NCBI GenBank assembly: GCA_015055735.1
Contig: SVHP01000013.1
Span: 1 to 35,138, forward strand
Length of the DNA stretch: 35,138 nt
Reading direction: 5' to 3'
Source of the DNA: Clostridiales bacterium
GTDB lineage: Bacteria; Bacillota; Clostridia; Christensenellales; Borkfalkiaceae
Positions 1 through 35,138 of this stretch are shown here, piece by piece (positions within the stretch are counted from its first letter, which is position 1; each line of letters starts with the position of its first letter). The translations under genes were made by a program, and so were the position numbers. The notes under the pieces are model-generated. The model ran no database searches and had not been told where the DNA came from. It worked only from the letters and a program-made list of their open reading frames with translations.

Positions 1-698
1 CGTATTATATGCGAAGCGCTTGCGAAAGCCAAGAGTTAGCAAAATTTCATATAATAGATATAAATATGGGTTGTCCCGTTCCTAAAGTGTATAAAAATGG
101 GGAAGGTAGCGCACTTTTAGAAGATATTAAGCGTGCTGAAAGCATAATTAAAGAGTGCGTTAAAAGTCAAAAAATCATAACCGTAAAAATTCGTACGGGC
201 TTAAAGCACGGCGACGATATCGCTAAAGAATTCGCCATGATGGCAGAATGCGCAGGAGCAAGTCTTATAACTATTCACGGAAGGGTTAGAGAAGATTATT
301 ATTCGGGAGAGCCTAACTATAACGCCATTTATAAAGCCAAAAAATCGGTTGGAATACCCGTGATTGCAAACGGTGGAATTTTCGATAAAAATGACGCCGA
401 TAAGATGATGAACGAAACGGGCGCTGACGGAATTATGCTCGCTCGTGGGGGGATATCTAATCCTTTTTTAGTCAGTGAACTTTTGGGAATAAAACAGGAT
501 AAATCGCTTAAAGAGTTTATGATAGAACATTTAATTTGTATGAGTAAAAACTATCCTGATAGGACGGCGGCTTTAGAGTTTAGAAAGTTCGTGCCTTATT
601 ATTTTAAGGGTAAGGACGGGCTTAAAGAAATAAAAAAACAAATTTATTCGGCTGAACAAACTAGCCTAATATTAGAAATTTTAAATAAAAGTCTTTAA
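1..698 (+). CDS. tRNA-dihydrouridine synthase, 5' end cut by window edge
   Basis: This is a Dus-family flavoenzyme, which reduces uridine to dihydrouridine in the D-loop of tRNA using FMN and NAD(P)H. The frame is open to the window edge (codons YYMRS precede the first visible segment), so the ATG at 9 is internal and roughly 80-90 residues are missing compared with the usual ~320. Family hallmarks are visible: DINMGCP, whose Cys is the general acid; the following KNGEGSALL; TVKIRTG; TIHGR; and an FMN phosphate-binding VIANGGI ... ADGIMLARG. The C-terminal helical domain ends at a TAA. It is followed by co-directional genes with short gaps, so it is probably the first visible member of a dus-nitrilase fold-trmL transcription unit. 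Two of the three genes in the unit act on tRNA. Confidence 0.93.
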   Translation, partial: YYMRSACESQELAKFHIIDINMGCPVPKVYKNGEGSALLEDIKRAESIIKECVKSQKIITVKIRTGLKHGDDIAKEFAMMAECAGASLITIHGRVREDYYSGEPNYNAIYKAKKSVGIPVIANGGIFDKNDADKMMNETGADGIMLARGGISNPFLVSELLGIKQDKSLKEFMIEHLICMSKNYPDRTAALEFRKFVPYYFKGKDGLKEIKKQIYSAEQTSLILEILNKSL

Positions 699-752
699 CA
701 AAATTACCTTTACCAAAATAGAATGATATATAGGCTATTTTGGGGGAAGGGT

Positions 753-1433
753 ATGGATATTTGTTTTGTCACAAACCAAACGTTAAATCAAGTGATAGAT
801 AGCGACTTGTCAAGAATAAGCGATAGCGACGTGGTGGTGTTCGGGTTTAACGGCTTGGGGCTAGTTAGTTATAAAAAAGAATTGAGTGGAATAACCGAAT
901 ACTTTCGCGATTTAGCCTTAACTTCAAAACAGTTATCGTCGGTCATTATTTGTGGTTGCGATACCGATAATTACGGAGTTTATCGCCACTCGGTGGTTGT
1001 TGCCGACAAGGGAAAACTTTTGGGTGTTACCGATATGGCTCACTCTATTGACGAGAGCGAATTTGTTTCGGGTGGTAATTTTAGGGTTTACGATACTAGC
1101 GCAGGGAAAATAGGCATACTCGTTGCCGAAGACTTGTTTTTTCCAGAGTCGGCTAGGGTGCTTGCACTTTGCGACGCTGATATTATAATTTGTCTATTCA
1201 AAAAATTAGATAATTATATGCCACAAATAATGATTAGAGCAGGTGCGTTTTCTAACGGCGTTGCTATGGCTCTTTGTGCAAAAAATTACTGCGCAATAAG
1301 CGATATTCGTGGTAAAATCATTATGGCAAGCAGTGGTGAAATAGTTAAAAGTAAGATAAAAATAGAAAAGGATTATCACTTGATTAGTTCTAGAAGAAGA
1401 GGACTATATCGTGATTTTAATTCGGGTTATTAA
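753..1433 (+). CDS. Nitrilase-fold (carbon-nitrogen hydrolase superfamily) protein lacking the catalytic triad
   Basis: The overall pattern is that of the nitrilase/CN-hydrolase fold: an N-terminal strand, a DVVVF strand, a region around GKLLGV...H, then GKIGILVAEDLFFPESAR and a late RAGAFSNGVAMAL segment matching the family's RA.ENG.... The three catalytic positions are all changed. The FPE glutamate aligns with F32 (FGF), the RK lysine with M95 (TDMAH), and the ICYD cysteine with A125 (VAED). It is therefore probably not an amidase/nitrilase and may be a binding or regulatory pseudoenzyme. An ATG at 723 is also in frame, but the ATG at 753 follows a GGGGGAAGG stretch and puts the first beta strand (MDICFV) at the N-terminus, so I prefer it. 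The gene ends 12 bases before trmL and is probably co-transcribed with it. Fold call moderate; function unknown. Confidence 0.72.
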   Translation: MDICFVTNQTLNQVIDSDLSRISDSDVVVFGFNGLGLVSYKKELSGITEYFRDLALTSKQLSSVIICGCDTDNYGVYRHSVVVADKGKLLGVTDMAHSIDESEFVSGGNFRVYDTSAGKIGILVAEDLFFPESARVLALCDADIIICLFKKLDNYMPQIMIRAGAFSNGVAMALCAKNYCAISDIRGKIIMASSGEIVKSKIKIEKDYHLISSRRRGLYRDFNSGY

Positions 1434-1445
1434 GGAGAAAAAGAT

Positions 1446-1937
1446 ATGGCGTTAAACATTGTTTTGGTCGAACCGGAAATTCCACAAAATGCAGGCAACA
1501 TAGCAAGAACTTGCGCTGTTACCAACAGTAAATTACATATGGTTAGACCTTTAGGGTTTGAGGTTAGCGATAAGTACTTAAAAAGGGCAGGGCTAGACTA
1601 TTGGCACTTCGTAGATATTTCCTATTACGATAGTATACAAGAAGTTATGGACAAGTTCTATAACGGCAATAACTTTTGGTTTTTCTCAACCAAAGCCAAA
1701 GTTATACACTCGGACGCAAAGTTTAAGGACGGAGATTTTTTGGTGTTCGGTAAGGAAACCAAAGGACTTCCCGAATCCTTACTTGAAGCGCATTACGACG
1801 AGTGCGTTAGAATTCCTATGATGGGCGAAACTAGATCTCTTAACCTTTCAAACTCGGTGTGCGTTGGCGTTTACGAAGCCCTTCGTCAACAAGGTTATCC
1901 AAATATGCTAACGCAGGGCGAAATTCCTAAAAAATAG
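1446..1937 (+). CDS. trmL: tRNA (cytidine(34)-2'-O)-methyltransferase, SPOUT family
   Basis: TrmL/YibK-type SPOUT methyltransferase, which 2'-O-methylates the wobble base (C34/U34) of certain leucine tRNAs with SAM. At 163 residues it has the normal length. Recognisable segments are the N-terminal NIVLVEPEIPQNAGNIART, the RPLGF strand, FGKETKGLP, and the trefoil-knot C-terminus with IPM.....SLNLSNSV. The start is set by a GGAG box (1433-1436, overlapping the stop of the preceding gene) just ahead of the ATG at 1446. It sits 12 bases downstream of the nitrilase-fold gene and is probably in one operon with it and dus. No clear terminator follows. The next 174 bases hold only the promoter of the phosphate transporter gene. 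Confidence 0.95.
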   Translation: MALNIVLVEPEIPQNAGNIARTCAVTNSKLHMVRPLGFEVSDKYLKRAGLDYWHFVDISYYDSIQEVMDKFYNGNNFWFFSTKAKVIHSDAKFKDGDFLVFGKETKGLPESLLEAHYDECVRIPMMGETRSLNLSNSVCVGVYEALRQQGYPNMLTQGEIPKK

Positions 1938-2041
1938 GGATAAACAACAATTTAATGCGGTTTGTCAAGTAAATTGCTATGGATAATGTTAAAAAAAGTA
2001 AATTTAGAGTTAAATTATTTCCATTTTGCACTTTATTTTTT

Positions 2042-2071
2042 TTGACATAAAACTTTTTTTTAGTGTATAGT
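2042..2071 (+). promoter_or_regulatory. Sigma-A promoter for the Na/Pi cotransporter gene
   Basis: TTGACA at 2042-2047, an 18-base spacer, and TATAGT at 2066-2071. Transcription would start near 2078, about 35 bases before the coding start. The AAGGAG box is at 2092-2097. Confidence 0.65.
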
Positions 2072-2111
2072 AGAATTGATCGAAATTTTTTAAGGAGAAA
2101 AACAAAAGATT

Positions 2112-3785
2112 ATGGATATGGTATGGAACATATTCTTTATGTTCGGTGGAGTTGCCGCCATGATGTTCGGTATGAAGATTATGGGTGGGGCTTTAGAACA
2201 AGTTGCCGGTGGTGGAATGAAAAAGATGCTCGGCAAAATCACGACTAACAGATTTGCTGGCGTGGGTGTAGGTCTTGCGGTAACGAGTATTGTTCAAAGT
2301 TCAACTGCTACCACGGTCATGCTAGTCGGTTTCGTTAACGTAGGGCTACTTACTCTAGTTCAAGCGACCAACGTAATAATGGGTGCAAATATCGGTACTA
2401 CCGTGACTGCTCATATCGTTTCGTTATCTGGAATAGGAACTGTTGATATCGGTGCAATCGCAGCCATGATAGGTTGCGTGGGCGTATTGATGGCTATGCT
2501 TATCAAAAACGAGAAGGTTGTTAATATCGGTAATATTTTAGGTGGACTCGGCTTAATATTCGTCGGTCTAGAATTTATCTCTACTTATGCAAAATTGATA
2601 ATGTTTACCGACGGAAAGTCAATTCCTCACGAATGGGTTGCAACCATTTTCCAAGGCGACCACTTCCCATTACTTTTAGTATTGGTTGGTATAGTTTTAA
2701 CTGCGTTAGTACATAGTTCGTCTACTATAACCAGTTTAATGGTAGTTTTAGCATCTATCGGAGTCTTATCGTTTGACAACGCTTTATTTTTGGCGTTAGG
2801 TTCAAATATCGGTACTTGTTTAACTTCTATTATGTCTTCTGCAGGAACTAACGTAAACGCTAAGAGAACAGCTGTAGTTCACTTATTATTTAATGCTTTC
2901 GGTTGTATAGTATTTATTGCTCCAATATGGATTTGGAAGAGCGAAGTAACATCTTTCTTTGCAGGAATGTCTAACGACGTAGGTCAACAAATAGCAATTT
3001 TCCATACCCTATTTAACTTAGTGACGACGGCGATTTTATTACCTATATCACCACTAGTTGTAAAACTCGCTTGTTTAATTATTCCTGAAAAGAGCGCTGA
3101 AGAAGACGACTTTAAGTTTATGTACATTGACGATAGATTGTTAAGTACTCCTGCCGTTGCAACGGGTAACTTAAGAAAAGAAATTGTTAGAATGGGTGAA
3201 ATTGCAAAGGCTAATATTAACGATGCCGTTTCTATGTTGACAAATGAGAATAACGACAAGATAGAAAGTATTCGTAAAAACGAAGACATGCTTAATAAAC
3301 TCAATAAGAATATTACGGCATATCTAACAAAACTTATGGGGAAAGAACTATCGGAAGAAGACGATAAAAAGGTCGGCTCGTATTATCACGTAGTATCCGA
3401 CATCGAAAGGGTGGGTGACTACGCTGAAAACGTTATGGAATACGCTATGCGTTTAAAGGAAGAAGGGCTAGTTTTATCAGACGATGCAAAAGGCGAATTA
3501 ACTAACTTACTAGACAAAGTAAATCTTCTATATCAATATTCGTTTACGGCGTTTGACGATAGAAACGTCACCTTATTAGAACAAGTTGAAAAGGCAGAAG
3601 AAGACGTCGACGAATATACCAAGCATTTACAAAATCGCCATATCGAAAGATTAAAGGCAGGGGAATGCACGGCTCAAGCAGGCTCGGTTTTCTTACAAAC
3701 TATCTCTAATCTCGAACGAGTTGGCGACCATATCAACAACGTAGGAAAGAGTATAAAGCAATATAGATACATCAAAAATGCGTAA
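2112..3785 (+). CDS. Na+/phosphate cotransporter family protein with C-terminal PhoU-like domain
   Basis: NptA/YjbB-type transporter of 557 residues. The N-terminal ~320 residues are strongly hydrophobic and contain the inverted-repeat signature of the Na/Pi family: SIVQSSTATTVM in the first half and ALVHSSSTITSLM in the second. Both QSS-type motifs contribute to sodium and phosphate binding. Residues ~350-557 are a soluble helical PhoU-like domain (two helix bundles, including SDIERVGDYAENV and SNLERVGDHINNV) that in this family is thought to sense or gate transport. The protein acts in the cytoplasmic membrane. It has its own promoter at 2042 and a terminator at 3828, so it is monocistronic. 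AAGGAG lies 14 bases before the ATG, a rather long spacing, but no better in-frame start is present. Confidence 0.92.
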   Translation: MDMVWNIFFMFGGVAAMMFGMKIMGGALEQVAGGGMKKMLGKITTNRFAGVGVGLAVTSIVQSSTATTVMLVGFVNVGLLTLVQATNVIMGANIGTTVTAHIVSLSGIGTVDIGAIAAMIGCVGVLMAMLIKNEKVVNIGNILGGLGLIFVGLEFISTYAKLIMFTDGKSIPHEWVATIFQGDHFPLLLVLVGIVLTALVHSSSTITSLMVVLASIGVLSFDNALFLALGSNIGTCLTSIMSSAGTNVNAKRTAVVHLLFNAFGCIVFIAPIWIWKSEVTSFFAGMSNDVGQQIAIFHTLFNLVTTAILLPISPLVVKLACLIIPEKSAEEDDFKFMYIDDRLLSTPAVATGNLRKEIVRMGEIAKANINDAVSMLTNENNDKIESIRKNEDMLNKLNKNITAYLTKLMGKELSEEDDKKVGSYYHVVSDIERVGDYAENVMEYAMRLKEEGLVLSDDAKGELTNLLDKVNLLYQYSFTAFDDRNVTLLEQVEKAEEDVDEYTKHLQNRHIERLKAGECTAQAGSVFLQTISNLERVGDHINNVGKSIKQYRYIKNA

Positions 3786-3827
3786 AAATGCAAAAAATTG
3801 CGTGTAAACGTCAATTTATAAATCAAT

Positions 3828-3866
3828 ATCCGCCGTTAAACATTTGACAAACGGCGGATTTATTTA
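3828..3866 (+). terminator. Intrinsic terminator of the Na/Pi gene
   Basis: A perfect 10-base-pair stem, ATCCGCCGTT (3828-3837) with AACGGCGGAT (3850-3859), a 12-base loop, then TTTATTTAT. The loop carries the -35 box of the pgk promoter. Confidence 0.75.
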
Positions 3867-3872
3867 TATAAT
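3844..3872 (+). promoter_or_regulatory. Full-consensus sigma-A promoter for pgk, nested in the upstream terminator
   Basis: TTGACA at 3844-3849 and TATAAT at 3867-3872 with exactly 17 bases between them. The -35 box is inside the loop of the terminator hairpin at 3828-3859 and the spacer contains the 3' arm of that hairpin. A strong promoter fits the high expression expected for a glycolytic gene. Confidence 0.8.
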
Positions 3873-3936
3873 AAATTCAACCTTATAATAGGGGAAAATC
3901 GGAATAAAAAAGTAAAAAACTTTTAGGAGTATAGAT

Positions 3937-5247
3937 ATGAATAAAAAATCTATTAAAGACGTACAAGTAAAAGGCAAAAGGTGTTTAGTTAGAGTAGATT
4001 TCAACGTTCCTATGAAAGACGGTGTAATCACTGACGAAACTCGTATTAACGGCGCTCTTCCAACAATCAAATACTTGGTTGAACAAGGCGCAAAGGTTAT
4101 TTTGTGTTCACACATGGGCAAGCCTCATAACATTTTTACCGAAGGCTTTTCTCTTACCAAAAAAGAAAAGAAAGCAGTTGAAGCGCTTCCAGTAGAAGAA
4201 CAAGCTAGCGCAAAGGCTGAATATCTTAAAAAAGCGTTAAAGGATAAAGAAAAGTTCACTCTTCGTCCTGTTGCTGAAAAATTATCTGAAAAACTCGGTC
4301 AAACGGTAGTTTTCGCTGAAGACGTAGTTGGACCAAGCGCTGATAAAGCTGTTAGCGAAATTCAAGACGGTCAAGTTGTTTTACTTGAAAACACTCGTTT
4401 TGAACAAGGCGAAGAAAAGAGAGATGAAGCGCTTTGCAAAAAACTTTCTTCTTACTGCGACATCTACGTAAACGATGCGTTCGGTACTGCTCACCGTTCA
4501 CACGCAACCACTGCTGCTATCGCTGAATACGGTTTCGTTGACACTGCAGTTTGCGGTTTCTTAATCGAAAAAGAATTATCGGTTATGGCTGACGCTCTAG
4601 AAAACCCTGTTCGTCCATTCGTTGCTATTTTGGGTGGCGCAAAGGTTGCTGATAAATTAAAGGTTATCTCTAACCTTCTTGAAAAATGCGATACGCTAAT
4701 CATCGGTGGTGGTATGGCATACACCTTCTTAAAAGCAAAGGGTTACGAAGTTGGTACTTCTTTGGTTGACGATGAACAAATCGATTACTGTAAGGAAATG
4801 ATGCAAAAGGCAAAAGACCTTGGCAAAACCCTTCTTCTTCCAATCGACGTTAACACGACTAAAGATTTTCCAAATCCTATTGATGCAGTAGTTGATTGCG
4901 CTGAACACGATATCGATAATATCCCTGCTGACATTATGGGACTTGATATCGGTTCAAAAACTGCTAAACTTTACGCTGACGCTGTAAAGAGCGCAAAGAC
5001 GGTTATTTGGAACGGACCTATGGGCGTATTTGAAAACCCAATCTTCGCTAAAGGTACTATCGCAGTTGCTAAATCACTTGCTGAAGCAGACGGAACGACT
5101 ATTATCGGTGGTGGCGACTCTGCCGCTGCAGTTACTCAACTCGGCTTTGCTGATAAGATGACTCACATTTCAACTGGTGGTGGCGCTTCGTTAGAATTAT
5201 TCGAAGGCAAAAAATTACCTGGTATCGAATGCTTAAACAATAAGTAA
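3937..5247 (+). CDS. pgk: Phosphoglycerate kinase with an extra insertion
   Basis: Transfers the acyl phosphate of 1,3-bisphosphoglycerate to ADP in glycolysis; cytosolic. Conserved PGK segments are all present: RVDFNVP (residues 19-25), the ETRI...LPTI substrate region, [35 protein letters not shown] and GGGDSAAAV. At 436 residues it is longer than the usual ~390-400. The excess is a lysine- and glutamate-rich stretch at about residues 66-106, between SHMGKP and FTLRPVA, where most PGKs have only about ten residues. The start is supported by AGGAG at 3925-3929. It has its own promoter and ends at a strong terminator, so it is transcribed alone although tpiA and gpmI lie nearby. Confidence 0.97.
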
Positions 5248-5260
5248 AAACAATCAAATA

Positions 5261-5297
5261 AAAAACTCGTTTATCAAGCGATAAACGAGTTTTTTTA
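5261..5297. terminator. Bidirectional terminator between pgk and the PH-domain gene
   Basis: A perfect 15-base-pair stem (5261-5275 with 5280-5294) with loop AAGC. It is flanked by A-runs on the left and T-runs on the right, so it can stop transcripts from both convergent genes. Confidence 0.9.
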
Positions 5298-5309
5298 TTG
5301 TCGGTTGGT

Positions 5310-5885
5310 TTATTCTTTATTCATGGCTTTTGCAATAGCTTCTGCTTGGAATATTCTTTGTTGTTCAGCGTTTTCGTCTATTGCACTATTGATAGAATTT
5401 AAAAATTCGTAAGAGTTGGTTATGGCTTTTAACTTCATTATTTGACTATTGCCTTTTACTATTTTCATTCCAGTTGAACTTATTTCAACAGTCGCATAGT
5501 TAAATATTTTACCAAAAAAAGAAAGAGAAACGTTTGCATTTGAAATTTGACTTATTGGAATATTTATTGCAGTGGTGTTAAATAACCCTTTTTTACCAAT
5601 AATGCGTTTATTCGTTACGGCTACTTCAAGTGATAATATTTCTAATATATTAAGTATAGGAGCTAAGGAAAACATAATCATCATTGCGGAAGTAAGAAAT
5701 ATCAAAATTTTATATTTTTCATTGCCATCTTCAGGTATAATACTTATAAAATGTTGAAAAGCAAAAAATAACGCTAAAAAAATAGCACATATAATTATTT
5801 GCGGGATAATTGCTAAAAAGTTTATTTTGGCAGTTTGTATGACTTTCTCGTTTTTGCTTAGATTGTTGGTTACGTAGTTATTCAT
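5310..5885 (-). CDS. Membrane protein with bacterial PH domain (bPH2/YdbS type)
   Basis: About 191 residues. Two hydrophobic segments (about residues 22-45 and 58-80) are followed by a typical bPH2 domain: EVAVTNKRIIGKKGLF, a region with IPISQISNANVSLSFFGKIF, then NYATVEISSTG. The C-terminus is a polar helix. The exact function of this family is not settled; it is membrane-associated, with the PH domain on the cytoplasmic side. The frame extends 20 codons further upstream, but the ATG at 5885 has AAGGAG directly ahead of it and the extension would cross the promoter, so I chose 5885. The gene is divergent from a small XRE regulator, and a palindromic operator lies between its -35 and -10 boxes. 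It converges on pgk across a shared terminator. Confidence 0.82.
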   Translation of the reverse strand: MNNYVTNNLSKNEKVIQTAKINFLAIIPQIIICAIFLALFFAFQHFISIIPEDGNEKYKILIFLTSAMMIMFSLAPILNILEILSLEVAVTNKRIIGKKGLFNTTAINIPISQISNANVSLSFFGKIFNYATVEISSTGMKIVKGNSQIMKLKAITNSYEFLNSINSAIDENAEQQRIFQAEAIAKAMNKE

Positions 5886-5915
5886 AAAAATTCTCCTTTT
5901 GTATACGCTAATAAT

Positions 5916-5945
5916 ATTATATATCTTACAATTGTAAGAAGTCAA
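5916..5945 (-). promoter_or_regulatory. Promoter of the PH-domain gene
   Basis: Read on the minus strand: TTGACT (5945-5940), an 18-base spacer, TATAAT (5921-5916). The perfect palindrome 5925-5938 fills most of the spacer, so a bound repressor would block RNA polymerase. Confidence 0.7.
5925..5938. promoter_or_regulatory. Operator 1, perfect palindrome CTTACAATTGTAAG
   Basis: A 14-base perfect palindrome inside the PH-gene promoter. A second, imperfect copy lies 29 bases away centre to centre. It is likely to be bound by the adjacent XRE protein; this is inferred from position and symmetry. Confidence 0.7.
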
Positions 5946-5953
5946 GTATTTTT

Positions 5954-5967
5954 CTTACAGTTGTGAG
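5954..5967. promoter_or_regulatory. Operator 2, CTTACAGTTGTGAG
   Basis: The same half-sites as operator 1 with two changes, placed 11 bases before the start codon of the XRE gene. This suggests autoregulation of the regulator. Confidence 0.6.
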
Positions 5968-5978
5968 AATATTTAATT

Positions 5979-6182
5979 ATGAATAATGTTTTTAAGTATA
6001 GATTAAAAGAGTTGAGAATAGAAAAAGAAATAGGGCAGGTTGAACTTGCGAAAGTTTTAGGTGTAAGTAAAGGAGTTATAAGCCTTTGGGAAAACGGATT
6101 AAGAGAGCCTGGAATGAACAGCCTTATTTTACTTGCAAAATATTTTGCAGTCAGTATTGATTATCTAGTTGGCTTAGAATAG
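5979..6182 (+). CDS. Small XRE-family DNA-binding regulator
   Basis: A 67-residue protein that is nearly all one lambda-Cro/CI-type helix-turn-helix domain. The pattern LKELRIEKEIGQVELAKVLGV followed by SKGVISLWENGLREP is the classic HTH_3 arrangement, with the recognition helix around residues 30-40, and SIDYLVGLE closes the domain. There is no sensing domain, so it resembles a simple repressor. It is divergent from the PH-domain membrane protein gene, and the 93 bases between them contain two copies of a CTTACA..TGTAAG-type palindrome. I infer that it represses both genes. No convincing Shine-Dalgarno box precedes the ATG, so translation may be weak. Confidence 0.88.
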   Translation: MNNVFKYRLKELRIEKEIGQVELAKVLGVSKGVISLWENGLREPGMNSLILLAKYFAVSIDYLVGLE

Positions 6183-6242
6183 TAATTTTAAGAAAAACGC
6201 AGCAAAAAAGAGAAATTATACTCAAAAATTGCTTATATTTAC

Positions 6243-6271
6243 TTGTTAAATTTTTAAAATAATGGTATACT
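6243..6271 (+). promoter_or_regulatory. Promoter for tpiA
   Basis: TTGTTA at 6243-6248, a 17-base spacer, TATACT at 6266-6271. GAGGAGA precedes the tpiA start at 6319. Confidence 0.65.
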
Positions 6272-6318
6272 TTTTTAAGTTGAACTAATTTTGAAGATTT
6301 ACGAGGAGAATACTAACA

Positions 6319-7065
6319 ATGAGAAAACCTATTATTGCAGGAAACTGGAAGATGAACAAGACTGCTAAACAAGCAGTAGAACTTATTGAAGAACTTAAAC
6401 CATTGATCGCTAAATCTAAACCAGAAGTAGTAGTTTGTGTTCCTTACACCGACTTATGGGCAGTAAAAGATGCGATTGCAGGTTCAAAAATTAAACTTGG
6501 CGCAGAAAACGTTGCATGGGCAGATAATGGCGCTTTCACTGGCGAAATCTCTGCTGAAATGCTTAAGGAAATCGGCGTTGAATACGTTATTATCGGACAT
6601 AGCGAAAGAAGACAATATTTTGGTGAAACCGATCAATCGGTTAATATGCGTTTGGTTCAAGCATTAAAGAACGACTTAAAACCTATCGTTTGCGTAGGCG
6701 AAACTTTACAAGAAAGAGAAAAGAACAAGACTAAGAAAGTTTTGAAAAAGCAAATTCTTGAAGGATTTAAGGGTATTGAAGACTTCACTAATATCGTAAT
6801 CGCTTACGAACCTGTTTGGGCTATAGGAACGGGTAAGACTGCCACTGCTGAAGACGCTAACAAGACTATCGGTTATATTAGAAGCCTAGTTAGAAAGACT
6901 TGGGGTGCTGAAGTTGCTAAATCACTTCGTATCCAATACGGTGGAAGCATGAAGCCAACCAACGCAAAAGAACTTATGGCTATGAGAAATATCGACGGCG
7001 GTTTAATCGGTGGCGCTGCATTAAAGGCAACTGACTTTGCAGGTATCGTTAACTATAAGGGTTAA
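6319..7065 (+). CDS. tpiA: Triosephosphate isomerase
   Basis: Interconverts dihydroxyacetone phosphate and glyceraldehyde 3-phosphate in glycolysis; cytosolic TIM barrel, normally a dimer. The 248 residues match the usual length. Catalytic residues are visible: N9 and K11 in GNWKMNK, H94 in IIGHSERR, and E164 in AYEPVWAIGTG. The phosphate-binding end (IQYGGSM and GLIGGAAL) is intact. The start has GAGGAGA about ten bases upstream. It has its own promoter and a terminator at 7083-7120. gpmI follows with no separate promoter that I can recognise, so read-through of this terminator probably feeds gpmI. Confidence 0.98.
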   Translation: MRKPIIAGNWKMNKTAKQAVELIEELKPLIAKSKPEVVVCVPYTDLWAVKDAIAGSKIKLGAENVAWADNGAFTGEISAEMLKEIGVEYVIIGHSERRQYFGETDQSVNMRLVQALKNDLKPIVCVGETLQEREKNKTKKVLKKQILEGFKGIEDFTNIVIAYEPVWAIGTGKTATAEDANKTIGYIRSLVRKTWGAEVAKSLRIQYGGSMKPTNAKELMAMRNIDGGLIGGAALKATDFAGIVNYKG

Positions 7066-7082
7066 TTAAATTTTAAATTAAA

Positions 7083-7120
7083 GCACCGTTCTTTTATATG
7101 AACGGTGCGTTAGTTTTTTT
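7083..7120 (+). terminator. Intrinsic terminator or attenuator between tpiA and gpmI
   Basis: A perfect 9-base-pair stem, GCACCGTTC (7083-7091) with GAACGGTGC (7100-7108), an 8-base loop, and a T-rich tail ending in seven T. As no clear promoter lies before gpmI, termination may be partial. Confidence 0.8.
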
Positions 7121-7149
7121 AAGACTAAATAAAAATAAGGAAAATCAAT

Positions 7150-8691
7150 ATGAAAAATAGACCTAATTGTATTATTATACTAGACGGATACGGCATGAAT
7201 TGTGAAAGACAAGGCAATGCTATTAAGTGCGCTAACAGCAAAAACGTGGATATGCTTATGGAAAAATATCCATCTACCTTAATTGGCGCTAGTGGAATGG
7301 ACGTAGGACTTCCTGAAGGTCAAATGGGTAACAGCGAAGTCGGCCACTTAAACATGGGCGCAGGTAGAATAGTTTATCAAGAATTGACTAGAATTACCAA
7401 ATCAATAAACGACGGCGATTTCTTTAATAACCAAGAATTTTTGACGGCTATCGAAAATGCTAAAACTAACGGCAAAAAACTTCACGTTTACGGGCTTTTA
7501 TCGGACGGTGGCGTTCACAGTCATATTACTCATCTTTACGCACTTATCAAACTTGCAAAAATACAAGGGCTAGACGACGTTTACGTACACTGTTTCTTGG
7601 ACGGTAGGGACGTTTCGCCAACGAGTGGCGCAGACTTTATCAAAGCCTTAAAAGATAAGATGGCTGAATTCGACTTTGGTACTATCGCATCGGTTGGTGG
7701 TAGATATTACGTTATGGATAGAGATAACCGTTGGGAAAGGGTTGAAAAGGCTTACGATATGATGACTTCAGCAATCGGCGAACTCACTGAAGACGCTGAA
7801 TCTTACGTTCGTGCATCTTACGAAAATGGAGTGACCGACGAATTCGTAGTTCCTGCGGCAGTGGTTAAAGACGGCAAGCCTGTTGGACTAATCGAACAAG
7901 GCGATAGCATTATTTTCTTTAATTTCCGTCCTGATAGAGCACGTCAAATAACTCGTGCTATGAGTGAGAGCGAATTTAACGGTTTTGAAAGAAAAACAGG
8001 ATTTTTGAATCCTACCTACGTTTGCTTTACTAGATACGATGCAAGTTTTACAAACGTAAAAATTGCATTTAAGCCACAAGTTTTAACCAATACTTTAGGG
8101 GAATATATTTCATCTTTGGGTTTAAATCAATTAAGAATTGCCGAAACTGAAAAATATGCGCACGTAACCTTCTTCTTTAACGGTGGTGTAGAAAAACCAA
8201 ACGAAAATGAAGATAGAGAACTTATCGCATCGCCAAAGGTTGCAACATACGACCTTCAACCTGAAATGAGCGCAGTAGAAGTGACCGAGAAGGCTATCGA
8301 AAAACTCGATACCAACAAGTATGACGTTATGATATTAAACTTTGCTAACTGCGATATGGTAGGGCATACTGGCGACTTTAACGCAGCTGTTAAAGCCGTT
8401 CAAACGGTTGACGATTGCTTGATTAAGGTTATAGACAAAATTTTATCTCTCGGTGGAAACGCTATCGTAACTGCTGACCATGGAAACGCTGATAAAATGC
8501 AAGATGAAGACGGTTCGCCATTTACAGCGCATACTACCAATAAAGTACCTTTTATCGTTGTTGGAAAGGACTTTATCGGCAAGAAACTTCGTGAAGGTGG
8601 TATTCTTGCAGACGTTGCGCCAACCTTACTTGACATGATGAACGTGGACGTTCCACAAGAAATGAGTGGAAAATCTTTGTTAATTGATTAA
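7150..8691 (+). CDS. gpmI: 2,3-bisphosphoglycerate-independent phosphoglycerate mutase
   Basis: Converts 3-phosphoglycerate to 2-phosphoglycerate in glycolysis without the 2,3-BPG cofactor, using two manganese ions; alkaline phosphatase superfamily. At 513 residues it has the family's length. D12 lies in LDGYG and the phosphorylated serine is S62 in MGNSEVGHLNMGAGR. The transferase-domain metal ligands are recognisable in SDGGVHSH and DGRDV, and the phosphatase-domain ligands in NFANCDMVGHTGD and ADHGNAD. GGAAAA precedes the ATG. With pgk and tpiA it forms a lower-glycolysis cluster; gapA and eno are not in the window. Confidence 0.97.
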   Translation: MKNRPNCIIILDGYGMNCERQGNAIKCANSKNVDMLMEKYPSTLIGASGMDVGLPEGQMGNSEVGHLNMGAGRIVYQELTRITKSINDGDFFNNQEFLTAIENAKTNGKKLHVYGLLSDGGVHSHITHLYALIKLAKIQGLDDVYVHCFLDGRDVSPTSGADFIKALKDKMAEFDFGTIASVGGRYYVMDRDNRWERVEKAYDMMTSAIGELTEDAESYVRASYENGVTDEFVVPAAVVKDGKPVGLIEQGDSIIFFNFRPDRARQITRAMSESEFNGFERKTGFLNPTYVCFTRYDASFTNVKIAFKPQVLTNTLGEYISSLGLNQLRIAETEKYAHVTFFFNGGVEKPNENEDRELIASPKVATYDLQPEMSAVEVTEKAIEKLDTNKYDVMILNFANCDMVGHTGDFNAAVKAVQTVDDCLIKVIDKILSLGGNAIVTADHGNADKMQDEDGSPFTAHTTNKVPFIVVGKDFIGKKLREGGILADVAPTLLDMMNVDVPQEMSGKSLLID

Positions 8692-8708
8692 AAAATACTG
8701 AAAAACAG

Positions 8709-8737
8709 TTGAAAAAAAGCGTTTTGTATGATATAAT
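8709..8737 (+). promoter_or_regulatory. Promoter for secG
   Basis: TTGAAA at 8709-8714, a 17-base spacer and TATAAT at 8732-8737. AAGGAGA precedes the secG ATG at 8781. Confidence 0.75.
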
Positions 8738-8780
8738 CAATATCGTTAACGTTTAGAATTCAACTTTTAAGGAGATAATT

Positions 8781-9071
8781 ATGGAAATATTAAATATGCT
8801 TATGGCAGGTCAATGGACAATATGGCACGATTATATTAAAGTTCCTATGCTTATAGTTATGGCAATTTGCGCTATATTTGTTATTTTGGTCGTTATATTC
8901 CAACCTGGTAACTCATCAGGCATCAGCGCTTTAGGCGGACAAACCGAAACTTTTTTAGGCAAAAACAAAAGCAAAACTTTTGAACATAAAATGAAAAAAT
9001 TAACCGTTGTTAGTAGTATCATTTTTGCAATTTTATGTATCGCTTTTGCAATCATTACACATTTTGCTTAA
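8781..9071 (+). CDS. secG: Preprotein translocase subunit SecG
   Basis: Small auxiliary subunit of the SecYEG protein-export channel in the cytoplasmic membrane. It has 96 residues with two membrane segments (about 20-42 and 73-94) joined by the conserved loop FQPGNSSGISALGGQTETFLGK, in which the LGG..E.FLG pattern is the SecG signature. The N-terminus is slightly longer than in many SecG proteins. secG upstream of rnr and smpB is a common arrangement in Gram-positive bacteria and supports the call. A hairpin with a T-tail follows 23 bases after the stop and separates it from rnr. Confidence 0.93.
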   Translation: MEILNMLMAGQWTIWHDYIKVPMLIVMAICAIFVILVVIFQPGNSSGISALGGQTETFLGKNKSKTFEHKMKKLTVVSSIIFAILCIAFAIITHFA

Positions 9072-9094
9072 GATTTATTAACTTTTGTTGATTA

Positions 9095-9130
9095 AGGGCA
9101 GTCCAACTATTTGGATTGCTCTTTATTTTT
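9095..9130 (+). terminator. Terminator/attenuator between secG and rnr
   Basis: A 12-base-pair stem (9095-9106 with 9111-9122; two G-U pairs) with the tetraloop CTAT, then TTATTTTT. It lies directly upstream of the rnr start at 9148. I see no separate rnr promoter, so rnr would depend on read-through. Confidence 0.75.
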
Positions 9131-9147
9131 GGATTAGAATTATTTTT

Positions 9148-11049
9148 ATGGCAAGAGAGATTATTGAAGGAAGGCTACAAGGCAACGAGCGTGGTTACGC
9201 CTTTTTAATGCCTACCGATAAAGAAAAGGAAGATTATTTTATATCACATTCCGACCTAAAAGGCGCTATGCACGGCGACCTTGTTTTAGCCGAACCTACT
9301 CGTGGCGAAGGGGCTAGAACAACTGCTAGGGTGCTTAAGATTTTAGAGCGTGGAATAACCGAACTTGTCGGCACTTACTTTTCTACTAAATCGGGTGGAT
9401 TTGTGTGTCCCGATGAGAAAAAGTATTATAACGATATTTTTATTCCATTTGGTAAAGGCTTAAGGGCAAAGTCGGGGGATAAGGTGGTTTGTAAAATATT
9501 ATTCTATCCAAAACGCCAAAATCCCGAAGGAATAATAAGTAAGGTTTTAGGTAGGCAGTTCGATAAGAAAGCCGAACTTAAATCAATACTGTATTCTTAT
9601 AAATTGCCCGAAAAATTTGATAAAAAAGTACTTGAAACTGCAAACGAATATAAACCTTTTACAGAAAAGGATATAGGCAAAAGAAAAGACTATCGCAAAA
9701 AAATCACTATGACCATAGACGGAAAAGATGCCCGTGATTTTGACGATGCTATTTCTATCAAAAAATTGAGAAACGGCGACTACGAGTTAGGCGTGCATAT
9801 TGCAGACGTATCGCATTACGTAAAGAACAACGATTTGGTCGATAGAGAAGCATTTGAAAGGGCAACTAGCGTATATTTTCCCGAACAAGTTATTCCTATG
9901 CTCCCAGAAAGGCTTTGCAACGACCTTTGTTCGTTAAGACCGAACGAACTTCGTCCAACTTTATCTTGCGTAATGATAGTGAATAAGGACGGAACGGTTA
10001 AAGACTACGAGATTGCACCGTCGGTAATAGTAAGCGACGCTAGAATGACTTACGATGACGTGCAAGAAATTATTGACGGAAATCAAAAACTTATTAAAAA
10101 ATATAAGGCTATCCATAAAGAAATTATGTTAATGGACAGCCTTGCCGATATTTTAATTGCAAAGCGTGATAAGGACGGCAGTATTGATTTAGACGTTAAG
10201 GAAAGTACAATTCTTGTCGATAAAAAGGGCGATATAGAAGTTTTTGCTACAAAACGTGACAAGGCGCATAGAATTATAGAAGAATTTATGATACTTGCTA
10301 ACTGTACGGTAGCCGAGTATATGTTCTTTTTGGAAAAGCCGTTTATCTACCGTGTTCACGGTCAACCGACCGAACAGCGACTAGAAAACTTTTACGATTT
10401 TTTGAAAGGCTTAGGGATAAACGTAAAACACAAAAAAGACCAAGTTTATCCAAAAGATTTTCAGTCCATATTAAAAAAGGCTGAAAATACCCCTGCATAC
10501 ACCTTAATAAATAGGGTAATGTTACGCTCTATGCAAAAGGCAAAATATTCGCCCGAAGATATAGGGCATTTCGGCTTATCAAGTCAGCACTATTGCCACT
10601 TTACTTCGCCTATTCGCCGTTATCCCGACTTAGTTATTCATAGAATAATAAAGGAGTTTTTGGCAGGCGAGCAAAATATAGACCAAAAGTATGGAGAGTT
10701 CGTGTATTCTGCGTCAAGTCAGTCTTCGGAAAAGGAAAGAAACGCTATCGACGCCGAACGTGCCGTTGACGATTATTATAAGATTTTGTATATCAGTGAA
10801 TATATCGGTCACGAGTTTAAGGGTGTTGTAAGTGGAGTTATGGGCTTTGGTATATTCGTTGAACTCGCAAACGGAATTGAAGGACTTATCAAGATTGAGA
10901 ATTTAAGGACGAGAAGAAAACTCGTGTTTGACCAAAAGAATTATACGCTATCCGACGGTAAAGTGACCTATAAATTAGGTCAAGAACTAAAAATTAAGGT
11001 TGCAGGCGTAAACTATGGAGATCGTCGTGCAGAATTTATTTTAGCATAA
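9148..11049 (+). CDS. rnr: Ribonuclease R (3'-5' exoribonuclease, RNB family)
   Basis: Processive 3'-5' exonuclease that degrades structured RNA and works with tmRNA/SmpB to remove non-stop mRNAs. Visible domains: an N-terminal cold-shock OB region (GYAFLMPTDK...FISHSDL), the RNB core with the catalytic aspartates in DGKDARDFDDAIS and the later HFTSPIRRYPDL, and a C-terminal S1 domain (GVVSGVMGFGIFVEL). The reading frame starts at 9085, but that would read through the terminator hairpin. The ATG at 9148 (MAREIIEGRLQGN) begins where the family begins. At 633 residues it is short for RNase R, with no N-terminal HTH extension and no basic tail after S1. The ribosome binding site is poor. smpB follows 62 bases later. 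Confidence 0.93.
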   Translation: MAREIIEGRLQGNERGYAFLMPTDKEKEDYFISHSDLKGAMHGDLVLAEPTRGEGARTTARVLKILERGITELVGTYFSTKSGGFVCPDEKKYYNDIFIPFGKGLRAKSGDKVVCKILFYPKRQNPEGIISKVLGRQFDKKAELKSILYSYKLPEKFDKKVLETANEYKPFTEKDIGKRKDYRKKITMTIDGKDARDFDDAISIKKLRNGDYELGVHIADVSHYVKNNDLVDREAFERATSVYFPEQVIPMLPERLCNDLCSLRPNELRPTLSCVMIVNKDGTVKDYEIAPSVIVSDARMTYDDVQEIIDGNQKLIKKYKAIHKEIMLMDSLADILIAKRDKDGSIDLDVKESTILVDKKGDIEVFATKRDKAHRIIEEFMILANCTVAEYMFFLEKPFIYRVHGQPTEQRLENFYDFLKGLGINVKHKKDQVYPKDFQSILKKAENTPAYTLINRVMLRSMQKAKYSPEDIGHFGLSSQHYCHFTSPIRRYPDLVIHRIIKEFLAGEQNIDQKYGEFVYSASSQSSEKERNAIDAERAVDDYYKILYISEYIGHEFKGVVSGVMGFGIFVELANGIEGLIKIENLRTRRKLVFDQKNYTLSDGKVTYKLGQELKIKVAGVNYGDRRAEFILA

Positions 11050-11062
11050 TCGTCAATATCTG

Positions 11063-11091
11063 TTGCAAAAGTTGTTAGATTGTAGTAAAAT
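11063..11091 (+). promoter_or_regulatory. Possible promoter for smpB
   Basis: TTGCAA at 11063-11068, a 17-base spacer and TAAAAT at 11086-11091. It would give an almost leaderless transcript, since the ATG is at 11112. It may add to read-through from rnr. Confidence 0.45.
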
Positions 11092-11111
11092 ATTTTAATG
11101 GAGATAAATTG

Positions 11112-11567
11112 ATGGACGGAAAAACCATTAGCCTAAACAGGCAAGCCACACACGAATATTTTATTTTGGAAAAATACGAAGCAGGTATAGTTTTAGAAGG
11201 TAGCGAAGTCAAGTCGTTAAGGCTTGGTAGCGTTAACTTAAAAGACAGTTTTTGCGTTATCCAAAACGGCGAGTTGATAATAAAAAATATGCATATCGCC
11301 CTTTACGAAAAGGCAGGCGCATTTAATACTAAAGACGCAAAAAGGGATAGGAAACTTTTGCTACATAAATCGGAGATTATAAAACTTCATGCAAAAGTAA
11401 CGCAAAAGGGCTTGACGCTCGTTCCTTTAAGGCTATATTTTAATCAATCGCTAATAAAGATAGAACTTGGGCTTTGTCAAGGTAAGCATACATTTGATAA
11501 AAAGCGTTCTATCATGGAAAAAGATATCAAGCGCGAAAAAGAACGCGAGTTAAAAAATTATAGATAA
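11112..11567 (+). CDS. smpB: SsrA-binding protein SmpB
   Basis: Binds the tRNA-like domain of tmRNA and delivers it to stalled ribosomes for trans-translation. The 151 residues carry the family pattern: NRQATHEYFILEKYEAGIVLEGSEVKSLR, the VNLKDSF...NGEL segment, the RKLLLHKSEI helix, G.TLVPLRLYF and G.CQGK..FDKR-like, ending in a lysine/arginine-rich tail. This tail normally enters the mRNA channel. A TTG at 11109 is also in frame, but GGAG at 11100-11103 is better spaced for the ATG at 11112. Its partner RNA, ssrA, lies 2.3 kb downstream beyond the two methionine genes, and RNase R is immediately upstream. Confidence 0.97.
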   Translation: MDGKTISLNRQATHEYFILEKYEAGIVLEGSEVKSLRLGSVNLKDSFCVIQNGELIIKNMHIALYEKAGAFNTKDAKRDRKLLLHKSEIIKLHAKVTQKGLTLVPLRLYFNQSLIKIELGLCQGKHTFDKKRSIMEKDIKREKERELKNYR

Positions 11568-11614
11568 ACGTCGGATATACTAGGATATATACCGTTTAAT
11601 AAGGAGAAAAAAAT

Positions 11615-12901
11615 ATGGAAAACAAAAAGAAGATTGAAACTATTTGCGTGCAAGGTGGATATACGCCAAAGAACGGCGAACCAAGACAAATTCCTATCTA
11701 CCAAAGCACTACTTTTAAGTACGATACGAGTGAAGATATGGGTAAACTATTCGACCTAGAAGCAAGTGGATATTTTTACACAAGACTTCAAAACCCAACC
11801 AACGATTTAGTTGCAAATAAGATTTGTGAATTAGAAGGTGGTACTGCTGCTATGCTAACTTCTTCAGGTCAAGCGGCAAACTTCTATTCTATCTTTAATA
11901 TCGCAAATTGTGGTGACCACGTTATTTCAAGTTCGGCAATCTACGGTGGAACATTCAATCTTTTTGCAGTCACAATGAAGAAAATGGGCATTGACTTTAC
12001 CTTTATTTCTCCAGATTCAACCGAAGAAGAAATCGATAAGGCATTCCGCCCTAATACAAAGGCTATTTTTGGCGAAACTATCGCTAACCCTGCTTGTTCG
12101 GTTTTAGATATCGAACTTTTCGCAAAAGTTGCGCATAAACACGGCGTTCCTTTCATTATCGATAATACTTTTGCAACCCCTGTAAACTGCCGTCCTATCG
12201 AATGGGGCGCAGATATCGTAACTCACTCTACTACTAAATATATCGACGGACACGGTGTGTCGGTCGGTGGTGTTATCGTTGATGCGGGTAAGTTTGACTG
12301 GATGAAATATAAGGATAAATATCCTGGACTTACAACACCAGACGATAGTTATCACGGAATAGTTTATGCTGAAAAGTTTGGTAAAGAAGGTGCGTTTATC
12401 ACCAAGGCTACTGCTCAACTTATGAGAGACTTTGGTTCAATTCAATCTCCACAACACGCTTTCTACATCAATTTAGGTCTTGAAAGTTTGCACGTAAGAA
12501 TGAAACGCCATTGTGAAAACGCACAAAAAGTTGCAGAATTCTTAAACTCTAGCGATAAAATTGATTGGGTTAGATATTGTGGACTTAAAGGGGATAAATA
12601 TTACGAACTTGGTCAAAAATATCTACCAAACGGATCTTGTGGCGTAATCAGTTTTTCAGTAAAGGGTGGAAGAAAAGAAGCTGAAACCTTTATGAAGAAC
12701 TTGAAGATTGCAGCAATAGAAACTCACGTTGCCGATGCAAGAACTTGTTGCTTGCACCCTGCAAACGCAACCCACCGTCAAATGACCGACGAGCAATTAG
12801 AAGCCGCTGGTATTCCACCAACGCTAATTAGATATTCTTGTGGTATCGAAAACGCAGAAGATTTAATTGCAGATATTAAACAAGCATTAGAAAAAATCTA
12901 A
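11615..12901 (+). CDS. metY: O-acetylhomoserine sulfhydrylase (PLP-dependent)
   Basis: Makes homocysteine from O-acetylhomoserine and sulfide; cytosolic Cys/Met-metabolism PLP enzyme. The 428 residues match the MetY length, longer than cystathionine gamma-synthases. The N-terminal ETICVQGGYTP and the YTRLQNPT substrate loop are conserved. SSGQAA contributes to PLP phosphate binding. The PLP aspartate is in FIIDNTFATP, and the Schiff-base lysine is K208 in HSTTKYIDGHG. The C-terminal SLHVRMKRH...A and DARTCCLHPA..TH are typical of MetY. AAGGAG precedes the ATG. It sits 47 bases after smpB and 44 before metA, the gene for the enzyme that supplies its substrate. I see no SAM riboswitch or T-box in the short gap upstream. 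Confidence 0.94.
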   Translation: MENKKKIETICVQGGYTPKNGEPRQIPIYQSTTFKYDTSEDMGKLFDLEASGYFYTRLQNPTNDLVANKICELEGGTAAMLTSSGQAANFYSIFNIANCGDHVISSSAIYGGTFNLFAVTMKKMGIDFTFISPDSTEEEIDKAFRPNTKAIFGETIANPACSVLDIELFAKVAHKHGVPFIIDNTFATPVNCRPIEWGADIVTHSTTKYIDGHGVSVGGVIVDAGKFDWMKYKDKYPGLTTPDDSYHGIVYAEKFGKEGAFITKATAQLMRDFGSIQSPQHAFYINLGLESLHVRMKRHCENAQKVAEFLNSSDKIDWVRYCGLKGDKYYELGQKYLPNGSCGVISFSVKGGRKEAETFMKNLKIAAIETHVADARTCCLHPANATHRQMTDEQLEAAGIPPTLIRYSCGIENAEDLIADIKQALEKI

Positions 12902-12945
12902 TCGATAAAAAATTATTTTTGATATAAATTACAAAGGAGATAGAT

Positions 12946-13857
12946 ATGCCAATCATTGTTCCAAAAGATATTCCTGCAACTAAGATTTTGCAGGCGGAAA
13001 ACATTTTTGTCATGAACGACAAGCGCGCGGCGACTCAAGATATTCGTCCACTAGAAATTGCTATCGTTAACTTAATGCCTACAAAAATCGTTACCGAAGC
13101 GCAACTAATGCGTTTGCTTTCAAATTCTCCTTTGCAAGTAAATATAACGCTTATAAATACCGAAACATACGTGGGTAAAAATACCCCAATAGAGCATTTG
13201 GATAGGTTCTATAAGACTTTCACTGAAATCAAAAATAGAAAGTTTGACGGAATGATAATAACCGGCGCTCCGGTTGAAGAAATGGAGTTTGAACAAGTTA
13301 AATATTGGGACGAACTTAAGGAAATCTTTGAGTTTGCTAAAAAAAGCGTGACGAGTACGCTGTTCATTTGTTGGGGCGCGCAAGCGGCACTGCATTATTA
13401 TTACGGCATTGAAAAACATTTGCTTGACAAAAAACTTTTCGGGGTGTATAAGCATAAAAAGTTGATAAACTACGATAAATTATTAAAGGGTACTGACGAT
13501 AGGTTTTATATGCCACACTCAAGGCATACTACCGTTTATGAAGAAGATATAAGGAAGTGTAAAGACTTAGTGCTATTGGCAAGTTCAAAGCAGGCTGGGG
13601 CAAGTATTATAAGGTCAAAGGACAATAAATTTATCTTTATAACGGGGCACGCCGAATACGATAGAGATACTCTAGAAAAAGAGTATTTGAGAGATTTGGA
13701 TAGGGGATTACCGATAGACCCACCTGAAAATTATTACGTACAAGGTAATAGTGGCGAAATAAAAATGTGTTGGTCGTCAACTGCAAATCTTATCTATATG
13801 AATTGGTTAAACCACTACGTTTACCAACTAACACCTTACGAAATAAACGATATTTAA
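12946..13857 (+). CDS. metA: Homoserine O-acetyltransferase, MetA type
   Basis: Acylates homoserine as the first committed step of methionine synthesis. The 303-residue protein has the HTS/MetA fold of the glutamine-amidotransferase type. The catalytic cysteine is C142 in FICWGAQA, and H235 and E237 lie in ITGHAEYD. Residue 111 is glutamate (TGAPVE), the position known from Bacillus MetA to select acetyl-CoA; succinyl-specific enzymes have glycine there. Acetyl specificity fits the O-acetylhomoserine sulfhydrylase encoded directly upstream. AAAGGAGAT gives a good ribosome binding site for the ATG at 12946. The gene ends 41 bases before the tmRNA gene. Confidence 0.95.
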   Translation: MPIIVPKDIPATKILQAENIFVMNDKRAATQDIRPLEIAIVNLMPTKIVTEAQLMRLLSNSPLQVNITLINTETYVGKNTPIEHLDRFYKTFTEIKNRKFDGMIITGAPVEEMEFEQVKYWDELKEIFEFAKKSVTSTLFICWGAQAALHYYYGIEKHLLDKKLFGVYKHKKLINYDKLLKGTDDRFYMPHSRHTTVYEEDIRKCKDLVLLASSKQAGASIIRSKDNKFIFITGHAEYDRDTLEKEYLRDLDRGLPIDPPENYYVQGNSGEIKMCWSSTANLIYMNWLNHYVYQLTPYEINDI

Positions 13858-13874
13858 TAATTAAAAAGTTGCTA

Positions 13875-13896
13875 ATTGCCAAGTTCATTTGGCAAT
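13875..13896 (+). repeat. Inverted repeat directly upstream of ssrA
   Basis: A perfect 8-base-pair stem, ATTGCCAA with TTGGCAAT, and loop GTTCAT, ending two bases before the mature tmRNA 5' end. There is no T-tail, so it is not a standard terminator. It may stop metA transcripts weakly, guide 5' processing, or bind a regulator. Confidence 0.5.
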
Positions 13897-13898
13897 AC

Positions 13899-14253
13899 GG
13901 GGGCGTTCTAGATTCGATTGGGCGTTGTTTGGACGGGTATAAGCATACCGAAGGCTCGGCTTCGTAAAAACGGAAATTAAATTTAAATGCTAACAATAAC
14001 GAATTAGCATACGCTGCTTAATTTAAGCGTACGCCCTATTTGTTCTCTCCCGTTGGAACAAATAAGGGTGTCAGTTTAGACGGGGTACTGCATTAAAATT
14101 TTGATTGTGGTTTTATTGTGGGATTTAGCAATCTAGAAAGGAATAAAGGTTGCCGTTAGCCGTATTCCTTTTGAAACTTAATTATCGGATAAGTATGTAG
14201 AAAACTTTTCTAAAGCGTTCAAGACCGGAGTGCAAGTCTCCGCGTCTCCACCA
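13899..14253 (+). ncRNA. ssrA: tmRNA (ssrA)
   Basis: Transfer-messenger RNA that rescues stalled ribosomes and tags the nascent peptide. The 5' end GGGGGCG (13899-13905) pairs with CGTCTCC (14243-14249), followed by the discriminator A and encoded CCA. The conserved GTTCTAGATTCGA of tmRNA 5' ends is present. The T-arm is CGGAG/CTCCG with loop TGCAAGT (14231-14237), which has G where the usual T-loop has its second T. The tag frame reads from GCT at 13989 to TAA at 14019-14021, giving ANNNELAYAA. The final AYAA replaces the common ALAA. The total of 355 nt is usual. smpB and rnr lie upstream. A strong terminator follows. I could not identify a convincing promoter. Confidence 0.95.
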
Positions 14254-14259
14254 AAAAAC

Positions 14260-14291
14260 AAAGGGCTATCGAAAGATTGCCCTTTATTTTT
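14260..14291 (+). terminator. Intrinsic terminator of ssrA
   Basis: Stem AAAGGGC/GCCCTTT (14260-14266 with 14279-14285), extended by ATC/GAT around a GAAA tetraloop (14271-14274), then ATTTTTT. Confidence 0.9.
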
Positions 14292-14412
14292 TGGTCGATA
14301 TAAAAGAAGAACAAGGAGACTTGCTGGGGGAGAAAATCAACGATATATTAGTACTTATTGTTAATGATATAATCGAAAGTGATAAAATTTATCGTTGTAC
14401 AATAAAAAATTA

Positions 14413-14441
14413 TTGACATATAATAAATTTAATGATATTAT
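14413..14441 (+). promoter_or_regulatory. Promoter for the DUF2975/XRE pair
   Basis: TTGACA at 14413-14418, a 17-base spacer with an extended -10 TG, and TATTAT at 14436-14441. The 12-base palindrome TTATAATTATAA (14438-14449) overlaps the -10 region and could be an operator for the XRE protein encoded downstream, though it may also be chance in AT-rich DNA. Confidence 0.65.
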
Positions 14442-14471
14442 AATTATAACACATTTTGGAGAAAAGAAATA

Positions 14472-14948
14472 ATGAATGAGAAAGTATTAAGTATGTTAAC
14501 TCGTGTTGCAATAATTACGATTGCAATATGTGGGTTGTTGTCTTGTTTGTTTTGGGTACCTATTAGTATCGGTAGATGGGATTTACAAAATCTTCCTTGG
14601 GGCAGTATAGAGTTTTCTATTCAGTACGTTTTTCATTGGATAGTTTCGTTGCCTTGTTTTGGATTATTGATTATTGCGTGGCGAATTACGTTAAGTATGA
14701 ATAAAGGCAAGTTGTTTTTAGAAAAAAATGCGTTATACGTAAATTATGCAACCATTGTATTAATAGTTGATATTGCCATGTTTTTAATTGGAAATATAAT
14801 TTTTGTGGCAATGGGTTGGAATAATGGGTTAATTTTAGATATATTAGTTGCCGTGCTTGGTTTGGTAATATCTTTGTTTATGTACGTTCTTTCTAGATAC
14901 TTAAAAAAAGCGGCTATATTGCAAGAGGAGAGTGATTATACTGTATGA
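14472..14948 (+). CDS. DUF2975-family membrane protein
   Basis: A 158-residue integral membrane protein with four predicted membrane segments (about 10-32, 50-72, 86-112 and 118-142) and a short charged C-terminal tail. The spacing, the MNKGKLFLEKN loop between helices 2 and 3 and the RYLKKA tail are like DUF2975 proteins (Bacillus YoaS type). Their biochemical role is unknown, but they are regularly paired with a small XRE regulator of the YozG type, as here. GGAGAAA precedes the start, and the stop overlaps the next gene's ATG (ATGA), so the two are translationally coupled. The tryptophans and prolines in the first extracellular loop (FWVPIS...WDLQNLPWG) look conserved-like but I assign no function to them. 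Confidence 0.8.
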   Translation: MNEKVLSMLTRVAIITIAICGLLSCLFWVPISIGRWDLQNLPWGSIEFSIQYVFHWIVSLPCFGLLIIAWRITLSMNKGKLFLEKNALYVNYATIVLIVDIAMFLIGNIIFVAMGWNNGLILDILVAVLGLVISLFMYVLSRYLKKAAILQEESDYTV

Positions 14949-15145
14949 TTATTGTTCGATTAGACGTTATGCTTGCAAAAAGGAAAATGAGTGTTACTGA
15001 ACTGACTGAACGAGTAGGTTTGACAATGGCTAACGTTTCTTTACTTAAAAATGGTAAAGTTAAAGCAATAAAATTTTCAACTCTAGAGAAAATTTGCGAA
15101 GTGTTAGACTGTCAACCAGGTGATATTTTAGAATATACAAAGTAA
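14945..15145 (+). CDS. Small XRE/Cro-type regulator (YozG-like)
   Basis: A 66-residue single-domain helix-turn-helix protein: DVMLAKRKMSVTELTERVGLTMANVSLLKNGK, then STLEKICEVLDCQPGDILEY. The last motif is characteristic of the HTH_26/YozG group. It overlaps the upstream DUF2975 gene by four bases (ATGA), the standard arrangement for this pair. It is likely to control its own operon, since an AT-rich palindrome overlaps the operon's -10 box. It is not closely similar to the XRE protein at 5979, which has a different recognition helix. The FAD oxidoreductase gene follows 52 bases later in the same direction and could be part of the same transcript. Confidence 0.88.
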   Translation: MIIVRLDVMLAKRKMSVTELTERVGLTMANVSLLKNGKVKAIKFSTLEKICEVLDCQPGDILEYTK

Positions 15146-15197
15146 ACAATGATTAAAAAGGTTCATACACAAAATTACTATTTATTAGGTAAACAAT

Positions 15198-16286
15198 ATG
15201 GATGATATTGATAAAATTATTTATGATATCGCAATAGTTGGGGCAGGACCTGCAGGGGCTATTTTTGCAAAAGAATTAGCTATCGTTCGTCCCGATTTGA
15301 AAATTTTACTTATTGATGGGCAAATCTCAACGGTTACAAAACCGTGTGGTGGACTTCTTTCAATGGATGCGCAAAAACTTCTAGCTAAATTAGATTTAAC
15401 ACTTCCTAAAAGTATTCTTGAAGATCCACAAATATTTGCGGTGCAAACGATTGACGTCGAGCAAAAGTTAGTTAAATATTATCAACGATATTATATAAAT
15501 ATGGATAGATACGCTTTTGATAAGTGGCTTGTTTCACTTGTTCCTACAAGCGTTACGTTATGTAAAGGAAAATGTTTAAAAATAAAAGATGAAGGGGAAG
15601 TTTTTAGTATTCATATTAAGAAAAATTCTTATAAAGTACAAGCAAACGCAAAATTAATTGTTGGTGCTGATGGCGGTGGTTCGATTGTAAGGCGTACGTT
15701 TTTTTCGCCTATAAAAGTGCAGTACGTTGCAATTCAACAATGGTTTAAGAATAAAGGTCAAAAATTACCTTATTATTCTTGCATTTTTGATACTAAAACA
15801 AGTGATAGTTGCTCTTGGATAATACGTAAAGGTGATTACGTTGTGTTTGGTGGCGCATTTGATAAAAAGAATTGTCGTAAGTCGTTTGAAAATCAAAAAA
15901 CAAGGCTAGAATCATTTCTTGGTAATTCATTTGGACAATCAGTAAAAACCGAAGCGTGTCTAGTTTCTAGCCCACGAATGATGAAGGATTTTTGTACGGG
16001 GAAGGATAGAGTTTTTCTACTTGGTGAAGCGGCTGGTTTTATAAGTTCAAGTTCTTTTGAAGGATTAAGCAGTGCGATATTAAGTGGTAAATTACTTGCA
16101 GAATCCTTTTACAAAGCAAGACGTTATGACGACGTGCAACGTATATATCGAAAAAGTACTAGAAGATTAAGGGCTAAACTTTATCTTAAAACGCTAAAAA
16201 GAAAACTTTTATGCTCTTCAACGATTAGAAAACTTATTATGAAATCAGGAATACAAAGCATTAGTCTTTATGATAAACAAACCTGA
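15198..16286 (+). CDS. FAD-dependent oxidoreductase of the geranylgeranyl reductase type
   Basis: A 362-residue flavoprotein. The N-terminal Rossmann motif is GAGPAG (15-20), followed by an acidic residue at the end of the second strand (LLID). A PCGG motif (49-52) matches the PxGG signature of the geranylgeranyl reductase-like branch of the PHBH fold. VGADG lies at 155-159 and the FAD-binding LGEAAGF at about 275-281, with glutamate in place of the usual aspartate of GD..G. The C-terminal ~60 residues are very basic (KARRYDDVQRIYRKSTRRLRAK...), suggesting membrane or nucleic-acid contact. The substrate is unknown; no isoprenoid genes are nearby. The ribosome binding site is weak (TAGGT). A strong terminator follows. 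Confidence 0.78.
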   Translation: MDDIDKIIYDIAIVGAGPAGAIFAKELAIVRPDLKILLIDGQISTVTKPCGGLLSMDAQKLLAKLDLTLPKSILEDPQIFAVQTIDVEQKLVKYYQRYYINMDRYAFDKWLVSLVPTSVTLCKGKCLKIKDEGEVFSIHIKKNSYKVQANAKLIVGADGGGSIVRRTFFSPIKVQYVAIQQWFKNKGQKLPYYSCIFDTKTSDSCSWIIRKGDYVVFGGAFDKKNCRKSFENQKTRLESFLGNSFGQSVKTEACLVSSPRMMKDFCTGKDRVFLLGEAAGFISSSSFEGLSSAILSGKLLAESFYKARRYDDVQRIYRKSTRRLRAKLYLKTLKRKLLCSSTIRKLIMKSGIQSISLYDKQT

Positions 16287-16315
16287 TTTGCTTAAATTTT
16301 TTATAAAGGAAAAAC

Positions 16316-16355
16316 AAAAAACGGCTTGGGATTAAAAATCTCAAGCCGTTTTTTT
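16316..16355. terminator. Bidirectional terminator between the FAD oxidoreductase and SRP RNA genes
   Basis: A-run, stem ACGGCTTG/CAAGCCGT (16321-16328 with 16342-16349) extended by GGAT/ATCT with one G-T pair, loop TAAAA, then seven T. The A-run before the left arm lets it also act on minus-strand transcripts. Confidence 0.85.
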
Positions 16356-16364
16356 GCAAAAAAA

Positions 16365-16631
16365 ACCGTGCAACTAGTTTTGACAGTGATCGCCGAAGCG
16401 TTAACATAGTAGGTGGCTCCCTCAAAGCAACCTTATATCACACGAAACTGACTGCTTAGTGCTGCTGTATTCCTACTCTGACACGGTTCACAGGGCTTCG
16501 TTGCATAAGACCTTGATATCATCACTCCTTATTATGCACAGCCTTCCACGATAAAAGCCTAGACTAGCATTCTGTTCCGCTAAGCGAATTGCGGATTACA
16601 GGGCATCGCTAACTCCCCACATAGCACGGCT
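16365..16631 (-). ncRNA. Signal recognition particle RNA, large Gram-positive type
   Basis: RNA scaffold of the signal recognition particle, which with Ffh directs ribosomes making membrane proteins to the SecYEG channel. On the minus strand the 5' end GCCGTGC (16630-16624) pairs with the 3' end GCACGGT (16371-16365). The Alu-domain segment GTGGGGAG..TAGCG.TGCCCTGTA near the 5' end is very like Bacillus scRNA. The conserved helix 8 is present with GTCAG, the GGAA tetraloop (16473-16470) and CAGCAGCA, and AACGCTT lies near the 3' end. The length of about 267 nt matches the Gram-positive class with an Alu domain. The 3' end runs into a T-run followed by the shared terminator. The gene is divergent from ileS. 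Confidence 0.95.
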
Positions 16632-16636
16632 ATATT

Positions 16637-16665
16637 ATTCTAAACTAAATTGCAAAAATTAGCAA
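16637..16665 (-). promoter_or_regulatory. Promoter of the SRP RNA gene
   Basis: On the minus strand: TTGCTA (16665-16660), a 17-base spacer, TAGAAT (16642-16637). The predicted start at 16631-16630 coincides with the 5' end deduced from the closing stem. Confidence 0.7.
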
Positions 16666-16704
16666 GTAATTTTCAACTAAAATTAGTTATTTGTAAAAAA
16701 AGAC

Positions 16705-16733
16705 TTTACATTTTTCGCAATTATAAGTATAAT
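16705..16733 (+). promoter_or_regulatory. Promoter for ileS
   Basis: TTTACA at 16705-16710, a 17-base spacer, TATAAT at 16728-16733. The leader to the ATG at 16791 is only about 50 bases and has no room for a T-box. A TAGTTT-C-AAACTA inverted repeat (16744-16756) lies just after the predicted start. Confidence 0.75.
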
Positions 16734-16790
16734 TTATAAGATGTAGTTTCAAACTAGGCAAATTATAGACTATAAATTCGGGAGACGAGT

Positions 16791-19700
16791 ATGTATAAAA
16801 AAGTTGACACAACCTTAAACTTTCTCGACAGGGAAAAAGAAGTATTAGAATTTTGGAAAGAAAACAAGATTTTCGAACAAAACGTTGCTGAAAACCAAGG
16901 CAATCGTGAATTTACCTTTTACGACGGTCCACCAACAGCTAACGGAAAACCACACATCGGTCACATTTTGACACGTGTTATAAAGGATATTATTCCACGT
17001 TATCACGTTATGAAAGGCGACCACTGTTTAAGAAAGGCTGGTTGGGATACTCACGGCCTTCCCGTTGAACTGGAAGTTGAAAAACTTTTAGGCATTGACG
17101 GAAAGCAAGAGATTGAAAAGTACGGTATCGAACCTTTCATCAAAAAATGTAAAGAAAGCGTTTGGAAATACAAGGGCGAATGGGAAAAAATGAGTGACCG
17201 TGTAGGCTATTGGGCAGACATGGAAAACCCTTACGTTACTTACGACGATAACTATATCGAATCGGTATGGTGGGCAATAAAGACCATTGCAGAAAAAGGC
17301 CTTTTATATAAGGGACATAAAATCGTTCCATACTGCCCACGTTGTGGAACTGCACTATCATCTCACGAAGTTGCGCAAGGCTATAAGGACGTTAAGGAAA
17401 CGTCAGTATTCGTGCGCTTTAAGATGAAAGATAGAGAAAACGCTTACTTCCTTGCTTGGACTACTACGCCTTGGACTCTTCCATCAAACGTTGCGTTATG
17501 TATGAATCCAAAGGAAGACTACGCTGAAATTATCGCTGAAGACGGCGCAACTTACGTTTTAGCAAATGCGCTCGTTCCTTCATTATTTGAAAATTATCAA
17601 ACGGTTAGCATCAAAAAGGGTATTGAATACGAACACGCTGAATATATCCCACTATTCGACTATGCTATCGGCTCGTTCAAAGAAAAGGCTTACTATATCG
17701 TTTGCGACGGATACGTAACCCTTACCGACGGTAGTGGTATCGTTCATATTGCGCCTGCATTTGGTGAAGACGATGCTAACGTTGGTAGAAAATATAATCT
17801 TCCTTTCGTTAAACTTGTTGACGATAGAGGAAATATGCTCGATTGCACGGGTATTCTTGCAGGTAAGTTCGTTAAAGATGCCGATAAGATTATTATCAAA
17901 ATGCTCAAAGAAAACGGATTGCTATTTAAGGAACTTGCATTTGAACACAGTTATCCTTTCTGTTGGAGATGTGATACACCACTTCTATATTACGCTCGTT
18001 CAAGCTGGTTTATCAAAATGACAGCCGTTAAAGATAGACTTATTGAAGCAAACAATTCTATAAATTGGATGCCTGAAACTATCAAGCACGGTAGAATGGG
18101 CAACTTCCTAGAAAACGTTATCGATTGGGGGCTTTCAAGAGAACGTTATTGGGGTACTCCACTACCTGTTTGGGTATGTGAAAAGTGTGGCAAGATTCAC
18201 GTTATCGGTTCTAAAAAGGAACTTAAAGATTTGTGCCATATAGAAGGGGATATCGAACTTCACCGTCCATATATAGATAACTGTACTTTCGAGTGTGAAT
18301 GTGGTGGAACGTTCGTTAGAGAAAAGGAAGTTATCGACTGTTGGTTTGACTCAGGCTCAATGCCTTTTGCTCAATACCACTATCCGTTTGAAAATAAGGA
18401 ATTGTTTGAAAGCCACTTCCCAGCCGACTTCATAAGTGAAGCAATCGACCAAACTCGTGGTTGGTTCTATACGCTTTTGGCAATTTCGACCTTATTGTTT
18501 GATAAAGCGCCGTTCAAAAACTGTATAGTTTTAGGCCACGTAAACGACAAAAACGGTATAAAAATGAGTAAGCACAAAGGCAACGTAGTTGACCCTTGGA
18601 CGATTCTAGATAAGCAAGGCGCTGACGCTGTAAGATGGTATTTCTATACCGGTTCTGCGCCATGGCTACCTTCAAGATTCTATGAAGAAGCCGTTTCGGA
18701 AGCGCAAAGAAAGTTCATGGGTACGCTTTGGAACACTTATGCGTTCTACGTGCTTTACGCTGATATAGATAAATTTAACCCTGCTGATTACGATATTAAG
18801 GACTGCAAGTTGACCTTAATGGATAAGTGGGTACTTTCAAAACTTAACAGCCTTGTTAAGACTGTTGACGACGGATTAAACGCATACAATATTTTTGATA
18901 GTGCAAGGGCTCTTCAAAGTTTCACTGACGACCTATCTAACTGGTACGTTCGTCGTGGTAGAGAAAGATATTGGGGTTCGGACATGACCGACGATAAGAT
19001 CGCTGCGTACATGACATTATACACCGTACTCGTTACTATGGCTAAACTTTCTGCGCCTTTCACACCGTTTATGGCTGAAAGTATTTATCAAAACTTAGTT
19101 CCTAATTTCTTTAAGGACGCGCCTAAGTCAGTACATTTATGCGCTTTCCCTACGGTTGATGAAAATGCAATCGATAAGAATCTGGAAGACGGAATGCAAA
19201 ACGTATTAGATATAGTCGTTTTAGGTAGAGCTTGTAGAAATACTGCTAACGTTAAAAATAGACAACCTTTAAGAAAGATTTTCGTTTGCTCTGAAAGAAG
19301 AACTGAACTTTCTGAAGGCTTGTTAGAAATTGCAAAAGACGAACTTAACGTTAAAGAAGTTGAATACTTAATTGACGCAACCAAGTTCGTTACTTATAAA
19401 ATTAAACCACAACTAAAAACCTTAGGTCCAAAGTACGGCGCAAAACTAGGTAAGGTAAGAAAATTCCTAGACACTTGCAACGCTAACGAAGTTGTTTCAA
19501 CCGTTAAGAAAGGCGAAATTTATAAGGTTGACTTTGAAGGCGATGCGTTCGAATTCAGCATTGACGACCTATTGATTTCAACAGAGAGCGCCGAAGGCTT
19601 TATCGCTTCTAGCGATAATGGAATAACGGTAGTAATGGATACCGTAGTTACCGACGAATTGAGAGCAGAAGGCGTTGTGAGAGAACTTATTTCTAAAATT

Positions 19701-19922
19701 CAATCTATGAGAAAGGAAGCTGGATTTGAAGTAGTTGATAGAATTACTATTAACTATCTCACCGACAGTCAAGAAATCAAAAATTCTTTAGAAAACGGAA
19801 AGGATCTAAAGAGCGTAGTTCTTGCCGACAGTATCGTAGAAGGGGATGGTCAAGGCTTTAAGAAAGAACTTGATATCAACGGAAATAACTGTACTATTAT
19901 CTTAAACAAGGTAGCAAAATAA
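16791..19922 (+). CDS. ileS: Isoleucyl-tRNA synthetase, type 2-like
   Basis: Charges tRNA-Ile with isoleucine; class I synthetase. At 1043 residues it is longer than the common bacterial type 1 enzyme (~920-940) and near the length of type 2 enzymes such as that of Thermus. The HIGH motif is HIGH at 55-58 in NGKPHIGH and the KMSKS motif is KMSKH at 591-595. Zinc-type clusters are CPRCG (after about residue 184) and a second group around CEKCG...CECGG. The editing domain threonine-rich TTTPWTLPSN is present. The extended C-terminal domain (GPKYGAKLGKVRKF onward) is typical of type 2. GGGAG precedes the ATG. Type 2 enzymes are generally less sensitive to mupirocin. The next gene overlaps the stop codon by one base. 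Confidence 0.95.
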   Translation: MYKKVDTTLNFLDREKEVLEFWKENKIFEQNVAENQGNREFTFYDGPPTANGKPHIGHILTRVIKDIIPRYHVMKGDHCLRKAGWDTHGLPVELEVEKLLGIDGKQEIEKYGIEPFIKKCKESVWKYKGEWEKMSDRVGYWADMENPYVTYDDNYIESVWWAIKTIAEKGLLYKGHKIVPYCPRCGTALSSHEVAQGYKDVKETSVFVRFKMKDRENAYFLAWTTTPWTLPSNVALCMNPKEDYAEIIAEDGATYVLANALVPSLFENYQTVSIKKGIEYEHAEYIPLFDYAIGSFKEKAYYIVCDGYVTLTDGSGIVHIAPAFGEDDANVGRKYNLPFVKLVDDRGNMLDCTGILAGKFVKDADKIIIKMLKENGLLFKELAFEHSYPFCWRCDTPLLYYARSSWFIKMTAVKDRLIEANNSINWMPETIKHGRMGNFLENVIDWGLSRERYWGTPLPVWVCEKCGKIHVIGSKKELKDLCHIEGDIELHRPYIDNCTFECECGGTFVREKEVIDCWFDSGSMPFAQYHYPFENKELFESHFPADFISEAIDQTRGWFYTLLAISTLLFDKAPFKNCIVLGHVNDKNGIKMSKHKGNVVDPWTILDKQGADAVRWYFYTGSAPWLPSRFYEEAVSEAQRKFMGTLWNTYAFYVLYADIDKFNPADYDIKDCKLTLMDKWVLSKLNSLVKTVDDGLNAYNIFDSARALQSFTDDLSNWYVRRGRERYWGSDMTDDKIAAYMTLYTVLVTMAKLSAPFTPFMAESIYQNLVPNFFKDAPKSVHLCAFPTVDENAIDKNLEDGMQNVLDIVVLGRACRNTANVKNRQPLRKIFVCSERRTELSEGLLEIAKDELNVKEVEYLIDATKFVTYKIKPQLKTLGPKYGAKLGKVRKFLDTCNANEVVSTVKKGEIYKVDFEGDAFEFSIDDLLISTESAEGFIASSDNGITVVMDTVVTDELRAEGVVRELISKIQSMRKEAGFEVVDRITINYLTDSQEIKNSLENGKDLKSVVLADSIVEGDGQGFKKELDINGNNCTIILNKVAK

Positions 19923-20785
19923 TGAGAGTAGCAGAGTGGAAAGACTATTCGGTCATTGCCACGGGTAACGGATATAAACTTGAAGATTGGGCGGGAGTGA
20001 CTTTACTTCGCCCAGATCCACAAGTTATATGGAATAGCCAAATGGATATGGACGGGTATAAAAAACTCGTTGCAAAATATATCCGAAGTGAAACGGGTGG
20101 TGGACGCTGGCTAATAAAAGGCAAAATGCCTACCGAGTGGACTATTTCGTATAAAGACTTAAAATTCAAAATCAAGCCTATGGGCTTTAAGCATACGGGG
20201 CTTTTTCCCGAACAAGCAGTTAATTGGGATTTAATGACCGACCTTATTAAAAACGCAGGTAGGGAGATAAACGTACTAAACTTATTTGCATACACGGGTG
20301 GCGCTACGGTTGCTTGCGCAAAGGCAGGCGCAAAAGTATGCCACGTGGACGCTGCTAAAGGCATGGTCGAGCGTGCAGGCGAAAATGTTAGACTTTCTAA
20401 CGTTGGAGAAGGTAAGGTTAGATACATAATCGACGACTGCAAAAAGTTTGTGGAAAGAGAAATAAGAAGGGGCAAGACTTACGACGCTATCATTATGGAC
20501 CCACCGAGTTATGGCAGAGGTCCTAACGGTGAAATGTGGAAGTTGGAAAACGAGCTTTATTCTTTCGTTACCTTGTGTTCAAAAGTGTTAAGCGATAATC
20601 CTTTGTTCGTTCTTATTAACAGTTATACGACAGGATTGCAACCACAAGTGCTTAAAAACATCTTGGCGCTAACTATCGCAAACCAAAAAGGTGGAAAAAT
20701 CGAAGCCTACGAAGTAGGACTCAAAACACAGGAAAAAGGCGTAGTTTTACCATGTGGAAACAGTGGTATTTGGATAAATGAATAA
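19922..20785 (+). CDS. Class I SAM-dependent methyltransferase, RlmI/RlmK-like (probable rRNA methyltransferase)
   Basis: A 287-residue methyltransferase. Motif I is NLFAYTGGATVA (about 120-131), followed by the acidic HVDAAKGMVERA strand for SAM binding. The catalytic motif DPPSYGRG (193-200) is of the N6-adenine/C5-cytosine RNA methyltransferase group seen in RlmI/RlmK-like proteins. No PUA domain is present at the N-terminus; residues 1-85 instead form a short beta-rich region. The target is likely 23S rRNA but I cannot specify the nucleotide. The ATG shares its A with the ileS TAA stop (TAATG), so translation is coupled, and an RluA-type pseudouridine synthase follows 15 bases later. This makes an ileS-methyltransferase-pseudouridine synthase operon. 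Confidence 0.85.
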   Translation: MRVAEWKDYSVIATGNGYKLEDWAGVTLLRPDPQVIWNSQMDMDGYKKLVAKYIRSETGGGRWLIKGKMPTEWTISYKDLKFKIKPMGFKHTGLFPEQAVNWDLMTDLIKNAGREINVLNLFAYTGGATVACAKAGAKVCHVDAAKGMVERAGENVRLSNVGEGKVRYIIDDCKKFVEREIRRGKTYDAIIMDPPSYGRGPNGEMWKLENELYSFVTLCSKVLSDNPLFVLINSYTTGLQPQVLKNILALTIANQKGGKIEAYEVGLKTQEKGVVLPCGNSGIWINE

Positions 20786-20800
20786 AACGGAAATTTTATT

Positions 20801-21511
20801 ATGGAAGATCTTATAATTTTACACGAAGACAATCATATTATAGTGGTATTAAAACCACAAAATATCCCTTCTTGCGAAGACGAGAGCAAAGACATGGATA
20901 TGCTTACAATGATTAAAGAATATATCAGAGTGAAGTACAATAAAACGGGCAACGTATATTTAGGGCTAGTGCATAGGCTTGACCGACCAACGGGTGGGGT
21001 TATGGTCTTTGCGAAGAGTTCTAAAGCGGCGTCTAGACTATCCGAGCAACTAAAGAGTGGCGACTTTGAAAAAAGATACTTTGCAGTGCTTATGGGAGTG
21101 CCTAAAGAAGAAAAGGCAACCTTAACCCACTACATGAAGAAAAACGCCATTAACAATATGGTTTACGTTTGTCCACCGACCGTTCAGGGCGCAAAGTTTG
21201 CAGAACTAGAATATAGCGTTTTGCAAAAAGTCAACGACTTATCGTTAGTGGACGTTAGATTGCACACGGGTAGAAGTCATCAAATCCGTGTGCAAATGAA
21301 CGCTATCGGTACACCGCTTTACGGCGACATGAGATACGGTGGTGAAAAGGCAAAGAAAGGACACTTGGCTTTGTGGGCTTATTATCTTTCGTTTACTCAC
21401 CCTGTAAGTAAGGAAAGAATGGTTTTCCGTGTTCAGCCACCAAAGGATAATACGCCTTGGAACTTGTTCGATACCGAACGTTCGGTAACCATAATTAAAC
21501 CAAGTATTTAA
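20801..21511 (+). CDS. RluA-family pseudouridine synthase
   Basis: Isomerises uridine to pseudouridine in rRNA or tRNA. The 236-residue protein is a bare catalytic domain without an S4 domain. Motif II is LVHRLDRPTGGVMVFAK with catalytic D61; motif I is around HIIVVLKP; RYFAVL and the C-terminal HTGRSHQIRVQ and GDMRYGG are typical of the RluA branch. It follows the methyltransferase by 15 bases and ends just before a shared bidirectional terminator, so it is the last gene of the ileS operon. Substrate site not deducible. A second, different RluA-type enzyme with an S4 domain is encoded at 24556. Confidence 0.92.
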   Translation: MEDLIILHEDNHIIVVLKPQNIPSCEDESKDMDMLTMIKEYIRVKYNKTGNVYLGLVHRLDRPTGGVMVFAKSSKAASRLSEQLKSGDFEKRYFAVLMGVPKEEKATLTHYMKKNAINNMVYVCPPTVQGAKFAELEYSVLQKVNDLSLVDVRLHTGRSHQIRVQMNAIGTPLYGDMRYGGEKAKKGHLALWAYYLSFTHPVSKERMVFRVQPPKDNTPWNLFDTERSVTIIKPSI

Positions 21512-21536
21512 GTAGAATTTAATAATAAATCGGATA

Positions 21537-21564
21537 AAAGCGGTGGCGAGTAAGCCACCGCTTT
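21537..21564. terminator. Bidirectional terminator between the pseudouridine synthase and MntP-like genes
   Basis: A perfect 11-base-pair stem, AAAGCGGTGGC (21537-21547) with GCCACCGCTTT (21554-21564), loop GAGTAA. It ends exactly at the stop codon of the minus-strand gene. Flanking A/T tracts are short. Confidence 0.75.
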
Positions 21565-22101
21565 CTATATAAATAAACCGAGCAACTTGTATCCGCCGAG
21601 CATGATTAAAATTATGGGCGAAAACCACTCGATTTTGCCAAATTTTTTGGCTATTGGCGTTTGGGATAAGACTATCCCTAAAAAAATCATAAGAGCATGG
21701 CAAACGGCAATAGTAAGTGGCACGTAAAACTCGTTTATACCCATTAAAGAAAGTGATAAATTCGCTAAAGCACCGTCAAGCCCAACGGCAAAACCAACGC
21801 ATAAAATTTGATTGATTATTCCTTTATCTTTGGCTTTGTGACCACCGTCGTTTTTGTTTTTTATAAGGTTAAAAAGTCCTATAAAAATTAAAATCAGCCC
21901 GCCTAAACTTGCCGTTTGTTCGTTTACGTAATCGCTTAATAACTTGGTTGCGTAATTGGTGATTAAGCACATTAAAAATACCGTGATAGCAATTCCTATA
22001 ACTATGGAAAATTTTTTCTTGCTTAAAAAGGAAAGGGAAAAGCCACACACGAAAGAATCTATGCTAACGGTTAGCGCCGTTAATATTAAAAAGTACGTCA
22101 T
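21565..22101 (-). CDS. MntP/YtaF-like membrane protein (putative manganese exporter)
   Basis: A 178-residue integral membrane protein with about six hydrophobic segments arranged as two related halves. Each half has an aspartate in a membrane helix, as in the MntP family: D15 in TVSIDSFVCG and D109 in AVGLDGALANLS. The central cytoplasmic loop is short and charged (KNKNDGGHKAKDKG). MntP proteins export Mn2+; YtaF, a related sporulation-associated protein, is the other possibility, and I cannot separate the two. There is no room for a yybP-ykoY riboswitch because I find no long leader with that structure upstream. GGGA precedes the ATG. It converges on the ileS operon and is divergent from the surface protein gene. 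Confidence 0.8.
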   Translation of the reverse strand: MTYFLILTALTVSIDSFVCGFSLSFLSKKKFSIVIGIAITVFLMCLITNYATKLLSDYVNEQTASLGGLILIFIGLFNLIKNKNDGGHKAKDKGIINQILCVGFAVGLDGALANLSLSLMGINEFYVPLTIAVCHALMIFLGIVLSQTPIAKKFGKIEWFSPIILIMLGGYKLLGLFI

Positions 22102-22234
22102 TTGTGTATCCCAAAAATTCAGTTGTTATAGTTTATCTTATTCTTAAAAAGGTAAAAAAGTGAGAGTTGTTTACCGCTTTTAAATAAAAAAGAGAATAAA
22201 AATCATAATATTTTAAAAAATGGTCAAAAGGGGA

Positions 22235-22263
22235 TTGACAAGCCTTTGTTTTTTGTGTAAAAT
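22235..22263 (+). promoter_or_regulatory. Strong promoter for the surface protein gene
   Basis: TTGACA at 22235-22240, a 17-base spacer, TAAAAT at 22258-22263. The block GATTGACAAGCCT is identical to that in the rpsJ promoter (30518-30530), suggesting high expression. GTAAGGAG precedes the start. Confidence 0.8.
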
Positions 22264-22311
22264 ATATGGGTATATTATACATAATATAAAGGTAAGGAGT
22301 TTTAGGCTTAT

Positions 22312-24252
22312 ATGAAAATTGCTAAATCCTATAAAATTATTATTTTAGTTACGGCGTTTATTTTATCAATCGCAGCAGCGTTTGGTTCTATGAATGCTAA
22401 ATCTACTTATGCGGATACGGTTTCTGCTGATAAGTATTTTTCAGTTTCAGGTTCAGCTCAAGCAAAGATCAATGATGAAGGTCTTGTTTTAACTGGTATT
22501 AAGGCTGGCGATACTCTTTCATTTAATGAAAAATTCAAGGGTTTAATCTTAAACAACTTGTCTTTTGAACTTACGTTACCAGAAAATCTTAACACGATAA
22601 TCACTCTTGTTTCAGAATCTTACTACGTTAACGGTAACCCTGTTTATGAAAATGGTATACCTACTTCATATGATACGAAAGTTACTAATGAAGTTAAACT
22701 TGTTCCAGGCAGTACCGTAAAAGGCTCAATTAACGATGGCGCACAATTCAACGTTGATCTATCTAACGGTTTAGATTTCGGAGTTGACGGTAATTATTTG
22801 ACCGTTGAAGGTAAAGGCGTTCCAACCGATTCTAACGATTTGGCTCAATATAGAATTAAGAATATTGACAATAAAGCAGTTGCAAAGAACATTAAGATAA
22901 CGTTTGAAGGTACAACTTCTTCAACCAATGAAAAATTTGTATTAAAGGCTATCGATCAAAACAAAGGTCAAGAAGGCTATAAACAAAGTTTAACTGCTGA
23001 CGGTATTCAAGAAAAGGCAACCCCAAGAGTTGCTCTAAGCGATGCTTTTTACACCAAAGTTGACGCTAACGGTACTTACAAAGCATTAAAAGTTGCTATG
23101 GCTGACTATGAATCAGTAAGCTTTATCGATTATAAAGTATTGGTTGACGATACTATTTCTTCAGGTTTATGCTTAATCGATTTAGATGATGCGGACGATA
23201 ACGTTTCATTAGAAACGACCGACCAACCTAAGAAAATACACTTCAATAAGGAAGGCGCTGTTAAATTTGGCGTTGGTAAAGATGGTAAGGCATATGAAGA
23301 ATTTACCGTTGAAGTAAAACCTTATGACTATGTAGAACAAGAAAATAAAGCTAACGCTCCACAATATATCAATGACCCTATCGCAATAAAGAGTTTTGAA
23401 AATAAACTAAACGAAAGAATAGTTAAGGGCGAAGGTGAAAATCAAACTTATGTACCTTTAGGAACGACTTTAGAACTTCCTTCATTTGAAGATTTAGTAT
23501 ATGACGATTTCGTTTCGTATAGAAATTTGAAAAAGACCGTTTACTATAAGACTACGGATAAAGATACGAATACTGCTGATTTGAAAATCAAATTAGACAG
23601 TATCGGTAAATATTTATTCTTCGTTGTATTTAGCGATGGAGTAAACAGTATGGACGTTGAAGATTTTTACGTTAAAAATGATGACGGAACAATCGACTAC
23701 GAACAAGCAAATAAAGAGTTCGTTTTCAAAATGGAACTTCAAGACGATGCTGCTATTACCGTTGAAAGTGCTAAAGCACAAGGTATAGGTTATAAAGGTA
23801 TCAAATACGTAGCATCTAAATTTACCGTTGATGCAAGTGGTTGTAAAACTACTTACAAATTGTATTTCAACGAAAAAAGTGACGCAACGGTAGATGCTGA
23901 AGGTTGGGTAGAAATCGATAGAGCATCTTCAGTAAATAAAGATACTTATACAAACGACGTGTTTACTTACGATGAAATAAAAGAAATCGCTTACGACGGA
24001 AGCTTAACTTTCGTTCCTACAAGAACTGGTGCATATAAAATTGTATGTACTGCAACGAGTGAGGTTTCTACTAGAAGCGCAGAAGCAACTACACTTATTC
24101 AAGTTAAAGAACCATCAGTTGCTAAAGTTCCATCAGAATGGTTGAAGAACAACACGTGGTCAGTTGTATTCCTTTCAGTAGGTACGCTTTGCTTAATAGG
24201 TATTATAGTTCTACTTTGCATCAAACCAAAGGAAGAAACCGATAACGACTAA
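22312..24252 (+). CDS. Secreted, membrane-anchored surface protein of unknown function
   Basis: A 646-residue protein. The N-terminus has lysines, a hydrophobic core (about 9-25) and a small-residue region ending around STYADTVSA, a signal peptide with likely cleavage near residues 35-40. A single C-terminal membrane helix (about 616-637) is followed by KPKEETDND, so nearly the whole protein is outside. There is no LPXTG motif. The large outer part is rich in Asp, Glu, Lys, Thr and beta-strand-like stretches with few cysteines, and segments such as IGKYLFFVVFSDG and TGAYKIVCTATSEVSTRSAEATTLIQVKEP look like ends of Ig-like domains. I recognise no named family. It has its own strong promoter and a perfect-stem terminator, so it is monocistronic and probably abundant. 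Confidence 0.85.
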   Translation: MKIAKSYKIIILVTAFILSIAAAFGSMNAKSTYADTVSADKYFSVSGSAQAKINDEGLVLTGIKAGDTLSFNEKFKGLILNNLSFELTLPENLNTIITLVSESYYVNGNPVYENGIPTSYDTKVTNEVKLVPGSTVKGSINDGAQFNVDLSNGLDFGVDGNYLTVEGKGVPTDSNDLAQYRIKNIDNKAVAKNIKITFEGTTSSTNEKFVLKAIDQNKGQEGYKQSLTADGIQEKATPRVALSDAFYTKVDANGTYKALKVAMADYESVSFIDYKVLVDDTISSGLCLIDLDDADDNVSLETTDQPKKIHFNKEGAVKFGVGKDGKAYEEFTVEVKPYDYVEQENKANAPQYINDPIAIKSFENKLNERIVKGEGENQTYVPLGTTLELPSFEDLVYDDFVSYRNLKKTVYYKTTDKDTNTADLKIKLDSIGKYLFFVVFSDGVNSMDVEDFYVKNDDGTIDYEQANKEFVFKMELQDDAAITVESAKAQGIGYKGIKYVASKFTVDASGCKTTYKLYFNEKSDATVDAEGWVEIDRASSVNKDTYTNDVFTYDEIKEIAYDGSLTFVPTRTGAYKIVCTATSEVSTRSAEATTLIQVKEPSVAKVPSEWLKNNTWSVVFLSVGTLCLIGIIVLLCIKPKEETDND

Positions 24253-24268
24253 TAAAAAAAGTTAGTTT

Positions 24269-24304
24269 GCGGGACTTCGGAATATTCCGAAGTCCCGCTT
24301 TTAT
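24269..24304 (+). terminator. Terminator of the surface protein gene
   Basis: A perfect 30-base palindrome with 15-base arms (24269-24283 and 24284-24298, core GCGGGACTTCGG) followed by TTTTAT. One of the strongest hairpins in the window. Confidence 0.9.
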
Positions 24305-24308
24305 CATT

Positions 24309-24492
24309 AGGCTGTGTCGCATCAATTGGTTGATTTTTTAACGGAAAAAGTCTAAGAAATACTTCGTTTTTTGTTCGGTTAAATACTTTTCAAGTATTCG
24401 CCCTTACAATAAAACTTGTCTTTCTTGTATTTTTCTCGTTAAATCAATAAAATAAATTTTATCTAAATCAACCACTTTCTTTGACAAAGCCT
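24309..24492. mobile_element. MITE-like element, 184 bases, with imperfect terminal inverted repeats and 6-base target duplication
   Basis: The left end AGGCTGTGTC...GGTTGATTT (24309-24336) and the reverse complement of the right end, AGGCTTTGTC...GGTTGATTT (24492-24465), match at 22 of 28 positions. Directly outside both ends is the same hexamer ATCATT (24303-24308 and 24493-24498), as expected of a target-site duplication. The interior codes for no protein and contains a small hairpin, AATACTT-TTC-AAGTATT (24382-24398). It fills the gap between the surface protein terminator and the next gene. The transposase family that would move it cannot be named from the ends alone. It accounts for most of the gene-free stretch 24253-24555. 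Confidence 0.65.
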
Positions 24493-24510
24493 ATCATTAA
24501 AAACTATTAA
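24481..24510 (+). promoter_or_regulatory. Possible promoter formed by the MITE right end
   Basis: TTGACA (24481-24486) lies inside the right terminal repeat and points outward. TATTAA follows at 24505-24510 with an 18-base spacer. It would drive the pseudouridine synthase gene at 24556, for which I see no better promoter. Confidence 0.45.
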
Positions 24511-24555
24511 ATATCTATACTTACCATTATATATATTGTTATTGTTTTATAAAAA

Positions 24556-25368
24556 ATGAAAAGTTTTATTACGCAAAAAAACGGCAAATTAAGTAAACTT
24601 TGCCTTTATTATATTGAAGACCTTTCTTTTTCAACCTTTATGAAAGCCCTTAGAAAAAAGGACGTTAAGGTAAATGGGAAAAGGACTTCGCAAGATATAG
24701 CTATATCCGTTGGGGATAAGGTTGAAGTATATTACGTTGAAAACTTGCAAGAAAAGTATACTCAAATATTTCTTGACAATAACGTTTTGGTCGTTTATAA
24801 AAAAAGAGGTTACACTTCGGAAAATCTTTTTGATAGTATAAAAAACGCCTATCCAAACGCTCGTTTTATTCATAGACTAGATAGAAACACTGACGGAATT
24901 ATGATTTTTGCGCTTAACGAAAGTGCCGAAGAAGAATTATTATTAGGGTTTAAGAACCGAACTTTTGATAAAAAATATACTGCTTTTGTAGTTGGTAAAA
25001 TGCCTAAAAAACAGGATGTTTTGACTGCATATTTAGTTAAGGATAAAGATCAGTCAGAAGTCAAGATTTATCCTACCAAAGTAAGAGAAAGCGTAATGAT
25101 AAAAACGGGATATGAGGTTATCGAAGAATATAAGGAAACTTCTAAGGTTTTAGTCACTTTATATACTGGAAAAACGCACCAAATTAGAGCGCATTTAGCC
25201 TTTATCGGAAACCCGATAATAGGCGACGGAAAATACGGCGATTTTGACGTTAATAATAGGCTAAATATAAAATCGCAAAGGCTTACAGCATCTCAGTTAA
25301 CTTTACACTTTGATAAAGACAGTTGTCTTTATTATTTGAACGATAAAACTTTTACCTATAAAGGATAA
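24556..25368 (+). CDS. RluA-family pseudouridine synthase with N-terminal S4 domain
   Basis: A 270-residue rRNA or tRNA modification enzyme. An S4 RNA-binding domain occupies about residues 12-62 (FMKALRKKDVKVNGKRTSQDIAISVGDKVEVYY). The catalytic motif is RFIHRLDRNTDGIMIFA with D109 as the nucleophile. TGKTHQIRAHLAFIGNPIIGDGKYG is the conserved C-terminal motif of the family. No Shine-Dalgarno box is seen before the ATG, which follows an AT-rich stretch just downstream of the MITE-like element. rqcH starts two bases after its stop codon, so the two are almost certainly co-transcribed. The exact target uridine is not deducible. Confidence 0.9.
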   Translation: MKSFITQKNGKLSKLCLYYIEDLSFSTFMKALRKKDVKVNGKRTSQDIAISVGDKVEVYYVENLQEKYTQIFLDNNVLVVYKKRGYTSENLFDSIKNAYPNARFIHRLDRNTDGIMIFALNESAEEELLLGFKNRTFDKKYTAFVVGKMPKKQDVLTAYLVKDKDQSEVKIYPTKVRESVMIKTGYEVIEEYKETSKVLVTLYTGKTHQIRAHLAFIGNPIIGDGKYGDFDVNNRLNIKSQRLTASQLTLHFDKDSCLYYLNDKTFTYKG

Positions 25369-25370
25369 TT

Positions 25371-27071
25371 ATGCCACAAGACGCTTACACTCTTCGCTAT
25401 TTATGTGAAGAATTAAACTCAATATTTTCAGGTGGAAAGATAAACCGTATAACCCAACCGTCTTTTGACGAGTTGGTGCTTACCGTTTACACGGGAAAAG
25501 GTACGGAAAAACTACTGTTAAACGTCAATCCGTCATCACCAAGAATAGGTATAATCAGCAGGGAAAAAGACAGTCCGTTGACAGCACCTAATTTTTGTAT
25601 GTTAATGCGAAAACACTTGCTTTCAGCCACAATTCTAAGCATGGAATTAGTAGGCTTTGACAGGATTATAAAAATAGATTTAATGGCTTCGGGCGAATTT
25701 TTCGACGCTGTAAAAAAGACGGTATATATCGAATTGATGGGTAGATATAGTAATATAATTTTAACCGAAAACGGCAAGGTTTTGGGTGGTAATCGTGGTA
25801 TAAATATGTTTGACGATGGGGTTAGACCACTTATAGTTGGAAAGGACTACGTGTTCCCACCCGTGGGGCAAAAAAGGTTGCCACAAGATACAAACCTAAT
25901 AGAAATTTTTAACGGCTGTACAAATGAACAATTATCCCAAACGATAGTGCAAAACGTTCAGGGGATAGCGCAGAGTACGGCAACCGAAATCGCTAGTAAA
26001 TATTTTGCAAAATCGGGAGAGGGAGAAAGTGACGGAAAGGCATTTTTTCAGTACTTAAACGAGTATTTATATAGCAAACAATATTCACCTTGTGTAATAA
26101 GTGAAAACGGACAAATTAAGGACGTTTGCGTTTATCCTTACGAGTGCGTTAGCGGGCAAGTATTACCGTTTGATAAACTTTATAAGGCAGAAGAATATTA
26201 TTTTGAAAATAAGGAAAAATATAAAAATTACGTCAATAAAAAAGAGCGTCTAAATTCCATAGTAAATACCCTTCTTAAAAAGGTTAAGAAGAAACTTACG
26301 GCAATAAAGGCTAAGGAAAAAGACGCTGATAGTTGCGAGGAAAATAGGATAAAAGGCGAACTTATTTTATCTAATATTTACAAGATAAAACAAGGTGATA
26401 AAGAGTGCGTCGTCGACAATTACTACGATGGTGGGCAAATGAAAATTACCCTTAACGAATATTTGTCGCCTTCTAAAAACGCTGAAAATTATTATAAAAA
26501 ATACAATAAGCAAAAGCGAACGCTAGTTGCTTTAAAACCACAGCGTGAGCAAGCTGAAAGCGAGCAAAATTATTTATTGAGCGTGCTTGACGAAATATCT
26601 TTATCCGAAGATATAAAAGAATTGCAATTCATAGAAAAAGATTTGATAAATGCAGGCGTTATCGCCGAGAATAAAAAGGTAAATCCTAAAAAAGAACAAG
26701 AGAGTTTGTATAGAAATTATAAGTTTGAAAACTTTGTCGTAAGGGTGGGTAGAAACAATATCGAGAACGATAAACTTACCTTTACAGCAAAGCCAAACGA
26801 TATTTGGCTACATGCAAAAGAATATCATTCTTCTCACGCCATAATACAAACGAACGGTCAAAAAGTGCCGGAATCTGTAATAGTGTTTGGCGCAGAGATT
26901 TGCGCTTATTATTCTAAGGGTAGGGACGGTGGAAAGACTGAAATCGTTTATACCGAAAAGAAAAACGTTAAAAAGCCTAGTAAGGCTAAAGCTGGATTTG
27001 TTATTTATGAAAATTTTAAATCCATAATGGTAAAACCGAATAAGCACCAACAAGAATTAATTGAAAAATAA
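25371..27071 (+). CDS. rqcH: RqcH, NFACT-family ribosome quality-control protein
   Basis: Bacterial Rqc2 homologue (also annotated as fibronectin-binding protein FbpA). It binds peptidyl-tRNA on split 50S subunits and adds a C-terminal alanine tail that marks the product for degradation. The 566 residues show NFACT-N (1 to ~200) with the functional DR pair at D97-R98 (GFDRII), a helical coiled-coil middle (about 275-430, lysine/glutamate rich), and the C-terminal NFACT-R domain (about 450-560: NFVVRVGRNN, NDIWLHAKEYHSSHAII, ...KPSKAKAGFV). AAAGGA lies before the ATG, overlapping the end of the upstream pseudouridine synthase gene. It gives the cell a rescue pathway parallel to tmRNA/SmpB, which lies 11 kb upstream. 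Confidence 0.95.
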   Translation: MPQDAYTLRYLCEELNSIFSGGKINRITQPSFDELVLTVYTGKGTEKLLLNVNPSSPRIGIISREKDSPLTAPNFCMLMRKHLLSATILSMELVGFDRIIKIDLMASGEFFDAVKKTVYIELMGRYSNIILTENGKVLGGNRGINMFDDGVRPLIVGKDYVFPPVGQKRLPQDTNLIEIFNGCTNEQLSQTIVQNVQGIAQSTATEIASKYFAKSGEGESDGKAFFQYLNEYLYSKQYSPCVISENGQIKDVCVYPYECVSGQVLPFDKLYKAEEYYFENKEKYKNYVNKKERLNSIVNTLLKKVKKKLTAIKAKEKDADSCEENRIKGELILSNIYKIKQGDKECVVDNYYDGGQMKITLNEYLSPSKNAENYYKKYNKQKRTLVALKPQREQAESEQNYLLSVLDEISLSEDIKELQFIEKDLINAGVIAENKKVNPKKEQESLYRNYKFENFVVRVGRNNIENDKLTFTAKPNDIWLHAKEYHSSHAIIQTNGQKVPESVIVFGAEICAYYSKGRDGGKTEIVYTEKKNVKKPSKAKAGFVIYENFKSIMVKPNKHQQELIEK

Positions 27072-27164
27072 AATTATTTGGCGAATTTACAAGTCCAAAA
27101 AGCAAAAATAAGGCATATAATTAAGTTATTAAGTTTAAAAACCCTATTTATGCGTTAAAAAACC

Positions 27165-27193
27165 TTGCGTTTTATTTTTCATTGTGATAAAAT
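27165..27193 (+). promoter_or_regulatory. Promoter for tig
   Basis: TTGCGT at 27165-27170, a 17-base spacer with an extended -10 (TGA directly before), TAAAAT at 27188-27193. TAGGAG precedes the tig ATG. Confidence 0.7.
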
Positions 27194-27224
27194 ACTTTAG
27201 TAATTTAATGGTTAGGAGATTGTT

Positions 27225-28511
27225 ATGAAATATACAGTTGAAAAAGGTAAGAAAAGTACAGTAAAGATTACTATCGATTTAACGGCTACTGAATGGCAGT
27301 CAGCTATTAGCGAAGCGTATGAAAAAACTAAGGGCAAATATAGCATGCCTGGTTTTAGAAAGGGTAAAGTTCCTAAAAAAGTTTTAGAAACGGCATACGG
27401 CGAAGGCGTTTTCTATGAAGAAGCAATAAATACTGCTTTCCCAAAATACTATACCGAAATTTTAGATAAAGAAAAATCTATTGATGCAGTTGCAGCACCT
27501 GATCTTGATATTAAAAAGATCGGTAGCGACGGTATAACAATGATAGCAGTAGTTGTAGTTAAGCCTGAAGTTGTAATCGGCACGTACAAAGGTATAAACT
27601 TCAAAAAGAATGTGTATAATGTTAAAGATGAAGAAATCGAAGATGAAATTAAACGTTTACAAGAACGCAATTCTCGTTTGGTTGACGTAACCGATAGAGC
27701 AGTAGAAAACGGCGACAACGTTATCATCGATTATTCAGGTAGTGTTGACGGAGTTAAGTTTGACGGCGGTACGGCTGAAAAACAAACTTTAGTTATCGGA
27801 AGCGGTACGTTCATTCCTGGTTTTGAAGAACAACTTATCGGTATGAATATCGGTGAAGAAAGAGATATCAACGTTAAATTCCCAGAAGAATATCACGCTG
27901 AAAACTTAAAGGGTAAGGACGCTGTTTTTGCTATTAAACTTCACGAAATTAAAAAGAAAGAACTTCCTGAAATTAACGATGAATTTATAAAAGAAGCAAT
28001 CGGTAGCGAAAGCGTTGAAGCATACAAGAAAGAAACTAGAGAAAGACTTGAAAAGCAAAACGCTGATAGAGCAGAAAGAGAAGTTGAAGATGAAATCATT
28101 AAGAAAGTGACCGAAACTAGCGACGTTGAAATTCCAGACGCTATGATCGAAAATCAAATTGATAGAATGGTTCAAGAAATGGAATATCGTCTTCAATATC
28201 AAGGTCTAAAACTTGCAGACTACTTGAAATATATGGACAAGAGTATGGAAGACTTTAGAAAAGACTACGCTGAACAAGCAGCTGAATACGTAAAATCACA
28301 ACTCGTTATCGAAGCTATCATCGAAAGAGAAGAAATTAAAGCAACCGATGAAGAAGTTGAAAAGAGAGTTGAAGAAATGGCAACAGCTCAAGGCAAACCT
28401 GTTCCAGACGTTAAGAAGAATATCAATGCTCGTCAACTTGACTATATCAAGAACGACATCATTATCAAGAAGTTCTTTGATTTCTTAAAGACTTCAAATA
28501 CTATTGAATAA
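27225..28511 (+). CDS. tig: Trigger factor, ribosome-associated chaperone
   Basis: Binds near the peptide exit tunnel (protein L23, also encoded in this window) and shields nascent chains; it also has peptidyl-prolyl isomerase activity. The 428 residues show the N-terminal ribosome-binding domain with the signature GFRKGKVPKKVLE (about 44-56), an FKBP domain at about 150-240 (NGDNVIIDYSGSVDGVKFDGG, ...FIPGFEEQLIGM, ...AVFAIKLHEI), and a helical, highly charged C-terminal chaperone domain. It opens a tig-clpP-clpX operon in the order common in Clostridia. It has its own promoter. A hairpin without a T-tail separates it from clpP. Confidence 0.97.
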   Translation: MKYTVEKGKKSTVKITIDLTATEWQSAISEAYEKTKGKYSMPGFRKGKVPKKVLETAYGEGVFYEEAINTAFPKYYTEILDKEKSIDAVAAPDLDIKKIGSDGITMIAVVVVKPEVVIGTYKGINFKKNVYNVKDEEIEDEIKRLQERNSRLVDVTDRAVENGDNVIIDYSGSVDGVKFDGGTAEKQTLVIGSGTFIPGFEEQLIGMNIGEERDINVKFPEEYHAENLKGKDAVFAIKLHEIKKKELPEINDEFIKEAIGSESVEAYKKETRERLEKQNADRAEREVEDEIIKKVTETSDVEIPDAMIENQIDRMVQEMEYRLQYQGLKLADYLKYMDKSMEDFRKDYAEQAAEYVKSQLVIEAIIEREEIKATDEEVEKRVEEMATAQGKPVPDVKKNINARQLDYIKNDIIIKKFFDFLKTSNTIE

Positions 28512-28526
28512 TATAAACAAAAGAGG

Positions 28527-28554
28527 GTATCGTTCGACTATTGTCGGACGATAC
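28527..28554 (+). repeat. Hairpin in the tig-clpP gap
   Basis: A 12-base-pair stem (28527-28538 with 28543-28554, one G-U pair) and loop TATT. The following TAAAATAATAAG is not a T-tract, so it is more likely an mRNA-stability or processing element than a terminator. Confidence 0.65.
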
Positions 28555-28589
28555 TAAAATAATAAGAATATTTTTGCGGGAGTTAATAT

Positions 28590-29186
28590 ATGAATATAAA
28601 GAATACAGTTGTTCCTTACGTTGTGGAACAAACGGGCAAAGGGGAAAGAAGCTACGATATTTATTCTAGATTATTAGAAGATAGAGTTATCTTTTTGACG
28701 GGCGAAATAAACGACGCAGTTGCTGATACGGTCGTGGCTCAACTTATTTACCTTGAAGCAAAAGATCCAAACAAGGATATTTGTCTTTATATAAATAGCC
28801 CTGGTGGAAGCGTTACTGCTGGACTTGCTATATACGATACTATGAATTATATTAAATGCGACGTAAGTACTATTTGTATAGGTCTTGCTGCAAGCATGGG
28901 CGCTTTCTTGCTTTCAAGTGGCGCAAAGGGAAAGAGATATGCTCTTCCTAACAGCGAAGTTATGATTCATCAACCATTAGGTGGCGCGCAAGGACAAGCA
29001 AGCGATATTAAAATTCAGGCTGAACACATCATTAAGACAAAACACCGCTTAAACAGTATTCTTGCTTATAATAGCAGAAAACCTATTGAACAAGTAGAGA
29101 AAGATACCGATAGGGACAATTATCTATCGGCTGAAGAAGCAAAAGAATACGGACTTATTGACGAAATTTTGGTCAAACGTGCGTAG
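28590..29186 (+). CDS. clpP: ATP-dependent Clp protease proteolytic subunit
   Basis: Serine peptidase that forms the double heptameric chamber of ClpXP. The 198 residues are standard. The catalytic triad is visible with family spacing: S102 in [10 protein letters not shown]127 in [12 protein letters not shown] and D176 in [13 protein letters not shown]. The short N-terminus ([23 protein letters not shown]) allows a brief propeptide. GGGAG precedes the ATG. Substrates in the cell will include proteins tagged by the tmRNA and by RqcH encoded in this same window. It lies between tig and clpX. Confidence 0.98.
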
Positions 29187-29199
29187 TTAACGGAGATAT

Positions 29200-30426
29200 A
29201 TGAAAGAAAACGAACATTTGCATTGCTCTTTTTGTGGCAAACCAGAAGAATTGACAAAGCGCTTGATTGCAGGTCCTAACGGCGTTTATATTTGTGACGA
29301 ATGTGTTGAAATTTGTCGTGACGTCATTAAGGAACAAGCTGAAAATAAAGAAAGCGCTGAAGCAATAAATTTATTAAAGCCTTCGCAAATAAAGGAAAAA
29401 CTCGACGAGTACATCGTCGGGCAAGACCAAGCTAAGAGAGTTTTATCGGTTGCCGTTTATAATCATTATAAGAGAATTGCGTCAAAACCTGACAAAGACG
29501 GTTTAGAAATAGACAAAAGTAATATTTTAGTTTTAGGGCCAACGGGTAGTGGTAAGACCTTGCTTGCAAGAACGTTAGCAAAGATTTTAGACGTTCCGTT
29601 TGCCGTTGCCGACGCTACTACTTTAACCGAAGCTGGATACGTTGGCGAAGACGTAGAAAATATTTTGCTTAAACTTATCCAAAGCGCTGATTTTGATATT
29701 GAAAAGGCGCAAAAGGGGATAGTTTACATTGATGAAATCGATAAGATTGCTAGAAAAGGCGAAAACGTTTCTATTACTCGTGATGTTTCTGGGGAAGGCG
29801 TGCAACAAGCCCTTCTTAAGATTATAGAAGGAACGGTCGCTTCAGTTCCACCACAAGGTGGTAGAAAACACCCACAACAAGAATGTATTAGAATAGACAC
29901 GACTAATATTTTATTTATTTGTGGTGGTGCTTTCGTTGGACTTGAAGATATCATCAGTAAGAGAAAGGGTTCGACTTCTTTAGGTTTTATCGGCAACGTT
30001 GAACAACCAAAAGACAAGACTGCCGATATTATTCGTGAAGTTCAACCACAAGACTTGATTAAATTCGGTTTAATACCTGAATTCGTTGGAAGAGTTCCTA
30101 TCACGGTAGGACTTAATCCACTCGATGAAAAAGCCTTGGTAAATATTTTAACTCAACCTAAAAACGCATTGGTTAAACAATATAAACGTTTGATAGGGCT
30201 GGACAAAGTTGAACTAGAAATAACCGACGGCGCAATAAGCGCAGTTGCTAAAAAGGCAATAGAGTTAAAGACGGGAGCTAGGGGGCTTAGAACTATTTTG
30301 GAAAATCTTATGATTGATACCATGTACGACTTGCCTTCGCAAACGGATATCGAAAAGGTTATAGTAGATGAAAACGTGGTTGTGAACGGCGCAAAACCAA
30401 CCCTTGTAAAAAAACAAATAGCGTAA
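29200..30426 (+). CDS. clpX: ATP-dependent Clp protease ATP-binding subunit ClpX
   Basis: AAA+ unfoldase that recognises substrates, including the ssrA tag, and feeds them to ClpP. The 408 residues start with the C4 zinc-binding dimerisation domain (C9, C12, C32, C35). Walker A is GPTGSGKT (113-120), Walker B is around [13 protein letters not shown], and the pore loop is GYVGEDVEN. The ClpP-docking loop reads LGF in SLGFIGNV. The C-terminal [12 protein letters not shown] is the sensor-2 region. AACGGAG precedes the ATG, 13 bases after clpP. It is the last gene of the tig operon; the S10 operon begins 366 bases downstream with its own promoter. Confidence 0.98.
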
Positions 30427-30437
30427 TTAACCATTTT

Positions 30438-30469
30438 AGAAGGAAAATTTTGTGATGAATTTTCCTTCT
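30438..30469 (+). terminator. Likely 3' hairpin of the tig-clpP-clpX operon
   Basis: A perfect 12-base-pair stem, AGAAGGAAAATT (30438-30449) with AATTTTCCTTCT (30458-30469), extendable by two A-T pairs. No T-run follows (AATCATTATG), so it may act as an mRNA 3' end stabiliser or a weak terminator. Confidence 0.55.
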
Positions 30470-30519
30470 AATCATTATGAAAATTTATTAAAAAAATTAA
30501 AAAAACTTTGTAAAAATGA

Positions 30520-30548
30520 TTGACAAGCCTAATTATATTTTGTATAAT
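30520..30548 (+). promoter_or_regulatory. Full-consensus promoter of the S10 operon
   Basis: TTGACA at 30520-30525, 17 bases, TATAAT at 30543-30548. An imperfect inverted repeat (AGCCTA at 30526-30531, TAGGCT at 30552-30557) flanks the spacer and -10 box. Confidence 0.85.
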
Positions 30549-30555
30549 ATATAGG

Positions 30556-30671
30556 CTGTGTAATCTGGGATGATACGGGAAGTTACTTAATTTGCCTATG
30601 CAAAAGATAATTTCCGTTGACAAGTGTGGGGGCAAGACCCCTGCGACTAACTTCAAATTTAGAATTAGCAG
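30556..30671 (+). ncRNA. Structured leader RNA of the S10 operon (three-way-junction-like)
   Basis: Three helices can be drawn by hand. The closing helix joins CTG..TAATCT (30556-30566) to AGAATTA.CAG (30661-30671). Helix 1 is ACGGGAAGTTA (30575-30585) with TAATTTCCGT (30608-30617), one bulged G, and an inner hairpin TTTGC-CTAT-GCAAA (30591-30604). Helix 2 is GTGGGGG (30626-30632) with CCCCTGC (30638-30644) and loop CAAGA. The intrinsic terminator 30674-30722 follows at once. GAAGTTA of helix 1 could alternatively pair with TAACTTC (30648-30654), and TACTTAA (30584-30590) with TTAAGTA in the terminator (30696-30702), which is a switch-like arrangement. I cannot match it to any known riboswitch or ribosomal-protein leader. 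Confidence 0.6.
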
Positions 30672-30673
30672 AG

Positions 30674-30722
30674 TCATTCGCAGCGACTTAAAAAGTTAAG
30701 TATCGGCGAATGATTTTTTATT
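30674..30722 (+). terminator. Leader terminator (attenuator) upstream of rpsJ
   Basis: Outer stem TCATTCGC/GCGAATGA (30674-30681 with 30706-30713), inner stem ACTTAA/TTAAGT with loop AAAG, then TTTTTTATT. It lies 70 bases before rpsJ and after the promoter, so it would control entry into the whole operon. Confidence 0.85.
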
Positions 30723-30792
30723 ATCGAAAAAGGACACACACGGCAGAGTTTACAGCACACAGTAAAAGTTAGGTAAAAAAGGAGAAACAAAA

Positions 30793-31092
30793 ATGGCAAG
30801 TCAAAAAATCAGAATCAAATTGATGTCTTATGACACAGAAATGCTAGATCAAGCAGCAACGAGAATCGTTGATACTATGAAAAAATCTGGCGCAAAAATC
30901 AGTGGTCCAATCCCACTACCAACAGAAAAAGAAGTTGTTACTATTCTTCGTTCACCACACAAATATAAAGATTCACGTGAACAATTCGAAGTAAGAACTC
31001 ACAAAAGACTCATCGATATCTATTCGCCAAACATTAAGTTGTTAGACAGCATTCACTTACCAGCAGGCGTTGATATCAAAATCAAATTGTAA
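30793..31092 (+). CDS. rpsJ: 30S ribosomal protein S10
   Basis: Head protein of the small subunit and, as NusE, a transcription antitermination partner of NusB. The 99 residues match the family: [10 protein letters not shown] at the N-terminus, ...ISGPIPLPT, and the [21 protein letters not shown] block. It is the first gene of the S10 operon, with AAAAAAGGAGAAA before the ATG. Its own antitermination role is worth noting because the operon's leader ends in a terminator. Confidence 0.98.
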
Positions 31093-31137
31093 AAAATATA
31101 AACATTATATAATATATATCGGAGGTGAACTTTATCT

Positions 31138-31770
31138 ATGAATAAAGCAATCATTGGCAGAAAGTTGGGAATGACACAATTATTTTCCCAAGACGGCAAA
31201 GTTATTCCGGTAACGGTTATCGAGGCAGGTCCTTGTCCCGTTGTTCAGGTAAAAACTTTGGAAAGAGACGGATATTCAGCAGTTAAGCTAGGTTTTGGCG
31301 AAGCTAATGAAAAATCCTTGAACAAACCACAATTAGGTCAGTTCAAAAAAGCAGGCGTAGCTCCATGCAAAGTTATGAAGGAATTCAAACTTGATGGCGC
31401 AGATACAATGAACGTAGGCGAAATCGTAAGTTGTGACGTGTTTGCAGCAGGCGACAAAATCGACGTTTCAGGCGTATCTAAAGGACACGGATTTACCGGC
31501 GTTATTAAGAGATGGAATCATCACAGACTTAAAGAAACTCACGGTGTAGGCCCTGTGCATAGAGAAGTAGGTTCTATGGGTGCTATCAGTAATCCATCGA
31601 GAGTATTCAAAGGCAAGAAAATGTCAGGTCAATGGGGACACGAAAACGTGACTATATTAAACCTTGAAGTCGTAAAGGTAGATAAGGAAAGAAACGCAAT
31701 CCTAGTTAAGGGTGCAGTTCCAGGTCCTATCAAGGGAATCGTTACATTAAGAAACAGCGTTAAAGCGTAA
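31138..31770 (+). CDS. rplC: 50S ribosomal protein L3
   Basis: Large-subunit protein that nucleates assembly and reaches the peptidyl transferase centre. The 210 residues begin with IIGRKLGMTQLF and contain the conserved block with GHGFTGVIKRW, HREVGSMGAISNPSRVFKGKKM and GQWGHENVT, followed by LVKGAVPGP. The GGAGGTGA box at 31121-31128 is among the best in the window. It is the second gene of the S10 operon. Confidence 0.98.
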   Translation: MNKAIIGRKLGMTQLFSQDGKVIPVTVIEAGPCPVVQVKTLERDGYSAVKLGFGEANEKSLNKPQLGQFKKAGVAPCKVMKEFKLDGADTMNVGEIVSCDVFAAGDKIDVSGVSKGHGFTGVIKRWNHHRLKETHGVGPVHREVGSMGAISNPSRVFKGKKMSGQWGHENVTILNLEVVKVDKERNAILVKGAVPGPIKGIVTLRNSVKA

Positions 31771-31781
31771 GGAGAGAGAAT

Positions 31782-32408
31782 ATGCCAAGTGTTAAATTGT
31801 ATGATATGAAAGCAAAAGAAGTAGGTACACTTGAATTGTCTGACGCTTTGTTCAATACTGAATATAATGAAGCGGTTATTCACCAAGCAGTAGTTGCAAG
31901 ACTTGCAAACGAAAGACAAGGAACTAAGAGTACTTTAACTCGTAGTGAAGTTCGTGGCGGTGGCGCAAAACCTTGGAGACAAAAGGGTACAGGTAGAGCA
32001 AGACAAGGTTCTATCAGAAGTCCACAATGGATTAAGGGTGGCGTAGTATTCGCACCAAAGTCAAGAGACTTCTCAAAGAAGATGAACGTAAAGGCAAAGG
32101 CTGTTGCACTTTTATCAGCACTTTCACAAAAGATTAGAGACGATGAAGTAATCTTTATCGACAAAATCCAAGTGGCAGAAGCAAAGACGAAAGAAATGGC
32201 AAAATTCCTCAAAGCGTTTAATTTAGAAAAAAGCGTATTGCTTGTTATGGATGACAGCGACGAAATGGTATTAAGAGCAAGTGCAAACATCGAAAAGATT
32301 TCAACAATCCCAGTAGACCAAATCAATACCTACGACGTTGTTAAGAACGCAAAAATCGTGATGTCAAAACAAGCCGTACAACAAATCGAGGAGGTTTACG
32401 GAGAATAA
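31782..32408 (+). CDS. rplD: 50S ribosomal protein L4
   Basis: Large-subunit protein lining the exit tunnel; in gammaproteobacteria it also represses its own S10 operon through the leader RNA. The 208 residues carry the extended tunnel loop (about 43-95) with RSEVRGGGAKPWRQKGTGRAR and SPQWIKGGVVFAPK. The globular C-terminal half ends in QAVQQIEEVYGE. GGAGAG precedes the ATG. The stop codon overlaps the rplW start (TAATG). Whether L4 acts on the leader at 30556 is unknown. Confidence 0.98.
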   Translation: MPSVKLYDMKAKEVGTLELSDALFNTEYNEAVIHQAVVARLANERQGTKSTLTRSEVRGGGAKPWRQKGTGRARQGSIRSPQWIKGGVVFAPKSRDFSKKMNVKAKAVALLSALSQKIRDDEVIFIDKIQVAEAKTKEMAKFLKAFNLEKSVLLVMDDSDEMVLRASANIEKISTIPVDQINTYDVVKNAKIVMSKQAVQQIEEVYGE

Positions 32409-32698
32409 TGGCTGCACGTGATATTATAATTAAACCGCTACTTTCAGAAAAGAGTTATGCGGGTATAAAAGATAAGAAGTACAGTTTTGTAGTTGCTAAA
32501 GACGCAAACAAAACTGAAATCAAACTCGCTGTCGAAGAAATTTTCGGCGTAAGCGTTGAAAAGGTTAATACAGCAATCGTTAGTGGTAAGTTGAAAAGAC
32601 AAGGTAGATATGAAGGTTATACACCTGATTATAAAAAGGCCATCGTTCAACTTAAAAAAGACAGTAAGTCGATTGAATTCTTTGATTCGTTGTCTTAA
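32408..32698 (+). CDS. rplW: 50S ribosomal protein L23
   Basis: Protein at the exit of the peptide tunnel, and the docking site for trigger factor and the SRP, both of which are encoded in this window. The 96 residues show IIIKPLLSEKSY, the YSFVV..DANKTEIK.AVEEIFGV.V..VNT block and a final Y.P.YKKAIV segment. It overlaps rplD by one base. GGAGGTTTACGGAG at the end of rplD supplies the ribosome binding site. Confidence 0.97.
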   Translation: MAARDIIIKPLLSEKSYAGIKDKKYSFVVAKDANKTEIKLAVEEIFGVSVEKVNTAIVSGKLKRQGRYEGYTPDYKKAIVQLKKDSKSIEFFDSLS

Positions 32699-32719
32699 TT
32701 TAATTCGGAGGATAGAAAA

Positions 32720-33547
32720 ATGGCTATTAAAAGATATAAACCGACTTCATCAGCACGTCGTTTCATGACGGTAAGTGCTTATGATGAAATTACGGCAAAG
32801 AAACCAGAAAGATCTCTCTTGGAAGACCAAAGAAAGAGTGGTGGTAGAAATGCTCAAGGTAAAATAACCGTTCGTCATATCGGTGGCGGAAACAGAAGAA
32901 AATATCGTATCATAGACTTCAAGAGAGCTAAAGACGGTATTCCAGCAACAGTAAAGAGCATTGAATATGATCCAAACCGTAGTGCAAACATCGCACTTTT
33001 GTACTATGCTGACGGAACAAAGACTTATATCCTTGCTCCAGTAGGCTTAAAGGTTGGCGATAAAGTTATGAGTGGCGCAACGGCAGATATCAAAGCAGGT
33101 AACGCACTTGCACTTAAAGATATCCCTGTAGGTACTATGGTTCATAACATTGAAATGCAACCAGGTAAAGGCGGTCAAATTGCTAGAGCAGCAGGTATGA
33201 GCGCACAAATCATGGCAAGAGATGAAAAGTACGTTACGTTGAAAATGCCAAGTGGCGAAATGAGATACATTTTAGCAGCTTGCAAAGCAACAATCGGACA
33301 AGTAGGCAACCTAGAACACGAAATTATCAGAATTGGTAAAGCAGGTAAGACAAGACATTTTGGTATTCGTCCTTCTGTACGTGGTGTTGTAATGAACCCA
33401 TGTGATCACCCACACGGTGGTGGTGAAGGTAAATCACCAGTTGGTATGCCAGGACCTGTTACTCCTTGGGGTAAACCTGCTCTCGGTTATAAGACTAGAA
33501 AGCATAAAAAGGCTTCTAACAAGCTTATCATTACAAGGATAAATTAA
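32720..33547 (+). CDS. rplB: 50S ribosomal protein L2
   Basis: Core large-subunit protein needed for subunit joining and peptidyl transfer. The 275 residues include [37 protein letters not shown], the OB and SH3 parts and the highly conserved C-terminal [19 protein letters not shown], whose histidine is the one implicated in activity. GGAGG at 32707-32711 precedes the ATG. It is the fifth gene of the S10 operon. Confidence 0.99.
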
Positions 33548-33557
33548 GGAGAACGAC

Positions 33558-33839
33558 ATGAGTAGAAGTGTTAAAAAAGGTCCTTACGTAGAACCTAAAC
33601 TCTTAAAGAGAATAGAAGAATTAAACGAAAAGAACGAAAAGAAAGTCTTAAAGACATGGTCAAGATCATCAACGATTTTCCCACAAATGGTAGGGCATAC
33701 AATCGCTGTATATGATGGAAGAAAACACGTTCCTGTATATTGTACCGAAGATATGGTAGGATGCAAATTAGGTGAATTTGCACCAACTAGAACCTTCAAA
33801 GGACACGCAGGTAACGAAAAATCGACCGGTGGTAGATAG
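33558..33839 (+). CDS. rpsS: 30S ribosomal protein S19
   Basis: Head protein that contacts S13 and 16S rRNA. The 93 residues start with [11 protein letters not shown] and contain [47 protein letters not shown], the complete family pattern. The rplV ribosome binding site AGGAGG (33838-33843) overlaps its stop codon, so the two genes are tightly spaced. Confidence 0.98.
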
Positions 33840-33850
33840 GAGGCGAAATC

Positions 33851-34237
33851 ATGGCAAAGAATATGAGAGAAAAGACCGCACGTATTGCGGAAAATAAAGA
33901 CAGACGTCCAAGAGCTGTTGCAAAGCATATCAGAATATCGCCTTACAAAGTAAGAGTAGTACTAGATATTATTAGAGGTAAGAGTTATACTCAAGCAGTT
34001 GCAATTTTGGAAAACACTCCAAAGTCAGCATCAGAACCAATTAAAAAGGTTTTAATGTCAGCTGCTGCAAACGCTGAAAATAATCTCGGAATGAGCAAGG
34101 ATAATTTGTTCGTAGCTGCTTGCTATGCTGACCAAGGCCCAACACTCAAGAGAGTAATGCCTAGAGCACAAGGAAGAGCTTTCAGAATTTTGAAGAGAAC
34201 TAGCCACATAACAGTAGTGCTAGATGCAAAGGCTTAG
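33851..34237 (+). CDS. rplV: 50S ribosomal protein L22
   Basis: Large-subunit protein whose beta hairpin lines the exit tunnel. The core (from about residue 21) shows [24 protein letters not shown], the LENTPKSAS...[12 protein letters not shown] helices and the tunnel hairpin [25 protein letters not shown]. At 128 residues it is longer than the usual ~110. The extra part is a basic N-terminal extension ([21 protein letters not shown]). The AGGAGG at 33838-33843 is correctly spaced for this first ATG, so the extension appears to be translated. Confidence 0.97.
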
Positions 34238-34248
34238 GAGGAACGGCA

Positions 34249-34914
34249 ATGGGACAAAAAGTTAATCCGCACGGTTTAAGAGTCGGAGTTATAAAGGATT
34301 GGGATTCTCAATGGTTTGTTGATAAGAAAGATTTTGCAGCAAACATTAAAGAAGACAACGAAATCCGTAAAGTATTAAAGAAAAAATACTATCAAGCTGC
34401 AATCAGTAAGATCGCTATTGAAAAGGCTGCAACAAAAATCACTATTACGATTTATACAGCACGTCCAGGCGTTCTAATCGGTAAGCAAGGTAGTGAAATC
34501 GAAGTAATCAAGAAGACAGTAGCAAAAATTTGCAAAGGCAAACAAATTTCTATCAACATTTCAGAAGTTAAGAAAGCTGATGCAGACGCACAACTCGTTG
34601 CTGAAGGTATCGCAACTCAATTAGAAAAGCGTGTATCTTTCAGAAGAGCAATGAAACAAGCTATTGGTAGATCTATGAGAAGCGGTATTAAAGGGGTTAA
34701 GGTCATGGTAAGTGGCAGACTCGATGGAGCAGAAATTGCACGTAGTGAAAGTTATCACGAAGGTTCAATTCCTCTACAAACTTTAAGAGCTGATATAGAT
34801 TACGGCTTTGCAGAAGCACATACAACATTCGGTGTTATCGGCGTTAAATGCTGGACATATAAGGGTGAAGTAATCGGTGCTCCTAAAAAGAAAACTGAAG
34901 GAGGCGAAGCTTAA
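34249..34914 (+). CDS. rpsC: 30S ribosomal protein S3
   Basis: Head protein at the mRNA entry site with mRNA helicase activity. The 221 residues start with [15 protein letters not shown]. The KH domain carries its GXXG loop at G78-G81 (LIGKQGSE), and the C-terminal domain has [38 protein letters not shown] precedes the ATG. The AAGGAGG near its 3' end (34898-34904) serves rplP. Confidence 0.98.
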
Positions 34915-34916
34915 TT

Positions 34917-35138
34917 ATGTTAATGCCTAAAAGAGTAAAAAGAAGAAGAGTACACCGTGGTAGAATGACGGGTAAATGTACAAAAGGCAACAAGATAGCT
35001 TACGGCGATTACGCTTTAGTTGCTACAGAACCTGGTTGGATAAAATCAAATCAAATCGAAGCAGCCCGTGTTGCTATGACAAGATTTATTAAGCGTGGTG
35101 GTAAGGTATGGATTGACATATTCCCACACAAGCCTATC
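34917..35138 (+). CDS. rplP: 50S ribosomal protein L16, 3' end cut by window edge
   Basis: The first 74 codons of L16, which organises the A-site tRNA-binding region of the large subunit. The N-terminus [20 protein letters not shown] and the following [13 protein letters not shown]...[24 protein letters not shown] are fully diagnostic. It runs off the window with no stop codon. The AAGGAGG box lies inside the end of rpsC, two bases before whose stop region coupling begins; the gap between the genes is only two bases. Confidence 0.96.

Follow-up and report, generated by a model that had tools for sequence, protein, structure and literature searches.

A probable S10-leader homologue (RF03136) with a predicted terminator and pseudoknot upstream of rpsJ in a clostridial genome

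The S10 operon encodes many ribosomal proteins. How it is controlled in Firmicutes has been little tested. In E. coli, L4 acts on the operon and the leader contains an intrinsic terminator (PMC10931766, in the part consulted); for C. difficile, the consulted sections of a heat-stress study say that the E. coli L4 model finds no support in its proteomic and transcript data (PMC3933415). For Firmicutes, an S10 leader with numerous examples from Clostridia has been published, with Yao 2007 cited for it (PMC7247131, excerpt), and an rpsJ motif of Peptostreptococcaceae, RLC-47-1, has been reported from three genera (PMC11109978, excerpt). The consulted portion of a ribosomal-protein leader table (PMC4342826) contains no S10 entry, and the literature searched yielded neither the term S10-Clostridia, the name of Rfam family RF03136, nor a description of the pseudoknotted fold proposed below, nor a confirmed ligand for the leader.

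The window analysed here is the whole of a 35,138-nt stretch of DNA from a Clostridiales bacterium of the family Borkfalkiaceae (contig SVHP01000013.1, forward strand). A first-pass annotation of the window, made from its letters, had placed a full-consensus promoter, about 245 nt of structured leader and an attenuator before the S10 operon, and the view of a structured leader carrying an attenuator is well supported. The following features delimit the locus:

30520..30548, + strand: sigma-70 type promoter, TTGACA-17-TATAAT, matching the consensus at 12/12 positions
30555..30561, + strand: predicted transcript 5' end, GCTGTGT, with the start inferred from the -10 box
30780..30784, + strand: Shine-Dalgarno sequence AGGAG, read from the sequence
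30793..31092, + strand: rpsJ (ribosomal protein S10), open reading frame, first gene of the S10 operon

The leader spans about 238 nt, from the predicted start near 30555 to the rpsJ ATG at 30793. Its DNA is single-copy in its own genome, a closely conserved leader is present at 30 loci of the genus, and a promoter-like match is present at 29 of 30 genus loci, window included. Homologues of S10 turned up in 53 of the 61 genomes searched, a count that includes the window's own.

Searches with Rfam models gave nothing at gathering level in the window leader; at E ≤ 10 they gave scattered matches far under the family cut-offs, among them no ribosomal-protein leader and no RF03136. No Rfam riboswitch matches the leader, in agreement with the first-pass judgement that it resembles none. 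RF03136, whose cut-off is 35.1 bits, had no match in the window's own genome, and across 25 genomes of the genus it matched the rpsJ leader only in G014 (19.9 bits, E 0.05). In two others of these genomes it scored higher away from the leader, at 24.8 and 23.7 bits; both matches fall within open reading frames, coincide with no gathering-level Rfam match and look like chance.

A covariance model, R1, made from 46 cores of the window's family, window among them, detects the element far more widely; its E-values are rough, the calibration having been short. R1 finds one copy in the window's own genome (94.4 bits). It marks a single site in each genome that it matches, these being 181 of 201 in the family and 77 of 200 in the order. 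At other rpsJ loci it matches 30 of 61 at E ≤ 10 and 24 of 61 at E ≤ 0.01, and all 30 matches are on the coding strand, 5' of rpsJ; the matched loci include Paenibacillus, Aneurinibacillus, Clostridium and, weakly, Mesobacillus. In all 11 R1-matched genomes with a known place of rpsJ (G000, G014, G040, G047-G049, G055, G057-G060), the R1 match is 5' of that gene. RF03136 passes its own cut-off in 5 of 10 loci given, at places shared with R1, for which the R1 E-values are 7.6e-6 (L114), 0.0011 (L127) and 0.0078 (L131), with weak values of 0.024 (L126) and 0.82 (L120). R1 and RF03136 likewise match one place in the order member G048, and also in G047, there below the Rfam cut-off. The Rfam search recommended in the first-pass annotation returned nothing at gathering level for the segment itself; homology to RF03136 emerged through R1 and the shared sites. 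The statement that this RNA is like no known ribosomal-protein leader does not hold: its core is homologous to RF03136, and a Firmicutes S10 leader is in print (PMC7247131, excerpt). We conclude that the leader is very probably an S10-leader homologue (RF03136, S10-Clostridia), with confidence lowered by the weak same-genus RF03136 score; since it scores under the RF03136 cut-off, we class it as a divergent homologue and not as an Rfam member.

Other RNAs came up in these searches. Rfam reports a tmRNA at 13899-14253 of the window (+ strand), absent from the ARAGORN list, a large bacterial SRP RNA at 16366-16629 (- strand), and a THF riboswitch on the opposite strand of one rpsJ-bearing locus (L086, 38-148, - strand). 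Mimicry of 23S rRNA domain I, suggested by eye from GAUGA...GGGG...CUAAA, was not found at the sensitivity used: with filters off, R1 gave four matches of 5.8-6.9 bits in E. coli rrn plus five clostridial rRNA loci (22104 bases), the best at 6.9 bits (E 4.5), and none in the 23S domain I region.

In the predicted fold, the leader has a core with two hairpins (P1, P2) and, over longer distances, the helices PK1 and P0:

30567..30651, + strand: conserved core homologous to RF03136, comprising GGGATGA, P1, GACAA, P2 and GCGACTAAC, matched by R1
30575..30617, + strand: hairpin P1, pairing 30575-30581 with 30611-30617 and 30586-30587 with 30605-30606
30625..30645, + strand: hairpin P2, pairing 30625-30632 with 30638-30645
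30647..30651, + strand: 5' strand of PK1, CTAAC
30768..30772, + strand: 3' strand of PK1, GTTAG, 8 nt before GGAG
30556..30561 with 30738..30743, + strand: P0, joining the transcript 5' end to ACACGG on the 3' side of the terminator
30733..30754, + strand: conserved distal element GACACACACGG....GTTTACA, containing the P0 3' strand ACACGG

Leaders were collected from 30 genus loci, 15 other-genus loci and 11 (of 80) further loci, of which a first parse read 47 of 56, giving alignment A1 with 46 distinct cores. With 40 further regions added later, 90 of 97 leaders were parsed (unparsed: L067, L233, L237-L240, L245), and 85 of these are unique, 34 from the genus and 51 from elsewhere in the family. 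Because the genera are related, the leader counts below are not independent events.

In A1, 90.5% of cells are paired, vs 35-62% when the partners are slid, and the covariation score is 0.281 against a shuffled mean of 0.180. Double changes occur at 11 of 23 pairs, a figure equalled by 80 of 500 shuffles; the other four covariation measures are reached by 0 of 500, in a test that favours the structure, which was derived from the same A1 sequences. RNAalifold, run without an input structure, recovered P1, P2 and PK1. The P1 lower stem has double changes at 4 of 7 pairs with 99.4% of cells paired, and P2 has double changes at 5 of 8 pairs (RNAalifold consensus). Covariation, which the first-pass annotation had proposed as a check, bears out P1 and P2 together with PK1 and P0, the last two not listed there; the covarying helices are partly others than those it had drawn and extend to 30772. 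It had likewise overlooked the GACACACACGG element and that the core is homologous to RF03136.

The loop of P1 occurs in 31 variants within the genus. In several sister genera (L217-L219, L229-L232, L234, L066) a palindromic TCCGGA-loop hairpin is conserved at the P1 tip, a possible kissing or protein site. A leader peptide was considered and dropped: the ATG at 30570 opens six codons, and it is absent in 36 of 46 aligned leaders.

The parser required C-N-R-A-C at the PK1 5' strand and nothing at the partner strand, and a five-pair partner (G-U allowed) stands before the Shine-Dalgarno sequence in 85 of 85 unique leaders, vs 14% per leader by chance in shuffled tails. The variants are CTAAC/GTTAG (78 leaders), CGAAC/GTTCG (6) and CTGAC/GTTAG (1); the six CGAAC/GTTCG leaders may represent one event, since all come from genus g27. 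In every one of the 85, the PK1 3' strand ends 4-15 nt before GGAG. P0 forms at least five pairs in 82 of 85 unique leaders (34/34 in the genus, 48/51 elsewhere), is equalled by 8-9% of shuffles on average, and shows two-sided changes outside the genus (GTGTAT/ATACAC, GCGTGT/ACACGC, TGCGTAT/ATACGCA). Because P0 and PK1 interleave, together they would form a pseudoknot. A strict pattern for the distal element matches 31 of the 44 genomes of the genus, once per genome. Two loci (L074, L078) carry an extra element of ACACCCGG/ACGCCCGG type upstream of the leader, roughly 290 and 375 nt before rpsJ, that resembles a second copy of the distal element.

Outside the family, complementarity between the core 3' end and the stretch before rpsJ reaches p ≤ 0.05 in 5 of 22 loci, with a combined p of 0.0015 when the loci are taken as independent; the 22 are part of the 30 R1-matched loci, 8 having been skipped for little or no room between core and rpsJ. 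Evidence for the distal helix outside the family is supportive and uneven. By eye, a stretch ACACMCGG lies 3' of the terminator in the window's family; in Bacilli (L126, L109, L114, L124, L132) ACACMCGG is found, also by eye, inside the P1 loop, with the core directly before the Shine-Dalgarno sequence. Two further pairings are weaker within the genus. A possible second pseudoknot, of the P1 apical loop AAAGCC with GGCTTT beyond PK1, has at least five pairs in 36 of 51 non-genus leaders, with suggestive changes (TAAGCC/GGCTTA, GTTAGCT/AGCTGAT), and only 6 of 34 in the genus; it is equalled by 45% of shuffles on average. A helix enclosing the terminator, P3, is present in 46 of 51 other leaders vs 15 of 34 genus leaders, and since within the genus 45% of shuffles do as well, we make no claim for P3 in the window.

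Between the core and the PK1 3' strand lies the terminator, whose T-run had been noted in the first pass:

30671..30719, + strand: intrinsic terminator with a 4x4 internal loop AGCG/ATCG and a T run at 30714-30719
30679..30684, + strand: CGCAGC within the 5' arm of the terminator, which could pair with GCUGUG at 30555-30560

The hairpin has a folding energy of -18.9 kcal/mol (z -4.97). It is missing from the list of a simple consensus scan, which we attribute to that scan's stem and loop limits. Folding of 30549-30735 gives z -2.64, better than 200 of 200 shuffles, and folding of 30549-30664 alone is unremarkable (z -0.89, equalled by 35/200), so the low-energy fold comes from the terminator. 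Within the genus, all 34 unique leaders retain the hairpin letters CAGCGACTTA..TAAGTATC. A longer exact pattern is present in 38 of the 44 genomes of the genus, as a single copy in all but G004 (two copies); G337, among the six without it, has the leader with one letter changed next to the loop. G004, a bin with 5% contamination, has two rpsJ copies (contigs C83 and C92), each with the conserved terminator hairpin. Across the family, the terminator sequence varies between genera, and by a crude test a terminator-like hairpin with a T-run lies between core and rpsJ in 75 of 85 leaders. Attenuation at this terminator is likely.

The switch drawn in the first pass is not kept in relatives. It had given GAAGTTA (30579-30585) two competing partners, and both pairings exist in the letters of the window. 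With the partner at 30608-30614, six or more of the seven pairs survive in 33 of 34 leaders of the genus and in 50 of 51 from elsewhere in the family; the pairing with TAACTTC at 30648-30654 reaches that level in 30 of 34 genus leaders but only 7 of 51 others, leaving the switching unsupported outside the genus. The proposed antiterminator TACTTAA:TTAAGTA is complete in only 21 of 34 genus leaders, and 9 of 34 set TACTGAA against an unchanged TTAAGTA. Both the antiterminator and the alternative partner TAACTTC were rejected.

A different candidate pairs the transcript 5' end with the terminator 5' arm. CGCAGC:GCUGUG appears in the minimum-energy fold of 23 of 26 genus leaders when the terminator 3' arm is omitted. 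GCTGTG stands near the start in 72 of 90 parsed leaders (not made unique), and 62 of these 72, from 9 sampled genera and 5 ungrouped loci, have at least 6 uninterrupted pairs to the terminator region; the ten without are from g27 (5 leaders), g28 (3), L063 and L072. The duplex is worth -9.7 kcal/mol in the window, equalled by 20 of 200 shuffles, and as this is much weaker than the -18.9 kcal/mol of the terminator, any effect of the antiterminator would have to be kinetic. For L064, L066, g126 and g130, most of the complement of GCUGUG falls in the hairpin loop, where a pseudoknot fits equally; for that reason we hold the pairing as a candidate, moderately supported by these counts and put forward tentatively.

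According to the hypothesis that we favour on balance, the leader is a divergent RF03136 homologue with a terminator and a pseudoknot that mediates autogenous attenuation by a protein of the S10 operon. Excess free protein would bind the core; the 5'-terminal GCUGUG would then release the terminator 5' arm, the terminator would form, and transcription would stop near 30719. With little of the protein present, read-through would follow, and P0 and PK1 would fold around the terminator; PK1, standing 8 nt before GGAG, may also contribute control of translation. That the ligand is an S10-operon protein is suggested by the operon itself and by E. coli, where L4 acts; L4, rather than another protein of the operon, is a doubtful choice, our confidence having been lowered by the C. 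difficile study (PMC3933415), which in its consulted part speaks against the E. coli L4 model.

The most serious alternative places control at translation: binding to the core, with PK1, would block or expose the rpsJ Shine-Dalgarno sequence, and the hairpin would be a constitutive partial terminator. The placement of PK1 close before GGAG in all unique leaders fits this, as do 7 of the 30 R1-matched loci (Bacilli type) in which the core adjoins rpsJ and leaves no room for a terminator. Yet the T-run hairpin persists in most family leaders despite its genus-specific sequence, and we regard mainly translational control as rather unlikely. The hairpin could also be the terminator of the upstream clpX transcript, with no regulatory role, clpX being directly 5' of the leader region; but a separate inverted repeat stands right behind clpX (30438-30469, read from the sequence), the T run follows the predicted start of the rpsJ transcript by about 160 nt, and the hairpin letters are constant throughout the unique genus leaders, making this explanation highly improbable.

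A small-molecule riboswitch would fit the compactness of the core and the high conservation of unpaired nucleotides in it, but the window leader matches no Rfam riboswitch, the core is homologous to a catalogued ribosomal-protein leader family, and it lies 5' of rpsJ in each of the R1-matched genomes with a known rpsJ place; we give it slightly less credence still. Least credible of all is that S10/NusE-NusB antitermination via a boxA-like site governs read-through, a candidate raised in the first pass: the first gene does encode S10, which is NusE (PMC10931766, in the part consulted), but a simple pattern test found no boxA-like site in the leader.

Autogenous attenuation by an S10-operon protein can be extended, speculatively, to a proposal that the S10 leader of the window's family is a pseudoknotted dual device. 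Its parts, improbable when required jointly, are that the first seven transcript nucleotides opt either for the terminator hairpin or for the distal ACACGG, that the core 3' end pairs beside the Shine-Dalgarno sequence, and that, in the genus, the terminator hairpin with its conserved 4x4 internal loop belongs to the protein-binding site. If this were true, a single protein would govern the whole S10 operon at both levels, transcription and translation. The ligand question can be reduced to constructs: a PK1 swap, a 5'-end swap and internal-loop mutants. The helices described here extend the catalogued core through the terminator to the Shine-Dalgarno sequence, and R1 finds homologues below Rfam's cut-off.

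Set beside the described systems, the window leader shares with the L4-controlled S10 leader of E. coli its operon and the presence of an intrinsic terminator (PMC10931766, in the part consulted); the first-pass annotation saw no likeness between the two, and the R1 search over rRNA loci gave no 23S-like site for the window's core. With RLC-47-1 it shares a place in the 5' UTR of rpsJ and a clostridial lineage, a comparison by position only, and it differs in that RLC-47-1 is from another family (PMC11109978, excerpt). The likeness to RF03136 is one of parts: by eye, both lie before rpsJ, with GAUGA before P1, GUUxC opposite AGxU in P1, and UGU-hairpin-GCGA for P2. The RF03136 model has 81 positions and stops at the core, whereas the PK1 3' strand, P0, the ACACACGG element and the terminator are outside it and present in the window.
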